From the NCBI GenBank assembly GCA_017524805.1, contig JAFXUX010000008.1, forward strand, positions 124,001 through 188,000: a stretch of 64,000 nucleotides of DNA, in the 5' to 3' direction. Below, piece after piece: positions 1 to 64,000 of the stretch. The stretch comes from Candidatus Methanomethylophilaceae archaeon (GTDB lineage Archaea > Thermoplasmatota > Thermoplasmata > Methanomassiliicoccales > Methanomethylophilaceae). Numbering within the stretch: the first letter of the stretch is position 1; each line of letters opens with the position of its first letter. The notes under the pieces are model-generated. The model made no database searches. It was not told where the DNA came from and saw only the letters and a list, made by a program, of their open reading frames with translations. The translations under genes were made by a program, and so were the position numbers.

Positions 1-814
1 CCGGGATAGAAACGCGGGACATGGATTTGCACTCGAAGAACGCGTAATCCCCTATGGCCGTCACGCCGTTCGGTATGCTGATGGAAATCAATGACGGGCA
101 TCTGCTGAACGCGTAGTTCTTTATCTCGGTCAGCGACGCGGGAATATTGGCCGATGCCAGCGAGGAGCATCTGCTGAACGCATAGGTCCCGATGTAGGAC
201 ACCGAATCGGGGATGCTGATGGAGTAGAGGGTCGCGCACCCATAGAAAGCGTAATCCCCTATCGTTTTCAGGGAACCGGGAAGAATAACGGACCGCAATG
301 ATATGCATCCGCTGAATGCGTCGTTCCCTATCCCCGTCACGGAATTCGGAATCGTTATCGATGCCAAGCTTGGGCAGCCGTTGAACGCATGATATTCTAT
401 GCCGACCAAGGAATCGGGGAGTTTCACTGTCCTCAGAGAGTCGCATCCATAGAATGCATAGCCCCCAATTGTTGTCACGGAATCGCCTATAAGGACTGAG
501 GTCAGGGAATCGCACCCATCGAATGCGTAGGATCCGATGGACGTTACGCGGTACGTTCTTTTGCTGAACTCGACCGAGGACGGTATCTCAAGAGTCCCTG
601 AAGGCTCTTTCTGATATCCGATCACGGAAGCATTGACGCCATCGGAGCTTTTGTATTCCAGCCCTTCGGAATTGAATGTCACAGCTCCGTCAGTATCAAT
701 CGTCGTCGCGAACAGCATCGCCGCCAGAGCGACCGCCAAAGATGCGGCGAACATCAGGCATCTGGCATTTTTCCTCAGGTTTTCCGTGGCGTTCATAGCG
801 TTTCGCCACCCCAT
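1..814 (-). CDS. BspA-like leucine-rich-repeat surface protein (partial, runs off left edge)
   Basis: The reverse strand encodes a hydrophobic N-terminal segment (about residues 13-35, signal peptide or anchor) followed by at least seven complete and one partial 23-residue repeat with the consensus IG-x-YAF-x-GC-x-SL-x-x-I-x-IP-x-SV, the LRR_5/BspA signature. Such proteins are cell-surface adhesins in host-associated bacteria and archaea. The frame is open to the window edge, so the C terminus is missing. Start chosen at 814 (GGTGA six bases upstream); an in-frame ATG at 796 is the alternative. The specific ligand cannot be told from the sequence. Confidence 0.85.
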   Translation of the reverse strand, partial: MGWRNAMNATENLRKNARCLMFAASLAVALAAMLFATTIDTDGAVTFNSEGLEYKSSDGVNASVIGYQKEPSGTLEIPSSVEFSKRTYRVTSIGSYAFDGCDSLTSVLIGDSVTTIGGYAFYGCDSLRTVKLPDSLVGIEYHAFNGCPSLASITIPNSVTGIGNDAFSGCISLRSVILPGSLKTIGDYAFYGCATLYSISIPDSVSYIGTYAFSRCSSLASANIPASLTEIKNYAFSRCPSLISISIPNGVTAIGDYAFFECKSMSRVSIP

Positions 815-908
815 GGCGCTCACCAAAATTAAGGGTTGGGTGGCGGCTATGATTATTGAGGTTTATTGCGGGGGCAGACCCGCGGGAATCGGGCGGGGAG
901 AACGCCGT

Positions 909-1247
909 TCAGATGTCCCCGTCCCTTCCGCGGCGCCTCATGTAATCGCGCACGCACTCTTCCACGGTCCCGTCCTCGTCCGCGGACACGCGTATGCCCG
1001 CTTTCTGAAGGATCTGGATCCCGTGCATGCCAATCCCTCCGGTCAGGACGGCGTCCACGCATCCGAGGGAAACGATGGCTTCCGCCACGGCGACCCCGGC
1101 CCCCGAGGGCGAATCCATGAATTCGTTGGCTATTACCCTGTAATCCAGGCTTTCGGAGTCCACCAGAAGGAAGAAAGGGGCATGCCCGAAGTCGTCCGCT
1201 ATGTACGAATCCAGGCTTTCCCCCTCGGAAACGGCTATTATCTTCAT
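909..1247 (-). CDS. NifX/NafY-like dinitrogenase iron-molybdenum cofactor family protein
   Basis: A 112-residue protein starting MKIIAVSEGESLDSYIADDFGHAPFF, split here as MKIIAVSEGESLDSY then IADDFGHAPFF, typical of the small RNase H-like DIM-cofactor fold (NifX, NafY, C-terminal NifB). The family binds or carries metal clusters; outside nitrogen fixers the role is unclear. It overlaps the upstream Mrp gene by four bases (ATGA), so the two are translationally coupled and probably act together in Fe-S or metal cofactor handling. GG at residues about 67-69 (LTGGIGMHG) is the usual phosphate- or metal-binding loop. A nitrogenase-like reductase lies 36 kb away in the same window; a link is speculative. 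Confidence 0.85.
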   Translation of the reverse strand: MKIIAVSEGESLDSYIADDFGHAPFFLLVDSESLDYRVIANEFMDSPSGAGVAVAEAIVSLGCVDAVLTGGIGMHGIQILQKAGIRVSADEDGTVEECVRDYMRRRGRDGDI

Positions 1248-2068
1248 TCTACCGTCTTGATGACTTTGTCGGCGATCTCTTTGAAGGCTTTGGCGGACGG
1301 CGAGTCGGGGTATCCGAGGACTATCGGAACTCCTTTGTCTCCGGAATCCACGATGCCGGGCTCTATCGGGATGCGGCCGAGGAACTGGGCGTTCATCTCT
1401 TTGGCGGTGGCTTCCCCTCCGCCGGTCTTGAAGATGTTCGTGATCTCGCCGCAATGGGGGCAGACGAACCCGCTCATGTTCTCGATTATGCCTATGATCG
1501 GAATCTTGGTCTCCGCCCCGAAGACGAGGGATTTCCTGCTGTCCAGAAGGGCGACGTCCTGAGGCGTGGTGACGATGATCATCCCATCCGCCTTGGGTAT
1601 GAGCTGGACGATGGAGATGGCTTCGTCACCGGTTCCCGGAGGCATGTCTATGACAAGGTAATCGAGTTCGCCCCAGTTCACGTCCTCGATGAACTGTTTC
1701 ACAGCACCCATCTTCACGGGTCCGCGCCACATTACGGGGGTATCTTTGCTCTGGAGAAGGAAAGCCAGAGACATGAGCTTGATGGACGGGGGTATCTCCA
1801 CCGGGATGAGCTTCCCGTTCTCGACGTTGAGCTGATCGTCTTCGGCGGCGAACATCTTGGGGATGTTGGGCCCGGTGAGGTCCAGGTCCATTATCCCGGT
1901 TTTGTATCCTTTCATCGAGAGGGTCATGGCCAGGTTGGATGAGACCGTGCTTTTTCCGACCCCTCCTTTCCCGCTCATGACGATGATGACGTGCTTGATG
2001 TTCCTAAGGGTGTCTTGGAGGGCAGTCTCTTCCTGTATGCTCTCCTCGGTAAGCATCGGTTGCGGCAT
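1244..2068 (-). CDS. Mrp/NBP35-type Fe-S carrier P-loop ATPase
   Basis: A 274-residue cytoplasmic ATPase of the Mrp/ApbC/NBP35 family, which binds a labile 4Fe-4S cluster between two subunits and passes it to apoproteins. The deviant Walker A motif GKGGVGKST lies near residue 33, the switch segment DLDLTGPNIP near 61, and the cluster-binding CPHC pair near 205. Length and domain order are normal for archaeal Mrp. It is the first gene of a two-gene operon with the NifX-like gene (ATGA overlap). It is divergent from the CBS-ParB gene, with a 99-base gap holding both promoters. Confidence 0.93.
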   Translation of the reverse strand: MPQPMLTEESIQEETALQDTLRNIKHVIIVMSGKGGVGKSTVSSNLAMTLSMKGYKTGIMDLDLTGPNIPKMFAAEDDQLNVENGKLIPVEIPPSIKLMSLAFLLQSKDTPVMWRGPVKMGAVKQFIEDVNWGELDYLVIDMPPGTGDEAISIVQLIPKADGMIIVTTPQDVALLDSRKSLVFGAETKIPIIGIIENMSGFVCPHCGEITNIFKTGGGEATAKEMNAQFLGRIPIEPGIVDSGDKGVPIVLGYPDSPSAKAFKEIADKVIKTVE

Positions 2069-2167
2069 TTAGATAACCTCTGGGCAACCTTATGCGCGAT
2101 GCATCTTTTAAGATTGCTGGGAGCATCCTGCGCAATATTGTTCTATTCTTACCGACATCTCTAATCC

Positions 2168-3034
2168 ATGGCAAAGAAAACGGTTGGCGAGATAATGATC
2201 AAGGATGTCCGTTATGTCGGGCCGAGCATGACCGTGGAACAGGTGAGGCAGGAGCTCCTGAACTCGAACTTCCACGGGTTCCCGATAGTCGAGAACGGTT
2301 ATCTGCTCGGTTTCGTCACCGCCAAAGACCTCCTCAAATACATCGACCAATCCAACGAGATGATCCGCAAAGTCATGACGATGAAGTCGTTCACCGCATC
2401 CCCCGGCATGGCTCTTTCCGATGCCACCCGTTTGATGTTCCGTTACGGGCTCAGGAATCTTCCGGTGGTCGACGAGAACAGGAAGATCGTGGGGATAGTA
2501 TCCAACATAGACATCGTCAGGTCTCAGATAGAGGCGGGCAAGGAGCACAAAGTGGCCTCCGTCAAGACGTTCCTGGAGAAGCAGTCGGGGATGTCGATGA
2601 AGATGCTCGAGGACCAGAACATCCCTGTCGACCAGATTATACCGACCCAGAAGGAAGTGTATAACGACGAGCTCCAGGGCAGGCAGTATGAGCTGAAGAG
2701 GGGCCTCAACGAATCGCTGATTATGATCAAGAGGCGCAACGGATATCTTCTCGTGGACGGGCACCACAGGGCGATGGCCGCCAAACTGCTTGGGTATAAG
2801 ACGGTGAAAGCGATAGTTCTGGTGCCTTCGGATCTGGATTACAAATTGGGTTTGGAATCCACCGCCAGCAAATGGGGCCTAAGGACGCTCAACGACGTCA
2901 AGATCATCGACAACGAGATGCACCCCTTCATGGAGGAGGCGACGCTTCTGCTGCCCTCTGAGATGGCCGAGACCATAAACAAAAGGCTGCTGGATATGAT
3001 GGACGGGAACGATCCCAAAAAACTGGATGATTAA
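2168..3034 (+). CDS. CBS-pair protein with ParB-like nuclease domain
   Basis: A 288-residue protein with two CBS motifs (about residues 8-60 and 66-122), which form an adenosyl-nucleotide sensing module, and a ParB/Srx-like domain (about 150-225) carrying the family's DGHHR motif at 197-201. This fusion is common in Euryarchaeota and has no settled function; ParB/Srx folds use CTP or ATP, so nucleotide-dependent regulation is a reasonable inference. It stands alone, ending at a strong hairpin terminator shared with convergent ppsA. Confidence 0.88.
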   Translation: MAKKTVGEIMIKDVRYVGPSMTVEQVRQELLNSNFHGFPIVENGYLLGFVTAKDLLKYIDQSNEMIRKVMTMKSFTASPGMALSDATRLMFRYGLRNLPVVDENRKIVGIVSNIDIVRSQIEAGKEHKVASVKTFLEKQSGMSMKMLEDQNIPVDQIIPTQKEVYNDELQGRQYELKRGLNESLIMIKRRNGYLLVDGHHRAMAAKLLGYKTVKAIVLVPSDLDYKLGLESTASKWGLRTLNDVKIIDNEMHPFMEEATLLLPSEMAETINKRLLDMMDGNDPKKLDD

Positions 3035-3036
3035 GC

Positions 3037-3060
3037 GGGGGATTTCTCCCCCATTTTTAT
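3037..3060 (+). terminator. Hairpin plus T-run between CBS-ParB gene and ppsA
   Basis: GGGGGA (3037-3042), loop TTTC, TCCCCC (3047-3052), followed by ATTTTTAT. It sits directly after the TAA of the CBS-ParB gene and before the convergent ppsA stop, so it can end the + strand transcript. Confidence 0.7.
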
Positions 3061-3061
3061 T

Positions 3062-5368
3062 TCAGAATTTGTTTCTGAGGCTTCTGAGGTCCCTGAGGAT
3101 GATCTTCTGCTCCGCGGAGGCGATGATCCTCTTGGTCTTGACGAAGGTGTCGGGGTTCAGGGAGATGCAGTCGATCCCCTGCTCCACCAGGAACTCGGCG
3201 AATTCGGGGTAAACCGAGGGGCCCTGCCCGCAGATGCTCACGAATTTGCCGTTCTCGTGGGCAACCTTGATCAGGTGGGAGATCGCTCTCTTCACGCCTT
3301 CGTTCCTCTCGTCGAAATACCCCATGCGGCCGAGGATATCGGAATCCCTGTCGCATCCCATGGTCAGCTGGGTCAGATCGTTGGATCCGATGGAGAACGC
3401 GTCGCAGTACTTGCAGAACTCATCCGCCATGAAGATGTTCACGGGGACTTCGGCCATGAAGTACAGCTTGAAGTCTTTGCTTCTCCTGAGCCCGACGGAC
3501 TCCATCATCGCGGTGATGTCCTTCACCTCGTCGATGGTCCTGACGAAGGGCAGCATCATGTTGAGGTTCTTGAACCCGAGCTCATCCCTGACCTTCTTGA
3601 TGGCCTTCAGCTCGCACATGAACGCCTCGCGGTAGTTGTCGGATACATATCTGGAGCATCCCCTCCATCCGATCATGGGGTTGTCCTCGGTGGGCTCGTA
3701 TTCGGCTCCGCCTTTCATGTCGCGGTATTCGTTGGTCTTGAAGTCGGAGGTCCTGAGGGTGATGGGCCTGGGGTAGAACGCTTTGGTGACCGTGGAGATG
3801 CCTTCGACGAGCTTGTCGATGAGCTCCTGGGTCCTGCCTTCTTTGATGACCGCGCAGGGGTGCTCGCCGATGTAGTTGGTGAAGAGGAACTCGATCCTCA
3901 TCAGGCCGACCCCGTCGCACGGGAGCTGGGCTATCTCCTCCGCCTTTGAGGGCATGGACATGTTCACCATGACTTTGGTCCCGGTTATCGGCACGAATTC
4001 GCCGATGGCAGCGGGCGCGGCGGCAGCCTCCTCTTTCCTCTTGATTATCCCTTTGTAGACGGTTCCGGTGGTCCCGTCGACGGTGATCTCCATGCCATCC
4101 TTCAGAATCTCGGTGGCATTACCGGTTCCGACGACGCAAGGGGTCCCGAGCTCCCTGGAGATGATCGCGGCGTGGCAGGTCATTCCGCCCTCGTCGGTGA
4201 CGATCCCGGCGGCCCTGCTCATGGCGGGGACCATGTCCGGCATGGTCATTTTGGTGACCAGTATGTCGCCGTTTTTGATGACGTCGAGGCTCATTCCGGT
4301 CTCATAGATCACGACCTTTCCCATGGCAAGCCCGGGGCTGGCGCCGAGTCCGGAGGTGATTATGTCTTCGCTGGAAGTCGGGGTGCCGACGGATTCGTTG
4401 GTGGCCGCGTCTCCGGTGACGGTGATCGGCCTGGCCTGCACGATGTAGGCTTTGCCGCCCTCGATGCACCATTCCATGTCCATGGGCTTCTCGTAGTGGA
4501 TCTCGATGTGGTGCCCGATCATGGCGATCTCGAGGATGCGGTCGTCCGGTATCTTCTGGGATTTGGTCATCGCGCTGGGGATGTCCTCCTTGACGACGCC
4601 TCCCTTGGGGCCGCGGACGTATTTCCAGGTCTGGGTGGAGACGATCTTCTTGGAGATCTTCATCTTCTGCTTGTCGATGATGTAAGTGTCAGGGGTGACC
4701 TCGCCTCCGACCAGAGCCTCTCCCAACCCGTATCCGGCTTCGATTATGATCTCATTCGCCCCGTTGTTGGGGTTTTTGGTGAACATTATTCCCGAGAACT
4801 CGGAGTTGACCATCCTCTGGACGACGACCGCCAATTTGACTTCGCTGTGGGAGTATCCCTGCTTTTCGCGGTACGCTATGGCCCTGGCGGTGAAGAGGGA
4901 CGACCAGCATTTCCTGATCTTATCGAAGAGATCGTCCTCGTCCTTGACGTTCAGATAGGTCTCCTGCTGGCCGGCGAAGCTGGCGTCGGGAAGGTCTTCC
5001 GCGGTCGCGCTGGACCTGACGGCGACGAATCCGACTTTTCCGCCGGGGAAGAGGAGCTTGTATTTGGCCGACACATCCCTTCTGAGGTCCTCGGGTATCT
5101 CATATTTCTCAAAAAGGCCTCTGATCTTCTTCGAGGCGTTCTCGAGGCTGTCATCGGAGTTTCTGTCGATGCCCGCTAGCTCTTTGTTGATGGCATCGAA
5201 AATCCTGCTAGAGTCGATGAAATAATCGTAAGCGACCGTAGTGAGGACGAATGCCTCCGGAACGGGGAATCCGGCGTTCGTGAGCTCCCCAAGGTTGGCG
5301 CCTTTGCCTCCCACGAAGGGTACATCTTCAACGTGCAGCTCGTTTACATCTACGATTTTCTTATCCAT
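3062..5368 (-). CDS. ppsA: Phosphoenolpyruvate synthase
   Basis: A 768-residue enzyme that converts pyruvate, ATP and water to PEP, AMP and phosphate, the first gluconeogenic step in anaerobic archaea assimilating acetyl-CoA. The ATP-grasp-like N-terminal domain has VGGKGANLGEL (about 19-29) and SSATAEDLPDASFAGQQ (about 119-135). The swivelling phosphohistidine domain has EGGMTCHAAIISRE with the phosphorylated His at 399. The C-terminal PEP/pyruvate barrel ends with the CGQGPS motif (Cys near 713). All catalytic elements are present and the length is normal. It is a single-gene unit with about 180 bases of untranslated sequence upstream. Confidence 0.96.
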   Translation of the reverse strand: MDKKIVDVNELHVEDVPFVGGKGANLGELTNAGFPVPEAFVLTTVAYDYFIDSSRIFDAINKELAGIDRNSDDSLENASKKIRGLFEKYEIPEDLRRDVSAKYKLLFPGGKVGFVAVRSSATAEDLPDASFAGQQETYLNVKDEDDLFDKIRKCWSSLFTARAIAYREKQGYSHSEVKLAVVVQRMVNSEFSGIMFTKNPNNGANEIIIEAGYGLGEALVGGEVTPDTYIIDKQKMKISKKIVSTQTWKYVRGPKGGVVKEDIPSAMTKSQKIPDDRILEIAMIGHHIEIHYEKPMDMEWCIEGGKAYIVQARPITVTGDAATNESVGTPTSSEDIITSGLGASPGLAMGKVVIYETGMSLDVIKNGDILVTKMTMPDMVPAMSRAAGIVTDEGGMTCHAAIISRELGTPCVVGTGNATEILKDGMEITVDGTTGTVYKGIIKRKEEAAAAPAAIGEFVPITGTKVMVNMSMPSKAEEIAQLPCDGVGLMRIEFLFTNYIGEHPCAVIKEGRTQELIDKLVEGISTVTKAFYPRPITLRTSDFKTNEYRDMKGGAEYEPTEDNPMIGWRGCSRYVSDNYREAFMCELKAIKKVRDELGFKNLNMMLPFVRTIDEVKDITAMMESVGLRRSKDFKLYFMAEVPVNIFMADEFCKYCDAFSIGSNDLTQLTMGCDRDSDILGRMGYFDERNEGVKRAISHLIKVAHENGKFVSICGQGPSVYPEFAEFLVEQGIDCISLNPDTFVKTKRIIASAEQKIILRDLRSLRNKF

Positions 5369-5547
5369 TGGGTAACCCCACGTGTTGGAAATTTTTCATG
5401 CAAGGGACGGCAGAGACGCTTCGTGCCCGTCTGCAAGGATGCTAATCCCTTTACTGTTTATATCCGCTACGGTCATACAGCATCCGGGAATCCGGGCCCT
5501 CCATCGGCTATTCTTCCGGATTCTGCGTGCCTTTCCGTCGGAGGGGC

Positions 5548-5622
5548 TCATTCCGCATCGCGCTTGGCCGGGACGAGGAATTCGGCGATGCCGCAGCCGG
5601 TTTCGCCGTCCATCTCGGTCTA
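5548..5622 (-). other. In-frame amber codon and coding-like C-terminal extension
   Basis: The AttH/CrtC-like frame meets TAG at 5622-5620, then continues for 23 sense codons to TGA at 5550-5548. The extension contains DGETGCGIAEF, a Gly-rich segment ending in a Glu-aromatic pair, which looks like the closing strand expected for this fold. Either TAG is decoded (pyrrolysine or readthrough) or it is a recent truncation. The downstream stop lies well clear of ppsA. Confidence 0.45.
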
Positions 5623-6426
5623 GGATATCGTCTCGATGAGCATCATCTCGTTGCTTCCCTGCATCGGGAGCCGGGCGCAGCGCATTATCTTCGCTTCGAC
5701 ATCGTATTCCGCGCCGGATCTGCACCGCATTCTCATCGAATATGAGGACGGAACTCCGCCGTTGTAGGCGATATCCACGTCTATTCCTATGACTGGGTCG
5801 TTGGATGCCGCGGTCCCGACGTATCCGGCGTCGACGTCGCCCAATTGCGTGGACAGCTTGGTGGCGTTGAACCCTTTTTCTTTCCCATACACGGAATTGA
5901 GCCATAGCCACATCTTCGGGGATCCCCAATCGCGGACTCCCTCGCTGAAGTCCCTTTCCCCGGTGGCGTCTATTTCGTATGACGAATCTCCGACGGTTAT
6001 CTTCCCGGCCGCCAGTCCGAACTGCTCGAAGTGCTCCGACGCCGTTTTGGAGGACATCTCCGCCCTGCGGGCGTCCACGCAGTCATGGTAGTCCATCAGA
6101 GGGTTCACCGGCTTCCAGATTATGTCCAGTGACGACATAAGAGGGATCGGCTCTGCGGAGGCCACGTCGAACAGCGGCCCTTTGTAGCCGATCTTCCACG
6201 CGCCGTTCTCTTCCTTGAAAGACAGCCCCGAGCAGGATTTTCTGTCCTCGTCGCACGGCACGGCGTTCCTGATCCCGCATATGCGATCCTTCTCGATGAC
6301 GAACAGGAAGACTGATTTCTCGTTCTTGTTGGGCTTGCTCCCTATGCGCATGAAGGCCGTGACGCCGTTTTTCTGGTCGTGCAGGTTGAAATAATAGCTG
6401 ATGTTCCATTCCAAGTCTCCGTTCAT
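5620..6426 (-). CDS. AttH/CrtC-like (hydroxyneurosporene synthase-type fold) protein
   Basis: A 268-residue protein (291 if the TAG stop is read through) with GERDFSEGVRDWGSPKMWLW near residues 155-175. This matches the G-x-RD-x-S-x-G-x-RDW signature of the AttH/DUF7064/CrtC-like beta-barrel group, whose members hydrate or bind lipophilic substrates. It overlaps the upstream PEP-synthase-like gene by four bases (ATGA), so the pair forms an operon. The same pairing of a PEP-utilising enzyme with an AttH-like protein occurs in actinobacteria (recalled, not checked). No signal peptide is seen. Substrate unknown. Confidence 0.7.
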   Translation of the reverse strand: MNGDLEWNISYYFNLHDQKNGVTAFMRIGSKPNKNEKSVFLFVIEKDRICGIRNAVPCDEDRKSCSGLSFKEENGAWKIGYKGPLFDVASAEPIPLMSSLDIIWKPVNPLMDYHDCVDARRAEMSSKTASEHFEQFGLAAGKITVGDSSYEIDATGERDFSEGVRDWGSPKMWLWLNSVYGKEKGFNATKLSTQLGDVDAGYVGTAASNDPVIGIDVDIAYNGGVPSSYSMRMRCRSGAEYDVEAKIMRCARLPMQGSNEMMLIETIS

Positions 6427-9038
6427 TCCGTTCCCTCCAATATGGTGACTTCCCCTTTGCTGCCGTCGACTATCGCCACATCCCCGGTTTTCAGGATGCT
6501 GGTCGCAGATTTGACCGCAGTCACGGCCGGGATCCTGTATTCGCGGGATATGACCGCCCCGTGGCAGAGGATGCCTCCGGTTTCCGTTATAAGGCCTCCA
6601 AGCTTGGAGAACGCCACCGTCCAGCCCGGATCCGTGTTGCTTGTGACCAGGATCTCCCCTTTCTCCACCTGTCCGAGCTCCCTGACGTCCATGATGACGC
6701 GGATCCTTCCGCGATACGTCCCCGGGCTGGAAGCGGCTCCCGTCAGAACGTCGCCGTGGGATGTAGGCTCGTCATCGAAATCCACGCCGTCCAGCAGGAA
6801 TTTGGGAGGCAATCTGTCGCGGTATCTCATGAACTCGGCTTTTCTCGGCGCGATTATGTCTTTGATGTCGCCGATGTCTTTCCCTTCCAGGATGTCGATG
6901 GCTTCTGTGTCCTCGAGGAAGAAGATATCTTCTCTGTCGCCCAATAGCCCGCGCTCGCAGAGCCTTCTTCCCTCTTCCAGAAAGATCAGCCTGTTCCTGT
7001 ACATGATGTGGTCCAGATAGAACCTCTGGTTCTCTCTGAATATCAGATAGGTGCGCGCATACTTCAGGACCTTGAACATGAGTGTCCTTTTGAAGAGGCC
7101 AAGCTTCCCTTTTATTTCCGCCTCGGTCTCTTCCCTGCGTTTCACTCCGTTCGCGAATTCTTCGCGCAGATCGACCCCTCCGGAGCACATCTGGAGGGCC
7201 ATACCTATTACGTAATCGGGATCCTCCGCCCACCTCGGAGCGTTCAGCTCTCTGGTTCCGGACCTGTGCCCGAATTCGGCGATGAATTTCCCGTACGCAT
7301 CTTTGAATTCTGAATCCGATGAATCGAGCCACGAGAGGAATTCTTCCCCGCCCATCGAAGCCGCTTTCTCCCTGGCTTCCGGATCCTTCCTCAGCGCGAC
7401 GCCCAAGTCTGAGAAGCCTTTGTTGGTTTCGATGGTCTTGTTGTCCTCCAATCCGGACATCAGCCCGGCGTAGATGCTGCCGTCGTCGCTCAGCCATTTT
7501 GCCGACCAGTTCTTGACCAGCAGATTGGTCATGATCGAATGCGAGACCATCCCGTAGCGGATCAGCTGATAGTGCTTGGTGGACCCGTCGCGTATTCTGC
7601 GGTACCATTGCGAAAGGCCTTCGTCCGGCAGCCCGCGGAGATCGACGGAATCGAACTCCCCGCAGAGTTTCAGGAAGTCGTCCGCCCATTCCCTGTACGC
7701 CTTGTCGGTCTTCCAGATCATGCCGTCCCTGTCGCGGATCATAAGGCAGATCTGCGATTTCACCATCCCCAAGTAATCGTTCGGGTATTTCGATATCCTA
7801 TTCTGCTCCCCTTTGGGGAAGTATTCCAGAAGCTCTTTGGAGCGTATCAGTTTGGGGTAGTGGGCGAATATCCTCTCCAAAACTGTGGCCGAGAAATATA
7901 CCCTGGATTTGTGGAGTTTGGTCAGAGGGCCGGATTCCAGATCTTTGTAGCCCATCATGTGCGCCCCTTCGTGGTTGACGTAGTCGGTCAGCATCTTTCC
8001 CATGACAGTGTAGAACATAGGAGTGGTGGCATCCGCCCAGTATTCGTCGCCGTATCCTCTGGACCACAGAATGCCGTCCTTCTCTGTGTCTTCAGGGAGC
8101 GTTGTTATCGCTCTTGACTGCAAAATGTAAACATTCCCGTCTTCTATGGCCCACTCTACATCTTGGGGGCATCCGAAGTGGGCGCCCAGCTTCTTGCCCT
8201 GCTCCGCGATCGATCTGAGGGCTTCGTCGTCGGCGCAGCGGGCGTTTGCTTTTTCAGGAGGGATCTCCACCTGGCTGTTCTTGCCGTCCACGAGGAAGAA
8301 TCCGCGGTCTTTGCTGCGAACGGTCGCTTCGATGACTTCTCCCTCTTTGGAGACGACGTATCTGTCAGGCGTCACGAGCCCGGATACGATGGATTCACCG
8401 AGCCCCCAGGAAGCCTCTATGACCGTATGGTCCTCGCCCGTGACCGGGTCCGAGGTGAACATGACTCCGCTGATGTCCGACGATACCATTTTCTGGATGA
8501 CAACCGCCATGCCCTGGGAGAGATGGTCTATCGATGCGTCGTGCCTGTACTTCATCGCCCTGCCGTTCCAATAGGAGGACCAGCAGACCAAGACCATCTT
8601 GGGGATGTCGTGCTTTTCGACGTTGAGGAAAGTGTCCTGCTGCCCCGCGAAGCTGGCTTCGGCAAGGTCCTCCGCCACAGCCGACGAGCGGACGGCGAAA
8701 TAGCGCCCCTGCATCCCGGTCAGCTCTTTTTTGAGGGCTCCGAGCTCATCGGAGGGAAGGTCCGCTCCCACAATCATCTCCTTTATGGTTTTCGAAGCGT
8801 TCTCCAGAGATGCGTCGTCATCGAAATCGGTGGTCTCAAGGATGCCAGATATCTTTTCCCTCAGCCCGGTGACGTCGAGGAACATATCGTACGCATCGAC
8901 CGTGACGCAATAGGCGGGAGGCACGCTGAATCCTTCCGCGATCATCCTGGCTACGTTTACGGCTTTGCCGCCCACCAGGCCGATATCTAGATTGGAGGAA
9001 TCCAAAGGCACTATCGGATGCGGATTGTCGGTGGTCAT
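6423..9038 (-). CDS. PEP synthase / rifampin phosphotransferase-like dikinase
   Basis: An 871-residue enzyme with an N-terminal ATP-grasp domain (LVGGKAVNVARM near 20-31; SSAVAEDLAEASFAGQQ near 120), a long helical middle region (about 330-750) unlike that of ppsA, and a C-terminal swivelling domain with TGGILCHGAVISRE (phosphorylatable His near 826). This ATP-domain, substrate-domain, His-domain order is that of rifampin phosphotransferase, and it lacks the PEP/pyruvate barrel of true PEP synthase. It probably transfers the beta-phosphate of ATP to a small molecule. First gene of an operon with the AttH-like protein. Confidence 0.82.
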   Translation of the reverse strand: MTTDNPHPIVPLDSSNLDIGLVGGKAVNVARMIAEGFSVPPAYCVTVDAYDMFLDVTGLREKISGILETTDFDDDASLENASKTIKEMIVGADLPSDELGALKKELTGMQGRYFAVRSSAVAEDLAEASFAGQQDTFLNVEKHDIPKMVLVCWSSYWNGRAMKYRHDASIDHLSQGMAVVIQKMVSSDISGVMFTSDPVTGEDHTVIEASWGLGESIVSGLVTPDRYVVSKEGEVIEATVRSKDRGFFLVDGKNSQVEIPPEKANARCADDEALRSIAEQGKKLGAHFGCPQDVEWAIEDGNVYILQSRAITTLPEDTEKDGILWSRGYGDEYWADATTPMFYTVMGKMLTDYVNHEGAHMMGYKDLESGPLTKLHKSRVYFSATVLERIFAHYPKLIRSKELLEYFPKGEQNRISKYPNDYLGMVKSQICLMIRDRDGMIWKTDKAYREWADDFLKLCGEFDSVDLRGLPDEGLSQWYRRIRDGSTKHYQLIRYGMVSHSIMTNLLVKNWSAKWLSDDGSIYAGLMSGLEDNKTIETNKGFSDLGVALRKDPEAREKAASMGGEEFLSWLDSSDSEFKDAYGKFIAEFGHRSGTRELNAPRWAEDPDYVIGMALQMCSGGVDLREEFANGVKRREETEAEIKGKLGLFKRTLMFKVLKYARTYLIFRENQRFYLDHIMYRNRLIFLEEGRRLCERGLLGDREDIFFLEDTEAIDILEGKDIGDIKDIIAPRKAEFMRYRDRLPPKFLLDGVDFDDEPTSHGDVLTGAASSPGTYRGRIRVIMDVRELGQVEKGEILVTSNTDPGWTVAFSKLGGLITETGGILCHGAVISREYRIPAVTAVKSATSILKTGDVAIVDGSKGEVTILEGTE

Positions 9039-9145
9039 TCGCTTCCGGTTATGCTGCCCATCATATTATAACCTGAGCAGTTGGGCGGGCGATCTTCATT
9101 TGTGCAGTCGATTCGCGGAATCCAAGCCAGCGCGCATCAAAAAGG

Positions 9146-10864
9146 TCAATCATCGTCGCAGTATGTTTCCGGCTCTTTCAGTTCGCATTCCTCTTTATGC
9201 GAATCATCAATCTCACTTAAACAGCAATTAAAGTAATGTGATCCATCCGCATCACAATGTTCGCATTCTATGGGCATGCATGACGTCCAATCAGAGCGAC
9301 TCTCTTCCTCCGAATATGGAGTGCATTGGGGAGCCCGCAGCATCGCGGGAGCATTCGCGGGGAGAGTATCAGATAACAGCGGGATTTGGACCGGCACATT
9401 TTTCTGTTCCGCCGCATCGTTGGTGACCGCGGTGCGGGACAGGTTGTAGGTGTGTTTGGCCGCCCAAGAGAACATGCCGAGGTAATCGCATTTTTCCCTC
9501 ACGAAAACTCTGTCAGATCCGATCATTCTGGATACGGCGTGGAAAACATTTTCGTCAGGTTCGCCGAAGAAAAATGCCCAAACTTCTTTGTTTTTGTATC
9601 TCAGATAAGAGCGCACGATATCTATGCTTTCGTTGCTTGGCCATGTATATTCGACGCAATCCGGTAATATGAGAATAATCTGGGGTTTCGTTATTTTCGC
9701 TTGGCGGTCGGTCTTTTGCCAGCAATAGTTGCAATAGCATTCTGACGTCGCTATTGCCAGATCAATTGCATCATTTATGTTTCCTAAATGATTCCCGGGG
9801 CCATCTTTTCCGTTCGGATCCCAACTGTCAGGAATGAAATCGAATTGGCGATCGTCTGATCCCACAGAACCGAAGCCGCCGATCGTTTCCGCTTTGCGTT
9901 CGAAGCCGATGGTCTGAAGATCCACTTTGTCGCATGATCCAGAGTCTTCAGCTATGCTTCTGATGTAATAGCTCAGACCCTCATTCATCAGCGCAATCGT
10001 ATTTTTATCGCAAGCCGGCGCCACAAAAGTGATCGGCACATATCCGGCGTTGATTTTTTTGCTGGTAAACATCCCCTCGGATTTCTGCCATCTGTTTATC
10101 AAATTCCCGGCTATTTTTTTGAAAAGATCATCATAATATCTGTTGCTCGATGTGAAAGGATACTTTTCAGCGTCATAATATTCCAGTTTGATAGTATCGT
10201 CGACGGCAACAGATTCCACATCGATCGAAAATTCGTTGGCGGCGACGTTATCCCATTTGTACCCGTCATCGCCGTATTCAGCCAAAGTCAGAAGTCCCTG
10301 TTCAATGATATAATTCAGCGCCATCTCCGCTTTTATCGCATTTCTCTGCTTACGGATGAATGTGATATCAGAATTCACTTTTCTATATTCATTCCGATGA
10401 TAGCTGATCTTTTCCGAAGGGCCCCTTGCCATATCGCTCAGCGTTTTCAGATTGTGTAGCATCCAGCAAAGACGAAGCCCCTCGTCAGTCAGGTAGTAAA
10501 TAAAGAACAATTTCGGTTTCGATATGACTTTTTTAGATATCAGACCCATACGAAGGGGACTTTCGCATAATCTGTTTAGAGTGTCGGAATTGCAGTTCAA
10601 ATCGTTGCATAAATCTTTTTGTATTGTTATAGCTCTTGCAATATGGTCAATATCGATTTGCTGTATTCCTTTTGGTATATAACGCTTTAAATTTTCCGAG
10701 AAACTATTGCTTGATTCGGAGTTTTCGTCATCGGAGATGTAATTGTAAAGTGTGTTCAGAATATCTACGAAATGTGGCTCATTGCTCATCGCCTCAAGCA
10801 GCGAATCGTCGTCATAGAATTCTCTAGAGCTGCCATTATCGTTCATCCCAACACACCACGTCAC
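9146..10864 (-). CDS. TerY-like vWA-domain protein with winged-helix-like N-terminus
   Basis: A 572-residue protein with no obvious close relative known to me. The N-terminal 200 residues are helical, with a segment resembling a winged helix (about 95-130, YYLTDEGLRLCWML). The middle (about 250-480) resembles a degenerate TerY-type vWA domain: a central strand PQIILILPD, then EVWAFFFGEPDENVFHAVSR and a terminal YLGMFSWAAKHT that parallels the FREFFRWVS end of TerY. The tail is Cys-rich (CEHCDADGSHYFNCC) and could bind zinc. The gene is markedly more AT-rich than its neighbours, suggesting transfer. Start is GTG at 10864 or ATG at 10846. Confidence 0.6.
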   Translation of the reverse strand: MTWCVGMNDNGSSREFYDDDSLLEAMSNEPHFVDILNTLYNYISDDENSESSNSFSENLKRYIPKGIQQIDIDHIARAITIQKDLCNDLNCNSDTLNRLCESPLRMGLISKKVISKPKLFFIYYLTDEGLRLCWMLHNLKTLSDMARGPSEKISYHRNEYRKVNSDITFIRKQRNAIKAEMALNYIIEQGLLTLAEYGDDGYKWDNVAANEFSIDVESVAVDDTIKLEYYDAEKYPFTSSNRYYDDLFKKIAGNLINRWQKSEGMFTSKKINAGYVPITFVAPACDKNTIALMNEGLSYYIRSIAEDSGSCDKVDLQTIGFERKAETIGGFGSVGSDDRQFDFIPDSWDPNGKDGPGNHLGNINDAIDLAIATSECYCNYCWQKTDRQAKITKPQIILILPDCVEYTWPSNESIDIVRSYLRYKNKEVWAFFFGEPDENVFHAVSRMIGSDRVFVREKCDYLGMFSWAAKHTYNLSRTAVTNDAAEQKNVPVQIPLLSDTLPANAPAMLRAPQCTPYSEEESRSDWTSCMPIECEHCDADGSHYFNCCLSEIDDSHKEECELKEPETYCDDD

Positions 10865-11067
10865 CGAGTCCGGACTTACAGCTTTCGCCGGGGCAGCGGC
10901 AAATCCTGACCCTATGCTATGTAATTAGGCACTCCTTAAAAATATTTATTCACGGATGTATAGGATAACAACCGCAATGCCTACCGTTATATCTCAGGAA
11001 GTCATGCGCCTCCCCCAACCAACAATCCCAGCCCGATTTCGTATTCGGACGGGTGCTGAGTGATACA

Positions 11068-12822
11068 ATGAAAGCTCTATACAGCGACGGAACGGTAAAG
11101 GAATGCGAAGACGAGCTCAAAGTTCTGAGGCACACAGCCTCCCATGTGCTCGCCCAAGCCGTCAAAAGGTTGTACCCTGACACCAAATTATCGATCGGGC
11201 CAGCCATCGACGACGGATTCTACTACGATTTTGATAAGGAGGGCGGATTCGTCCCCGAGGATCTAGAGAAACTCGAGGCCGAGATGAAGAAGATCGTCAA
11301 GGAGAACATCAAAATCGAGACCTTTACCATGTCTCGCGAAGAGGCCATAGAGTATCTGAAGTCGAAGGGCGAGGACTACAAAGTCGAGCTCGTCAGCGAC
11401 ATCCCCGAAGGCGAAGCCATCAGCTTCTACAGGCAGGGGGATTTCACCGATCTCTGCGCAGGGCCCCACGCGCTGTACACAAAGGCAGTCAAGGCGTTCA
11501 AGCTTCTCTCCATAGCCGGGGCGTACTGGCGCGGCGACGAGCACAACAAAATGCTCCAGAGGATATACGGGACCGCTTTCGCATCCAAGGAGGCTCTCGA
11601 CGCCCATCTCGCGATGCTCGAGGAGGCGAAGAAGAGGGACCACCGCAAGCTCGGAAGGGAGCTCGGCCTTTTCGCCATAATGGACGAGGGCCCGGGATTC
11701 CCGTTTTTCCTCCCCAAGGGTATGGTTCTGAAGAATACGCTCATCGATTACTGGCGGGAATTGCATGTCAGGGAGAATTACCAGGAGATATCCACTCCGC
11801 AGATTCTCAGCCAGCAGCTATGGCTCAGGTCAGGGCACTGGGACCATTACAAAGAGAACATGTACACCACCAAAATCGACGATGAGACCTTTTGCATCAA
11901 GCCCATGAATTGCCCTGGAAGCATTCTGGTGTACAAGATCCACACCCATTCCTACAAAGAATTGCCGATAAGAGTGGCGGAGCTGGGATTGGTCCACAGG
12001 CACGAGAGGTCCGGAACCCTGCACGGATTGATGAGGGTCAGGTGCTTCACCCAGGACGATGCGCATCTTTTCATCGCTCCCGAGCAGATTACCGACGAGA
12101 TCAAAGGCGTCATAAGGCTCGTGGATGAGGTCTATTCCAAATTCGGCTTCAAATACCATGTCGAACTCTCCACCAGGCCCGAGAACAGCATGGGTTCCGA
12201 CGAGGATTGGGAGCTGGCTACGAACGGCCTTATCACCGCGCTCAAAGATGCTGGGTTGGAATACATCGTCAACGAGGGCGACGGAGCCTTCTACGGCCCC
12301 AAGATCGATTTCCATCTGGAGGATTCGATCGGCAGGACGTGGCAATGCGGTACCATCCAGCTCGATTTCCAGCTGCCTCAGAGGTTCGACATGACCTACG
12401 TCGGCACCGACGGGGAGAAGCACCGCCCGATCATGATCCACAGGGTCGTCTTCGGATCCGTCGAGAGGTTCATAGGGATTCTCACGGAGCACTTCGCGGG
12501 CAAATTCCCGGTTTGGCTCTCCCCGGTCCAGGCGAAAGTTCTGTCGGTGTCCGAGAAGACGTTCGATTACGCGTCCGATGTGGCGGCGAAGCTGAAATCC
12601 GCTGGCATAAGGGTCGAGCTCGACAACAGGGACGAGAAGATCGGATACAAGATCCGTGAGGCCCAGCTCGAGAAGGTCCCGTACATGCTTGTCCTCGGCG
12701 AGAAAGAGGGCGATGACGGAACAGTCGTCACCGTCAGATGCAGAGACGGCACCGATGCCGGGACCATGAAGCTCGACGATTTCATCGCCAAAGTCAGGAA
12801 AGAGATCGAAGACAGGTCGTAA
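11068..12822 (+). CDS. thrS: Threonyl-tRNA synthetase, bacterial type, without TGS domain
   Basis: Charges tRNA-Thr. The 584-residue protein starts almost directly at the second additional (editing) domain, with HTASHVLAQAV (HxxxH, about residue 22) and FTDLCAGPH, then the class II core with motif 2 (RHERSGTLHGLMRVRCFTQ, near 305) and motif 3, and an anticodon-binding domain from about 480. It carries the bacterial/eukaryotic SAD editing domain rather than the archaeal DTD-like one. The usual TGS domain is absent. ATG at 11068 is preferred to GTG at 11053. A leader of 80-130 bases with an AT-rich promoter precedes it. Confidence 0.95.
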   Translation: MKALYSDGTVKECEDELKVLRHTASHVLAQAVKRLYPDTKLSIGPAIDDGFYYDFDKEGGFVPEDLEKLEAEMKKIVKENIKIETFTMSREEAIEYLKSKGEDYKVELVSDIPEGEAISFYRQGDFTDLCAGPHALYTKAVKAFKLLSIAGAYWRGDEHNKMLQRIYGTAFASKEALDAHLAMLEEAKKRDHRKLGRELGLFAIMDEGPGFPFFLPKGMVLKNTLIDYWRELHVRENYQEISTPQILSQQLWLRSGHWDHYKENMYTTKIDDETFCIKPMNCPGSILVYKIHTHSYKELPIRVAELGLVHRHERSGTLHGLMRVRCFTQDDAHLFIAPEQITDEIKGVIRLVDEVYSKFGFKYHVELSTRPENSMGSDEDWELATNGLITALKDAGLEYIVNEGDGAFYGPKIDFHLEDSIGRTWQCGTIQLDFQLPQRFDMTYVGTDGEKHRPIMIHRVVFGSVERFIGILTEHFAGKFPVWLSPVQAKVLSVSEKTFDYASDVAAKLKSAGIRVELDNRDEKIGYKIREAQLEKVPYMLVLGEKEGDDGTVVTVRCRDGTDAGTMKLDDFIAKVRKEIEDRS

Positions 12823-12897
12823 TCCCGGCTCAGAAACCGTTTCCACAAACCTTTTTCCGATTTCTTTCTGAAGCGGCAGTATGTTGGTGATCTGCCC

Positions 12898-13920
12898 TCA
12901 GATGCGGTTGCCGCCGTCGAAGACTTCGCCGATGCTTTTGAACTTAGGTCTGACGCCTTTTTTGTAGATGGTTTTGAAGTCTTCCTTCATGGATATCACG
13001 GACCATCCCATCTCTTCGGCTTGTTTTCTGAGCTTCGCGGCGGTTTCCGGCTTGCCGTAATCCCTGACGTCATCGTCTGCCAGAAGCAAGAAGCATTTGC
13101 CTTTGTAGAAAGGGTTCTGGGACACGTAGGTGAGCATGCTGTAGTCCCCAGAGCCGTTCCCGAACGCGATTGCGGGGCACTGGCCGATGCCTTGGATGAG
13201 CTTTATGACCTTGTTCATCCCGGAGGCTACGAGCTGTATCCTGCTGGTGTAGATCAGATCGTCGTTCCAATCCATGACGTAGCTCATGCCGTCGGTGTCG
13301 CCCTGTCCGGAAGCTGTGATCAGGTACTCCGTGCCGATGACTTGGTGCATCGGTATGTCTATCGTGCCTTCGATGGTGGTCCTGACGTTGAGGATTTCCG
13401 TGGCTGAGCAGATGAAGACAGTGAACCCGCATTCCGCCAGATATTCCATCAGCTGGACCATAGGAAGGTAGAACAGATCCCGGCGGACGGCTCCGAGGTA
13501 CGTGTCCGAAGGCTTCGAGATGAAGTCCTTGATGTACGACACGTATTGCCCCACGGTCATCCCGTCGAAGGCCTCAGCGTTGCACCTGTTTTTCCTAGCG
13601 GTGAATCCCGGAGGTTTCACGCCTGTGCGGATGACTTGCATCATCTCCTCAGCCAGGTCCTTCTGCTCCTGCGTGGCCCTGTATCCAGGGTCCGAGAATA
13701 CGCGATGGAGGTACAGCGCCCATTCCATGTCGCCAGGATTGTTCTCCGATAGTATGGTGCCGTCCATATCGAACACGGCTATCCTGTCTTTCTTTGGTAT
13801 GTATCCCTCAGACCCCGGGTTGGACGCCGCCTCGGCGAACTTCTTTATCTCTTCTATGGGAGCGGATCCCTCCGTCCATCTGTCAAAAACGAAATCAGCC
13901 GGGCTGCCGTCGGATGTCAC
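12898..13920 (-). CDS. HAD-superfamily phosphatase (phosphoserine phosphatase-like)
   Basis: A 340-residue hydrolase with motif I FDMDGTILSEN (near residue 50), motif II as FICSATEIL (near 170) and the acidic motif FGNGSGDYSMLTYV (near 245), the layout of HAD subfamily IB phosphatases. It is longer than cytosolic SerB because of a large helical cap between motifs I and II. No signal peptide is visible with the only available start (GTG 13920; the frame is closed upstream by TAA without an ATG). Substrate unknown. Single gene, convergent with thrS. Confidence 0.8.
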   Translation of the reverse strand: MTSDGSPADFVFDRWTEGSAPIEEIKKFAEAASNPGSEGYIPKKDRIAVFDMDGTILSENNPGDMEWALYLHRVFSDPGYRATQEQKDLAEEMMQVIRTGVKPPGFTARKNRCNAEAFDGMTVGQYVSYIKDFISKPSDTYLGAVRRDLFYLPMVQLMEYLAECGFTVFICSATEILNVRTTIEGTIDIPMHQVIGTEYLITASGQGDTDGMSYVMDWNDDLIYTSRIQLVASGMNKVIKLIQGIGQCPAIAFGNGSGDYSMLTYVSQNPFYKGKCFLLLADDDVRDYGKPETAAKLRKQAEEMGWSVISMKEDFKTIYKKGVRPKFKSIGEVFDGGNRI

Positions 13921-13985
13921 GCATCGCCATCCCGCGCTGTTCTGTTAAATGTATCGGCGCATCCGCTATGCCGCCGGCGAAAAAA

Positions 13986-15086
13986 TCATCTTCTGACTAT
14001 GATGCAGAGTATGTCCTCGTCCTGAACGACGTGGTCCATGCCGACAGTCTGGCCAGGGAATTTCGCGCTTTTGCCCCAGACCATGGCATACCTGAAATTG
14101 TTCTTGAAATCCCTGTGGATGAGCTCGCAAACGTCTCCGACGCTGTTCCCGCGCTTGACTATGAGCGGGATGTCCATGTCCGCTTCCTGCCCCTGCGGTT
14201 TGAGGTATACGCGGATCATGTCTATTGTGTCGTATATGGCCTGTTTCAGCTCGTCTATCCCGAATCCGGTGGCTGCGGATACCGGGACGTTGCGGTAGGC
14301 TTTGTGCATCTCCTGCACCGATTCCAATTGTCCGGGCTTGGCGAGGTCCACCTTGTTGATCGCCATGATGGATTTGATGTACACCCTGTTGCCGGCCAGC
14401 ACGTCCAGCATCTGTTCCACGTCGATGTCTTCGCGGACGACTACCGTCGCGTTTATGTGCCCATAGGCGGCGGTCATGTCCTTTATGGTGTCCACATCGA
14501 TTTTGGTGAGCTTCACGGTGGGTTTGACGATAATCCCTCCGTGATCGCCGGGAGTTATGACAACATCCGGCCTCTTCTGGTTCATGCGGATGGCGGCGTT
14601 GTACAGCTCTTTGAACAGCACGTTCATGTTCGGGTTGAAGATGTCAACCACGAGGAGAATAACATCGGCTGATCTGGCGGCCGCGATGACCTCTCTCCCT
14701 CTTCCCTTTCCGCGGGATGCGTCTTTGATCAGACCGGGCATGTCGAGGATCTGGATTTTGGCGTGGTTATACTCCATGACTCCGGGCACGACATCGAGGG
14801 TGGTGAAATGGTACGCTCCGACCTCGGATTTGGCTCCGGTGAGCTGGTTCAGTAGGGTGGATTTTCCCACCGAAGGGAATCCTACCAATGCGACGGTGGC
14901 ATTTCCAGCCTTTTTGACGTAGAAACCTTTGGTCGGACCTTTGGAAGAGCGTCTTTTCTCCTCTTCCTGGCTCAGGCGGGCGATCTTAGCTTTCAGCTTC
15001 CCTATGTGCCCTTCCGTCGCCTTGTTGTATTTGGTCTTGGAGATCTCTTCCTCCAATTCCTTTATCTGGTCCTCGATCGTCGCCAT
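13986..15086 (-). CDS. DRG-family (developmentally regulated) GTP-binding protein
   Basis: A 366-residue GTPase of the Obg/DRG group that associates with ribosomes in archaea and eukaryotes. G1 is GFPSVGKST (69-77), the G3 region DMPGLIKDASRGKGRG, G4 NKVD (near 245), and a TGS domain closes the C terminus (about 290-366). The N-terminal 50 residues form the charged helix typical of DRG. Start at 15086 is set by GGAGAACCT directly upstream; a longer frame upstream lacks support. Single gene. Confidence 0.95.
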   Translation of the reverse strand: MATIEDQIKELEEEISKTKYNKATEGHIGKLKAKIARLSQEEEKRRSSKGPTKGFYVKKAGNATVALVGFPSVGKSTLLNQLTGAKSEVGAYHFTTLDVVPGVMEYNHAKIQILDMPGLIKDASRGKGRGREVIAAARSADVILLVVDIFNPNMNVLFKELYNAAIRMNQKRPDVVITPGDHGGIIVKPTVKLTKIDVDTIKDMTAAYGHINATVVVREDIDVEQMLDVLAGNRVYIKSIMAINKVDLAKPGQLESVQEMHKAYRNVPVSAATGFGIDELKQAIYDTIDMIRVYLKPQGQEADMDIPLIVKRGNSVGDVCELIHRDFKNNFRYAMVWGKSAKFPGQTVGMDHVVQDEDILCIIVRR

Positions 15087-15201
15087 AGGTTCTCCAACGG
15101 ATTCTCCCCATGTCCAAGCGGTATTTATTATTAGGCAATGGAGTTTGAATCGTATATCCAACGCTTTTAAGGTTCGGAGACCCGTCCAATTCTTTTTTTG
15201 G

Positions 15202-15273
15202 ATGGCATCAGTACCTGTGGTTAGTAAGATTCAGCCTGCGGAGGCGGGCGATATGGCGTCTGTCACAGGTTAG
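15202..15273 (+). pseudogene. Possible remnant of a GNAT acetyltransferase N-terminus
   Basis: A 23-codon frame after a T-run reads VSKIQPAEAGDMASVTG then stops. I-x-PAE-x-GD is how many GNAT acetyltransferases begin. Nothing further of the family follows. It may be chance; recorded because the 176-base gap between the DRG gene and the next gene holds nothing else. Confidence 0.15.
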
Positions 15274-16087
15274 GGTCGCGATCTGGTATGAACAGTTCAT
15301 ACAGATAATTGGCCACGTTTTTCTCGTAGCTCCTTTTTCTATAGTCCGACATGAGGTCAGATGCTTTGGACGCTTTGAGATATGATCTTTTAGCGACGTC
15401 ATAGACATCATATAGGTCCGGATCTTCTTCGTCGCGATTCGAAGGCCCCTCCCCTTGGATGCGGTACGCCAGATCGCGATAGAATGACGCGAATGCGGCG
15501 GCTTCTTTGGAAGCATCGGCGTTTCCTACCTCGGCGAAAGCGCTTTCGAACCTGTCCGCTATCGGCGCCATAAGCTCCAGGTGGCGGACGATTTTGTCTG
15601 GGTCATCGCAGTATCCAGCATAGATGTCAGATATTTCATCTATCGAATCCCATATGGCCAGCAGTTCATCCTCATTCGTCGCATCGATTTCGGACAGGCT
15701 GACGATGATTTTCTGGGAAAGGCTCTCGCCATTGTCGAGAAGACTTTCTATTTTCCGATCCAAATCCGCAAGCTCGTATGGGATTTCGGCCCACCCATAC
15801 TCAGGGATCGTTTTGGCGTATTCAGAGAATGCAGGGGGAATGTCATTGAGCATCGCCTCAGCATGTTCCGGGCCCATATTCTTTGCGAATCTGAGCCAAT
15901 CTTCGAATGCTCCCTCAGTATCGCCTCTGTCAAGAAGCCTGAATCCGTCTGCGTATTCCGCGGTGTCGGCAGGATGGGCAAAGAGTGCGCCCTTCTTATC
16001 GCGCGCTTTGCCATCGATGTGGAATCCGCAGGAGAGGCAATAAGCCTGGCCCGCTTTGACGCTTCTGCAGCAATTTGGGCACATCAT
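15263..16087 (-). CDS. Zinc-ribbon protein of unknown function with helical body
   Basis: A 274-residue protein that begins with a zinc ribbon (CPNCCRSVKAGQAYCLSCG, residues about 3-21). The rest is predicted all-helical and acidic, including a TPR/Sel1-like stretch near residues 45-70 (FRLLDRGDTEGAFEDWLRFA). No transmembrane segment. It is divergent from the next gene, which is another zinc-ribbon protein. The body is not recognised. Confidence 0.65.
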   Translation of the reverse strand: MMCPNCCRSVKAGQAYCLSCGFHIDGKARDKKGALFAHPADTAEYADGFRLLDRGDTEGAFEDWLRFAKNMGPEHAEAMLNDIPPAFSEYAKTIPEYGWAEIPYELADLDRKIESLLDNGESLSQKIIVSLSEIDATNEDELLAIWDSIDEISDIYAGYCDDPDKIVRHLELMAPIADRFESAFAEVGNADASKEAAAFASFYRDLAYRIQGEGPSNRDEEDPDLYDVYDVAKRSYLKASKASDLMSDYRKRSYEKNVANYLYELFIPDRDPNL

Positions 16088-16227
16088 GGTATCGCAATTC
16101 CTTATGCGAAACCAAATGAAAACTTTGGCGCGGCCCAGCGATCATTGTCTCTCGCTATCTGCGCGTTTGCGGCCAAATCTGATTCCGGAGTGCGAGGGCA
16201 AAGAATTGATGCCGAAAACAGCGTAGC

Positions 16228-16262
16228 ATATATTATTAAGAGAAAACAGATAGCGCATCCCA
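16228..16262 (+). promoter_or_regulatory. TATA box giving a probable leaderless transcript
   Basis: ATATATTATT at 16228-16237, centred about 28 bases before the ATG at 16262. There is no Shine-Dalgarno sequence, so transcription probably starts at or a few bases before the start codon. Confidence 0.5.
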
Positions 16263-17389
16263 TGGCAGAAGCAGCGGTGGGCAAGACGAGCCTCAAAGAG
16301 GACCTGTCTGCCCTCAACACCAAGCAGATCGTGGCGATAATAATCGCGATCGCTGTCGCGCTCATACTTGAGGCGATGGGATTCGCGTCCACGGCTTGCT
16401 TAGGTTTCCTGGTGGTGGCCATCATCCTGTATATGGTCCCACATCTTCTTGGAGTCAATTCAGTCAAAGTGAAAGCTTTGATCGGAGTGATCTTCATCGT
16501 ATTGTCGCTCCTGGTTGGGACGTTCGGATATATGGGCGTCAACCATGATCTGAAAGACACCATAGATGTCGATGGAAAATACGTCAAGGATGTATCTTAT
16601 GACGAATCCACAGGTACTTTGGTCATGACACTGGTGCCGGTTGAAGACAAGGAATTCAAGCCCGGCATCGATTATGGTCCGATAAGCGGAATATCGTTCG
16701 GCGCCATACGTCTGACGAATAAAGATACGACGACGTTCAACGATATTCAATTGGTCAAGAATGCCGACGGTTCGTATAGAGGCACAGCGAAATTGGACCT
16801 CGAAAGCGGCAAATTCTACATGCTCAAGGTATACGTCGATGAGGACAAGAAGAATTATCTGCAGTTCGCATACGATACCGGGATCTCCGACGGCGACATG
16901 ATGAAGATATGCTTCGTAGGGTCTGCGTACACGACCGCATACATCGCGTCGATGTTCTTTGTGATCCTGATTTTCTCGGCTCTCATGAGGAGGAGCATCG
17001 GCAAGACCCGCGAGAAGATGGAGGAGGAAGGCCGCCTGTATCCCCAGGGTTATGGCAGATGCAAGAATTGCGGCGCCATAGTCCTGCCCGGAGAGGTGAA
17101 CTGCAGGAAATGCGGCACATACATCGATGTCCCCGAGGAGATGAAGCCCAAGAAGAAGGACCGTTTCGTATGTTCCGAATGCGGATGCGAGATAACCGCT
17201 GACGCGACGGTCTGCCCCAAGTGCGGGAAGGAGTTCGACGAGGATACCGAAGCGGAGATCCGCCACGAGGACGGGACCGTAGATGTAAGCACCGATGTGT
17301 TCGTCTGCACCGAGTGCGGGAGCAAAGTCCCCGCCAACGCGAAGAGATGCCCCAAGTGCGGGGCGGTTTTCGACGAAGACGACGAATAA
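16262..17389 (+). CDS. Membrane protein with three C-terminal zinc ribbons
   Basis: A 375-residue protein: three hydrophobic helices in residues 22-100, an extracytoplasmic domain (about 100-225), one more transmembrane helix (near 230-250), then three double-CxxC zinc ribbons: CKNCG...CRKCG, CSECG...CPKCG and CTECG...CPKCG. Such modules in archaea usually mediate protein contacts on the cytoplasmic side. Start at 16262 is supported by the TATA box. Function unknown. It ends at a double hairpin shared with the convergent VirD4-like gene. Confidence 0.75.
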   Translation: MAEAAVGKTSLKEDLSALNTKQIVAIIIAIAVALILEAMGFASTACLGFLVVAIILYMVPHLLGVNSVKVKALIGVIFIVLSLLVGTFGYMGVNHDLKDTIDVDGKYVKDVSYDESTGTLVMTLVPVEDKEFKPGIDYGPISGISFGAIRLTNKDTTTFNDIQLVKNADGSYRGTAKLDLESGKFYMLKVYVDEDKKNYLQFAYDTGISDGDMMKICFVGSAYTTAYIASMFFVILIFSALMRRSIGKTREKMEEEGRLYPQGYGRCKNCGAIVLPGEVNCRKCGTYIDVPEEMKPKKKDRFVCSECGCEITADATVCPKCGKEFDEDTEAEIRHEDGTVDVSTDVFVCTECGSKVPANAKRCPKCGAVFDEDDE

Positions 17390-17392
17390 AAC

Positions 17393-17437
17393 AGAAGGCA
17401 AACGCCTTCTCTTAATAAGTGAGGGGGCTCCCCTCAC
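17393..17437. terminator. Two hairpins between convergent genes
   Basis: AGAAGGC/GCCTTCT (17393-17410) followed by CTTAATAA, and GTGAGGGG/CCCCTCAC (17419-17437). The second hairpin contains the stop codon of the VirD4-like gene. They can serve both strands. Confidence 0.6.
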
Positions 17438-19401
17438 CTAATAACTTTTCTCGCTCTGGATGAGAGCTTTTTGTAGGTCTTGTTGTCGATGATGGAAAGC
17501 GCATCCCTCGTCATGCTCATAGCCTCGGAGGATTTCTTCGTCTCCAATCCCATCGCTACCCTTCTGCTGAGCGCATCGACCGCACCGCCCCTCTTTTTGA
17601 ACAGGACGGCCGTCATGAGCAGCATGTAGGCGCCGTTCTCGATCATAGTGGAATCGGAATCGTACAGTTCTCCGACCTTCTTCGCTTTCTCCTCCGATGC
17701 CTTGACTTTTTTTGGTTTCCGGATTTCTATATCCAAAGACTCTGCCGCCATTTCGATGATGGCTTCGGCGTTGTGTCTGCGTTCGAAATCCAGTTCCGGA
17801 GGCTGCTCCTCGTCTTCCACGAACACATTTCCGAACAGCTTCTCCAAGCCTTCGAGCATTACCTCGTGGTCTGGCTCCTCCTCTTCAACCTCTATAATCG
17901 ACCGCTTTCTCTCTTCAACCTTCTTTTCAATCTTCTTTTCCTCTTTCTCTTCCTTCTCCTGTCTGCGGACGATCATTTTCGGAGGATCGGCGGGAATCGG
18001 GCAAAGGGAATCGACGACGCGATCCAGGAACGTGATGAATGGTTTCATGCGCTTCCTTATGACCACGGCTCTGCCGAACGGGATCGATTGGAGCTCAGAG
18101 ATGGACATCAAGGGCTCGCCCTCATCGGTTTTCCCGAGCAGTTTCTGCATCATGTCCAAGGTTCCGATCTCTTGGCTGTACATGAACATCAGGTTGGATA
18201 CGTTCCCGAGTATGGCCCCGGCCTTGTCGCAGTATCTGGAGTTCAGCTGGGAGAAAGATTGGATACACATCATCCAGCGGATGTTCCTCGACCTGCTGGT
18301 GCTCAGATACACGTCGACGTCGGGTATCGGCGGGATTACCCCGAATTCGTCGAGGAGGATGTTGCATCTCACCGGCAGCGCGCAATTAGGTTCCCGGGAG
18401 GATCTCTCGTAGAGCCTCTGGATGAGCATGCTGGTTATCAGCGAGGCGATGCTGAAATATGCCCCCGAATCGTCCGGCATAATCAGAAAGATGACCTTCT
18501 GTCTGTCCCCCATGTCGAATATTTCGCTCTCATCGGTGAACATGAGCTTGTTGAGCTCCTTGTTGGAGGAGAACTTCGCCATGTATCCCCTGAACGATCC
18601 GTATACGCTTTTCGCCGTGGTGTCGGCGTTTCTTATGAGGGGAATGAAGCATTGGTTGATGTACGAGTCGTCGGGGAGGTTTTTGACGTACCTGTTCTCT
18701 TCCGAACCGTCGTCGAAGACCTTCCCTACCAGCACGGCGGCCGATGAGAAATTGATTTTTTGGATGTTGTCGTAAGTCTCGAAGAGCATTACGATCGATC
18801 CGCACAGAGCCGATCTGGAGCATTGGGTCCAATACTTGTCGTTGGAGCGGCTTTCTTCGTCTGGTATCAGGCTCAGAGCCATCTTTTCGATGTCGCATAT
18901 GGCTTCGGATTTCCCTTTTTCTCCGGACCTGTATTTCAGGTAGCTTTCTTTCAGCAGATGGACGGCGTTCGATTCCGCCGGGCGCCTCAGATCCAAAACC
19001 ACGTTTTCAATTCCCAGCCTGTCGCATATGGGTTTCAGCCTCGTCCGGCATTCTTCCTTAGGATCGATGATGAACGCCGACTCCCCGGATATTATGCACG
19101 AGAACGCGGATGGAAGCAGGAACAGTTGGGTTTTCCCGACACCCGTAGCGGAGGACAGGAGGGTGTGGGTGCAATCGTTGTCCACGAAGATCTTGCCCTC
19201 ATGGACGTACATGACCGCTCCCCCGCACCCTTTAGGATTCTCAGGATCGAACTCCGATAGTTTGGACAGGAACGTCTTGCTGCTCTGCCATTCGAAGCTC
19301 GAATCTTCGTACGTATCCATCAGGAGGCTTTTTTTGGCTTCATCCGCCGTCATGAAGGCCGAGGGGAAGGACACCATCTCGGAGCCTTCAGGCTCATCCA
19401 T
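17434..19401 (-). CDS. VirD4/TraG-like conjugal-transfer coupling ATPase (orphan)
   Basis: A 655-residue P-loop ATPase related to type IV coupling proteins. Walker A is SSATGVGKTQL (near 80); then FIIDPKEECR; Walker B ILLDEFGVIP (near 350); then SRNIRWMMCIQSFSQLNSRY, typical of VirD4/TraG. It lacks the N-terminal transmembrane helices of canonical VirD4. A Lys/Glu-rich coiled segment follows the ATPase core (about 505-530), then a family-unknown tail. Start at 19401 gives an 8-base overlap (ATGGATGA) with the YbjN-like gene, so they are coupled. No relaxase or mating-pore genes lie nearby. Confidence 0.82.
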   Translation of the reverse strand: MDEPEGSEMVSFPSAFMTADEAKKSLLMDTYEDSSFEWQSSKTFLSKLSEFDPENPKGCGGAVMYVHEGKIFVDNDCTHTLLSSATGVGKTQLFLLPSAFSCIISGESAFIIDPKEECRTRLKPICDRLGIENVVLDLRRPAESNAVHLLKESYLKYRSGEKGKSEAICDIEKMALSLIPDEESRSNDKYWTQCSRSALCGSIVMLFETYDNIQKINFSSAAVLVGKVFDDGSEENRYVKNLPDDSYINQCFIPLIRNADTTAKSVYGSFRGYMAKFSSNKELNKLMFTDESEIFDMGDRQKVIFLIMPDDSGAYFSIASLITSMLIQRLYERSSREPNCALPVRCNILLDEFGVIPPIPDVDVYLSTSRSRNIRWMMCIQSFSQLNSRYCDKAGAILGNVSNLMFMYSQEIGTLDMMQKLLGKTDEGEPLMSISELQSIPFGRAVVIRKRMKPFITFLDRVVDSLCPIPADPPKMIVRRQEKEEKEEKKIEKKVEERKRSIIEVEEEEPDHEVMLEGLEKLFGNVFVEDEEQPPELDFERRHNAEAIIEMAAESLDIEIRKPKKVKASEEKAKKVGELYDSDSTMIENGAYMLLMTAVLFKKRGGAVDALSRRVAMGLETKKSSEAMSMTRDALSIIDNKTYKKLSSRARKVIR

Positions 19402-19882
19402 AAACGATGCCTCCCTCGTTCCTTTCGAAGGAGAATTCGATCGACTTTCTCTTCCCATCCGCCAGGATTATCGCCAGCTTCTCATCGAATTGCCCATCTA
19501 AGTACGCATAGTTGCGATACACGAGGTTGTTTCCGTCTATGTAGTACGCTCCGATCTCGGTTTTCGAATTCAAATCGTTGATGTATTCGGAAGATGGCAT
19601 CTTGTCCAGCCTTCTGGAGGTCAAGACCACTGCCACGTCAGAGTGGATGCGTATCTGCTGGCGAATCCTGCAGGGCTTGACAGTCTCCACGATTGCCGCT
19701 CCTTTGGAGATTTTGTAAGGTATTCCGTAGGAATCCAGCATACCCTTCACCATCTCTATGGCTTCAGATTTGGATTCTATCTTGGGGTGCGAATCCGCCG
19801 GATCATTTTTTTCATTGCTATAAATGGTTTCAGCCGGGCTTTCGTTGCGAGTCATTCCCATCCTCTTCCATTCATGTATCAT
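19394..19882 (-). CDS. YbjN-like / secretion-chaperone-fold protein
   Basis: A 162-residue protein, first of a two-gene operon with the VirD4-like ATPase. Residues 40-160 resemble the YbjN/TY3H fold (an alpha helix, then strands such as IRIHSDVAVVLTSRRL and GNNLVYRNYAYLDG), which is shared with type III secretion chaperones. A chaperone or adaptor role for the ATPase is inferred from coupling alone. The upstream 158 bases are strongly AT-rich and hold divergent promoters. Confidence 0.5.
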   Translation of the reverse strand: MIHEWKRMGMTRNESPAETIYSNEKNDPADSHPKIESKSEAIEMVKGMLDSYGIPYKISKGAAIVETVKPCRIRQQIRIHSDVAVVLTSRRLDKMPSSEYINDLNSKTEIGAYYIDGNNLVYRNYAYLDGQFDEKLAIILADGKRKSIEFSFERNEGGIVYG

Positions 19883-20007
19883 TCATTTGGTATATAAATT
19901 TTAAATCCTAATTTGGATTTTGTTTTTTGGATGTTATCTTATTTAAATAAATACTATTGCATTATACAATTTTGTATTTAGACAAGAGCAATCTCATATT
20001 TCGACGC

Positions 20008-20040
20008 TATTATATAAAGTATCTTCGCTTTCGCAGGGAT
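20008..20040 (+). promoter_or_regulatory. TATA box of hisS
   Basis: CTATTATATAAAG ends at 20019, about 22-30 bases before the ATG at 20041. CAGGGAT immediately before the ATG could act as a weak ribosome site if a short leader is made. The AT-rich 19883-20007 stretch holds no gene. Confidence 0.5.
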
Positions 20041-21297
20041 ATGATTCAGTGTCCGCGTGGTACCAGGGATTTCCTTCCCGATGAGATGGAGAAACGCAGA
20101 TTCTATGAGGGCAGACTCAGGCGTGTCGCAGGGAATTTCGGATTCAGGGAGGTCGAAACCCCCATTTTCGAAGATGCGGAGTTATTCATCCTCAGATCAG
20201 GCCCCAACGTTCTGAAGGAGCTCTATGCGTTCAAGGACAAAGGCGGGCGCGACATCGCTCTCCGTCCGGAGATGACGGCGCCTGCGATACGGATGTTCGT
20301 TAATGGAATGGCTAATGAGCCCAAGCCTATTAAAATATTCTATTTCGGGCAGTGTTTCAGATATGAGAGGCCGCAGAGCGGAAGATACAGGGAGTTCTTC
20401 CAGTTCGGCGCGGAGCTTATCGGCAGCGACACCCCCGAGACCGACGCCGAAGTGATTTCGATGGCCTCCGAGATGATCAAGTCGTTCGGCCTTAAGGATT
20501 ACAGGATCCGCATCGGGCACATCGGAGTTCTCAGGCAGAGGATAGCCGATATCGGCGTACCCAAAGAGAACACCGCTGAAGTCCTGCAGAAATTGGACAA
20601 AAAACTGTATGATGAGGCTCGCCCGCTTTTGGAGGGTATCGGAGCGTCTTCCGCGGACATAGATGCGCTTTTCGAACTGACCGAAACCGTCGGCGGCGTA
20701 GAGGTTCTCGACAAAGTCCCGGGCGAAGCCGGAGATTATCTCAGGCAGGTCGTATCCTATCTTTCCGCCTCTGGGGTGAAGGATGTGGAGATAGATCTGG
20801 GCGTGGTCCGCGGGCTCGATTATTACACAGGCATGGTCTTCGAGGCCGAAGCTCCCTCTCTGGGTGCCGAGAAGCAGATCTGCGGAGGCGGATCCTACAC
20901 TCTCTCCGAGCTTTTCGGAGGGGAGAAGGTATTCTCCACGGGATTCGCCGTAGGGTTCGACAGGATCCTACTCGCCGCAGAGAAGGAGGGGCAGGTCTAT
21001 GAGCCCAAAGGCATCGATGCTTACGTTCTGTCCGTCTCCGATGACATGAGGCTCAAAGCCGCGGAGATCGTGGCATCCCTCCGTTCCGCTGGGATATCCG
21101 CCGACATCGACATAATGGGGCGCAAGATGGCCAAAGCTCTGAAGTACGCCTCGGCGGTGAGGGCGAAGTATGCCGTCATAGTGGGGGCGAAAGAGATGGA
21201 AAGCGGCTCCGTGACCCTCAGAGATATGACCTCCGGCGAGCAGAAGCTCGTGAAAACGGAGGATCTGCCCTCAGAAATAGCGGGAAAACGTTTTTGA
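20041..21297 (+). CDS. hisS: Histidyl-tRNA synthetase
   Basis: Charges tRNA-His. The 418-residue class II enzyme starts MIQCPRGTRDFLPDEM (the CPRGTRD motif 1 region is diagnostic), has motif 2 RYERPQSGRYREFFQFG (near 108-124), the histidine-binding LDYYTGMVFE (near 260) and GGGSY, motif 3 FAVGFDRIL, and a C-terminal anticodon domain (about 325-418). Complete and of normal length. The longer upstream frame is discounted because the TATA box at 20011 would lie inside it. Confidence 0.96.
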   Translation: MIQCPRGTRDFLPDEMEKRRFYEGRLRRVAGNFGFREVETPIFEDAELFILRSGPNVLKELYAFKDKGGRDIALRPEMTAPAIRMFVNGMANEPKPIKIFYFGQCFRYERPQSGRYREFFQFGAELIGSDTPETDAEVISMASEMIKSFGLKDYRIRIGHIGVLRQRIADIGVPKENTAEVLQKLDKKLYDEARPLLEGIGASSADIDALFELTETVGGVEVLDKVPGEAGDYLRQVVSYLSASGVKDVEIDLGVVRGLDYYTGMVFEAEAPSLGAEKQICGGGSYTLSELFGGEKVFSTGFAVGFDRILLAAEKEGQVYEPKGIDAYVLSVSDDMRLKAAEIVASLRSAGISADIDIMGRKMAKALKYASAVRAKYAVIVGAKEMESGSVTLRDMTSGEQKLVKTEDLPSEIAGKRF

Positions 21298-21298
21298 C

Positions 21299-21352
21299 GG
21301 GGGTGCAGCCCCATTTTCGGTCGCTTTTGGTGGGGAGGGGATGTCCCTCCCC
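21299..21352. terminator. Hairpins between hisS and the convergent surface-protein gene
   Basis: GGGG-TGCAG-CCCC followed by ATTTTC directly after hisS, then GGGGAGGG/CCCTCCCC (21332-21352). Either strand could use the second. Confidence 0.55.
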
Positions 21353-21362
21353 CTGAAAGCGT

Positions 21363-22127
21363 TCATTTGGACCATTTGGGTTTGAGGCTCGCGTACACGA
21401 GAACCGCGAATATCAGTATCGTGATCGATGCGAACAGGGCCGCATAAAGCAGCGAAGAGCCTTCGGGCTGGCTGAACCCGTTTTCCTCGTAGGTCACGTC
21501 CACATAGATCACCGGATCCTTTTCGTAGCTCTCGGTGTTGAATGTGAACTCCTGAGTCGTCTTCACGCTTCCGCGATAGGTGTTGGAGACCCATTTTTTG
21601 GCTTCGAAGTCGTAGTAATGGAGGTCTTCGGGGTCATCGACGTAGCAGCAGATTTCGTGGCCGTTGTTGTCGACCGCTTTCGTCACGCAGAACGTGAACG
21701 AATCACCGGCTTTCACGAGGAAATCGGCTCCCCAGGGGGAATAGAAGACTTCGGGTATGACCTGTATGATGCCCCTTTCATCCGTGTACTTCAGCTGCAT
21801 GAAGATGAAAACGTCGTCAGAGATGCAATAGACTCTGATGGGCTCGCCCACGCGGAAATCGGAATCCTCCTCGGGCACAGTGCCCTTGTGGTCCCCGTCG
21901 AGTATCCTGCTCATCTGGGACAGTTTGTCGGCGCTGCTCTCTTTGAAGAACATCTCGTTCGAAGTCTTCTCAAGCGCGAGGTCGTACGTTGTCCTGTAAT
22001 AGCCGGCGTAGGAGTTCGATATCCTCACGGTTCCCCCGTCGGCCGAAGCTTCATCGGACAGCGCGGGAACGAACGATGACGCCAGTAATACCGCCAAAGC
22101 GATTGCGGCTGCTATCTTCCTTTCCAT
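21363..22127 (-). CDS. Exported, membrane-anchored protein linked to ABC-2 exporter
   Basis: A 254-residue protein with a signal peptide (residues 1-27, ending near ALSDEASADG), an extracellular beta-rich domain and one C-terminal transmembrane helix (about 226-248) followed by KPKWSK. Its ATG overlaps the stop of the ABC permease (TGATG), so it is the third gene of that operon. Domain unrecognised; it may be an accessory or substrate-capture subunit of the exporter. Confidence 0.65.
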   Translation of the reverse strand: MERKIAAAIALAVLLASSFVPALSDEASADGGTVRISNSYAGYYRTTYDLALEKTSNEMFFKESSADKLSQMSRILDGDHKGTVPEEDSDFRVGEPIRVYCISDDVFIFMQLKYTDERGIIQVIPEVFYSPWGADFLVKAGDSFTFCVTKAVDNNGHEICCYVDDPEDLHYYDFEAKKWVSNTYRGSVKTTQEFTFNTESYEKDPVIYVDVTYEENGFSQPEGSSLLYAALFASITILIFAVLVYASLKPKWSK

Positions 22128-23149
22128 CACATCTCCCTCCTGCTGATTCTGTAGTATCCGATCGCAAGCATCGCAATCGCCCATGCGATCCCCACGGCTA
22201 TCATTGTCCACACCGATGAGAGGTCCATGAACGCTATGGCTATCATTCCCACAGATCCGGACATGGGCGCTCCGAGTATCCCCAGCGCGGCTTCGCCGAG
22301 GAAGAACGGGAGCAGGGTCAGGGTATAATCGTTGAACTGGGTGCATATGATCATCGCGGCGAACGGAATTATGAAGCTCATGACTGCGAACGGCAATATC
22401 GACGATCCCTTTTTGGTGAAGCATCCTAGGCAGTAAGCGGTAGCGGAGTACGCCAGGATGCCGATGACCGTGAGAAGCAGGGATTCGAGGATGAGGTCCG
22501 CGAATATGGTGTCGTATTTCGTGATGACGGTGATGATCGCCATGCTGTACGCGAACATGAACACCCCGACGCACATGACGAACCCGGCCAGATACTTCCC
22601 GAAATAGAACGATGCGCGGGACATCGGCAGCGGGATGTTCAGATAGGCTGTTCTGTCCTTGAACTCGGTAGGCATCTGCTTCCCGCACATGACCGAAGTC
22701 ACCAGACCGAGCATCAGCGGCAGGAAGAAGAGGAGCCCGGCTATGCGGGTGTTCGAATAGGCCTCGCTGAAACCGAAATTCGTAAGGAAGTTCACGAATC
22801 CCGGCACCCCCAAGGCAATAATCGGTATCAGAAGCGCCATGAACAGGAGGATGTAAGTCCATTTCATCTTCGCGAACAGTTTCATCTGGGCCATGAAAAC
22901 GGTCAGAGTCTGGTTCGCGGAGGATCTGATCGAGTATCTGACGTTCCTGTGGGCCTCCTCGTCGGTGGCGTAATATCCCGTGTTCCTCCAGGTGCCGGAT
23001 CCTTCTCTCTGGGTTTCGCCCTCGACGTGCGAGTAGAAGGATTCTTCCATCGCCTTCTTTTCCGCTTCATTCCTGGCCCTCGCTGCCTCCCCCTTTTCGA
23101 CGGTCTTTTCGAAGGAAAAGAAATCGACCACTTTCGACAGGCCGCTCAT
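22127..23149 (-). CDS. ABC-2 type transporter permease
   Basis: A 340-residue membrane protein with a charged cytoplasmic N-terminal 90 residues and six predicted transmembrane helices from about 95 to 335, the ABC-2/NosY layout. It overlaps the ATPase gene by four bases and the surface-protein gene by one. The three-gene unit resembles exporters for peptides, lipids or copper-related systems, but nothing identifies the substrate. Confidence 0.85.
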   Translation of the reverse strand: MSGLSKVVDFFSFEKTVEKGEAARARNEAEKKAMEESFYSHVEGETQREGSGTWRNTGYYATDEEAHRNVRYSIRSSANQTLTVFMAQMKLFAKMKWTYILLFMALLIPIIALGVPGFVNFLTNFGFSEAYSNTRIAGLLFFLPLMLGLVTSVMCGKQMPTEFKDRTAYLNIPLPMSRASFYFGKYLAGFVMCVGVFMFAYSMAIITVITKYDTIFADLILESLLLTVIGILAYSATAYCLGCFTKKGSSILPFAVMSFIIPFAAMIICTQFNDYTLTLLPFFLGEAALGILGAPMSGSVGMIAIAFMDLSSVWTMIAVGIAWAIAMLAIGYYRISRREM

Positions 23150-24093
23150 GGTTTCTCACCTTCCGTGAGCTCCATGTAGAAAGTCTCCAGCGAGGCTCCT
23201 CTCTCGTTCATCGAGAGCATGCCGGCGCCGGAGTCGAAGACTGCTTTGGCGATCGCGGCTTGCTGCTCCGGGGTGCCCTGGAACCCTATGGATACCGTGC
23301 ATTTCCCTTTGCGCTCGGCGGAGGAGACGCCCTCCATCGCGGATATGTCCCTCAGCGAATCGTCAGGAATGGGCCTGATGGTGCAGATGGTCAGTTCCAC
23401 GCCGGTATGTCCGCTGCTGTGGATCAGCGTGCTGACGTCGCCGGATGCTATGGTCCTGCCGTCCCTTATCATCGCGACGGAGCCGCACAGCTCGGAGACC
23501 TCGCTCAGGATGTGGGTGCTTATCAGGAGCGTCCTGTCCTTGGATTTGAGCCCTTTGAGTATCTGCCTCACCTCGACCATCCCTCTCGGATCGAGGCCGG
23601 ATGTTGGCTCGTCGAGTATGATGATCTCCGGGTTCGGAAGCAATGCCTGGGCGATGACGACCCTCTGGCGCATCCCCTTGGAGAATCCGCTTATCGGTTT
23701 GTCTCTCCATTCCCACATCTTCATCGTCTCCAGGACGTCCCTGGATCTGATGGCGATCTCCGTTCTGTCCATCCCGTATATCTTCCCGATGTACTCTAGT
23801 ATCTCCGCGGGAGAGAACGAAGGGTAGAGGTCCGGAGTCTCTATGACGCAGCCCACATGCTCCATCGCGTGCCTGTGGTCTTTGATGTCGATCCCATCGA
23901 TGCGGACCGTCCCGGAAGTGGGTCTGAGAAGGCCGGTGATGGCTTTGAGCGTAGTGCTTTTGCCTGCGCCGTTCGGGCCCATGAGGCCCATGAATTCACC
24001 CCTTCTAACGGACAGGTTGATGTCTGAGATCGCTGTAAAATTGCCATAGGTCTTTGTGAGATGTTCCGTTTCGATGGCAATCTCGTTTCCCAT
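23146..24093 (-). CDS. ABC transporter ATP-binding protein
   Basis: A 315-residue ATPase with Walker A GPNGAGKST (near 39-47), Q-loop replaced by VIETPDLYPSF as in the NosF/CcmA-like group, signature FSKGMRQRV (near 138), Walker B IIILDEPTSGLDP and H-loop STHILSE. A C-terminal regulatory extension of about 90 residues is present. First gene of the exporter operon. Confidence 0.93.
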   Translation of the reverse strand: MGNEIAIETEHLTKTYGNFTAISDINLSVRRGEFMGLMGPNGAGKSTTLKAITGLLRPTSGTVRIDGIDIKDHRHAMEHVGCVIETPDLYPSFSPAEILEYIGKIYGMDRTEIAIRSRDVLETMKMWEWRDKPISGFSKGMRQRVVIAQALLPNPEIIILDEPTSGLDPRGMVEVRQILKGLKSKDRTLLISTHILSEVSELCGSVAMIRDGRTIASGDVSTLIHSSGHTGVELTICTIRPIPDDSLRDISAMEGVSSAERKGKCTVSIGFQGTPEQQAAIAKAVFDSGAGMLSMNERGASLETFYMELTEGEKP

Positions 24094-24139
24094 ATCCGCA
24101 AGAGAATCCGTGCGGTATTTAACGTTGGTTATTCAGGTT

Positions 24140-24550
24140 TCATAAAAGGCTTCGGTTCGAATCCAAGGTTCTGTTCACCAGCTCGTCCGCTTTCGGGATG
24201 AATTCCTCGTGCCTGCGGACGTTCCTGTATTTCACGGAAGGTATCAGCGATGCCAGCGCCACGGCATCGTCGTGCAGCGCCTTCATGTCCGGGGATTTCA
24301 CCTTGTACTGCCCGGTCATCTGCCTTATGACCAGCTGGGAATCCATGACGAATTCGGCTTCTTCCGCGCCCAGATCCAGCGCCTCTTTGATCCCGGCGAT
24401 GAGGCCGCGGTATTCGGCGTAATTGTTGGTGCGGACCCCCAGGAACTCAGACTTTTCGCGGATGATTTTCTTGTCCAGCGTCACGACCACGCCGTACGCA
24501 GCCTTCCCTGGGTTCCCTCTGGATCCGCCGTCGGTGTAGATTATGTACAT
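24140..24550 (-). CDS. rnhA: Ribonuclease HI-like protein
   Basis: A 136-residue RNase H: the first catalytic Asp in YTDGGSRGNPGKAAYG (near 6), Glu in NNYAEYRGLIAG (near 47), and Asp in FVMDSQLVIRQM (near 70). It belongs to the archaeal/RnhB-free type I group (Sso-like, short) that removes RNA from RNA-DNA hybrids. The start ATG lies inside the 3' end of panD (10-base overlap), so it is translationally coupled to panD. Confidence 0.93.
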   Translation of the reverse strand: MYIIYTDGGSRGNPGKAAYGVVVTLDKKIIREKSEFLGVRTNNYAEYRGLIAGIKEALDLGAEEAEFVMDSQLVIRQMTGQYKVKSPDMKALHDDAVALASLIPSVKYRNVRRHEEFIPKADELVNRTLDSNRSLL

Positions 24551-24897
24551 CGGTATACCAGGTCCCTGACGGGCTTGTTGTCGCCGTCGACCAGCACGAC
24601 TTTGGCATGGATCGGATCGTTGGTGAGCTCGAAAGCCATTATGATGACCTTGTCGCCTATCTCGCACATGTGCGCCGCGGCTCCGTTGAGCGCTATGATT
24701 CCGGATCCGCGCTCTCCCGGCAGGGTATACGTCTCGAAGCGGCTTCCGTTGTTCACGTCGGCCACCAGAACCTTCTCGCCCACCCATATGCCTACCCTGT
24801 CTAGGAGGTCCAGATCGACGGTTATGCTGCCCTCGTAATCGGGGCGGGCCTCCGTGACGGTCGCCCTGTGGATTTTGCTGCGGATCATCCAGCGCAT
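24541..24897 (-). CDS. panD: Aspartate 1-decarboxylase, pyruvoyl type
   Basis: Makes beta-alanine from aspartate for pantothenate and CoA. The 118-residue protein aligns by eye throughout with bacterial PanD: KIHRATVTEA, then the self-cleavage site YEGS with the scissile Gly-Ser bond at 23-24 (Ser becomes the pyruvoyl group), then GERGSGIIALNGAAAH and GDKVIIMAF. Most methanogens use a PLP enzyme (MfnA) for this step, so a bacterial-type PanD suggests transfer. Operon with rnhA. Confidence 0.92.
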   Translation of the reverse strand: MRWMIRSKIHRATVTEARPDYEGSITVDLDLLDRVGIWVGEKVLVADVNNGSRFETYTLPGERGSGIIALNGAAAHMCEIGDKVIIMAFELTNDPIHAKVVLVDGDNKPVRDLVYRCT

Positions 24898-24938
24898 GCG
24901 CGACCATCGGCGTACAATAAATGAACTTTCCGTCGGTT

Positions 24939-25730
24939 TCAGCCTTTGAAGGAACCGTAGAGCCTGACGGTATTGGCTCCGCGCTCGTCTTTCTCGAATT
25001 TGGCGTCTATTCCGAACACGATTCTCATGTTCTCTTCCGTGAGTATGTCTTCGGGCCTGCCCATGGCGAAAATGTTGCGGTCGTGAATGAGAACCATCCT
25101 GTCGCAGTAGCGGGCGACCATGGGAAGGTCGTGGGACACTATGACGACTGTGAGCCCCTTCTCGCGGGATAAGTCCCTGATCAGATCCAGGATCTCGAAT
25201 TGCATGTTGATGTCGAGATGCAGCGTGGGCTCGTCCATCAGGATGATGTCCGGGGATTGGGCTATGGCCCTGGCGATGATCGCCCTTTGCCTCTCCCCGC
25301 CGCTCATGGTGTTGATGTGGCGGTCGGCCATGTCCGAGATTCCGGTCTGCTCCATGGCTTCCTTTATTATGCGCTCGTCATCGGAGGTGAGGCCTCTCAA
25401 AGATTCCTGGAACGGCATCCTGCCCATCTCCACGATCTCTCTGACAGTGAATGCGAAGCGTATCTCGTTGGATTGCGGCACGACGGCTACTTTCTTGGCT
25501 ATATCCTTCTTTCTCATGTCAGCGATGTCGTCCCCCTCAATGAGGACGCATCCATGCTCTGGAGAGAGGTTTCTGTTGAGATTCTTGAGGAGGGTAGATT
25601 TCCCGCATCCGTTCGGGCCGAGTATCCCTAGTATCTCCCCTTTGCCGACGCTGAGGCTGATGCTGTCGAGGACTTTCTTCTCCCTGTAGGAATAGCTGAG
25701 TTCTTCGACATCCATTTTCCCGCTCACCAT
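24939..25730 (-). CDS. Iron-siderophore/cobalamin-type ABC importer ATPase
   Basis: A 263-residue FecE/BtuD-like ATPase: Walker A GPNGCGKST (near 38-46), Q-loop VVPQSNE, signature SGGERQRAIIARA, Walker B IILMDEPTLHLD and H-loop VSHDL. Start at 25730 follows GGAGGTG closely and overlaps the permease stop by seven bases; ATG 25715 is an alternative. Last gene of the binding protein-permease-ATPase unit. Confidence 0.93.
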   Translation of the reverse strand: MVSGKMDVEELSYSYREKKVLDSISLSVGKGEILGILGPNGCGKSTLLKNLNRNLSPEHGCVLIEGDDIADMRKKDIAKKVAVVPQSNEIRFAFTVREIVEMGRMPFQESLRGLTSDDERIIKEAMEQTGISDMADRHINTMSGGERQRAIIARAIAQSPDIILMDEPTLHLDINMQFEILDLIRDLSREKGLTVVIVSHDLPMVARYCDRMVLIHDRNIFAMGRPEDILTEENMRIVFGIDAKFEKDERGANTVRLYGSFKG

Positions 25731-26752
25731 CCCACCTCCTTTTTCCTGCTGCACAGAAGATAGATGAAGAACGGCGCTCCGATGATGGCTGTGACTATCC
25801 CTATCGGAAGGACGCCGAAGAACTGGGCGGCATAATGGGCTATGAAGTCGCACATCACCACGAAGGCTCCCCCGCCGACGGCCGACAGAGGAAGTATCAG
25901 GCGGTTGTCAGGGCCGAGGATCAGCCTTATCATGTGCGGTATGACCAGCCCGACGAATCCTATGGTGCCTGCGAAGCATACGCAAGCGGCAACGACGAGG
26001 GATGAGACGACGAGAAGGAACAGCCTGGTCCTTCTGACGTCGACGCCCAGGTCCATGGCATGGGCATCCCCAAGCATCATCGCGTTCAGGTTCATGGATT
26101 GGGTAAGCATCAGAGCGATTCCGATGAAGATTATCGGGAGCGCAACGCATATCTCATTCCATCCGGCATCTCCGAGGCTTCCCATGGACCAGAACACTAT
26201 GCTCCCCATCTTCTCGCTGGGCGCGACGTAGGTAAGGAACGAGACCAGCGCGGAGATCAGAGACGAGACAGCGACTCCGGCGAGGACCAATGTCTCGGTT
26301 TTCACCAGGCTTCCTCCGGAGCGCGATATTGTGTAGACCAGAACCATCGTCGCGAAGCACAGAACGAAGGCGGCCAGCGGCTGGGTGATTGCCATCGGGA
26401 TCAAGGATATCGGGAATATTATGGCCAATGCGGCTCCCAGAGACGCCCCAGAAGACAGCCCAAGGATGTAAGGCGTGGCCAGAGGGTTTCTGAACACCGC
26501 TTGCATCACGCCTCCGGTTACTGCGAGGCCGGCGCCTATCCCTATGCCGAATACGATGCGGGGGACGTTGTGCCCGTTGACGATGATGTCGTTGGCCCAC
26601 GTCCCATGGCCTAGGAGAGCATCCACGACTTCGGCGATCGAAAGCATTTCCTTCCCGGCGATGGAAAGGTCCAGGAAGACGAATATGAGGAGGAGGGCCA
26701 AAGATATGGCCATCACAATCAGCGACGATGCGATTCCGCGCTTAGCTTTCAT
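25724..26752 (-). CDS. FecCD-type ABC importer permease
   Basis: A 342-residue membrane protein of the FecCD/BtuC family with about ten helices and family motifs GVMQAVFRNPLATPYILG (near 80-98) and GFVGLVIPHMIRLILGPDN (near 268-287). It should form a homodimer with two copies of the downstream ATPase to move a metal chelate or corrinoid. Spacing of 28 bases to the binding-protein gene indicates a single operon. Confidence 0.95.
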   Translation of the reverse strand: MKAKRGIASSLIVMAISLALLLIFVFLDLSIAGKEMLSIAEVVDALLGHGTWANDIIVNGHNVPRIVFGIGIGAGLAVTGGVMQAVFRNPLATPYILGLSSGASLGAALAIIFPISLIPMAITQPLAAFVLCFATMVLVYTISRSGGSLVKTETLVLAGVAVSSLISALVSFLTYVAPSEKMGSIVFWSMGSLGDAGWNEICVALPIIFIGIALMLTQSMNLNAMMLGDAHAMDLGVDVRRTRLFLLVVSSLVVAACVCFAGTIGFVGLVIPHMIRLILGPDNRLILPLSAVGGGAFVVMCDFIAHYAAQFFGVLPIGIVTAIIGAPFFIYLLCSRKKEVGW

Positions 26753-26780
26753 TCTCCTCCTCCTTGTGTTTGGGTTCCGC

Positions 26781-27884
26781 TCAGGCCTTGTTCTTTTTCA
26801 GCTTGAAATAGAGGCCGATAAGGGCTAAGAGAAGGATCGCCGACATCGCAGCCGCGGCGTATACGATGTATTTCCCAAGGCCCTTGTCTTCGCTCGGCTC
26901 AGGGGCAGGTTCAGGAGCGGGCGTCGGCTCGGACGCATACAGCGCATTGGCGATCTCGGTGAGACCATCAGCAGATTCTGGGCACCAATTGTTCCACTGG
27001 AGGCCCATCGGGATGACTTTGATGGTCCTGTCTCCGGAGAACACTTCGTTGTAGAAGTCATCTAGAGTCTTCCCGGCGCTGAAGTATGAGTTGGACACGA
27101 ACACTACGGCATCTTTGTTGTTCTCCAGAAGCTTGGTTATGGCATTGACGTCGCCATATCTGGCGGCAGAATTCGAAGGGTCATATCCTATGTTGTTGGC
27201 CTTGCAGACGTCCAGCATCGATTTCATGATTCCGGTGTTGCCGATCTGAAGCGATTTGCTGTAATACCAGACGTAGAGCGCTTTGGGTCTGTCGGTTCCA
27301 TCGAAACTGGCCGCTTTGTCTTCCACGGCTTTGATCTTGCTCTTCATCGCAGTGATGGAGTCCGGGATGCTTCCGGATGCGATCAGCGAAACGTCCTCCA
27401 CCATTTTGACCAGATCGGAATAGCTTTCGATGGTATTCCAAACGAGGATTCTGGTGAATCCCTCTTTGCTGAGTTTTTCGCGGAGCTCGAGGTTGCTGGA
27501 ATAGCTGGTCAGGATGATGGTATCGTCGAGGGAGAATTTCCCGCTCTCCACCATCTTCACTATTGTCGTGATGATGTATTCGTGGTTGGTGGTCCCATAG
27601 AAGCTTTTGAGATCCTCGGCTCTGAGGTCCTTCAGCTCTTCGAATTTAGTGTATTCGTAGGTGGAATACATGTCGACTGCCACGATTTTGTCGACCGCTC
27701 CGGCATCGGCGATGGTGAGCGCGGTAGCGGATCCGTTGAGGATGATCTTGTCTTCGGCTTCCGCGTATTCGAAAGTCATTCCCGTCCCGTCGGTGACCGT
27801 GAATGCGGCTTCGGAATCCTCGGCGAGAATCGGCACCATGCAGATGGCAATGATGGCGATTGGTATCAGCATTATTCTGTTCAT
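26781..27884 (-). CDS. Metal-chelate ABC importer substrate-binding protein
   Basis: A 367-residue protein with a signal peptide (1-27), a class III periplasmic-binding fold (two lobes joined by one helix), a Pro/Glu-rich linker (about 325-340) and a C-terminal membrane helix (about 343-361), the usual archaeal way of tethering such proteins outside the membrane. DAGAVDKIVAVD and FVSNSYFSAG resemble FepB/BtuF-like lobes. First gene of the importer operon, behind a palindrome-containing promoter. Whether it binds a siderophore, haem or cobamide is not visible. Confidence 0.88.
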   Translation of the reverse strand: MNRIMLIPIAIIAICMVPILAEDSEAAFTVTDGTGMTFEYAEAEDKIILNGSATALTIADAGAVDKIVAVDMYSTYEYTKFEELKDLRAEDLKSFYGTTNHEYIITTIVKMVESGKFSLDDTIILTSYSSNLELREKLSKEGFTRILVWNTIESYSDLVKMVEDVSLIASGSIPDSITAMKSKIKAVEDKAASFDGTDRPKALYVWYYSKSLQIGNTGIMKSMLDVCKANNIGYDPSNSAARYGDVNAITKLLENNKDAVVFVSNSYFSAGKTLDDFYNEVFSGDRTIKVIPMGLQWNNWCPESADGLTEIANALYASEPTPAPEPAPEPSEDKGLGKYIVYAAAAMSAILLLALIGLYFKLKKNKA

Positions 27885-27934
27885 GTTTTTACCTGCGTTA
27901 TTAAGAAAACAATTGTCTGTGCTACCATAAAGGG

Positions 27935-27964
27935 ATTGATATAAAATTCTATTCAGTCAGAATT
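27935..27964 (-). promoter_or_regulatory. TATA box and palindromic operator of the metal importer operon
   Basis: On the reverse strand a TATA-like TTTTATATCAAT (about 27935-27946) lies about 55 bases before the ATG. It overlaps the inverted repeat AATTCT-8-AGAATT (27945-27964). An operator touching the BRE/TATA region would suit a DtxR/Fur-type metal repressor. The 258-base gap to the divergent S41-like gene holds no other gene. Confidence 0.4.
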
Positions 27965-28142
27965 ATCCGATTTGTGTCAAATTTCTAATCCAATAAAAAC
28001 GATGCCAGCAGAGAGGATCGGTTTGCATTCTCATGGTTGCGCGGCGAGTCCCGGCAATTTATCCGAAGAGACATTTTCTGCGGCCAGCGAGGGACTTTTT
28101 TGCCAAACATAAATTAAAGGAACATTGCCACCACGGACTGCT

Positions 28143-30014
28143 ATGGGAAATAAGAATTCGATGATATTGATTGTCTGTGCGCTGGCGATCCTTGCGATCC
28201 TGGCCGGACTGTTCCTCACGCATCCCGGAGAAAAAAGTGATGCGGGGAAGAAATCTCTGGAAACCGTAAATGTAGGGGTCTACAACATGTCCTACTTGCC
28301 CTACGACATAGCTGACGACCGCTATTACGAAGATGCGAAGCCCCTGTCGGAATATAAGAACGGCGACTTCCAGTTCAAAATCGTGGAAGGCGAGAAGGAG
28401 GTTCTGTACATCACCCTCGAAGACTTCGCCCGCATGTACAGCGACGACTACACCGAAGGCTGCACCGGAGCCGTCACCACCAGCGGGAACATCTCTACGT
28501 GGACGATCAAGGACAAGAGCGGCAAAGAGGTCTACCACATGACCATCGATGCCAAGAGCATGACGATCTCAGGGAACGGCAGGCCGTACGAAGCGATCAA
28601 GCCGTACGAGATCAAGAACACCTTGATGGAGCAGGTCAAAAACGAGGCTACCGACCTCGAGAACGCCGATAAGGAGTATGTGTACTCGTTCAAGGGTTAC
28701 GGCCTGGACCCCATTGTTGATGGCGGTAAGGTCTACTATCCGATCGGACTGCTCTCCGTCCACGCCCAGCACGAGATCAACAGGGCGTTCCTATACTCCT
28801 CTGCTGACAAGATACTGTTCGAGTTTGCGGTGGAAGATCAGAAGGAAATGTCATTCGATTTCGGGAAATACGAGAGCACCGCGACTATATACAAAGTCGT
28901 GGAAGAATCCTTCAAGCAGTACGAAAAGGAGAATGACGGCGAAGTCACCTATACGACTCCGATGTACGTCCTCGAGCACACCAAGAGCCTTTTCTACTAC
29001 CTGATGGACAACTATTACGGGCTCGCCAGCGTGCTCGGATACAAGAGCATGGGAGATTACTTCCGCAACACCACGTACGAAGATGATTTCCTGTCCGAAA
29101 ACCCCAGGGTCCGCTCGGCGGCTTACGGCGTGGCTGTCTCGCTTCTGAACGACGCGCATTCCGGTTTCACCGGGTCCAGATACATCGGCGAAAATGCGGG
29201 TCTTGCCGGCAACAGCTACTTGCAGACTCTCAACAGGGACCGCCTGGCTCTCAACCAGCTGCTTTCCTCGCAGAGGGACGCCGAGCTGAAGAAGGCCGGA
29301 GACAAGGTGGATTCGACCGACGTCAGATACAGCTCCGACGGAAAGACCGCATACTTCTCGTTCAACGATTTCTATATCGCGACTTATTTCAAGGATCCGA
29401 TGGACGATTATGACAGAAACAAAGACGCATACTATCTGTTCGTCAAGAACCTCAACGAAATGAAGAACAAGGGCGGCGTCGAAAGGGTCGTCATCGATGA
29501 CAGCCTCAACGGCGGCGGTTACGTAATGGTCATGGGCAAGATCCTCGCCCTCATATCCAAGAACAACTATGCGGAACTGTTCTTCAAGGATGAGAGCAAC
29601 GGCCAGGTGATCAAGTACAGCTACCAGGTGGACTCCAACGGCGATGGGAAGTACGATACCGACGATTGCTTCGGACTGCACTTCAAGTTCTACATCCTGA
29701 CCAGCGCGTATTCCTTCTCCTGCGGCAATGCGTTCCCATACTATGCGAAGGCGTACGGGCTTGCGATCACGGCCGGAACCGCATCGGGCGGAGGCGAGTG
29801 CACCGTCGATACAATATACCTCCCGTTCGGCCAGAAGATTGCCCATTCGGCTACGACTCATGTAGGCATCTACGACGCGGAGAAGAAGGAGTTCACCGGC
29901 GTAGAGCGCGGTGCGTCGGCCGACATCAGTATCGATGTGAACCCGTACAACGTGGATCAGATGTCCGCGGCCATAGAGGCCTACGAAAAACTGCACCCAG
30001 AAAAATTCTTCTGA
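28143..30014 (+). CDS. Exported S41-like (C-terminal processing peptidase-type) protein
   Basis: A 623-residue protein with one N-terminal membrane helix (residues 8-26) and a large extracellular part. The C-terminal third (about 400-600) resembles peptidase S41: ERVVIDDSLNGGGYVMVMG (strand plus NGGG), and TSAYSFSCGNAFPYYAKAYG where the nucleophile Ser of the family sits, followed by TASGGGECTVD. Whether the catalytic Ser-Lys pair is intact needs an alignment. A TATA-like CATAAATTAAA about 28 bases before the ATG suggests a near-leaderless transcript. Single gene ending at a hairpin. Confidence 0.65.
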   Translation: MGNKNSMILIVCALAILAILAGLFLTHPGEKSDAGKKSLETVNVGVYNMSYLPYDIADDRYYEDAKPLSEYKNGDFQFKIVEGEKEVLYITLEDFARMYSDDYTEGCTGAVTTSGNISTWTIKDKSGKEVYHMTIDAKSMTISGNGRPYEAIKPYEIKNTLMEQVKNEATDLENADKEYVYSFKGYGLDPIVDGGKVYYPIGLLSVHAQHEINRAFLYSSADKILFEFAVEDQKEMSFDFGKYESTATIYKVVEESFKQYEKENDGEVTYTTPMYVLEHTKSLFYYLMDNYYGLASVLGYKSMGDYFRNTTYEDDFLSENPRVRSAAYGVAVSLLNDAHSGFTGSRYIGENAGLAGNSYLQTLNRDRLALNQLLSSQRDAELKKAGDKVDSTDVRYSSDGKTAYFSFNDFYIATYFKDPMDDYDRNKDAYYLFVKNLNEMKNKGGVERVVIDDSLNGGGYVMVMGKILALISKNNYAELFFKDESNGQVIKYSYQVDSNGDGKYDTDDCFGLHFKFYILTSAYSFSCGNAFPYYAKAYGLAITAGTASGGGECTVDTIYLPFGQKIAHSATTHVGIYDAEKKEFTGVERGASADISIDVNPYNVDQMSAAIEAYEKLHPEKFF

Positions 30015-30029
30015 GCGAGGATCCAAACT

Positions 30030-30065
30030 TCGGGGTCATGCGCCCCGATCCCTTCCTTCTTTTTG
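30030..30065 (+). terminator. Hairpin after the S41-like gene
   Basis: TCGGGG (30030-30035), loop of seven, CCCCGA (30043-30048), then TCCCTTCCTTCTTTTT. Confidence 0.6.
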
Positions 30066-30169
30066 ATCGGAACGTTATGATGCCGGGTCCAAGGCGCTTT
30101 GATTCGGATCCAAGGAGTCTTATTCTAAACGATCAGCCAATCCGAGAAATGCGCAAGAATTAGGATGAG

Positions 30170-30242
30170 CGCCCTGGACGGAATTCGAATCCGTGTCAAA
30201 GCCTCGACAGGGCTTTATGATAGGCCACTACACTACCAGGGC
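30170..30242 (-). tRNA. tRNA-Asp (GTC), copy 1
   Basis: On the reverse strand GCCCTGG pairs with CCAGGGC as acceptor stem, the anticodon arm is AAGCC-CTGTCGA-GGCTT with anticodon GTC, the T-arm carries GGATTCGAATTCC, and the discriminator is G73, as expected for tRNA-Asp. CCA is not encoded and there is no intron. An 85-bp segment holding it (30162-30246) is identical to 30428-30512. Confidence 0.93.
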
Positions 30243-30435
30243 AACGGGGTTCGGTTAGAGTCAGCCAATATTTATGGGTTTTCTGTGTCCAGCGTTTGCC
30301 AACCTTGAACGCGAAGGCTCTCTTTTGATCCTATGAACCGAAATCGCTGTCGGATGAAGAGCAACCAATAGTGTTATGTCCGCAGAAAATACGCGATAAT
30401 ATGCGAAAATCGAGAAAACGCTCGAAAAGGATGAG

Positions 30436-30508
30436 CGCCCTGGACGGAATTCGAATCCGTGTCAAAGCCTCGACAGGGCTTTATGATAGGCCACTACACT
30501 ACCAGGGC
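30436..30508 (-). tRNA. tRNA-Asp (GTC), copy 2
   Basis: Identical to copy 1 across the whole gene plus eight and four flanking bases. The two copies are in direct orientation, 266 bp apart, with unrelated sequence between them, so this is a segmental duplication confined to the gene. The 190-base spacer shows no other gene. Confidence 0.93.
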
Positions 30509-30589
30509 AACGTAGGAGGGTACATCGGTTGTGTATATAAAGATTTGTATGTTTGGCAAACTCGCCACCAATTTTTTTCAGGTGCTTCC

Positions 30590-30616
30590 GCTTTATATAT
30601 GGGGCCGGAGATTAAA
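30590..30616 (+). promoter_or_regulatory. TATA box of the VOC gene; leaderless start
   Basis: CTTTATATATGG at about 30590-30601 puts the transcription start close to the ATG at 30616. No ribosome site precedes the ATG. Confidence 0.5.
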
Positions 30617-31023
30617 TGGCCATGCCGATCGGGGATCCCCATGGGGGACTTTTCGAATATACCGTGGAAGGGCTGCCGGAATCCATATTCGCATTCAGCA
30701 TACCTGTCTCTGATGTCTCGAAATCGGCCGAATTCTATCGCGATATGCTTGGGATGCAGATTCTGGGGTCGAAAGACGGCCGCGTCTATATGCGCAGAGG
30801 GGATTGCAGAATCGTTCTGTGCGAATCCGCAGCCGCGGGGATAGACACCGGCGTTTATCTGGCTGTGGATTCCCCATTCAGCACGCATCGCCGCCTAATA
30901 GATGAGGGCGTGGAGTTCGTCACCGATCCCGCGCGCACTCCGTTCGGGGTGGAGACGTCGTTCTTCGATCCGGACAGGAACATCATCCACGTGATCGATT
31001 CCCAATCCGATTTCAAGCTCTGA
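30616..31023 (+). CDS. VOC-family (glyoxalase/bleomycin-resistance-like) protein
   Basis: A 135-residue protein with two beta-alpha-beta-beta-beta halves: FAFSIPVSDVSKSAEFYRDM (near 25-44) opens the first, and the C-terminal half ends with SFFDPDRNIIHVI, a typical VOC closing strand with the metal-ligand Glu replaced. Such proteins are metalloenzymes or small-molecule binders; substrate unknown. Convergent with a small membrane-protein gene seven bases away. Confidence 0.85.
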   Translation: MAMPIGDPHGGLFEYTVEGLPESIFAFSIPVSDVSKSAEFYRDMLGMQILGSKDGRVYMRRGDCRIVLCESAAAGIDTGVYLAVDSPFSTHRRLIDEGVEFVTDPARTPFGVETSFFDPDRNIIHVIDSQSDFKL

Positions 31024-31030
31024 GCCGCTC

Positions 31031-31381
31031 TCATCCCAAGAAGAAGTCTTTCACATGGGGCCGCAGCAGATAGATAATGGTCAGGATGTTGATCAGTATC
31101 GACGCCACGCCGATGATGTTCACGATGGGGACCGGAATCATCAGGATGCCGCCGATGATGCCAAGAACGGACAGCAGCAATCCTATGTACCACATGGCGT
31201 CCCAGCCCTTGAAGATCCCGACTGACATGAGAATTATGATCAGAGAGGAGATCAAAGTTATCGGGCCCCAGAACATGTGGTGGCCAGCTATGAGCCAGAC
31301 GCCTCCGATTAGCGTTATGACTCCCAAAGCAAGATAAAGGCAAGCTACCAAAGTGACTGCGATAGGTCTGTCGGCGGCCAT
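31031..31381 (-). CDS. Small four-helix membrane protein, tandem copy A
   Basis: A 116-residue hydrophobic protein with four predicted transmembrane helices, beginning ADRPIAVTLVACLYLALG and ending IIYLLRPHVKDFFLG. It is a clear paralogue of the next gene upstream, with the same length, a KGW motif at mid-protein and the same C-terminal tail. Function unknown. Confidence 0.7.
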   Translation of the reverse strand: MAADRPIAVTLVACLYLALGVITLIGGVWLIAGHHMFWGPITLISSLIIILMSVGIFKGWDAMWYIGLLLSVLGIIGGILMIPVPIVNIIGVASILINILTIIYLLRPHVKDFFLG

Positions 31382-31457
31382 GCGGGCCTATCATCGGATG
31401 CGGATAAAGATTTTCTTGTCTCCGAGAAAAGGGCGGGGCACAGGCCCCAAAAGAGTT

Positions 31458-31811
31458 TCAGTCGAGGAAGTAGGATTTCACGTTGGGTCTGAACAGGTAG
31501 TAGATGATCACGATGTTGATGATGATCCCTATGATACCCGCTGGCAGGCTGAACAGGCCAACAACGATGCCGATGATGGAGAAGATCAGCCCAAGGTACC
31601 ACCAAGCTTTCCATCCCTTCAAGAATCCGAGAGCGATTACGAAGCATATCAGGGCGCCTATTCCAGGTATCGCAGATCCCACTAGGCCAACCGGGCCTAA
31701 TGCCACGATGGACAGGAGCAGCGCCAAAGCGGCGAGAGCCATCAATATCCCGAGGACTATGTACAGCAATGCCACCAACGTAACCATTAAAGGGGCTTGT
31801 TTATCTGCCAT
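31458..31811 (-). CDS. Small four-helix membrane protein, tandem copy B
   Basis: A 117-residue paralogue of copy A, beginning ADKQAPLMVTLVALLYIVLG and ending IIYYLFRPNVKSYFLD, with FLKGWKAWWYLGL in the middle. The start at 31811 is chosen to match copy A; an in-frame upstream extension to 31832 is not conserved between the copies. The two genes are 76 bases apart and likely arose by tandem duplication. Confidence 0.7.
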   Translation of the reverse strand: MADKQAPLMVTLVALLYIVLGILMALAALALLLSIVALGPVGLVGSAIPGIGALICFVIALGFLKGWKAWWYLGLIFSIIGIVVGLFSLPAGIIGIIINIVIIYYLFRPNVKSYFLD

Positions 31812-31899
31812 AAAAAGATGATTGGGTGGCACCGATATTTATAGTGTGCGCACCCGGGATAATTTGGAAGAAGTTGGCGGATTTTTCCGCCGTTTTTCT

Positions 31900-33102
31900 T
31901 CAGTTACCGAGGTTGGCCTGCCCTATGGCTGTGTCCAGATCTTTCTGCAGGGATTCCGGGAGACCGTTGATGCTTCCAGACAGGAAACCTTTCACGATCA
32001 TGCTGACGGCTTGGTCCTCATCCAGACCTCTGGACATTATGTACTCGATCTGATCCCTGGCGATCTTTCCGACGGCCGCTTCGTGGGTCATCTCCACGTC
32101 CGCTACGTGGGCTTCCAATTCGGGTATGGCCAAAGTGGATCCGCCGTCCTTCAGGATGATGCTTCTGCATTCCAGATGGGCTTTCACGCCCGGGGCGTTG
32201 CCTACGAGGCGGCCTCTGGCGCACATCTTCCCGCCCATGGAGATGCTTCTGCTCATGATCTCGGCCCTGCTGCCGAATCCGTTCAGGTTGACCATCCCTC
32301 CGGTGTCGATGTCCGATCCGGCATGTGCCAGGCACACGGTGTTGTATGTGGTGGACGCGCCCTCGGCGAGGTCTGCGGCGGGGAAGCTCTGGATGGATCC
32401 CACCGGGTTCAGGAGGATGTAGTTGTTGACGTAGTTGGAGTTCTTCCCGACGACGGTTTTCGTCCTCGGGCGGACGTTGGTCTTGTTGCCCCAGCTGTGG
32501 ACCATGGAGTAGGTGAGGTTCGCGTCGTCGCCGATGTACATCTCGGTGACTCCGACATGCAGCGAATCGTTGGCGTGGTGGGCGGTGGTGCACCCGGTGA
32601 TCATCTCCAGAGACGCGCCATCCTCCACGATGATGATGTTGTGGACGTTCTGGACCGTTCTGTTGGTCTTCAGAAGCATGCACGACTGCATCGGGGTCTT
32701 GATGTGGTATCCGGATTTGACGCGGACGAAGAAGCCGTCCCCATCTTCGAGATAGGTCTTGGCGGTGTATTTGTCCTTCGCGGGGTCCATGGCGTTCCAC
32801 ATGAAGTCTTTCAGGCCATCGTGTTTCTTGAGCGCCTCGCTGACGGACGTTACTTCCAAGCCTTCTTGGATCTTGGGGCTGCAATGGCTCATCCCGTTGT
32901 CGATGAACAACAGGCTTCCGGAGCGGGCCATCTCGTCCGCCACCACCCCGACCTGTTCCATATATCTTTTGTACTCGGAACTATCCAGATCGGATATCTG
33001 GTCGGCATCTTTGGAGCCCTCTTCGTACATTTCCAGGTCTATGTCTTTGCCGTAGGCGCCTTTCTTGTTCAGGGCCTCTTTAACCGAATCTCTGCCTGGC
33101 AT
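31900..33102 (-). CDS. sufB: SufB/SufD-family Fe-S cluster scaffold protein
   Basis: A 400-residue SufBD-family protein. With SufC it assembles Fe-S clusters; archaea usually have this two-gene minimal system. The conserved beta-helix core spans about 130-330 (IGDDANLTYSMVHSWG, then GGMVNLNGFGSRAEIMSRS), and the C-terminal region has HEAAVGKIARDQIEYIMSRG, matching the SufB/D end with the His and Glu used in the interface. It follows sufC by four bases. Confidence 0.92.
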   Translation of the reverse strand: MPGRDSVKEALNKKGAYGKDIDLEMYEEGSKDADQISDLDSSEYKRYMEQVGVVADEMARSGSLLFIDNGMSHCSPKIQEGLEVTSVSEALKKHDGLKDFMWNAMDPAKDKYTAKTYLEDGDGFFVRVKSGYHIKTPMQSCMLLKTNRTVQNVHNIIIVEDGASLEMITGCTTAHHANDSLHVGVTEMYIGDDANLTYSMVHSWGNKTNVRPRTKTVVGKNSNYVNNYILLNPVGSIQSFPAADLAEGASTTYNTVCLAHAGSDIDTGGMVNLNGFGSRAEIMSRSISMGGKMCARGRLVGNAPGVKAHLECRSIILKDGGSTLAIPELEAHVADVEMTHEAAVGKIARDQIEYIMSRGLDEDQAVSMIVKGFLSGSINGLPESLQKDLDTAIGQANLGN

Positions 33103-33106
33103 CGAA

Positions 33107-33820
33107 TCACTCCCCGTAGCCGTTCTGCTTTATGTTCCTCAGGAGGTCTGCGGGTTTTCCTGTGCGCTGGATGACCCCTTCCTTCATGACGTAGCCGCGG
33201 TCCGCGCCGATGTAATCCAGAATCTGTCCCGTGTGGGTAATCACGAGGGACGACACGTGCCTCGCCGAGCCGGAAGCGGAGTCGAAGAGCAGATCCTTCA
33301 CTTTGTTGCCGATGAGGTCGATGCTCTCCAGATCGACGCCCGATTCAGGCTCGTCCAGGAGTATGAATTCCGGCTTCTGGGCCGTAAGCTGGAGTAGCTC
33401 GGACCTTTTTATCTCTCCGCCGGAGAAACCGACGTTGATGTCTCTCTCCAAGAACTCCCCCATCTTGAAGTTGGAAGCCTGGTCCAAGACATCTTTGTTT
33501 TTGGCGGAGGCTTTCACGAGATCGCCGAGCTTCACCCCGAAGATGTTGGGCGGCCTCTGCATCATCATGCCTATCCCAAGCCTGGCGCGCTCGTCCACGC
33601 TCATGCCAGTGATGTCCTGCCCTTTGAAAAGGATCTTTCCCTCGGTCACTTGGCATGTGCTGTAGCCCATGATGGTGGAAAGGAGCGTGGATTTACCCGA
33701 ACCGTTCGGCCCGAACAGAACGCATGTCTCACCTTCTTCGACCGTCAGGTTCACTCCTTTTAGGATCTCCCTGCCGCCCGCTTCGGCGTGGAGGTCCGCA
33801 ATTCTCAGCATCTCGGTCAT
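33107..33820 (-). CDS. sufC: SufC Fe-S assembly ATPase
   Basis: A 237-residue ABC-type ATPase with Walker A GPNGSGKST (near 35-43), the SufC-specific Q-loop MMMQRPPNIFGV, signature FSGGEIKRSELLQL and Walker B FILLDEPESGVD. It powers the SufB scaffold in the cytoplasm. Start 33820 is supported by GGAGATTCA directly upstream. First gene of the sufCB operon. Confidence 0.96.
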   Translation of the reverse strand: MTEMLRIADLHAEAGGREILKGVNLTVEEGETCVLFGPNGSGKSTLLSTIMGYSTCQVTEGKILFKGQDITGMSVDERARLGIGMMMQRPPNIFGVKLGDLVKASAKNKDVLDQASNFKMGEFLERDINVGFSGGEIKRSELLQLTAQKPEFILLDEPESGVDLESIDLIGNKVKDLLFDSASGSARHVSSLVITHTGQILDYIGADRGYVMKEGVIQRTGKPADLLRNIKQNGYGE

Positions 33821-33930
33821 TGAATCTCCTGCGTTCCCTATATCAAATTGATACTTAAACCCGCATTCTTGATGCGCCAAAAAAGCCTGCGATACAGCAG
33901 TTATTTTTATCGAATGCCGTATGCGCTGGC

Positions 33931-34512
33931 ATGAAGGTCATCGCGCTCAACGGGAGCCCGCGTCCGCTCGGGAACACAAGCAACATTCTGAACGAGGTCC
34001 AGGATGAGTTCGAGAAGGAAGGGGTGGAGTTCGAGATCGTCCACCTTTATGAGTACCAGTTCGCCAACTGCAACGTCTGCCTCACCTGCGAGATACGCGG
34101 CGACGGCAGATGCATGGACGAGGACGATGGCTTCAATCCTCTGCTGAACAAGCTCCGCGCCGCCGACGGCTTGCTTCTGGCCGCCCCATCCTATGCGGGA
34201 GCGTGCCCCAGTGTCATGCAGACTTTCCTGGAGAGGGCGCAGCTCGTTTTCGAGAAGGGGGATCTGGGATTGAGAGGCAAGGTCGGAGGGGCCATCGCGG
34301 TCCATTCCCATCAGGGAGGCTCGCTGGTATTCAACCAGATGGTGGATTTCATGCTAAACAACTGCATGATCGTGGCCGGCTCCAATCCGCTTCCGATAGT
34401 GCGTGCGCTCAACTCGCCTCAGTATTCGGACGACGTCTCCGGAATGAAGGGCGTAAAATCCCTTGTCGCAAGCATGGTCTCCGCGCTGATGCGCCTGAAT
34501 GGGTACGAATGA
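33931..34512 (+). CDS. NADPH-dependent FMN reductase / iron-sulfur flavoprotein
   Basis: A 193-residue flavodoxin-fold protein: the FMN phosphate loop LNGSPRPLGNTSN (near 5-17) and a Cys cluster CNVCLTCEIRGDGRC (near 48-62), the compact motif that binds a 4Fe-4S cluster in archaeal Isf proteins, though the spacing here should be checked. Such proteins move electrons from ferredoxin to oxygen or other acceptors. The gene is divergent from sufC. Confidence 0.88.
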   Translation: MKVIALNGSPRPLGNTSNILNEVQDEFEKEGVEFEIVHLYEYQFANCNVCLTCEIRGDGRCMDEDDGFNPLLNKLRAADGLLLAAPSYAGACPSVMQTFLERAQLVFEKGDLGLRGKVGGAIAVHSHQGGSLVFNQMVDFMLNNCMIVAGSNPLPIVRALNSPQYSDDVSGMKGVKSLVASMVSALMRLNGYE

Positions 34513-34520
34513 GATTCCTT

Positions 34521-35234
34521 TCAGAAGAAATAGAATCCGCAGCGTCCGTGGATGCACGCTTTTGCGGCCGCTTCCATCCTTTCGACGGGCCCCGCGTAGC
34601 GCCTGACAGCCATTTTACCTTCTTCGGGAAGCTTCTCCCTGAGGATTCCGCACTCTTTCAGGAGTTTATCGGCATCCTCGCGTGCGAATCTGCGTCCGGA
34701 TTTGGCCGATTCCGGGGCCGAAGCCACTATTTCGCAGCCATATTTCCCGGCGATCTGCGGGAGAAGGGAATTGTCCGGGCCGAAAGCTCCGATGCATCCG
34801 CGCCCTTTGTCCCATGAGAGCGGGCATTTGCCGCAGATCTCGGACATATCGTCGAACGAGATCATGTCCCAGCCCGTCATGGATTCCTCCGCGGCGGAAA
34901 TGGCTTTCTCCCTGTCGGAGGCCGACAGCCCTTCCAAGGAAGCCCATCCGCTGACGGATTCCTCCGAGAGAGGCTCCAGAATCTTCCTGTCCGCTTTCTT
35001 AAGGCTGCTGATGTAGACGAAATCCTCGCTGGGGTCCAGGGAGTTTCTCTCCGCGAAATCGTCCCAGTCTTGGACGGCTTCCATGGCCTTCTCGATGGGC
35101 ACCACCCTTTCCTTCTCCAGGATATCGTCCAATCCGCTTCCCTCTTTCACACGGACCCTTATGATCTGTCTTCTCAGATCCCCGCATCCGGCGCATTCAG
35201 AGTCCTCGTATCCTATGCCTATGTTGATTCCCAT
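34521..35234 (-). CDS. Unknown protein with CxxC motifs
   Basis: A 237-residue soluble protein I cannot place. It has CAGCGD near the N terminus (15-20), CGKCPLSWDKGRGC in the middle (about 138-151) and CIHGRC near the C terminus, suggesting bound metal or an Fe-S cluster. The N-terminal part is acidic and helical. It overlaps the upstream membrane-protein gene by 16 bases, so the two are coupled. Confidence 0.6.
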   Translation of the reverse strand: MGINIGIGYEDSECAGCGDLRRQIIRVRVKEGSGLDDILEKERVVPIEKAMEAVQDWDDFAERNSLDPSEDFVYISSLKKADRKILEPLSEESVSGWASLEGLSASDREKAISAAEESMTGWDMISFDDMSEICGKCPLSWDKGRGCIGAFGPDNSLLPQIAGKYGCEIVASAPESAKSGRRFAREDADKLLKECGILREKLPEEGKMAVRRYAGPVERMEAAAKACIHGRCGFYFF

Positions 35235-35818
35235 CGCCTTCTCCTCCTTCTCGATTCCTTCTCAAGGATCTCGTATTCCTCGTCGGTATCGTTGGCCAGC
35301 CTGTACGTCACGTATCCGTTGGGGTCATACATCTCGAGGAATTCCTCCCTGTGGTCTTTGTATTGGCAGTAATAGATCGGAATCCTGAGCAGCTTCAGAG
35401 CGGCGACGATCCCGATCATCCCGGTGACGAATACCCCGATTTTGAGGCTAGCCTTGCCGCCCTCGATCTCCAGAACGTCTCCGGAGGTTATGAGCCCTTC
35501 CAAGTTCCCGAAGTTTATGATGAACAGGAACCATATGTACCCCACAATGAGCGCGGCTATCTGCGCCCATATGCGCTTCGCGTCGCCTTTCCGGAAGTAA
35601 CCTATGGCGAAGGCTGCGGCTGCCATTATGGGGCTGAACATGACGGATCTCCACAGGATGTCCGATATCCCTTGGATGCTGTACCCTGTCAGGTCCAAGT
35701 CGAGGCCGAAGGCTTTGGGATTTTCGAGGACCATGATTGCGATATAAGGGATCAGGGCGTACAGAATAAGCGCCCAAGTTGCGCGGATAGCCCCTCTGGC
35801 CGGGCTGTGGATGCCCAT
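35219..35818 (-). CDS. Multi-pass membrane protein of unknown function
   Basis: A 199-residue protein with about four transmembrane helices in residues 12-145 and a charged, Arg-rich cytoplasmic tail (ESRRRRRRW). It ends at TAG, with a second in-frame TAG one codon later, so termination is secure. It overlaps the genes on both sides (67 bases upstream, 16 downstream). The 67-base upstream overlap is large, but the first helix needs this start. Confidence 0.65.
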   Translation of the reverse strand: MGIHSPARGAIRATWALILYALIPYIAIMVLENPKAFGLDLDLTGYSIQGISDILWRSVMFSPIMAAAAFAIGYFRKGDAKRIWAQIAALIVGYIWFLFIINFGNLEGLITSGDVLEIEGGKASLKIGVFVTGMIGIVAALKLLRIPIYYCQYKDHREEFLEMYDPNGYVTYRLANDTDEEYEILEKESRRRRRRWEST

Positions 35819-36792
35819 CGGAGCCCTCCATTCATCGTTTCCAGCGTTTTGAGGGCTTTTATCAGTCCCTCGGAGGAGTCCTTCGGGATCACCGTCGACA
35901 CGTTTCCGGATGAGATGGTGATCTCCCCGTTTTTCTCAAGCGATTTTGCGAGGGATGCCGACGGGGGATCGTTCCTCCCGTCGATCTTGAGGACTCCGCC
36001 GGACATCTCGTAGTCCGCGTAAATTCCCATTTTTCCGGCGGAATCCGGCGCTATGCCGATGAAGGACAGCACTGGAATCCCCGTCTGCTTGGAAATGCCG
36101 CTTATTATGTCGGTATCCACTCCGTAAGTGGAGAACGCGAACTTTTCCGCGGCCGGCTCGGATTCTATCTCGGCGCTCATTTTAACGCTGGCGCCATAGT
36201 TGAGATCCAGTTCCAGCGTGGTCCCGCATCCCAGGGAGAATGCGGCATATGCGATGACGTAGGGGACGGTGAAATCGAGGCGGAGGATGCTTCCGTTCTC
36301 CCGCGTCGATGATATCGCCGGGATGGAAATATCCGATCCGGAGAAGCGCAGATGGGCGCTGGCGTCGGATATGCTGGCGATGGCCTCAGGCAGATGGACG
36401 TCCATGACCGTCCTCACCGATACGGCGTCGGAGTATCTGACGGCTTTCTGCGAAGCCAATTTGCCGTCCGAATCGAAAACTCTGGCTTTCACCGCCCCGC
36501 TTTCGATCACTTTCTTGGCTACTTGAAGCGCGTTTGCGGAATCGACGGGATCGGAATATTCGCCATACGTTATCACGCATCCCTGCAGCCCTTGAACGGC
36601 TTCGGAAATGTTCAGCGCGAGGCATTCGGCATTCATCTCCTGGACGTCGTATTCCGCGCCGGTGGAGATTTCGATTTCTCCCTCGGCATTTCCCATTCCA
36701 AGGAGGGCCGACGCTACCGGAGCCAGCAGAACGGCGAAGATTGCGATGGATATCGCGGCATGGAAAAGTCTCGCCGTCGTTTCCGCTTTCAT
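35752..36792 (-). CDS. Membrane-anchored protein of unknown function
   Basis: A 346-residue protein with one N-terminal hydrophobic segment (about 8-30, FHAAISIAIFAVLLAPVASA) and an extracytoplasmic body rich in beta strands (LRFSGSDISIPAISS, LELDLNYGASVKMSAEIES). First gene of a three-gene operon that is divergent from the nitrogenase-like locus. Start 36792 follows the membrane segment logic; the longer upstream frame runs into the divergent promoter. Confidence 0.65.
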   Translation of the reverse strand: MKAETTARLFHAAISIAIFAVLLAPVASALLGMGNAEGEIEISTGAEYDVQEMNAECLALNISEAVQGLQGCVITYGEYSDPVDSANALQVAKKVIESGAVKARVFDSDGKLASQKAVRYSDAVSVRTVMDVHLPEAIASISDASAHLRFSGSDISIPAISSTRENGSILRLDFTVPYVIAYAAFSLGCGTTLELDLNYGASVKMSAEIESEPAAEKFAFSTYGVDTDIISGISKQTGIPVLSFIGIAPDSAGKMGIYADYEMSGGVLKIDGRNDPPSASLAKSLEKNGEITISSGNVSTVIPKDSSEGLIKALKTLETMNGGLRWASTARPEGLSAQLGRLFCTP

Positions 36793-36871
36793 GTTTTGGG
36801 TATCGAAATTGCACATAAAACTGTTGGCGATGGTTTCTATTTCTCGTAGATTCTGAATCCAAGAATAACAC

Positions 36872-36913
36872 CATATAAAAAGGGGATGCAGGATATAGCA
36901 TCCAGTGAGTTCC
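36872..36913 (+). promoter_or_regulatory. TATA box and palindrome before the nitrogenase-like operon
   Basis: CCATATAAAAAG (36871-36882) is a good archaeal TATA box. Just after it lies the inverted repeat GGATGC-8-GCATCC (36884-36903), at the expected transcription start, where a bound repressor would block initiation. GTGAG stands five bases before the ATG at 36914. Confidence 0.5.
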
Positions 36914-39049
36914 ATGTTCCAGGTCGCGATTTATGGCAAAGGAGGCATCGGGAAATCCACGATGGCCGCCAACATCTCCTATTCCCTCGCTTCGCGCGGC
37001 CGCAAGGTCATGCAGGTCGGCTGCGATCCGAAGCACGATTCGACGCGCCAGCTGCTGGGAGGAAGGGCGCAGACCACCGTTCTCGATTACGCCCGCTCCG
37101 TCCCGGTTCTGAAGAGGAAGCTGGAGGACGTGATAGAGACCGGCGCCGGAGGGGTCATCTGCGCAGAGGCCGGAGGCCCAGAGCCCGGAATAGGATGCGC
37201 CGGACGCGGGATTCTCACGACTTTTGACACGCTGAAGAAGCTGGGCGCGGATTCCCTGGATGTGGACATAAAAATCTATGATGTTCTCGGGGACGTGGTG
37301 TGCGGCGGGTTCGCCGTTCCTCTGAGGGGGGAATATGCTGATGCGGTCGTCTTGGTGACTTCCGGGGAGTTTATGTCCATGTACGCCGCGAACAACATCA
37401 TGAAAGGGCTCTCCAATTTCGATACCGGAAAGCCCCGTCTGCTCGGGATGATACTGAATTGCCGCGGGGTGGAGCACGAGCTGGAATCGGTCGGGAGGTT
37501 CGCTGAAGCGGCGGGCGTCCCGATAATCGCCGTCATACCCCGCGACTACTCATTCAGGGAAGCAGAGGCGAAAGGAGCCACCGTCCGCGAGCTGTTCCCA
37601 GATTCGGACATCTCCGCGAGGATAGATTCCATCGCCGACGCTATCTCCCAGGCGTCAGATGGCAAGGCCGAGCTTCGCTACCCCCATCCTCTGGACGATC
37701 TCCAGCTCACCGATCTGGCCGCCGGAAGGGAGATACGCCCCGGTTCAGGGGAATCCCAGCCGCGAGTGGCCTGCTCCGGATGCGGGCGCAGAACGTCCAT
37801 CAAAGGGACGAGGATAATGAGCTCCTGCGCCGCATATGGGGCGGTAGCCGCCTTCACCAGGCTTACTGATTACACGGTACTGATCCACGGCCCGCGGAGC
37901 TGCATGTATCTGATGGACATGTCCCGCGGGAGCATATCGATGAAGCTCCATTCCAAAGGGGCGTACGATACCTTGCCTACGCACAATCTCCGCTGCACCA
38001 TGATGGACGATTCCGTGTCCATATTCGGCGGTGTCCGCCTTCTGGAGGAATCCTTGGAGGAATCGATTTCGGAGGGATGCGATAAGATAGCCGTGGTCAC
38101 CGCCTGTATGCCGGGGATAATCGGCGATGACAGCGTCGGGGCGATCGAGAAAGTTTCTTCGAAGCATCCGGGCACGGAAATATGCTGCATCCAAACCGAC
38201 GGGGACGTTGCCGGATCGTTCGACGAGGGCATGGCGATTGCTTCCGAGTTCATCTGCGGGCTGATAGACGCATCTGTCAAGCCGGAGCGCGGGCTGGTCA
38301 ATCTCGTGTCTTATTCGTTCTTCAACATCGAATCCAGCAGGTATCGGAGCGAGCTTGGGCGCATCCTATCCCTGTTCGGGCTGAGCGTCAACTGCAGGTT
38401 CCTGGATGAGACCACGTCCGAACGCGTCAGGGACTTCTGCAGGGCTTCAATCGACCTTCTGGTATCCGGGGACAAAATGACCGCCGGGATGATGGCGTCG
38501 ATATCGGAGCGCACCGGCAGAAAACCGTTCCCGCTTCCCCTGCCGGTAGGCATGAGACAATACTCCGAGTGGCTTCGTCTCATGGGCGAGACCTTGGGCA
38601 TGGAAGAGGCCGCAGAAACGGAGCTCAAACGCGCAGAAGAGGAGTACGGCAGGTTCTTGGCAGATCACAGGCACCGTTTCGAAGGCAAGAAAGCTATAGT
38701 ACTGAACAGGAGAGGCGACTGGCTCGCGGAGCTTCTGGACGATCTCGGGGCCGAGATAGTCCGCATGGGGATGATGTCCGGGCTTCCGCGGACGTATACT
38801 ACCTCGTCCGATCGCTTATCCAGCAGGATCACGGAGGATTACTCCTGGGAGATGCTGGCCGAAGACCTCAGGCAATTCGATCCCGACCTTCTGATCTCAG
38901 ATCTTCCATATCCAGTGATGGGGAGGTGCAGGGTCGCCAGGACAAGGAAGGTCGGCATCGGGATCATAGGCGCCATGGATTATGCCGTCTATCTGGAGAA
39001 CGTCATGAGGCTCCCTCCTACGGAGGGCTGGAAGGAGGCCGTGAAATGA
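36914..39049 (+). CDS. Nitrogenase-like NifH-NifD fusion protein
   Basis: A 711-residue fusion. Residues 1-265 are a NifH/BchL-type ATPase: P-loop GKGGIGKST (8-16), and the two 4Fe-4S ligands as GIGCAGRG (Cys95) and LGDVVCGG (Cys130). Residues about 285-711 are NifD-like, with three Cys at P-cluster positions: CAAYGA (Cys305), GPRSC (Cys330) and ACMPGIIGDD (Cys398). The FeMo-cofactor Cys/His pair is not evident, so this is not a true nitrogenase. It is coupled (ATGA) to the NifK-like gene. It differs from CfbC/CfbD of F430 synthesis, which are separate and lack a K-like partner. Natural fusions of the H and D parts are unusual. Start ATG 36914 is preferred to GTG 36905. Confidence 0.88.
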   Translation: MFQVAIYGKGGIGKSTMAANISYSLASRGRKVMQVGCDPKHDSTRQLLGGRAQTTVLDYARSVPVLKRKLEDVIETGAGGVICAEAGGPEPGIGCAGRGILTTFDTLKKLGADSLDVDIKIYDVLGDVVCGGFAVPLRGEYADAVVLVTSGEFMSMYAANNIMKGLSNFDTGKPRLLGMILNCRGVEHELESVGRFAEAAGVPIIAVIPRDYSFREAEAKGATVRELFPDSDISARIDSIADAISQASDGKAELRYPHPLDDLQLTDLAAGREIRPGSGESQPRVACSGCGRRTSIKGTRIMSSCAAYGAVAAFTRLTDYTVLIHGPRSCMYLMDMSRGSISMKLHSKGAYDTLPTHNLRCTMMDDSVSIFGGVRLLEESLEESISEGCDKIAVVTACMPGIIGDDSVGAIEKVSSKHPGTEICCIQTDGDVAGSFDEGMAIASEFICGLIDASVKPERGLVNLVSYSFFNIESSRYRSELGRILSLFGLSVNCRFLDETTSERVRDFCRASIDLLVSGDKMTAGMMASISERTGRKPFPLPLPVGMRQYSEWLRLMGETLGMEEAAETELKRAEEEYGRFLADHRHRFEGKKAIVLNRRGDWLAELLDDLGAEIVRMGMMSGLPRTYTTSSDRLSSRITEDYSWEMLAEDLRQFDPDLLISDLPYPVMGRCRVARTRKVGIGIIGAMDYAVYLENVMRLPPTEGWKEAVK

Positions 39050-40311
39050 GGAGTCTCCCTGACGGTTTCAACGGCGCCATCATGGCCGTGGAGAGCATAG
39101 ATGATGCCGTCGCATTCCTGCACGGGCCCGGAGGCTGCAGGGTGAGGCATATGGTGCATTCCAGCGCTGTATATCCCAGGATGGCACCGGGGTCCGACGA
39201 GGATTGGTTCGGTCCCTATTATTATGGATATCCTCGTGTGCCGGCGACGTATCTGGACGAGTACGATTTCATCAACGGGGCCTTCTACAAGCTGGACGAG
39301 GCTCTGCCGATAATCGCCGGAAAGAAGCCGTCGCTGATAGTCGTCATCAATTCTCCGGGCGCCGCGCTGATCGGGGACAATATAGAGAAGGCGATCAGGG
39401 ACAACGGAATGGAAGACGTGGCGATATACATGGACGAATCCCTGGTCTCCATGCCGGTCACCGAGTGCTATGGCCACATGATGAGGGCGATAATGAGGCA
39501 CCTCTCCCCGAAAAGGGGCGTGGTCAGGCCCGGGACCCTGAACATATTGGGTCTGTCCCTTTTGGACAAGGACTGGGCCGCGGCCAGGGATGAGCTGTGC
39601 GGATACGCCGAATCAATGGGTCTGGAGGTCATCTCGACTCCCGGGGCAGGCGCTTCTGTGGCCGATCTTATGGCGTCGGCGGATGCAGAGTTCAACATGG
39701 TGGTATGCCCGGAGATGTGCGCCGGGCTCACGGAATATTACGAGTCGCTCGGGATCCCGACGGTCCGTTCACCGGCAGGGGCCCCTGTCGGTTTCTCGGC
39801 CGTCAGGGAATGGATAACGGCGCTTGCCAGAGCGTCCGGGAGGGACCCGTCGCCAGCGCTGGAGAAGGTCCGCAAGGCCGAGAGGGCGGTATACGATAAG
39901 CTGTCAGGAATGAGGTACATGCCGCTGAGGATCAGGGCACTTTCGTTTTCCGCAGCGGAGACGGCTTCCGTCGTCAGGCCTCTGACGGAGTGGCTGTACG
40001 GATATCTCGGGATGATCCCGATTGCGGTCGCGGTCGATCCCGGCTCGGATGCCGGCGAGATATCCGCCCTGAAAGGTTTCCTGGATTCCCATGGCATGGG
40101 CGATGCGTTCGGTAAGGAGCCGGTCGAAGGCAGCGATGTCGTCCTATGCGAGGGCGTCACGGCTAACACCATGGCCATGCGCGGATGCATCGGGATACCG
40201 ATAGGCCATTCGGGCAGCGGATTGGACGACATGATCCCCCGTCCCATATACGGGATCCAGGGGGCCAGATACATACTCGATGAATTGGTCCACGGCGTCA
40301 GAGGGTCATGA
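39046..40311 (+). CDS. Nitrogenase-like NifK/BchB-type subunit
   Basis: A 421-residue component-1-like protein that starts in the middle of the classical cluster region. Of the three P-cluster Cys positions, the first is Asn9 (FNGAI), the second is kept as GPGGC (Cys31), and the third is Ser in INSPGAALIGDN. With three Cys in the D-like part this gives a 3+1 pattern as in chlorophyllide reductase, predicting one 4Fe-4S cluster between subunits. The C-terminal part ends PIYGIQGARYILDE, as in NifD/K proteins. It ends shortly before a hairpin. Confidence 0.82.
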   Translation: MRSLPDGFNGAIMAVESIDDAVAFLHGPGGCRVRHMVHSSAVYPRMAPGSDEDWFGPYYYGYPRVPATYLDEYDFINGAFYKLDEALPIIAGKKPSLIVVINSPGAALIGDNIEKAIRDNGMEDVAIYMDESLVSMPVTECYGHMMRAIMRHLSPKRGVVRPGTLNILGLSLLDKDWAAARDELCGYAESMGLEVISTPGAGASVADLMASADAEFNMVVCPEMCAGLTEYYESLGIPTVRSPAGAPVGFSAVREWITALARASGRDPSPALEKVRKAERAVYDKLSGMRYMPLRIRALSFSAAETASVVRPLTEWLYGYLGMIPIAVAVDPGSDAGEISALKGFLDSHGMGDAFGKEPVEGSDVVLCEGVTANTMAMRGCIGIPIGHSGSGLDDMIPRPIYGIQGARYILDELVHGVRGS

Positions 40312-40343
40312 CCCGCCACTGCCGATCAGAAACAATTGGGAAT

Positions 40344-40366
40344 GGCTGGGGGTCTCCCCCTCAGCC
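40344..40366. terminator. Hairpin between the NifK-like gene and the convergent ABC permease
   Basis: GGCTGGGGG (40344-40352), loop TCT, then CCCCC-T-CAGCC (40356-40366), ending one base before the permease stop codon. Usable by both strands. Confidence 0.55.
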
Positions 40367-41122
40367 TCATATTTTCTTGGTTTTCAGGAGATAGATATCC
40401 ACCGCGAAGAACGCGACGGCGAACGCCAGCAGCACAACGAGGGATATCCAGGGGAAATCCAGATAATCCGGGAGCGCAGCGGCTCTTATTATTTCGCTGG
40501 CGTGGGTCAGCGGCAGGCAATACAGGATCGCCTGGAATACCGGGTTCAGAGAGCTGACCGAGAAGAACGTGCCGCAAAGGAACGTCATGGGCAGGATGAT
40601 CAGGCTGTTCAGGGTTGCCATCGTCTGGTGGGATTTGGCCATCAAAGCGACGGCAACGCCCAGAAGCGAGAACGCGACGCACGAGAGTATTATGCAGATT
40701 ATTATCATCGGCGAGAGGACGAGCTCCGGCGCAAGGAACAGGCCCAGCGCGTAAAGCAGGAAGCAGCTCAGCATCCCTCTCAGGAGCCCCAGGACGCATT
40801 TGCCAAGGACGATCGATGACAGGCTCAGCGGGCACATCATCATCTCGTCGAAGCTTTTGTAATAGAGCCTCTGGACGTTCATCCTGGTCGCGCTGGCCGA
40901 GAACGACGACGACAGCGACGACAGCGCCGCGATACCGGGAATTACGAAGGCGACGTATGAGACCCCTATGTCGGTCTCGCCGGTTCTGAGCCCGTATCCG
41001 AAAGCTATGAGATACAGGAGCGGGCTCATGATGCTCATCACGAGGATGTTCAGGAAGTTGTGCTTGAAGAACATCAGGTCTCCCCAAGCCACGTGGAACG
41101 TATCGACAAGGAGGTTGCTCAT
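40367..41122 (-). CDS. NodJ-like ABC-2 exporter permease (copy 1)
   Basis: A 251-residue permease with six helices, containing LYLIAFGYGLRTG (near 37), VIPGIAALSSLSSSFSAS and PLTHASEIIRA, typical of the NodJ/DrrB group that exports lipo-oligosaccharides, drugs or lipids. It overlaps its ATPase gene by four bases. It is a paralogue of the permease at 43381, sharing the PMTFLCGT-F segment. Confidence 0.9.
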   Translation of the reverse strand: MSNLLVDTFHVAWGDLMFFKHNFLNILVMSIMSPLLYLIAFGYGLRTGETDIGVSYVAFVIPGIAALSSLSSSFSASATRMNVQRLYYKSFDEMMMCPLSLSSIVLGKCVLGLLRGMLSCFLLYALGLFLAPELVLSPMIIICIILSCVAFSLLGVAVALMAKSHQTMATLNSLIILPMTFLCGTFFSVSSLNPVFQAILYCLPLTHASEIIRAAALPDYLDFPWISLVVLLAFAVAFFAVDIYLLKTKKI

Positions 41123-41973
41123 GTCTGCGCCCCCACGCTCTTGCCGGTAAGCTCTACGAACACGTCTTCCAGATTGGTCTTCCTTATGGAGACATCCCCT
41201 TCTTTGGTGGCCGCGAATTCCTTTGCTTCATCTCTGTCTTTGAAGTATCTGTATACCGTCTTGCCGCCTTCCGAATACTCCACCGCAGTCGATCCGACTT
41301 TATCGCAGAGGACGCGGGGCTCGTCCAACGCTATGATCTTCCCTTTGTCGATGATTCCGACCCTGTCGCAGAGGGATTCGGCCTCTTCGATGTAATGGGT
41401 GGTCAGTATGATGGTGGTGCCTTCGGCATGCAGTTTCCTGATGATGTCCCAAAGAAGGCGGCGCGCGTTGATGTCCAGACCCGATGTCGGCTCGTCCAAG
41501 AACAATACTTCGGGGTTGTGGAGCATAGCGCAGACGATGGCCGCCCTTTTTTTCCATCCTCCGGAGAGCGAGTCCACGGGTTTGTCCAGATATTCTTCCA
41601 AGCCGAAGAAATCGGTGAGCTCGGCTATCTTTTCCTCGCGCTCCTTCTTCCTGATGTCGTGGTACATCGCGTGGGAGATCATGTTCTCGCGGATGGTTAG
41701 GTCTTTGTCCAAGGAGACCTGCTGCTGGATGACCCCCATGCACATTTTGGCGGCCGAAGGCTCTTTTTTCACGTCGTGCCCTCCCACCTTTATGGAGCCT
41801 TCATCGAATCCGGTGAGCGTCGCCACGCATCTCAGCGTAGTCGTCTTCCCAGCGCCGTTCGGCCCCAGAAATCCGAAGAGCTCCCCTTTATGGATGCTCA
41901 GGTCGAGGCCGTTCACGGCGGTTTTATCCCCGAACCGCTTAACCAGACCTTTTATCTCGATTATGTAGTCCAT
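41119..41973 (-). CDS. NodI/DrrA-like ABC exporter ATPase (copy 1)
   Basis: A 284-residue ATPase: Walker A GPNGAGKTTT (near 35), QQQVSLDKDLTIREN, signature LSGGWKKRAAIVCAM, Walker B VLFLDEPTSGLDINAR and H-loop TTHYIEEAE, diagnostic of the DrrA/NodI group. The C-terminal 70 residues form the group-specific domain. First gene of the minus-strand exporter operon, divergent from the AbrB-like gene and second exporter. Confidence 0.93.
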   Translation of the reverse strand: MDYIIEIKGLVKRFGDKTAVNGLDLSIHKGELFGFLGPNGAGKTTTLRCVATLTGFDEGSIKVGGHDVKKEPSAAKMCMGVIQQQVSLDKDLTIRENMISHAMYHDIRKKEREEKIAELTDFFGLEEYLDKPVDSLSGGWKKRAAIVCAMLHNPEVLFLDEPTSGLDINARRLLWDIIRKLHAEGTTIILTTHYIEEAESLCDRVGIIDKGKIIALDEPRVLCDKVGSTAVEYSEGGKTVYRYFKDRDEAKEFAATKEGDVSIRKTNLEDVFVELTGKSVGAQT

Positions 41974-42045
41974 CTTATCACTCGGAACGCTATTTTGACG
42001 CCGTAGGATGTCCAGTGGCTTTGGAGACCAAGTATCGCGTCACTT

Positions 42046-42057
42046 TGTTGGACAACA
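42046..42057. promoter_or_regulatory. Short palindrome upstream of exporter 1
   Basis: TGTTG-GA-CAACA, a 12-bp inverted repeat about 75 bases upstream of the ATPase start at 41973, in the 292-base gap between the divergent units. The rest of the gap carries an AT-rich repeat block (42160-42220) and the AbrB-like gene leader. Confidence 0.3.
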
Positions 42058-42122
42058 TGTTCTTCTAATCTATATATGCGCGTTTGCGCGGTTTTTGGAT
42101 GAAGACAGTTAAGCTGGATTGG

Positions 42123-42218
42123 ATGGCGATTCAGTCCAGCATCGCTATGAATAACTCAGAATACAATAATTACAATAACTACAAGATTAACAATAATTAC
42201 AACATACTGTTATTATAG
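42123..42218 (+). other. Possible 31-residue Asn/Tyr-rich peptide, or AT-rich repeat block
   Basis: ATG at 42123 opens a frame of 31 codons (MAIQSSIAMNNSEY, then an Asn/Tyr-rich stretch and ILLL) ending in TAG. The composition follows from DNA repeats of AATAAYTAC spaced 9-15 bp apart (42162-42205). It may equally be a protein-binding array for the downstream AbrB-like protein. There is no clear ribosome site. Confidence 0.25.
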
Positions 42219-42265
42219 TAGAAATACGTAGTATGATTGCTGGGAATTATTCCTGGAGGGATTGA

Positions 42266-42424
42266 ATGAATAGCACAGTGGTAGCAGACAAGCAGATCAA
42301 AATGAACGGCAACAGCCTTTCGATCCACATCACCAACGAAGCGAAGCTTCTGGGTCTTGGATACAACGATGTGGTCAGAATCACGCTTGAGCGCATAGAT
42401 GATAGAGACTCTATAAGATACTGA
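42266..42424 (+). CDS. AbrB/SpoVT-like small DNA-binding protein
   Basis: A 52-residue protein whose sequence KQIKMNGNSLSIHITNEAK followed by LLGLGYNDVVRITLE matches the swapped-hairpin AbrB fold used by antitoxins and transition-state regulators. GGAGGG stands five bases before the ATG. No toxin gene follows; it sits 42 bases before an ABC exporter ATPase and may regulate one or both exporters. Confidence 0.75.
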   Translation: MNSTVVADKQIKMNGNSLSIHITNEAKLLGLGYNDVVRITLERIDDRDSIRY

Positions 42425-42436
42425 ACAACGTGTCTG

Positions 42437-42456
42437 TTAAATATCTTCTAAAGATA
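42437..42456 (+). promoter_or_regulatory. TATA box and palindrome before exporter 2
   Basis: GTTAAATATC (42436-42445) is TATA-like and lies about 25 bases before the ATG at 42467, which suggests a leaderless transcript. It overlaps the perfect inverted repeat TATCTT-CTA-AAGATA (42442-42456), a candidate operator. Confidence 0.45.
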
Positions 42457-42466
42457 CCTTCTGGCA

Positions 42467-43384
42467 ATGGCGACCAACCCGTCGAAGAAAGCCCCCATTC
42501 CGGAAGGTATCTCCGATTGTTCCCCTTCCCCGGAGAATGATGCGATAGTCTCGGTGGAAGGCCTAACCATACGTTTTGGGAGCTTCACAGCGGTGGACGG
42601 GCTGACGTTCGGCATAAGGCGCGGCGAGGTCTTCGGTTTCCTGGGTCCGAACGGGGCCGGGAAGACGACCACGATACGCGCCATAACAACCATCCAGAGG
42701 CCGACGTCCGGGAAGATAACCATAGATGGGCACGATTCCGCCACCGATTATCTGGAGGCCAGGAAATGCATCGGGATAGCCCAGCAGCACATCAGCCTCG
42801 ACAAGGACCTGACGGTCAGGCAGAACATAAAGTACCATGCCATGCTCCACAAGATTCCCAAGGACGTAATGGAGCTCAGGATAAAGGAACTGTCCGATGT
42901 CCTCGGCCTCGGCGAGCATATGGACAAGATGATTGCCGATCTCTCAGGAGGGTGGAAGAGGAAGGCGGCCATCGTATGTTCTGTGCTCCATGAGCCGTCC
43001 ATCCTGTTTCTGGATGAGCCTACGGCCGGTTTGGACACCCAATCGCGCCATCTTCTTTGGGAGCTGGTCCGCACCCTCAACTCAAGGGGCACGACGATAT
43101 TCCTGACCACGCATTACATAGAGGAAGCCGAATCGCTGTGCGACAGGGTGGCCATAATAGACAGGGGCAAGATGTCCGCAATAGGCACCGTCGACGAGCT
43201 CAAGAGTCTGATCGGCGGCACCACTGTCGAGGTGACATGCGGGAACAAGGTGGAAACGCACCACTTCGCGTCGATGGAGGAAGCCAGGGCATTCGCAGAC
43301 GGCATCAAAGATTCTTACATCAACATCAGGATGACGACGCTGGAGGACGTTTTCCTGGCGGTATCCGGAGGGAGTCTAAGATGA
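42467..43384 (+). CDS. NodI/DrrA-like ABC exporter ATPase (copy 2)
   Basis: A 305-residue ATPase with Walker A GPNGAGKTTT (near 62), AQQHISLDKDLTVRQN, signature LSGGWKRKAAIVCS, Walker B ILFLDEPTAGLDTQSR and H-loop TTHYIEEAE. It is a close paralogue of the ATPase at 41119, with a 25-residue N-terminal extension rich in Pro and Ser. Operon with the next permease (ATGA overlap). Confidence 0.93.
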   Translation: MATNPSKKAPIPEGISDCSPSPENDAIVSVEGLTIRFGSFTAVDGLTFGIRRGEVFGFLGPNGAGKTTTIRAITTIQRPTSGKITIDGHDSATDYLEARKCIGIAQQHISLDKDLTVRQNIKYHAMLHKIPKDVMELRIKELSDVLGLGEHMDKMIADLSGGWKRKAAIVCSVLHEPSILFLDEPTAGLDTQSRHLLWELVRTLNSRGTTIFLTTHYIEEAESLCDRVAIIDRGKMSAIGTVDELKSLIGGTTVEVTCGNKVETHHFASMEEARAFADGIKDSYINIRMTTLEDVFLAVSGGSLR

Positions 43385-44133
43385 TCCTCTGGGATATCAT
43401 AGACGAATCCTATCGCGTCGCTTGGGGCGATCTCTGCTATATCAAAGGGAACCTGGCCGAGACCGTATTGACCGGGATAGTGGGGCCGCTACTGTACCTG
43501 CTGGCCTTCGGATACGGGATAGGCGGAAGCATGGGCGGAGGCCAGGATTACATCGTTTTCATCGTGCCCGGGATTATAGCTCTCACAACCCTTTCGGCGA
43601 CCTTCAGCACTGTATCGATGAAGATCCTGGTGCAAAGGCTGTTCTATATGAGCTTCGACGAGATGCTCCTCTGTCCGATACACATAGCGTCGGTAGTGAT
43701 CGGGAAGACCTTGTCGGGTGTGATACGCGCTCTGATCAGCTGCACGATAATAATGCTGGTCGGCCATCTCATCGCCCCTGACGTCTCGCTTTCGCTGTGG
43801 GCTTTCCTTCTGGTGATATGGGCGTCGTTCATGTTCTCGCTGCTCGGCCTTCTGGCGGGGATGGCGGTGAACAAGACCAACACCCTCTCGCTGATATCGA
43901 GCATGGCGATAGTGCCGATGACGTTCCTTTGCGGGACCCTGTTCAACGTTTCGGCGCTTCCGGGTTGGGCTGCGGCCGCCATTTACGTGCTTCCGCTCAC
44001 CCACGTAAGCCAGCTGTCGAGGGCCATCATGCTGGATATGGCGATCCCATTGGATTCGATCGCGATGATGGTCGCGTATACCGCCGTTTTCTTTGCGCTC
44101 TGCTGGGCGATGATAAAGACGAACAGGTGCTGA
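43381..44133 (+). CDS. NodJ-like ABC-2 exporter permease (copy 2)
   Basis: A 250-residue permease with six helices, paralogous to the one at 40367: both open with VAWGDL, share LLYLLAFGYG, MSFDEMLLCP and PMTFLCGTLFNVS. It pairs with the upstream ATPase. Its TGA is immediately followed by the stop of the convergent HAD gene with no spacer. Confidence 0.9.
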   Translation: MILWDIIDESYRVAWGDLCYIKGNLAETVLTGIVGPLLYLLAFGYGIGGSMGGGQDYIVFIVPGIIALTTLSATFSTVSMKILVQRLFYMSFDEMLLCPIHIASVVIGKTLSGVIRALISCTIIMLVGHLIAPDVSLSLWAFLLVIWASFMFSLLGLLAGMAVNKTNTLSLISSMAIVPMTFLCGTLFNVSALPGWAAAAIYVLPLTHVSQLSRAIMLDMAIPLDSIAMMVAYTAVFFALCWAMIKTNRC

Positions 44134-44772
44134 TCAGAATATCCTGCGGAAATCTTCGGGGGATTCCGCGTACGGGATTCCCTTCCCTTCGCAGAACTCT
44201 TTGGTCAGCCCGTATCCGTACGTCGCGGCGACGAAATCGATTCCCATTTTCCCAGCGGATTCCATGTCGTCGTCGCAATCGCCGATCATCACGGCATCAT
44301 CCGCTTTCGCATCGGCATCGTCGAGGCATTTCTGGATTAGCTGGCATTTGTTTATCGGCGTCTTCAGGTTGGTTCCGTTCACCGATAGGAAGCAATCTCT
44401 GATGCCGAGTTTCTCCAGGGTTTTCACCGAGAACTCTTCGACCATCATGGTCGCCACGCACATGACGTATCCTTTCGTTCTAAGATACTCCAAAGATTCC
44501 TTGGTCCCAGGGAAGCCGCCGCATAGGGAGAAGCCCTTCTCGATATAGTGGGAAACGTAGATTTTCACGGCATCCATGATTCTGTCCTGGGAGATGCCGA
44601 GGATTCTGATCATATTCTCCACGAACGGGCCCCCAAGGCCGCTTCTGTAAGATTCCTCGGAGATCTCGGTTATGCCGAAGGCTTCTGCGGTCTTTCTGTA
44701 GCAGTATAGTATGCCTTCCGACGAATCCGAGAGCGTCCCGTCGAGATCGAAAATGAGCAGCTTCTTCATCAT
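44134..44772 (-). CDS. HAD-superfamily phosphatase (phosphoglycolate phosphatase-like)
   Basis: A 212-residue hydrolase with motif I IFDLDGTLSDS (near 5-15), a helical cap, motif II ATMMVEEFS, a Lys in LKTPINK and the acidic motif IGDCDDDMESA (near 170). This is the HAD IA/Gph layout; substrate unknown. Start ATG 44772 (ATGATG pair) precedes motif I by a few residues. Confidence 0.88.
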   Translation of the reverse strand: MMKKLLIFDLDGTLSDSSEGILYCYRKTAEAFGITEISEESYRSGLGGPFVENMIRILGISQDRIMDAVKIYVSHYIEKGFSLCGGFPGTKESLEYLRTKGYVMCVATMMVEEFSVKTLEKLGIRDCFLSVNGTNLKTPINKCQLIQKCLDDADAKADDAVMIGDCDDDMESAGKMGIDFVAATYGYGLTKEFCEGKGIPYAESPEDFRRIF

Positions 44773-44941
44773 CGGAAGAGGGATGCGCCCATCATAAAAC
44801 AATTTTGCCGTGGAATTCGGAGGGTTTATCTGCGTCTCGCTCCGAGAATGCCGGAATCCGCATGGCAGTCAATGTCATCTGATAAACGGCTGTCCCCAAA
44901 CGAATCGCAATCAATATCCGTCTCTTTCGCATCATGCGCGC

Positions 44942-46072
44942 ATGGATTTCAGCGAAGCGATCGGGAAGGCAGAAGCGGGGGATGCCGATGCAATGGCGGA
45001 GGCTGCCAGCATGCTGCGCGCAGGTGAAGGCACGGAGAAAGATCCGTCTCGCGCCGCGGAGCTCTACAGGAAAGCCGCCGATATGGGCTCAGTCAAGGCC
45101 GCCGCTTCTTTGGGGTACATGCTGATTGTCGGGGAGGGCGTCAAGGCCGACCCAGCGGATGCCGAGAAGTATCTCAGCATGGCCGCGGAAGCTGGGGATC
45201 CTGTCTCCATGGGAAACCTTGGGTTCCTTTTCTCGTCTTCCGACCCAGCTCGCGCGCTGGATTATTACAGGAAAGCCGCCGATATGGGAAGCGCTTCAGC
45301 CATGAAGAGCCTCGGCGCCATGTATTCCTCCGGCCAGGGAGGGCTTCCGATGGACAGGGCGAAGGCTGCGGAGTGGTATACGAAAGCCGCGGACCTCGGC
45401 GATATGGACTCCATATGCGTCTTGGCATCCATGTATCGCATAGGGGACGGTGTCCAGCAGGATAAGAAGAAAGCGGCGGAGCTGTACAGGAAGGCCGCAG
45501 ACATGGGCGAAGCCGATGCGCAATACGATCTGGCTTTCATGCTCGATTCCGGGGAAGGGATCCCTGAGGACCGCGCCGAAGCCGAGAGATATTTCCGCAT
45601 GTCCGCCGACCAGGGCGATTCCGACGCCTGCCTGTGCATGGGCGGGATCCTTTTCGAAAGGGGAGACTACAGGGCCGCAGAGGATTATTTCCTGACGGCG
45701 GCGATGAAAGGCGATGTCAAAGCGGAGTACAATCTGGGGCTGCTGTATGCCGGCGATTATTTCGGCTCCCCAGACCAGAGCAAGGCCAAGGAATGGTTCG
45801 AGTCCGCGGCCGAGAAGGATTTTGCATACGCGCACACCATGCTCGGGACCATGGATCTGGAGGCCGGAGACGCGAAGAAAGCTGAGAAGCGTTTCAGAAA
45901 GGCGGCGATGCAGGGCGAACCCACGGCGATGTACAACCTCGGCGCCATGGGGCTCTCCGGGCAGGCATCCTTGGATACCAGAGAGGCGGCGGAATGGCTC
46001 GCGAAGGCGGCCCAGGCCGGTTATGAGCCGGCTTATGAGCTTCTCATGAGGCTGAACGCGCAGGATCGGTGA
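44942..46072 (+). CDS. Sel1-like repeat protein
   Basis: A 376-residue solenoid made of about ten 36-residue Sel1 repeats, for example AAELYRKAADMGSVKAAASL and AAEWYTKAADLGDMDSICVL. Sel1 repeats mediate protein contacts. No signal peptide is seen at the chosen ATG (44942), so it is probably cytoplasmic. Partner unknown. Its 3' end overlaps the convergent HAD gene by 40 bases. Confidence 0.88.
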   Translation: MDFSEAIGKAEAGDADAMAEAASMLRAGEGTEKDPSRAAELYRKAADMGSVKAAASLGYMLIVGEGVKADPADAEKYLSMAAEAGDPVSMGNLGFLFSSSDPARALDYYRKAADMGSASAMKSLGAMYSSGQGGLPMDRAKAAEWYTKAADLGDMDSICVLASMYRIGDGVQQDKKKAAELYRKAADMGEADAQYDLAFMLDSGEGIPEDRAEAERYFRMSADQGDSDACLCMGGILFERGDYRAAEDYFLTAAMKGDVKAEYNLGLLYAGDYFGSPDQSKAKEWFESAAEKDFAYAHTMLGTMDLEAGDAKKAEKRFRKAAMQGEPTAMYNLGAMGLSGQASLDTREAAEWLAKAAQAGYEPAYELLMRLNAQDR

Positions 46073-46692
46073 AGAAGCCCTCCGAGGGATTCTATCTCCC
46101 ATGTGCAGGGGATGCCGTCCGGGCACAGGCCGTTGCGTCTGTTGACTATCGCCGAGTCGATCCCGGCGTATCTTGCGGCGACCGGGTCATGGGGGCCGTC
46201 GCCCACGTAGATCGCATCCCCGTTCGGGACGTCGAAATAGGACATCGCCAGCAGGATGGGGTCCGGGCAAGGCTTGTGGAGATCTGTGTCCTCATAGCCG
46301 ACTATGGCTTCGGGCAGGTCTCCCATGCCGTATTTCTCCATCAGCCTCACGATTTTGTACCTGTATTTGCCGGAGGCTATCGCAATGTGTTTCCCGCGGG
46401 CCTTCAGCTCCCTCAGAACACGTTCCGTCTCCGGGAAAGGCTCCGCGGCCATGTACGCGTCGGAGCGGACTATCTCCATGAACTTCCCATAAAACGCATC
46501 GCGCTTTGATTCGTCCACTACAAACTTGTCGAACATCTGTTCCATAGATAGGCCAGCGAACTCCGGGAATCTGGAGTGGTCATACTCCAGGCCGACCTCT
46601 TGCATCGCATTGTCAAGGATTATCTTCAGGCCGATGCTGGTGTCGAACAGCGTGTTGTCGAAGTCGAAGATGTACAGGGAGTATTCTTTCAT
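46033..46692 (-). CDS. HAD-superfamily phosphatase
   Basis: A 219-residue hydrolase with motif I IFDFDNTLFDT (near 8-18; Asn in place of the usual Gly), motif II IASGKYRYK, a Lys in LHKPCPDPI and acidic motif VGDGPHDPVAA. Similar in plan to pyrophosphatase PpaX or phosphoglycolate phosphatase. Its ATG overlaps the stop of the methyltransferase gene (ATGA), so it is the third gene of the UbiA-UbiE operon and may dephosphorylate an intermediate there. Confidence 0.87.
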   Translation of the reverse strand: MKEYSLYIFDFDNTLFDTSIGLKIILDNAMQEVGLEYDHSRFPEFAGLSMEQMFDKFVVDESKRDAFYGKFMEIVRSDAYMAAEPFPETERVLRELKARGKHIAIASGKYRYKIVRLMEKYGMGDLPEAIVGYEDTDLHKPCPDPILLAMSYFDVPNGDAIYVGDGPHDPVAARYAGIDSAIVNRRNGLCPDGIPCTWEIESLGGLLHRSCAFSLMRSS

Positions 46693-47438
46693 TTGGATGC
46701 CACGTAGATGTTGACTGCCCCGAAAGATTTGACGTGGTATCTCGCGTTCTCGAACCCGGCTTCCCTGAAGATCTTGACCATGTCCTCGCCGTAAGGGAAC
46801 CCTTCGATCGAGGACGTGAGCCAATCGTATGCCGGCTGCCTGCCGTCGATCGATTCTCCCTTGTCGTATTTGCGGCCGTATTTCTTGATTCTTTTCATGT
46901 AGATGTTGTAGAAATAGCGGACGACCCCGTTCTTAGGTTTGGAGAGCTCGGCGACTACGACCTTTCCGCCGGGGGCTAGAACCCTGTGCATCTCCGAGAC
47001 CGCCTTCAGGATGTCGGTGACGTTCCTGAGCATGTAGCCGGATGTGACCAGATCGAAGGAATCGTCCTCGAAATCCAGGTTAAGGGCGTCTCCGACCCTC
47101 CAGTCGATCTTCACGGGGAGGCCGAGGTCTTTCTCCTTCTTCTCGGCGAGCTCCAGCATCCTCGGCGTGATGTCCACCCCGATGACTGTTGATCCGGGCC
47201 CGGCCTTCCTTGCAACGTGGAACGCTATCTCTCCGGTCCCAGTCCCGACGTCCAGGCATCTTTTCCCGGATATGTCCCCGGCTTTCTTCATCATGAATCT
47301 GTGCCAGCCCTGGACCATTCCCATGGACATTATGTCGTTCATCTCGTCGTAGTAGTCGGCAATCTCGGTGAAGACGTCCTTGACGTATTCCTCCTTGCCT
47401 TCGAACTGGTTCCCTTTTTTGAGCTCTTCTTCCGCCAT
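46689..47438 (-). CDS. UbiE/MenG-type SAM methyltransferase
   Basis: A 249-residue class I methyltransferase with motif I CLDVGTGTGEIAFHVA (near 63-78), VIGVDITPRMLELA, and the UbiE-specific SGYMLRNVTDILKAVSEM (near 133-150) and FYNIYMKRI. UbiE/MenG methylates the ring of prenylated quinone precursors. It overlaps the UbiA-type prenyltransferase gene by one base, which supports a shared lipid-quinone or methanophenazine-like pathway. Start ATG 47438 rather than GTG 47441. Confidence 0.92.
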   Translation of the reverse strand: MAEEELKKGNQFEGKEEYVKDVFTEIADYYDEMNDIMSMGMVQGWHRFMMKKAGDISGKRCLDVGTGTGEIAFHVARKAGPGSTVIGVDITPRMLELAEKKEKDLGLPVKIDWRVGDALNLDFEDDSFDLVTSGYMLRNVTDILKAVSEMHRVLAPGGKVVVAELSKPKNGVVRYFYNIYMKRIKKYGRKYDKGESIDGRQPAYDWLTSSIEGFPYGEDMVKIFREAGFENARYHVKSFGAVNIYVASK

Positions 47439-48358
47439 CACATCACCAGGGGCAGCGCATAGTACTGAATCAGATATCCGGCGACCAGCAGCACGCCGAA
47501 GTGCCAGTTGAGTTTGAATGCCAGCGGCACGAGCATGAACCCGGCGTGGGGGTCGTCGCGGGCGTTCCTGCCGTTCTCGATCAGCTTATGCAGGTCGTAC
47601 AGCGTCAGGAAAGCGAGAGCACAGCATAAAGGTGCGCATCCCGCGAGGATGAGAGCCAGGAGGATCGGGAAGGCTATGGCGTTCTCGAACAGGTAAAGCT
47701 TCATCCCGTTTTCGTAAGACATATGCTGGGAGAGGGTCTTCGCCCCGGCTTTCCTGTCCTCGTCGTAGTCGCGCATCTCGTTCCCGGAGAGGACCGCGGT
47801 GATCATGAACGCGTTCGGCAGCGAGAGAAGGAAGACTTCCGTGGAGAACAGCTCCCCGGTCAGCACGCAGTACGTGCCCAGAGGCATCAGGATTCCCATC
47901 AGGAAGAAGACGCTGATCTGCCCCATCCCGAGGTACTTGTATGAGATGCCCAGGGTGTAAGTCCCGGCTCCGATCACCCCGAGGAGCCCGTATACCAGTA
48001 TGTCCCATCCGGAATGCCAGATGAAAACCAGCCCGAGAAGGCACGCGATACCTAGGCAGGCGACCCCGGCCATCAGAACGGATTTCGGCTTCAGCTTGCC
48101 GGTGACCAGCTCCGGAGATCTCGTCTCGTTCTCGACGGTGTCGGTCCCTTTCTTGAAATCCCCGTATGTGTTCAGTATGTTGGCCGCGGATTGCAGAAGG
48201 ATCCCGCCGATCACGATCAGGATGAATATCGGCAGATCGAATTTCCCGTCATGGAGGGCGACGGCCCCGCCGATCAGCACGGGAACCACGGCTCCGTGAA
48301 GCGTCCACGGCCTGAAAACGTTGTACCATCCGGCCTTGACCGGCTTCACCCCTGCCAT
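47438..48358 (-). CDS. UbiA-superfamily prenyltransferase (MenA-like)
   Basis: A 306-residue membrane enzyme with eight or nine helices and both Asp-rich motifs: NILNTYGDFKKGTD (near 61-74) and GNEMRDYDEDRKAGAKT (near 193-209), the second being the MenA-type variant. It joins a polyprenyl diphosphate to an aromatic acceptor. First gene of an operon with a UbiE methyltransferase and a HAD phosphatase. The acceptor in this organism is not known. Confidence 0.92.
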   Translation of the reverse strand: MAGVKPVKAGWYNVFRPWTLHGAVVPVLIGGAVALHDGKFDLPIFILIVIGGILLQSAANILNTYGDFKKGTDTVENETRSPELVTGKLKPKSVLMAGVACLGIACLLGLVFIWHSGWDILVYGLLGVIGAGTYTLGISYKYLGMGQISVFFLMGILMPLGTYCVLTGELFSTEVFLLSLPNAFMITAVLSGNEMRDYDEDRKAGAKTLSQHMSYENGMKLYLFENAIAFPILLALILAGCAPLCCALAFLTLYDLHKLIENGRNARDDPHAGFMLVPLAFKLNWHFGVLLVAGYLIQYYALPLVM

Positions 48359-48421
48359 GGGGCACCGTATGGTTTCATGCTAAAAACCGTTTCGTACCGA
48401 CGAAGATTAATTTTTTAACGA

Positions 48422-48440
48422 TTATCGATAAATTTAAAAT
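48422..48440 (+). promoter_or_regulatory. Palindrome and TATA box before the symporter gene
   Basis: TTATCGATAA (48422-48431) is a perfect 10-bp palindrome running into AATTTAAAATG, a TATA-like box about 28 bases before the ATG at 48464. A leaderless, repressor-controlled promoter is suggested. Confidence 0.4.
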
Positions 48441-48463
48441 GAATAATAATAATCCTCGCGCCG

Positions 48464-49429
48464 ATGTCCGCGATCACATTGCTGAAGAGCAGCGCCTTCA
48501 TGATGACTCTGGCGCTGGTCGTTGCGCTGGCCACCAATTTCGGCGGGGCGTTCCCCGGGGGCGTCCTCACGGCGGACGTCCGCTCGAATCTGACTGTCAT
48601 TATACTCGCAGTGATGCTCACCGTATCTCTGTCCAGGATCCCATACAAGAATCTGAACCCGGTGACCCACAGCAGATCCGTCCTCAGGGCGGTTATTCTG
48701 GGTCTGGTGATATCGTCTCTGATCCCTCTTGCAGGGTACTTCCTTCTCAAAGATACCGAGTTCGGCAGCCAGGCGATGGGTCTTGTGTTCATCGCGGCCA
48801 CGCCTTTCGCCGCATCCGTCGGCCCGCTGTCGTACATCCTGAACGGCGATATGGAGCACGCGATGAGAGGGACCATCGTCGTCTACGTTCTCGCGCTCCT
48901 TTGGATCCCGTTCATAGTGTGGATAGCTTTGGGAGAGGTGGTGGACATGACGAACGTGTTCATCACGGTCATAGAGCTGATCGCAGTTCCGCTGATCCTG
49001 TCCAGGCTCCTGACGAAGGTCAATATGAACAAGGATTATATGGCGGTCTTCCTGAACTGCTGCATATTCGTTCTCGTGTGGCTGTCCGTCGGCTCCACCA
49101 AGTTCGCCGGCGACGCTTGGATATTCGCCGCATTCCTGCTCATCGCCGCGCTCAGGTCGTTCGGCCTCGGAATCGGGGTGGAAGTCGTCGAGAAGAAGAT
49201 AGGGATCCACTGGTCCCAGAGGGTCACAGACATCCTCATGACTTCGTACAAGAACAAGGGGATAGCGATAGCCACCTGCATGGCGGTCCTGGGACCCACC
49301 GGCCTGGCTCCGATAGCCATGGTTGCCATAGCGACCTCGATCGTCGTCGAAGTCCTGTGGGTGGCGTTCATGGATTCGGTCCTGTTCGGAAGGAAGAGGA
49401 TGGAGAAGGAAATCGCTTCGGAGGCATGA
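48464..49429 (+). CDS. Bile acid:Na+ symporter / ACR3-family transporter
   Basis: A 321-residue protein with about ten helices of the BASS/ACR3 superfamily: TVSLSRIPYKNLNP, AATPFAASVGPLSYILNGD (near 110-128, the first crossover) and NKGIAIATCMAVLGPTGLAP (near 262-281, the second crossover). It could move an organic anion or arsenite; the ACR3 Cys is not at an obvious position, so BASS-like is preferred. Single gene, convergent with the XRE gene two bases away. Confidence 0.82.
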   Translation: MSAITLLKSSAFMMTLALVVALATNFGGAFPGGVLTADVRSNLTVIILAVMLTVSLSRIPYKNLNPVTHSRSVLRAVILGLVISSLIPLAGYFLLKDTEFGSQAMGLVFIAATPFAASVGPLSYILNGDMEHAMRGTIVVYVLALLWIPFIVWIALGEVVDMTNVFITVIELIAVPLILSRLLTKVNMNKDYMAVFLNCCIFVLVWLSVGSTKFAGDAWIFAAFLLIAALRSFGLGIGVEVVEKKIGIHWSQRVTDILMTSYKNKGIAIATCMAVLGPTGLAPIAMVAIATSIVVEVLWVAFMDSVLFGRKRMEKEIASEA

Positions 49430-49431
49430 GG

Positions 49432-49644
49432 TCAATCCTCGTCCTCCACATATTCGAGGATGTCCCCCGGCTGGCAGTCCAAGGCTTTGCATATCCCGTT
49501 CAGGGTGGAGAACCTTATGGCGGAGATCTTTCCCGTTTTGATGTTGGAGAGGTTCACGTTCGATATCCCGACCTTCTCCGCGAGCTGGTTCAGGGACATC
49601 TTCCTGTCCGCCATTACCCTGTCTAGCCTCAGTATAATAGCCAT
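49432..49644 (-). CDS. XRE-family HTH regulator (DUF2975-associated)
   Basis: A 70-residue helix-turn-helix protein (LAEKVGISNVNLSNIKTGK, then FSTLNGICKALDCQPGDIL), nearly the whole being the Cro/C1 domain. This short form is typically encoded directly after a DUF2975 membrane protein, as here. Start ATG 49644 with GAGGCGG eight bases upstream. The longer in-frame extension upstream overlaps the DUF2975 gene and is discounted. Confidence 0.88.
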   Translation of the reverse strand: MAIILRLDRVMADRKMSLNQLAEKVGISNVNLSNIKTGKISAIRFSTLNGICKALDCQPGDILEYVEDED

Positions 49645-49654
49645 TTCCGCCTCG

Positions 49655-50164
49655 CAGGGTCTCATCCGATTCTTTCTGAAGCACCGCACCATAGCGGAAG
49701 GCCAGCGCGAGGCAGTACACCACGACGCCGACCATTATCGATCCGAAGAAGAGGATCATCGCCGACGTCAGGTTCTTGCGGGACATCCAATCGCAGGCGG
49801 CTATCAGGATCGAGACGACCAGGTATGTTTTGGACAGCATCCGCATGGAGTCTACGTTCCCTTTGGTGAAAGGGCTGTGCTCCAAGTAGATCGAGCGCAT
49901 GAACTTGTAAAGGCAGAACGATGTGGCGGCCCCCAGAGAGAGGACTATAAGCATCTCCAGGAGAGCGTAGATGCCTTGCCCCGAGACCGAATCCACCCCA
50001 ATCCATGCCGCCAGGGCATCGGAGAACGGCGCATATCCCGCGGCGGAGCCTATCCAGAGGACGACGGTCGCGGCTATGGCGGCGGCGAGGATCAGACTCC
50101 CGGCCAGCATTACCGTTGAGGCGTATCTGCATATCTTCTTGAGGGTGGACAGATCACCTTTCAT
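49655..50164 (-). CDS. DUF2975-like membrane protein with missing stop codon
   Basis: A protein with four helices in its first 170 residues, ending in FRYGAVLQKESDETL, which is how DUF2975 proteins usually end, ten bases before the XRE start. Here the next codon is CGA (49654-49652), one transition from TGA. The frame then stays open another 400 codons, out of frame through the XRE gene and antisense to the symporter, to 48434. The coordinates given cover the conserved module only. A sequencing error, a run-on protein or a recent mutation are all possible. Confidence 0.7.
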
Positions 50165-50251
50165 GGGGATCGTCCGCTCCAGAGTTTCCTAATTATAAAA
50201 AGTCCCCGACAAGGTTTTTAATCGGATTCTTTCATATGAGCCAAGTATACC

Positions 50252-50890
50252 ATGGAAGGCAGCGTCTCCAAGTGTCTTGTCCGGGCGATCCTCGCGGGAG
50301 TGTGCATCAGCATAGGCGGTTGCGTCTACGTAGGATGCGAGGTGAAATGGGTCGGGGCGATCCTGTTCGCCGTCGGTCTGTCCACAATCCTGCTGTACGG
50401 CTTCGATCTTTACACCGGGAAAGTCGGGTACATCGTGGAGAATGACCGCTCCTTCATACCGAAAGTGGCGCTGATCCTGGTCGGGAATTTCATCGGAACT
50501 TTGGCTGTGGGCCTCATGATCCCGATGGAAGGGGCGGAAGCTCTCGCCCTCAGGAAACTGGAATCGTTCGAGTTCTTGCCGACGCTGTTCAAGGGCGTCA
50601 TGTGCGGCATGCTGATGTTCATAGCCGCGGACACGTACAAACACGGGAAGGGTTTGGTGCCGACGTTCTTCTGCGTCCCTGTGTTCATTCTCGCGGGATT
50701 CGAGCACAGCATCGCGGACATGTTCTATTTCTGCTCCGGGATGGTCTTCAATTTGGATGCGCTGGCGTTCATACTGGTCGTGGCATTGGGCAACGCCATA
50801 GGGGGTATGCTCATCCCGCTCGGAAGGAAATATATGTACGAGAAGCCGGGCGACGGGATACAGGATAAGGTTGAGAAAGCCGATTCCTGA
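50252..50890 (+). CDS. Formate/nitrite transporter (FNT) family channel
   Basis: A 212-residue membrane protein with six helices. FAGFEHSIADMF is the family hallmark (seen as LAGFEHSIADMFYF near 149), and GNFIGTLAVGL marks the second re-entrant loop. Such channels pass formate, nitrite or hydrosulfide. It is shorter than E. coli FocA at both ends. The next 80 bases to the repeat block show nothing recognisable. Confidence 0.92.
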   Translation: MEGSVSKCLVRAILAGVCISIGGCVYVGCEVKWVGAILFAVGLSTILLYGFDLYTGKVGYIVENDRSFIPKVALILVGNFIGTLAVGLMIPMEGAEALALRKLESFEFLPTLFKGVMCGMLMFIAADTYKHGKGLVPTFFCVPVFILAGFEHSIADMFYFCSGMVFNLDALAFILVVALGNAIGGMLIPLGRKYMYEKPGDGIQDKVEKADS

Positions 50891-50970
50891 CCGTCTAGTC
50901 TCAGTTTTGGCGTCATCCAGCAGTCGCGCCCGGGCATGTGCTGGCCACCATTGATATGTCATATGATCAG

Positions 50971-51077
50971 AGGGAAAATCGACATTCATCCCAGATAAAA
51001 ATGAGGGAAATCATACAATTATCATTCTAAAAATTCAGGGAAAATCGACAAATACCATCCATGACATAGAGGGAAAT
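50971..51077 (+). repeat. Four AGGGAAA elements at exact 33-bp spacing before DUF4143 gene 1
   Basis: AGGGAAA begins at 50971, 51004, 51037 and 51070. Copies 1 and 3 extend to AGGGAAAATCGACA. Spacers differ and are AT-rich. The last copy stands directly before the ATG at 51078 and could double as a ribosome site. The same spacing and core occur before the second DUF4143 gene. Confidence 0.8.
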
Positions 51078-52598
51078 ATGGAAGGCGACTCCTCGGATAA
51101 CAGCCCGATATTCGAAAGGAAAGCTTATGCGGCCTTGAAAGAATGGAAAGAGAGGTCCAAAGGCAGTACCGCTATCCTTGTGGAAGGGGCAAGGCGCGTG
51201 GGAAAATCCACTTTGGTGGAGGAGTTCGCCCGCAAAGAATATCATTCGTATGTGCTGATCGATTTTTCGGAGGAGAACAAGCAGATCAACGCATTGTTCG
51301 ATGATCTCAGCGATGTCGACCGTCTCCTGAGAGGGCTTCAGCTTCTTACCGGGGTGGAATTCAGAGAGCGCGACACAGCCATAATCTTCGATGAGGTCCA
51401 GAGATTTCCGAGGGCGAGAGAGTCGATAAGGGCGTTGATCAGGGACGGCAGATACGATTACATCGAGATCGGTTCTTTGATTTCCATCAGAAAAAATGTG
51501 AAGGATATCAGAATACCCAGCGAGGAAGAGAGGCTGAAACTGCATCCGATGGATTTCGAGGAATTTCTGTGGGCTTGCGGCAACCATTCTTACAGAATGT
51601 TGGAGCAGGATTTGGATGGGAGAAAGCCTCTGCCCGATTCGATCCATCACAAAATGATGGTCCGTTTCAATGAATATGTCGCGGTCGGGGGGATGCCCCA
51701 GGCTGTCAGATCATTCGTCGGCGGCAGAAGCTATCAGGAGATCGACAGGGTCAAGAGGGACATAATCGGCCTGTATATCGACGATTTCCGCAAGATCGAT
51801 CCCACAGGTTCTCTTGGGCTGTATTTCATGTCTATCCCGTCTGAGCTTTCGCGCCAGAGCATGCGCTTCAGAATCAAAGGCAAGAGTATGAGAAGGGAGA
51901 TCGGGCGCATATCGGAGATGGCCGATTCGCAGACGGTGCAGCGCAGCATGCATGTCGACGATCCCCGCATCGGATTGCCGATGACCCAGGAGTTGGAGTT
52001 CTTCAAATTGTATCTGGAAGATACCGGACTGTTCGTCACCCTCTGCTTTTACGACAGGGATTTCTCGTACAATTGGATATACTCCTCGTTGGTGAGGGGG
52101 AGGCTCCCGGCAAATCTCGGCTATGTGTATGAGAACGCGGTCGCCCAAGCTCTGACTGCGGCAGGATATAAGCTGTTCTACCATACTTTCCCCAAGAAGG
52201 ATTCAAAGCATAATTATGAGGTTGATTTTTTGATCCCTTCCGGCAAGAAGGTCTGCCCCATAGAGGTGAAATCATCATCAGTTTCTTCTCACGCTTCCTT
52301 GGACGCTTTCATCGAGAGGCACAAAACCGATGTGGATCGTGGGATCGTGGTCTCCGGAAAGAATCTGAGGGAGGAAAACGGGATAGTCTATCTTCCCATA
52401 TACATGACGTGTCTTATAGGCAGGCTGATGCGGCGACGGTACGGACAGCTTAAGGGGCCTGGGAGTCAGCTTGCTTTCATTTTCCATGGAGAATGCGATT
52501 ATTATCGATCAGAGGTTTCCGATCCGGGAAATGTGATGACGAGAATCATGTCATGCCAATCGGTGTCCGAAGGTTTCCGTCCGCAGCATCAGCGATAG
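51078..52598 (+). CDS. DUF4143-type AAA ATPase, copy 1
   Basis: A 506-residue ATPase: Walker A EGARRVGKSTL (near 36-46), Walker B AIIFDEVQRFP (near 100), the sensor-like YIEIGSLIS, then HPMDFEEFLWA, and a C-terminal DUF4143 domain with the PD-(D/E)xK-like pattern EVDFLI...CPIEVKSS (near 382-402). These proteins are widespread in archaea and have no settled role. Compared with copy 2 it carries about 50 extra residues after LPIYMTCLIGR, reaching a TAG; the normal end may have been lost. It overlaps the frame of the downstream helicase. Confidence 0.85.
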   Translation: MEGDSSDNSPIFERKAYAALKEWKERSKGSTAILVEGARRVGKSTLVEEFARKEYHSYVLIDFSEENKQINALFDDLSDVDRLLRGLQLLTGVEFRERDTAIIFDEVQRFPRARESIRALIRDGRYDYIEIGSLISIRKNVKDIRIPSEEERLKLHPMDFEEFLWACGNHSYRMLEQDLDGRKPLPDSIHHKMMVRFNEYVAVGGMPQAVRSFVGGRSYQEIDRVKRDIIGLYIDDFRKIDPTGSLGLYFMSIPSELSRQSMRFRIKGKSMRREIGRISEMADSQTVQRSMHVDDPRIGLPMTQELEFFKLYLEDTGLFVTLCFYDRDFSYNWIYSSLVRGRLPANLGYVYENAVAQALTAAGYKLFYHTFPKKDSKHNYEVDFLIPSGKKVCPIEVKSSSVSSHASLDAFIERHKTDVDRGIVVSGKNLREENGIVYLPIYMTCLIGRLMRRRYGQLKGPGSQLAFIFHGECDYYRSEVSDPGNVMTRIMSCQSVSEGFRPQHQR

Positions 52599-52684
52599 GA
52601 TACCATAGATCACTATCTGCGAAACATATTATCGCACCATTGCATCCCGTCCAGGAGCAATGCACTGAAGCGGTGGCCAGAAGC

Positions 52685-55123
52685 ATGAAGAACAGAGATC
52701 GCGAATTGAGCGATAGGGCAATCGCCGCCGTTGCCGAGATGTCTTCACGTTTGGAAGAAAAGGAATTCATCGATCCCGGCGGCTTTTCATCTCTGTCCAA
52801 TGGTTATGCGCAATTGGACAGCGATATCCGCCGCAAGATGGGGAAGCTCACGTCGGCTTTGGGATTGATCAACAAGGAACTGAAGAAGAATCTCAACGCT
52901 TTCCGTGAGATCTACGATGATTATCCTGGGCTCCTCAGAAAGCATAACGAGGAACTCTTGCGGTCCGAATCCGTGGAAGTCGGCAAGCTCATCAATCCTC
53001 TGGAAGGCTATGATCTGGATGAGCAGCAGCTTGCCGCCATCGCATATGATGTCAGATCCAGGCTCGTCATCGCCGGTGCAGGGACGGGCAAGACTACCAC
53101 CACGGTAGGTTTGGTGAAGCATCTTCTCAGATCTGGCAAGGCTCTTCCGGAGGAGATTCTAGCCCTTTCATTCACCAATGCCTCGGTGGACGATCTCAGG
53201 AAACGCATCATCGCGGAGGCCGGCCAGCGCGTGGACGTCTACACATTCCATCGTCTGGGGCTGAAGATAATCGCATCCTCCGAAGGCACCGTTCCAAAGG
53301 TCTCCAAAATCAAGGTCGATGAGTTCATCGCAGAGGAAATCAGACGCAGAAAAGGCGATGCCAGATTCATGCGCAATCTGAATGAATACATAGCATACGA
53401 ATTCGAATCAGTCAAGGACGAGGGCAGGTTCGAAGACAGTTCGGAACTAATCGAGTACTTGAAGGAGAATCCGCTGATCACATTGAAAGGGGAGAGGGTC
53501 AAAAGCTTCGGGGAGGCCGATATCGCCAATTATCTGGCTATGAACGGGGTCCCGTACACCTACGAGGGATCATATCGCGTCGATACCGCCGATTCCAGAT
53601 ATGGTCAGTATCACCCGGATTTCCATATCGACGGTACTGACATCTACATCGAGTACTTCGGGACCGACCGCAACGGCAACGTCGCCAAATTTATGATAGA
53701 CCGCGATCCTAATGCGGCTGATGAGTACAAGAGCGGAATAGAATGGAAGAGGCAGACCCATCGCAAGAACGGTACACATCTGATAGAGCTGTACGCATAC
53801 GAGCGTTCTGAGGGGACGATCTTTGACAAACTCGAGTCCGAGCTCAGATCTTCGGGGATAGTTTTTGCGCCGGAACCTCCGGAATCGATATTCGACAGGG
53901 CCGTTAGATCGGACGGGAAGACGCTCAGATCTCTGGCGATGTCTTTTGCGACCGCCATCCTCCTCATAAAGGGATTCGGAAAACCTTGGGACGAGGTATA
54001 TCCCAAGCCCGATCGCTTAAGCGATAGGAGGTCGCTGAAAAGGATGGAAGCAGTCCTCAAGCCGATCTACGAAGCGTACCAATCTGCCCTGGAAAAAAAC
54101 GGCGAGATCGATTTCGAGGACATGCTGAATATGGCCGCGAGCCGCGTCCGCGAGGGGAAGTTCCTCCATCCATACAAGTATGTCATCGTGGACGAGTATC
54201 AGGATCTTTCGAGGTCCAGATACAATCTGCTCAGCGCTCTCCGCAGGTCTAAGGATTACCGCCTGTTCTGCGTCGGCGATGACTGGCAGAGCATATACCG
54301 TTTCAACGGATGCGATGTCTCGTACATCCTGGATTTCGAGAGATATTGGGGTCCCTCTGCTATATGCAAAATCGAGAGGACCTATCGCTTTTCAGGTGAT
54401 ATCCTGAGGAAGAGCAGCGAATTCGTTTGCAGGAACAGCCGTCAGATCAGAAAAAATCTTGTCGGTATGGGTGGCAAGGACGGCAAAGTCTACTTCATAT
54501 CCAAGGACGACGACATCCAGATCCGCGAGGAGATAGGAAGGAGGCTGGTGCTTTTGGAAAACGGGAAAAGCGTTCTTTTCCTGGGGAGATACAACCATGA
54601 CGTGAGGCTGCTGAGCGGCGGCGGATTCGGATGGAAACAAAACATCTCGGACAGTTCTAAGACCATAAGCTATGATCCGCGCCCGGATCTGGACATGAAG
54701 TTCATGACTATCCATTCGTCCAAGGGGCTTCAGGCTGATGTCGTTTTTTCTGTCAACAATAGGTCCGGAAGATACGGATTCCCCAGCATAAGGGAAGAGC
54801 CGGCCGTCATCCCGATGCTTCTGGTCGGGGAGAACAGCCAGATCGACGAGGAACGCAGGCTGTTCTATGTAGCCATGACCAGAGCAAAAGAGGCTGTGTA
54901 TATTGTTTCCCAGAACGGTCACCAATCAGATTTCTTCAAAGAGATGTTTCCGATGGGCAACGTCTATGGGAAGAAAGAGGGGATGACCTGTCCGCTGTGC
55001 GGAGGGGCGATGATTCTGAAAACAAATCAGAACGGACACAGATTCTATGGATGCAGCAACTACCGTTCCAAAGGGTGCAGATTCACCAGGGGCTGCGAGC
55101 CTTTTGTGCATCCGAAAAAATGA
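52685..55123 (+). CDS. UvrD/Rep-like helicase with inserted nuclease-like segment and zinc finger
   Basis: An 812-residue superfamily 1 helicase: motif I GAGTGKTTTT, Ia FTNASVDDLR, II IVDEYQDLSR, III VGDDWQSIYRF, V TIHSSKGLQADVV and VI LFYVAMTRAKEA. Between Ia and II (about residues 285-370) there is an insert with YHPDFHIDG then IYIEYFG, a PD-(D/E)xK-like pattern. The C terminus is a topoisomerase-type zinc finger (CPLCGG...FYGCSNY). The start is uncertain: ATG 52685 is used; ATG 52553 or 52493 would overlap the ATPase gene. Probably DNA repair or defence. Confidence 0.88.
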   Translation: MKNRDRELSDRAIAAVAEMSSRLEEKEFIDPGGFSSLSNGYAQLDSDIRRKMGKLTSALGLINKELKKNLNAFREIYDDYPGLLRKHNEELLRSESVEVGKLINPLEGYDLDEQQLAAIAYDVRSRLVIAGAGTGKTTTTVGLVKHLLRSGKALPEEILALSFTNASVDDLRKRIIAEAGQRVDVYTFHRLGLKIIASSEGTVPKVSKIKVDEFIAEEIRRRKGDARFMRNLNEYIAYEFESVKDEGRFEDSSELIEYLKENPLITLKGERVKSFGEADIANYLAMNGVPYTYEGSYRVDTADSRYGQYHPDFHIDGTDIYIEYFGTDRNGNVAKFMIDRDPNAADEYKSGIEWKRQTHRKNGTHLIELYAYERSEGTIFDKLESELRSSGIVFAPEPPESIFDRAVRSDGKTLRSLAMSFATAILLIKGFGKPWDEVYPKPDRLSDRRSLKRMEAVLKPIYEAYQSALEKNGEIDFEDMLNMAASRVREGKFLHPYKYVIVDEYQDLSRSRYNLLSALRRSKDYRLFCVGDDWQSIYRFNGCDVSYILDFERYWGPSAICKIERTYRFSGDILRKSSEFVCRNSRQIRKNLVGMGGKDGKVYFISKDDDIQIREEIGRRLVLLENGKSVLFLGRYNHDVRLLSGGGFGWKQNISDSSKTISYDPRPDLDMKFMTIHSSKGLQADVVFSVNNRSGRYGFPSIREEPAVIPMLLVGENSQIDEERRLFYVAMTRAKEAVYIVSQNGHQSDFFKEMFPMGNVYGKKEGMTCPLCGGAMILKTNQNGHRFYGCSNYRSKGCRFTRGCEPFVHPKK

Positions 55124-55330
55124 GTTCGGATGGCGGGCCGGCTGATGGCTAAGTCAGAGCACTTCCATCACTCAGCAGCCTTTCGATTGTTTTGCATGCG
55201 GCAAACGATTGCGTCAGGCATCCAAGTCGAGTTTTAGATTGGGCAGTTGCATTTCTGAGATCCCGGGAATCCGGAGCGAAACCCTGATCTGTGGAGAAGC
55301 AAAGGTCCCTTCACGGCTGTTGTCCGTCTT

Positions 55331-55999
55331 TCAGATGGCGACCCCACATATCACAATCTTGTTGTTCTCGAACAGAGAAATCATCTGGTCAACCCGGGAT
55401 TCCAGGTTGCCGTCAGTCCCGAAAAGATTGTGGAATACCTCTCCCACGACCATCATCGCAGAGCGGAGTTCGGTGCCATCCGGGTTGTTTTCGAAGCATT
55501 CGATAGCGGAAGAGAGAGCGCCCAGCGATGCGTGCACCTTGATATTGAAGTCTGGCATCCCGGTTATCCCGTTTCCCTCTTCCGTGTCTCTGATCCAGTC
55601 TATCAGAGGTTTCAGAGATCTCTATTTGATGTCCCATTTCCTGTATATCGTTCCGATGAGGCTTGCGATATGCTGGGATTTGGACGCCGCATAGATCTGC
55701 AGGAATATGGGGAAACTCAGTATCGAGGTCAGGCTCGAGTTTTTCGGGAGGCATTCCTTGGATTCGCGGATGGAATCCCAGAGAGCTTCTGATACGACCT
55801 CCGCGAAGACCTCGTCTTTGTTTTTGAATAGATTGTAAACGCTTCCGGGAAGGACCCCGGCCTTCCAAGCTATCTCGCGGATGGTCGTCTTTTCGTAGCC
55901 CTTATCCAGGAAAAGAACCACGGACGCGTCGATTATGCGGCGGCGGGTTTCTTCGCCTTTGCCCGATCTTTTCCTGTCATGGTTCATCTTGGTAGCCAT
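55331..55999 (-). CDS. TetR-family regulator interrupted by an in-frame TAG
   Basis: One frame of 223 codons, the normal size for TetR, with TAG at codon 126 (55624-55622). The N-terminal part holds the HTH (RRRIIDASVVLFLDKGYEKT, then TIREIAWKAG), the part after TAG the ligand-domain helices (ASLGALSSAIECF, GEVFHNLFG). Both halves look coding. The gene may be read through (pyrrolysine in some archaea), or be newly inactivated. It is divergent from the MMPL exporter and likely represses it through the palindrome at 56075-56108. The 207 bases between it and the helicase show no gene. Confidence 0.75.
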
Positions 56000-56074
56000 C
56001 AGACTCCAAGCTTAGTCCATAGTTAAGGCTGTTGGAGTTACCTTTTTGCGATTCGGGCATAATTATTTGGACAC

Positions 56075-56108
56075 GTTCAAAAACATTAAATAATATGCAT
56101 TTTTGAAC
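56075..56108. promoter_or_regulatory. Inverted repeat around the MMPL promoter (TetR operator candidate)
   Basis: GTTCAAAAA (56075-56083) and TTTTTGAAC (56100-56108) are perfect 9-bp arms separated by 16 bases that contain TTAAATAATATG, a TATA-like box. A TetR dimer pair bound here would block the promoter between the divergent tetR and MMPL genes. Confidence 0.6.
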
Positions 56109-58787
56109 ATAGTCAAAAAAGGTGATTACACGTTCGACAGTTATTCTAAATCTGTTCAGAAGCATCCCAAGGCGATCGTCGCCGTGTGGATCGTCGCTCT
56201 GATCATTGCGGTGCCGTTCGCGCTGCAGTCTGAGAGCGTTCTGAACTACGACATGACGTCCATGGGCGGGTTCGACAGCGAATCCACCGAAGGGAACGGG
56301 CTGATGGATGAGCATTTCTCAAACGGGATCTCCGCCAAAGCGATTTTGGTGGTCCCGTATTCGGATGCGTATCAGCTCGCCGAGATACAGGATAAACTCA
56401 TAGCGTCCGGCGCATTGGACAAGAGGGTGCAGGAGAGGTACGGTTCCGAGGTCACGACGATGGCCATGGGCTCCTACTCCAAAGACGGTTCCGCCAGCGG
56501 GATCTGTCTTGTCGCGTTCGAGTTCCCCGAAGGCAAAGCCGTTACCGATGAGGTAGGGACTCTGAGGGGCATAGTGTCCGACGCAAAAGCGGATGCCGGA
56601 CTTTCCGGCTTGAAGACTTACGTCACCGGCGCGGCGGCCATTTCGTATGATACCATGCAGGAGGCCAGCAGGGACGTCCAGATCATAGATCCCCTTTCGG
56701 TGATTCTGATCTTCGCCCTTCTCGCACTCTTCTTCTGGACCATCTGCACCGCCATCATTCCCCCTGCGGTCGTGGGGGCCGCTTACGGTATCGTCCTGGC
56801 GCTCATCTATGGTTTGGGTATGATCCTGGACATTTTCTATGTGACCAAGGTCATAGTCCTGGTCTCCATGCTCGGAGCCGGATGCGATTATTCTGTGTTC
56901 ATAGTGTCCAGATACAGAGAGGAGCGCAAGAAGGGGGCCTCCAAAGAGGATTCGATAACCGATGCGGTCAGATGGGCAGGGGAATCTGTTTTCACATCCG
57001 GTCTCGCCGTGATAATCGGATTCGCTGTCATGTCATTCTGCACGTTCTCGCTTCTGTCTTCCATGGCGATAATCCTCGCTCTGGGCATAGTGATGGCTAT
57101 GGCCGCGGCTCTCACGCTGATTCCCGCTGTGCTGTCTTTGATAGGCGACAAGGTGTTTTGGCCCAGATCCATCGATTATTACAAGGCCGGAACCCGCAAA
57201 GGCTCCTATGCTAAGGCGGTAAACTTCAGCAAGTCATATTACACGCGCGCGGCCGACATAGCACTGAAGCATTCCAAAGCCATAGTAATCGCGGTAATCC
57301 TGCTCACGGTGCCATTGGCGTATGTCGCAGTGACATCCGAGGATTCCTTCGACATGATCAGCGTCATGCCCGACAGCGAGGGCAAAGAGGGCATCCAGGT
57401 CATAACCGAGAACGCTGACGGAGGAATGATCATGCCCTCGTACGTGGTGGTGGACGTCGGTTCCGAAGCAGCCGAGATATCGCCGCTGCCGATGGAAGGC
57501 TTAGGGACTTTGGTCTGGACCGAATACGGCAGGGAGGTTCTCGCCGGGTCCGCAGCTTCCGCCGCAAAAATTGTTTCGTCCGACGGCAACATCAGTACGG
57601 CCATGTCCCCCATGTCCTGGGCGGCGATGTACCAATCCGCTTACAAGGCGATACAGGGGAAAGGCATCCCCGAGTCCATGATAACCGCGGAGATGGTCAA
57701 CAGGGCCATAACGGACCAGATGCCCGATCTCGTCTCGATGCAGCTCGAAGAGAGGCTGTTCGGGACCTACGGATGGGACATAAAACCTGACGACACCCTT
57801 TGGGGAGCCATCTACGGCGCCGCCTACAAAGCGATACTGGTCAAAGGCGTCCCCGAGTCCATGATAACCGTCGAGATGGTCAACAGGGCGGCGGTCTCCG
57901 CAGTCCCGGAGCCCATATCGTCTTCGCTGACCCAGATGTTCGATAGCTATGGCTGGGGCCTTCCTCCCGAGGCGGTCTCCGCCAACGTCCCCGCTTTGGG
58001 GAGCACAATAGCCTCTATGATCGACTACTCCCTCAACATAGGCGCCGGGCTCGTGTCCGACGACGGGAAGTACATCCGCATGATGGTCCTGGTCAAAGAT
58101 GAGCCCATGTCCAGGGCGTCGATGGATTCGATAGGCGGGATGAGGGACGTGATGTCCTCGGTCGTAGGCGACGGGTCAGGATGGGCGAAAGGATCTTGGG
58201 TGACCGGCACCGGTGCCATTCTTTACGATATCTCCGAAGTCGTGGGCCACGAGTTCACTCTCATCGAGATAGCCGTCGTCGTCCTGATATTCGTCCTGCT
58301 GTTTTTGGTGCTCGGATCGTATCTGACGCCGGTCCGTTCGCTGGCCACGATCATAATGAGCGTGGTGTGGACCCTCGGGCTTCTGCAGATCGTGTTCTCC
58401 AGAATTCTGGGTATCGACATAGTGTGGATGGTCCCCATCATACTGTTCGTCATATGCCTCGGACTGGGGATGGATTATGATATCCTGCTCACAACCCGCA
58501 TCAGGGAAGGCAAAATCAGAGGGATGTCCAACGATGAGGCCATCAAGAACGCCGTGATCAGATCCGGCCCAATCATCGCTCTCTGCGGGCTGATCATGGG
58601 CGGGACGTTCCTCACGATGCTGGTCTCCGGGTCCGCGATGCTCCAGGAGATAGGGTTCGCCCTTGGCGTGGCCATTCTCGTGGATTCATTGGTGGTCGTG
58701 CCTTTCATCGTGCCTGCGCTCATGCATCTGATGGGAGATTGGTCCTGGAAGGGCCCCAAGTTCCTCCGTAAGGACGGCATCAATTGA
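56103..58787 (+). CDS. MMPL/RND-superfamily exporter
   Basis: An 894-residue membrane protein with two MMPL halves, each with one helix, a large external loop and five or six helices. The cores contain MLGAGCDYSVFIVSRYREE (near 255-273) and CLGLGMDYDILLTTRIREG (near 788-806), the GxxxDY proton-relay motifs. The second external loop has two copies of a 61-residue unit (YKAI-x-x-KG-x-PESMIT-x-EMVNRA). The start is uncertain: TTG 56103 is the only standard start near the N-terminal helix, and it lies in the operator. It probably exports a lipid or toxic compound under TetR control. Confidence 0.88.
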   Translation: MNIVKKGDYTFDSYSKSVQKHPKAIVAVWIVALIIAVPFALQSESVLNYDMTSMGGFDSESTEGNGLMDEHFSNGISAKAILVVPYSDAYQLAEIQDKLIASGALDKRVQERYGSEVTTMAMGSYSKDGSASGICLVAFEFPEGKAVTDEVGTLRGIVSDAKADAGLSGLKTYVTGAAAISYDTMQEASRDVQIIDPLSVILIFALLALFFWTICTAIIPPAVVGAAYGIVLALIYGLGMILDIFYVTKVIVLVSMLGAGCDYSVFIVSRYREERKKGASKEDSITDAVRWAGESVFTSGLAVIIGFAVMSFCTFSLLSSMAIILALGIVMAMAAALTLIPAVLSLIGDKVFWPRSIDYYKAGTRKGSYAKAVNFSKSYYTRAADIALKHSKAIVIAVILLTVPLAYVAVTSEDSFDMISVMPDSEGKEGIQVITENADGGMIMPSYVVVDVGSEAAEISPLPMEGLGTLVWTEYGREVLAGSAASAAKIVSSDGNISTAMSPMSWAAMYQSAYKAIQGKGIPESMITAEMVNRAITDQMPDLVSMQLEERLFGTYGWDIKPDDTLWGAIYGAAYKAILVKGVPESMITVEMVNRAAVSAVPEPISSSLTQMFDSYGWGLPPEAVSANVPALGSTIASMIDYSLNIGAGLVSDDGKYIRMMVLVKDEPMSRASMDSIGGMRDVMSSVVGDGSGWAKGSWVTGTGAILYDISEVVGHEFTLIEIAVVVLIFVLLFLVLGSYLTPVRSLATIIMSVVWTLGLLQIVFSRILGIDIVWMVPIILFVICLGLGMDYDILLTTRIREGKIRGMSNDEAIKNAVIRSGPIIALCGLIMGGTFLTMLVSGSAMLQEIGFALGVAILVDSLVVVPFIVPALMHLMGDWSWKGPKFLRKDGIN

Positions 58788-58863
58788 AACGGACGGGTTC
58801 GGCGGGGGAGATCCTGCCGATCCCGTCTCGGCTTATCTTGGCTGGCTCAGAATGGGTATGAAA

Positions 58864-60741
58864 TCAATTACGCTGCCTCATCCGGGAGGCGATATGGTCG
58901 CTAAGATTCTTGTCGCAGCAGAACACGTAGCAGCCTTTCATCCCTCTCGACATGAGGACTTTGTATGTGTTCCTGATGATTTTCGAAGACAGTTTTTCCC
59001 CTTCTTCTGGAGGGAGTTTTTTGATTCCTTTCACGGACTGATCGGTTCTCGCCCTTTTCGATACGTCTGTGACGACGTGTCCGTCTTCGAATCTGAGATC
59101 GGGGCCGATTATCACTCCGACGTAATCGAATTCCAGCCCCTGGCATGTGTGTATGCATCCGATTTCGTTGACCGAATCCGGATCTATCGCCCACGTCTGG
59201 CTGGACCCCAAGTTCCAGCTCATCTCGAAGCCGTATTCTCCCAGTATGATATCGTGAACGGAAGGGTCATCCTTGCCTGCCGTTATCCAGTTCCAGCAGT
59301 ATCCCGCGACCAGCCTTGACTTGTTGTCCTTCAGATTTTTCTCGGCTATCGCATCCCTCAGAGAATTGGGGTCGCTGAACAGGCGGAAGTCATATGCATA
59401 GGATTCGTCCCACAGGGGATTGGCCGTCTCGCGTATTCCCAGCACATCGTCCAGCCAAGAGATGTATCCGTCGGATCCGGAGCATCTGAACTGCGAGTCG
59501 AGTTCTGTCTCGTATACCTGCGAGCCAAGTGATCTGGCATGCTTTCTTATCTCTTCCACGGTGCCTATGTCCTTCGTGGTAACGATCTGATCCTCGTCTA
59601 TGAAGAAAACCGACAGCCTGGATGCGCGGATTATCTCCATGATCTGGTTCTCTCCCATATTCGAGTAGATCCCGCTTTTCTCGTTGAGACGATGCGCTTC
59701 GTCGGCAAGGAGGACATCGAATCTGTTCTCGCTCAAGGGGGATGTGAACGCGCCCGAGCCGGAGAAAAGAATGTCAACGCGGCTCTTCTTCATAGTGCCT
59801 TTGAGTTTCTGGTTGTAGACGTTGCGCGGCGCCGCGTTCTTGGATACGTACGAGGCGGACATGCCGAGGCCGATCAGCTCTGAGAGGAGATTGATCGCCA
59901 GAACAGATTTTCCGGTCCCGGGGCCTCCTTTGACTATAATCGTGCGCTTGGAATCCGATTTGGCAATCTGCTTCGCAGAGCGCAGAACCTCCTCGAAAAC
60001 TACTTTCTGAGTGTCCAGAAGGGTGAATTCGATATTGCCTCTCATCATGGAAGCCAGCACGTCCTGAAGGGATTTGGACGGCCTCAGCCTTCCCGAATCG
60101 ATGTGGAAGATAGTTTCCTTGCCGTCGCCTTTCTTGATATACTTCCTCAGGAAATCTTCCAGTTTCTTCTTGTCATATTTTGCGAACAAAGGCGCCTCTC
60201 TGAGGTACCTCTCGTACGTTCTGTCGATTATGGGGTCGTTTTCTGACAGGGGATAGTTGTGGAGATAGGCGCAGGGGTGAAGCATTATTCCCATGTCCTG
60301 CACATCCGCATTGAAATCGGCGATGGCCATCGCGTATGACCATGCCTGATAGGATGGGTGGGCAGTCTCCCTTATGTCGCCCCCGATGAACGTGCGGACT
60401 ATCCCGTCTTTGTCAGCCACGCATTCGGCCGATTCCCATTGTTTGAGCTCTATGATCACAGCGTTGCTTATGTCATCCCCATCCAACCCCGTAACGATAA
60501 GATCCACACGTTTGGAGGTGTACGGGATGTTGTATTCTATGGCGATGCCGGAATCGTCCGGTATTTCAGACATGAGGATGCACATGCCGACCGTAGACAG
60601 AGAATTCTTCCACGAGTTCAATTCGGATTTGGGGGTCTCCCTTCCGAACCTGTTCCTCATCAGGTCGCAGACTTTTTCGTCAAGGGTGCCGTTCTCGAGG
60701 TCTTCGATGAATTTATCTTTGGTTTCGCTGTAAATGATCAC
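58864..60741 (-). CDS. DUF2075-type nuclease-helicase (Schlafen/COG3410-like)
   Basis: A 625-residue protein. The N-terminal 230 residues contain RVDLIVTG then VIIELKQWE (near 78-101), a PD-(D/E)xK-type nuclease signature. The DUF2075 helicase core follows: Walker A VKGGPGTGKSVLA (near 275), Walker B VLLADEAHRLN (near 348), FFIDEDQIVT, and a C-terminal IHTCQGLEFDYVGVIIGPD then TYKVLMSRGMKGC. Relatives occur in phage-defence and mobile regions. It is a single gene between two accessory units. Confidence 0.85.
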   Translation of the reverse strand: MIIYSETKDKFIEDLENGTLDEKVCDLMRNRFGRETPKSELNSWKNSLSTVGMCILMSEIPDDSGIAIEYNIPYTSKRVDLIVTGLDGDDISNAVIIELKQWESAECVADKDGIVRTFIGGDIRETAHPSYQAWSYAMAIADFNADVQDMGIMLHPCAYLHNYPLSENDPIIDRTYERYLREAPLFAKYDKKKLEDFLRKYIKKGDGKETIFHIDSGRLRPSKSLQDVLASMMRGNIEFTLLDTQKVVFEEVLRSAKQIAKSDSKRTIIVKGGPGTGKSVLAINLLSELIGLGMSASYVSKNAAPRNVYNQKLKGTMKKSRVDILFSGSGAFTSPLSENRFDVLLADEAHRLNEKSGIYSNMGENQIMEIIRASRLSVFFIDEDQIVTTKDIGTVEEIRKHARSLGSQVYETELDSQFRCSGSDGYISWLDDVLGIRETANPLWDESYAYDFRLFSDPNSLRDAIAEKNLKDNKSRLVAGYCWNWITAGKDDPSVHDIILGEYGFEMSWNLGSSQTWAIDPDSVNEIGCIHTCQGLEFDYVGVIIGPDLRFEDGHVVTDVSKRARTDQSVKGIKKLPPEEGEKLSSKIIRNTYKVLMSRGMKGCYVFCCDKNLSDHIASRMRQRN

Positions 60742-60846
60742 AGGTAAGAATGGGGTCTTTAGTTTAAAGCGATGGCACCGTCATGACACTGTGCATGCAG
60801 TCTTCGTGTTTGAGAGTCATATCTTGATGTCATGTCGTAAAATTTT

Positions 60847-60884
60847 ACTTTTCGTCGGTTGACACCGCTACTTTTCGTCGGTTG
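60847..60884 (+). repeat. Two copies of a 15-bp sequence at 23-bp spacing
   Basis: ACTTTTCGTCGGTTG occurs at 60847-60861 and 60870-60884, in the 371-base gap between the divergent DUF2075 and DUF4143 genes. No gene is seen in this gap. Confidence 0.6.
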
Positions 60885-60974
60885 GTTATGAGTGGATAAG
60901 AACAAACTTGTTTCATATAATGTTTAGTTTGATTTTTCAGGGTTCGGATGTGTTGTTAAAGATTCCTTTCCAAA

Positions 60975-61106
60975 TCGGGGAAATGTATCTACGACTATAT
61001 TCTCAATTCGGGGAAATGTATCTACGACTATATTCTCAATTCGGGGAAATGTACATAAAACCTGTTTTACAATCCGGGGAAATGTATTTAGCAAACACGT
61101 CGATTC
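60975..61106 (+). repeat. Four TCGGGGAAATGTA elements at exact 33-bp spacing before DUF4143 gene 2
   Basis: Repeats start at 60975, 61008, 61041 and 61074. The first two 33-bp units are identical; the third and fourth keep the GGGGAAATGTA core with changed spacers. Because 33 is a multiple of three, the frame reads as 11-residue repeats (GEMYLRLYSQF), but an equivalent frame does not exist at the other locus, so a DNA- or RNA-level role is more likely. Confidence 0.85.
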
Positions 61107-61112
61107 AATATT

Positions 61113-62477
61113 ATGCCCGAGGAAATCTTCGATCGCAGCATTTATGGCAGAATGCTCGAGTGGAAAAATAACTGGAGCGACAGCTATGCTTTGCTGATAG
61201 AAGGAGCTAGAAGGGTAGGCAAGAGCACGGTCGCCAGGGAATTCTCGAGGAAAGAATACCGTACGGCAATGATAATCGATTTCTACAATCCCCGTCCCGG
61301 GACGATCGAAGTTTTTAAAAGGCATTGGAACAATTATGATCGCTTGTTCACGGAGTTGCAGGCGATTTATTCGGTCGACCTTTATGTCGGTGAAAGCGTA
61401 ATAGTCTTCGACGAGGTTCAGCGTTATCCCAAAGCCCGCGAGATGATCAAAGGTCTGGTTGAGGATGGAAGGTACAGGTATATCGAGACGGGCTCTCTGA
61501 TAACGCTCTCATGCGCTTCCTCCAAGATCATGATTCCCTCCGAGGAGTATCGCTTAGAGATGCATCCTATGGATTTCCGTGAGTTCTGCATGGCGATGGG
61601 CGAATCCAAGAAATGGGAGTTGGCAAAGCACAGTTTCGATGGTATGGAGCCGATAGGCGCGATGCACAGGCAGCTCACCGAACTTTACAAAACATACATG
61701 GTGGTAGGCGGGATGCCGCAGTCGGTATCGAGGTTCAAAAAAACCCAGAGATATTCCGATGTCGAAAAAGTGAAAAACGGCATTCTCGATCTTTACCACG
61801 AGGATCTGGGAAAGATACCGGTAAACAAGGGAAACACGGCTAAGAGGCTGTTCGACCTTGTCCCAGCGATGCTGAGCCGTCATGAGAAGAGATTCCGCCC
61901 AGGCGCCGTCAAGAAAGGAAGCAGGACGTCGGATTATCTGGACAGCATCATGTGGCTGGAGGATTCGCGCATTTGCAACATATGCAAAGGCGTCAGAGAT
62001 GTCCAGACCGCATTGGATCTGACGATCGATGAGACGTCGATGAAATGCTATCTGTTGGATACCGGGCTTCTGCTGACCCAAGCTTTCAACGAACACGTAC
62101 TGGAAAGGGCCGATGTCAGAGGGGCTTTCATCCGCGATAAGCTCGGCATGAATGAGGGGATGCTTTTCGAGAATGCGGTGTCCCAGGAGCTGGTCTCGTG
62201 CGGGATCGACCTGAGGTTCTCCAGGTTCTATACAGATGACAAGCACGTCGGCGAGGTGGATTTCGTTGTCGGCGGAAGGAAAGTTACACCTATAGAAGTC
62301 AAGTCCGGGAATTCGGCGAGGCACAGATCCTTGGACCGTTTCATAGAGCGCTACCGGCCGCACATCAGGAAAGCTTATGTGATCCATTCTTCCGATCTGA
62401 AGATTGATGGGGATATCACCTACCTTCCGATTTACATGGTCGGGATGCTGGGGGCCGAGCTGGCCGGAGACAATTGA
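61113..62477 (+). CDS. DUF4143-type AAA ATPase, copy 2
   Basis: A 454-residue paralogue of the protein at 51078: Walker A EGARRVGKSTV (near 30-40), Walker B VIVFDEVQRYP (near 96), YIETGSLIT, HPMDFREFCMA, and the C-terminal EVDFVVGG...TPIEVKSGN nuclease-like pattern (near 388-407). It ends soon after LPIYMVGMLG, the usual end. It has its own 33-bp repeat array but a spacer of 37 bases from the last core to the ATG. Confidence 0.9.
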   Translation: MPEEIFDRSIYGRMLEWKNNWSDSYALLIEGARRVGKSTVAREFSRKEYRTAMIIDFYNPRPGTIEVFKRHWNNYDRLFTELQAIYSVDLYVGESVIVFDEVQRYPKAREMIKGLVEDGRYRYIETGSLITLSCASSKIMIPSEEYRLEMHPMDFREFCMAMGESKKWELAKHSFDGMEPIGAMHRQLTELYKTYMVVGGMPQSVSRFKKTQRYSDVEKVKNGILDLYHEDLGKIPVNKGNTAKRLFDLVPAMLSRHEKRFRPGAVKKGSRTSDYLDSIMWLEDSRICNICKGVRDVQTALDLTIDETSMKCYLLDTGLLLTQAFNEHVLERADVRGAFIRDKLGMNEGMLFENAVSQELVSCGIDLRFSRFYTDDKHVGEVDFVVGGRKVTPIEVKSGNSARHRSLDRFIERYRPHIRKAYVIHSSDLKIDGDITYLPIYMVGMLGAELAGDN

Positions 62478-62493
62478 TTTGGGGTCTGAGCAT

Positions 62494-62582
62494 AGAACTA
62501 TAGTATTACAACCCAGATTTGTTCTAGTTTTCGATCAGGATCGATTCCATGACCCTATAGTTATATAGATAGAACTATAGTA
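62494..62582. promoter_or_regulatory. Cluster of ACTATAGT palindromes
   Basis: AGAACTATAGTA occurs at 62494-62505 and 62571-62582 (77 bp apart). CTATAGTT (62555-62562) and AACTATAG (62573-62580) form perfect 8-bp arms with a 10-base spacer. The 194-base gap holds no gene; the cluster looks like a regulated promoter whose target is not obvious. Confidence 0.5.
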
Positions 62583-62671
62583 CGAATTTAAAATCAGGGA
62601 GATGTCGGCCCGAGCCCGCGGGAAGCGGACCCAAGCCGGGAGGAATCATGGATGTTTTAAAGGGTTTAGCG

Positions 62672-62809
62672 TCATAACTCAGATACTATCTTGCGTGATT
62701 TGTACAGCGCATACCCGCATATGCCGACGATCAGAGCCATCCACAGGTATTCGGAGTAAGGTATCAAACCCTCCTTGAAGTAGTCCAGCCAGATGTCCCA
62801 GTTGCTCAT
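62672..62809 (-). CDS. Small single-helix membrane protein
   Basis: A 45-residue protein (MSNWDIWLDYFKEGLIPY, then one helix YLWMALIVGICGYALYK and a basic tail). Its ATG overlaps the stop of the PadR-like gene (ATGA), which supports it being real. Third gene of a small operon. Function unknown. Confidence 0.6.
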   Translation of the reverse strand: MSNWDIWLDYFKEGLIPYSEYLWMALIVGICGYALYKSRKIVSEL

Positions 62810-63114
62810 TTCGCATCGCCTCCTATGTTTCCTACGAGCCATTCGAACTGCTTCTTCCCCGCATCGGTTATCGAGTAGAGGAAGACCGGCCTGTCTTTGC
62901 GGAATTTTCCTTCGCTGTCCAGCTCCGTCTTCTCGGTGCGGATGAATCCGGCGGTGGCCATCTCTATCATGTCGAAGTTCACGCAGTCGCGCTCGTAATC
63001 GGTGGTCATTCCGTAGTCTTCCATTATGAGGGGCACGATCTCGTAGCTCCAGTACGATCTGCCGTCGTATAGGCGCTCCAGTATCCTGAATTTGAGGGGC
63101 CTTCCTTCCATCAT
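62806..63114 (-). CDS. PadR-like winged-helix regulator
   Basis: A 102-residue protein with a winged-helix plan: KFRILERLYDGRSYWSYEI (helix 1 and turn), NFDMIEMATAGFIRTEKTE (recognition region) and the wing FLYSITDAGKKQFEWLV, which matches the Y-x-IT-x-x-G end of PadR/MarR-like domains. It lacks the long C-terminal helix of classical PadR. Start ATG 63114 (ATGATG pair) follows the upstream stop by five bases. Probably controls its own operon. Confidence 0.7.
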   Translation of the reverse strand: MMEGRPLKFRILERLYDGRSYWSYEIVPLIMEDYGMTTDYERDCVNFDMIEMATAGFIRTEKTELDSEGKFRKDRPVFLYSITDAGKKQFEWLVGNIGGDAK

Positions 63115-63119
63115 GGCTC

Positions 63120-63338
63120 TCACTCCCTGTGCTTGCGGGTGGATTCCATCGATTCGGGGGATTCGCTGACTAGCAGGAAGCTTCCCACCACGCAGATGAC
63201 GACTCCTACCCAAAGCGTCCACTCCTGCTGCTGCCCGCAGAACACCAGCAGGAATATGCAGGAGAACAGTCCGCACAGTGTTCCTATGCTCTGTCCCCTT
63301 CCGACGCCGACGCGCTCATCCTTTCCACTCCCGTCCAT
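63120..63338 (-). CDS. Small two-helix membrane protein
   Basis: A 72-residue protein with two hydrophobic segments (LCGLFSCIFLLVFCG and WVGVVICVVGSFLLV) and a charged tail. The first 15 residues overlap, on the other strand, the coding-like start of a truncated flavodoxin gene, so its true start may be further in. First gene of the PadR-like operon. Confidence 0.5.
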   Translation of the reverse strand: MDGSGKDERVGVGRGQSIGTLCGLFSCIFLLVFCGQQQEWTLWVGVVICVVGSFLLVSESPESMESTRKHRE

Positions 63339-63704
63339 TTCGAGCAGGCGTCATGGGCGTACCGCATGTTCGAGGACAGGCTGGTCTCGCTCATGGACGA
63401 GCACGGCGCGTCGCTGATTCCGGAGGGGAAGGATCTCCTGATAGTTGTCTCCTATTCCACCTCGTATGACGCGGCGGTCGCATTGGCCGATCATATCGAG
63501 AACCTCATGGTCGGGAAGTTCAAGTTCAAGATGGTCGGGATGATTATTTACAACGACCATGGGAGCAAAGACTGCGCGATGAACGACGAGAACATCCAGG
63601 ACGTGGCCCGCAGATACGGGGCGATGATAAACGTGGCTCGGCCGTACGGAGATTCTTATGTGGTATCCATACCGCCGGGGGATGCGCGCAGGGGCGGGAT
63701 ATGA
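63300..63704 (+). pseudogene. 5'-truncated flavodoxin/NADPH-FMN reductase-like gene
   Basis: The frame reads SDADALILSTPVHFEQASW and on through MFEDRLVSLMDEHG, then DLLIVVSYSTSYDAAVALAD, to PPGDARRGGI. ADALILSTPVHF plus a following F-x-DR helix is the second half of the flavodoxin-like FMN reductase fold; the N-terminal third with the FMN phosphate loop is missing, and no start codon exists upstream in frame. ATG 63366 would give a 112-residue fragment. The break lies near 63290-63300, where a minus-strand operon begins. Confidence 0.6.
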
Positions 63705-63739
63705 TCCCGCCGGGATTCATCTGGAAGTCCTGAAGATCT

Positions 63740-64000
63740 TCAATCGAAATCGTCGTCGCCGTCTTCGTTCAGCTCTTTCAGATGGGTCATCACGTGGAGC
63801 GGAAGCTCGTCGTTAATGTTCGCGTGGAGGTAAGTGTAGAACGGATCCTGATATCTGCACATCATGTAATTGTCCAGGTCCGGATCGATGTTGTTGAGGA
63901 ATTTCAGCAGAATGTTCCTCAGCGTAATTATCTCCTCCTGGGAGATCCCTTTGAAATAGCCGTTCATCAGTTCCACCTGGAAGTCCATCAGGTGGAGGCC
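63740..64000 (-). CDS. MarR-like regulator C-terminus (partial, runs off right edge)
   Basis: The visible 86 residues (ATG 63988 is internal; the frame stays open to the edge) include LMNGYFKGISQEEIITLRN and ILLKFLNNID, the dimerisation-helix pattern of MarR proteins (G-x-x-x-EE-x-x-x-L-x-x-x-L). An acidic tail follows (DGDDDFD). The DNA-binding part lies outside the window. Confidence 0.5.
   Translation of the reverse strand, partial: GLHLMDFQVELMNGYFKGISQEEIITLRNILLKFLNNIDPDLDNYMMCRYQDPFYTYLHANINDELPLHVMTHLKELNEDGDDDFD

Follow-up and report, generated by a model that had tools for sequence, protein, structure and literature searches.

What does a nitrogenase-like enzyme reduce when its reductase and catalytic subunit are made as one protein? 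Substrates are known for few nitrogenase-like enzymes, and the question is raised by a gene pair in a 64,000-nucleotide stretch of DNA (the window) from a Candidatus Methanomethylophilaceae archaeon. A sequence-only reading had described one gene (HD) in which a complete NifH-type ATPase is fused with a NifD-type domain, coupled to a NifK-like gene (K), and this description proved exact in its coordinates and motifs. The features of the pair in the window are as follows.

36914 to 39049, forward strand: HD fusion gene, 711 aa with the ATG start, assigned by Pfam/NCBIfam and open in many relatives
36920 to 37723, forward strand: NifH-type ATPase domain, with P-loop GKGGIGKST and the [4Fe-4S] ligands Cys95 and Cys130
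37751 to 37819, forward strand: H–D linker, residues 280–302, predicted disordered (pLDDT < 50)
37826 to 38905, forward strand: NifD-type domain, with Cys305, Cys330 and Cys398, and Ser at the FeMo-cofactor ligand position
39046 to 40311, forward strand: NifK-like gene, 421 aa, with a single cluster-type Cys (Cys31) and an ATGA overlap with HD

HD is a nitrogenase-like fusion protein

Pfam profile searches matched HD residues 6–273 to Fer4_NifH (E 9.9e-87), residues 308–667 to Oxidored_nitro (E 3.6e-51) and the NifK-like protein to Oxidored_nitro (E 7.8e-36). An alternative GTG start at 36905 would give an HD of 714 aa (ORF 36905 to 39049), and the ATG of K at 39046 overlaps the HD stop codon at 39047 to 39049. 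Cys95, Cys130, Cys305, Cys330 and Cys398 (ATG numbering) are each invariant in 21 relatives, and Asp38, Asp42, Asp123 and Asp127 of the NifH-type domain are all invariant in the relatives' alignment. The AF2 model of the H domain resembles structures of NifH, at a TM-score on target of about 0.88. A sequence search of the PDB returned distant relatives only, namely NifE, VnfD, NifD, MarD and BchB. With a NifH-type P-loop ATPase, two [4Fe-4S] cysteines and paired Oxidored_nitro subunits, HD-K belongs to the nitrogenase superfamily.

The fusion was found in 90 of 147 Methanomassiliicoccales genomes, in up to six copies, and also in SAR324 and Syntrophomonas MAGs. It is intact and stop-free in many genomes, single-contig ones included (G072, G073, G078, G031 and G035); because the reading frame is unbroken even in finished chromosomes, the concern that the fusion is an assembly artefact was rejected. 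HD-K constitutes a distinct, multi-copy clade in animal-gut methanogens, and we found no functional study of an H–D fusion in the literature searched. The one annotation mention, a 'fused nifH/nifE' of Ca. Methanomassiliicoccus intestinalis from 2014, is a table label by a replication-origin box that came with no analysis (PMC4153887), and probably denotes the same family.

The window was correctly said to hold no nifB, nifE or nifN. Genome-wide there are only five Oxidored_nitro stretches, none of them NifE or NifN: HD and K of the window, a second HD and K on contig C41, and CfbD. A NifB homologue is encoded outside the window, on contig C46; as most genomes of the order carry one with or without HD, it was uninformative about a dependence of HD on NifB.

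Cluster ligands and phylogeny of HD-K

In the alignment, the three D cysteine positions hold Cys in 52/57, 57/57 and 57/57 sequences and the K ligand position holds Cys in 52/52; where NifK has further cysteines, K has Asp and Pro. The P-cluster set of three cysteines each in D and K is therefore absent, K offering one, and the FeMo-cofactor cysteine (Cys275) is not conserved in HD. BchY and BchZ in the same alignment display the identical 3+1 pattern. Judged from these residues, three cysteines in D with one in K and no FeMo-cofactor Cys argue for a [4Fe-4S] enzyme like COR or DPOR and against chemistry of the N2 type.

COR reduces tetrapyrroles and carries a single [4Fe-4S] cluster in each half. 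Like HD-K, COR (BchXYZ) draws three cysteines from its D-type and one from its K-type subunit, lacks the cofactor Cys and uses an ATP-driven H protein; HD-K differs in having H fused to D and H, D and K clades of its own. To our knowledge, the methanogen host makes no bacteriochlorophyll. DPOR (BchLNB) likewise has three cysteines in BchN, and its BchB is the nearest fold to the K model by TM-score (about 0.8; model pLDDT 87), but BchB contributes an Asp where K invariably has Cys, and DPOR is encoded by three separate genes and belongs to a different clade. CfbCD is a methanogen enzyme of the [4Fe-4S]-only type that reduces a tetrapyrrole ring, as is proposed here for HD-K, although CfbC and CfbD are separate proteins and CfbD has no K partner.

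Trees built separately for H, D and K placed each domain in one well-supported clade, outside the sampled CfbCD, DPOR, COR, NifDK/EN and other group IV enzymes. The H and D parts did not fall among CfbC and CfbD, H, D and K all lay outside BchLNB, and HD-K did not group with BchX, BchY or BchZ, each represented by one reference. Unlabelled group IV sequences from heliobacteria, Geobacter and others were included, with no labelled Mar or Isr sequence. The reading of HD-K as lying outside known clades therefore holds against CfbCD, DPOR and COR and is weaker against Mar.

Gene neighbourhoods point to tetrapyrroles

The neighbours of HD-K in the window are the following.

24939 to 27884, reverse strand: FecCD/BtuC-type permease, ABC ATPase and a 367 aa protein, about 9 kb upstream of HD
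31900 to 33880, reverse strand: SufB-like and SufC genes (Fe-S cluster assembly), upstream, conserved at 11 HD-K loci
33931 to 34512, forward strand: FMN reductase/flavodoxin-fold protein, a recurrent upstream neighbour
40367 to 41122, reverse strand: ABC-2 type permease, convergent, conserved at about 20 HD-K loci
41119 to 41973, reverse strand: ABC ATPase, partner of the ABC-2 permease by profile match and neighbourhood conservation

The 367 aa protein lies upstream in its group and has no Pfam match. CobN, ChlI and CbiZ are absent within 10 kb of the window's HD-K, and the CobN pair of the host genome lies on another contig; orthologues of this HD in other genomes are found 9–20 kb from CobN in 8/8 cases.

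Across genomes, 36 of 61 HD loci have FecCD/BtuC, a substrate-binding protein (SBP), CobN, ChlI/D or CbiZ within 10 kb. Three loci (L143, L145 and L146) read BtuF-BtuC-BtuD-CbiZ-ChlI-ChlI-HD-K, plus CobN, and a SAR324 bacterium has the order FecCD-ABC-HD-K-CobN-SBP-FecCD-ABC. CobN lies within 20 kb of 18/42 HD copies (2.7 expected), and among the 147 genomes 80 have both HD and CobN, 53 neither, 10 HD only and 4 CobN only. CbiZ lies within 5 kb of 9/154 HD copies against 1.3 expected, and is present in the majority of genomes of the order irrespective of HD. Shared ancestry is not fully corrected for in the HD–CobN and HD–CbiZ statistics. FecCD-type importers are common in these genomes, at up to 29 per genome. 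Some HD loci have no importer, CobN, ChlI/D or CbiZ neighbour, among them both Syntrophomonas loci, where the adjoining transporter is of the zinc/manganese type. The substrate had been called unknown: HD-K is indeed uncharacterised, but since the neighbourhoods point to tetrapyrroles its substrate is less than wholly open. Several observations count against a tetrapyrrole: FecCD-type importers also carry siderophores, the 10 HD-only genomes have no CobN match, CbiZ is widespread irrespective of HD, the window's own pair has no CobN, ChlI or CbiZ nearby, and some HD loci have none of the linked genes.

In gut Bacillota and Spirochaetota, uncharacterised operons with unfused H, D and K resemble HD-K in placing a three-part nitrogenase-like enzyme by SBP-FecCD-ABC importers (about 20/31 loci), and differ in having separate genes, with an H that groups with CfbC and D and K in other clades. 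In Phascolarctobacterium faecium, the H/D/K genes are preceded by a TonB receptor and a cobalamin riboswitch and followed by ChaN, which binds haem, and another TonB receptor, of the B12 type. The riboswitch was found at only 1 of 34 bacterial loci scanned; it was therefore rejected as a general marker and serves as a lead only.

A proposed reductase of imported tetrapyrroles

We propose, with confidence slightly better than even, that HD-K is a cofactor-less, ATP-driven, COR/DPOR-like reductase of an imported metallo-tetrapyrrole, perhaps a corrinoid, acting in salvage or remodelling. Going by its motifs, the H domain would bind MgATP, and a pair of H domains would share a [4Fe-4S] cluster between them. 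D and K would form a catalytic (DK)2 core; the ligand pattern suggests that in either half a [4Fe-4S] cluster is held by three cysteines from D and one from K. By analogy with the family, electrons would pass from the H cluster to the D/K cluster and on to the bound substrate, with ATP hydrolysed at each step. Linkage to BtuFCD/FecBCD importers, CobN-type (de)chelatases, ChlI/D-like ATPases and CbiZ makes an imported metallo-tetrapyrrole the likeliest substrate, whose ring would be reduced for salvage, remodelling or metal release. If corrinoid or heme handling is correct, it bears on how gut methanogens get cofactors for their methyltransferases.

The CobN-like HmuS/BtuS of gut Bacteroidota is a heme de-chelatase, and the role of the many archaeal CobN homologues is described as unclear (PMC12583661); HD-K offers a testable link between these homologues and nitrogenase-like enzymes. 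HmuS/BtuS is similar in that a CobN-type protein serves gut tetrapyrrole uptake; it differs in that HmuS needs NADH and no nitrogenase-like reductase. It can serve as a model of a possible HD-K partner rather than of a relative. A broader proposal, tentative and rather unlikely as a whole, is that HD-K, CobN/ChlI-D, CbiZ and BtuFCD make up a new anaerobic pathway in which scavenged cofactors have their corrin or porphyrin ring reduced for metal removal or exchange. It would be one more tetrapyrrole chemistry of the nitrogenase-like kind, serving salvage instead of synthesis and run by a self-tethered enzyme with H dimers between fused subunits.

Other functions of HD-K

The complete H domain and the NifD/NifK-like domains would suit a nitrogenase, a reading that we rejected as barely conceivable given the missing P-cluster ligands and FeMo-cofactor Cys and a genome without NifE/NifN. 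That HD-K is another CfbCD-type enzyme, for F430 synthesis, is very improbable: among NCBIfam models CfbC scores best against the H part, under cut-off, but HD-K does not share the clades of CfbC and CfbD, HD is missing from many methanogens of the order, and the host has an F430 cluster apart from HD-K (cfbC, CbiX-like, cfbE-like, cfbD and cfbB-like genes together), so that an extra CfbCD copy is largely excluded. Cleavage of C-S or other small-molecule bonds for sulfur assimilation, as by MarHDK or IsrHDK, draws on the shared superfamily and the NifB homologue; we consider it improbable, because Mar holds both a P-cluster and [Fe8S9C] (PMC12552129), whereas HD-K lacks the K cysteines for the one and the cofactor Cys for the other. 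Nor does HD-K have the Isr pattern in the literature, in which D supplies one Cys and K three. Radical SAM genes are absent from the recurrent neighbours of HD-K, and its H, D and K form their own clades, albeit in trees without labelled Mar or Isr.

Reduction of metal chelates does not normally call for an ATP-driven nitrogenase-like enzyme, which counts against HD-K reducing an imported ferric siderophore or other chelate, or activating its release, in iron uptake with no tetrapyrrole involved. FecCD/SBP/ABC importers, the commonest neighbours, are by sequence indistinguishable from siderophore systems, and SUF genes and a flavin reductase adjoin the window's pair; the tetrapyrrole genes and sites (CobN, ChlI/D, CbiZ, ChaN and the cobalamin riboswitch) are left unaccounted for, and we judge this reading unlikely. 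The same holds for a biosynthetic role, in which HD-K with CobN and ChlI/D would make a new reduced metallo-tetrapyrrole cofactor. CobN is present in several copies in HD hosts, many HD-K pairs have ABC-2 exporters alongside, and known biosyntheses pair a chelatase with a nitrogenase-like reductase, BchHID with DPOR/COR and CfbA with CfbCD (PMC7242693). However, recurrent importers and CbiZ indicate uptake and salvage, and HD copy number differs widely between close relatives, unlike core biosynthesis.

Possible consequences of the H–D fusion

The fusion would, it is fair to suppose, fix the stoichiometry of reductase to catalytic subunit. One H per D means that an H2 dimer needs two HD chains, which would come from within one (HD-K)2 or from neighbouring ones. 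Five HD genes contain in-frame TAG (pyrrolysine) codons, which fall in the linker in two cases and within D in the other three; a switch at the H–D junction was rejected because these positions give no consistent junction signal. As a natural experiment, the fusion asks of the Fe-protein cycle whether a tethered H can dock and undock.

Architecture and distribution of the HD-K gene pair

The sequence-only reading had proposed a NifH-NifD fusion coupled to a NifK-like gene, and annotation bore this out, both domains being matched within one ORF that runs into its partner through an ATGA overlap:

36914-39049: HD, NifH-type ATPase joined to a NifD-type domain (Fer4_NifH, E 9.9e-87; Oxidored_nitro, E 3.6e-51)
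39046-40311: K, NifK-like gene (ATGA overlap with HD; E 7.8e-36)

The five cysteines singled out in that reading (Cys95, 130, 305, 330 and 398 of HD) proved invariant among 21 relatives compared, as did, in the H part, the P-loop and the switch aspartates. The window spans positions 124001-188000 of contig C8 in its host (G000). The host belongs to the Methanomassiliicoccales, its nearest named relatives being rumen Methanomethylophilaceae MAGs.

A sequence search for other HD fusions gave matches in 119 of the 147 genomes of the order; when matches with E < 1e-80 were counted as fusions and weaker ones as CfbC alone, the fusion was present in 90 of the 147, a few of these being contig-edge fragments. 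Beyond the order it was present in one SAR324 and two Syntrophomonas assemblies. Because the fused frame is open in single-contig genomes, an assembly artefact, which the sequence-only reading had named as a possible refutation, is ruled out as its origin. HD reaches six copies per genome (in G091), with 35-89% identity, and in the host, contig C41 carries another HD-K pair, which adjoins an ABC importer. On the chromosome of genome G024, three HD-K pairs lie inside 18 kb with importer and MATE genes between them (L133:1640-19414). Full-text literature searches found no functional study of the fusion; earlier it had appeared only under the label 'fused nifH/nifE', where PMC4153887 tabulates replication-origin boxes.

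HD genes of five related genomes contain an in-frame TAG (L056:5968-8103, L124:8540-10678, L122:8319-10400, L127:8239-10326 and L141:8953-11100, at query positions 279, 285, 548, 583 and 485, respectively), two of them inside the H-D linker. Since the order uses pyrrolysine, these codons may be read through. Several CobN genes also contain TAGs.

Phylogeny and predicted clusters

Trees of the H and D parts were built separately, with Nif and Bch references from one organism each and labelled Mar and Isr sequences outside the set. The H domains of all 57 fusions fell into a single clade (SH-aLRT 99), recovered at 99/98 with a reduced set and a mixture model; CfbC lay in a different clade, together with H proteins of gut bacteria. 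The D and K parts of the fusions each formed a single clade (100/100), apart from NifD/E, NifK/N, BchN/Y, BchB/Z, CfbD and the group IV proteins of heliobacteria, Geobacter and gut bacteria; the trees did not resolve the deep branching order among these clades. Another tree gave the same D and K clades, the sole outsider within the K clade being K from the SAR324 fusion locus. By sequence, HD-K is placed in the nitrogenase-like superfamily as a clade of its own.

Across 57 aligned D sequences, the three P-cluster-type positions are Cys in 52/57, 57/57 and 57/57, and the position of the FeMo-cofactor Cys is not conserved; across 52 aligned K sequences, only the second position is Cys (52/52), the remaining ones being Asp or Pro. 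Each half is predicted from this pattern to hold one [4Fe-4S] cluster, like COR and DPOR, and to have neither a P-cluster nor a carbide cofactor. BchY and BchZ of COR share the 3+1 Cys pattern, whereas BchB of DPOR has Asp where K has Cys. The K model (pLDDT 87) is nearest to BchB by TM-score (0.80-0.82), whereas NifEN and NifK rank ahead of BchB by E-value; in the HD model (pLDDT 80), one domain resembles NifH and the linker at 280-302 is disordered. HD-K is predicted to work much as COR and DPOR do, as a [4Fe-4S] reductase driven by ATP. Since NifH works as a dimer sharing one cluster and the fusion sets H:D at 1:1, two HD chains would supply one H2, in which case either a single H2 would be docked per complex at a time or neighbouring complexes would be linked.

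Gene neighbourhoods and candidate substrates

Two known roles were rejected. HD-K as an F430-synthesis enzyme is largely excluded by the host's own cfb cluster on contig C8, where cfbC, a CbiX-like protein, a Mur-ligase-like gene, cfbD and a cfbB-like gene lie together (middle gene names assigned by gene order and start sequences). The absence of nifE and nifN claimed for the window holds for the entire host genome, which speaks against N2 fixation; a NifB homologue is present, but equally so in genomes lacking the fusion.

Neighbourhoods of the other fusions, which the sequence-only reading had proposed to survey, were compared at 61 HD loci within 10 kb, using a simple gene caller (calls approximate) and naming each family from one representative (Pfam and NCBIfam). 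Importers, CobN, ChlI/D and CbiZ recurred: BtuD-type ATPase at 37 loci, FecCD/BtuC at 23, substrate-binding family 38 at 22 (its representative has no Pfam match and is named from position), ABC-2 exporter permease at 22, CobN at 13, family 45 at nine, ChlI/D at six and CbiZ at three; several loci have none of these neighbours. Representatives were identified as CobN (2e-229), ChlI-type ATPase, CbiZ, FecCD and Peripla_BP_2. Three loci read BtuF-BtuC-BtuD-CbiZ-ChlI-ChlI-HD-K with CobN convergent, and the SAR324 locus (FecCD-ABC-HD-K-CobN-SBP-FecCD-ABC) is an independent bacterial instance of HD-K with importer and CobN.

Of 42 HD copies in 24 genomes, 18 have CobN within 20 kb, against 2.7 expected under random placement; 0 of 200,000 simulations reached that number. 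Over the 147 genomes, 80 have both fusion and CobN, 10 HD only, four CobN only and 53 neither (Fisher p 9e-25); shared ancestry among close relatives makes these p-values too small. The two vary together inside at least seven genera where both states exist. As for CbiZ, 9 of 154 HD copies have it within 5 kb (1.3 expected).

HD-K likely acts on imported tetrapyrroles, perhaps corrinoids, alongside CobN-type (de)chelatases in one pathway. Judged by sequence alone, the HD loci may instead serve siderophore transport. Bearing on the tetrapyrrole reading, gut Bacteroidota take iron out of heme with HmuS, a CobN relative; what CobN homologues do in archaea is described as unclear (PMC12583661).

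The window's own HD-K has SufBC, ABC-2 exporters and a flavin reductase nearby and, about 9 kb upstream, an importer of FecCD type; neither CobN nor CbiZ is near this copy. Orthologues of this HD have a CobN gene 9-20 kb away in all eight other genomes examined. Beside HD-K, two ABC ATPase/ABC-2 permease pairs (window 40367-41973 and 42467-44133) lie back to back and look like a duplicated exporter. Elsewhere in the host genome, two CobN genes in tandem adjoin two ChlI-like genes (L159, G000:C30:60000-79999).

Unfused relatives

Among 31 gut-bacterial H/D/K loci, SBP accompanies 19, FecCD 21 and an ABC ATPase 26, the last from a family that includes other ABC ATPases too. Five such loci (L065, L067, L068, L075 and L111) lie beside an ABC transporter family other than BtuFCD, which suggests that this subset handles another substrate. 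In Methanothrix/Methanosarcinales, an unfused D-K-H adjoins CobN and several large family-38-like proteins (L109:2579-10882, L113:2045-10628); it is a further nitrogenase-like clade in the same gene company.

In Phascolarctobacterium faecium, a cobalamin riboswitch (L084:5477-5668, 108.8 bits) lies upstream of a TonB receptor; no other bacterial locus scanned has one. The elements there share a strand and run riboswitch, TonB receptor, SBP, H-SBP-FecCD-ABC-D-K, haem-binding ChaN, B12-type TonB receptor; the gap in front of H is 165 bases, and the H/D/K cluster is likely co-transcribed from the riboswitch. A related locus has ExbB-ExbD-TonB immediately before H.
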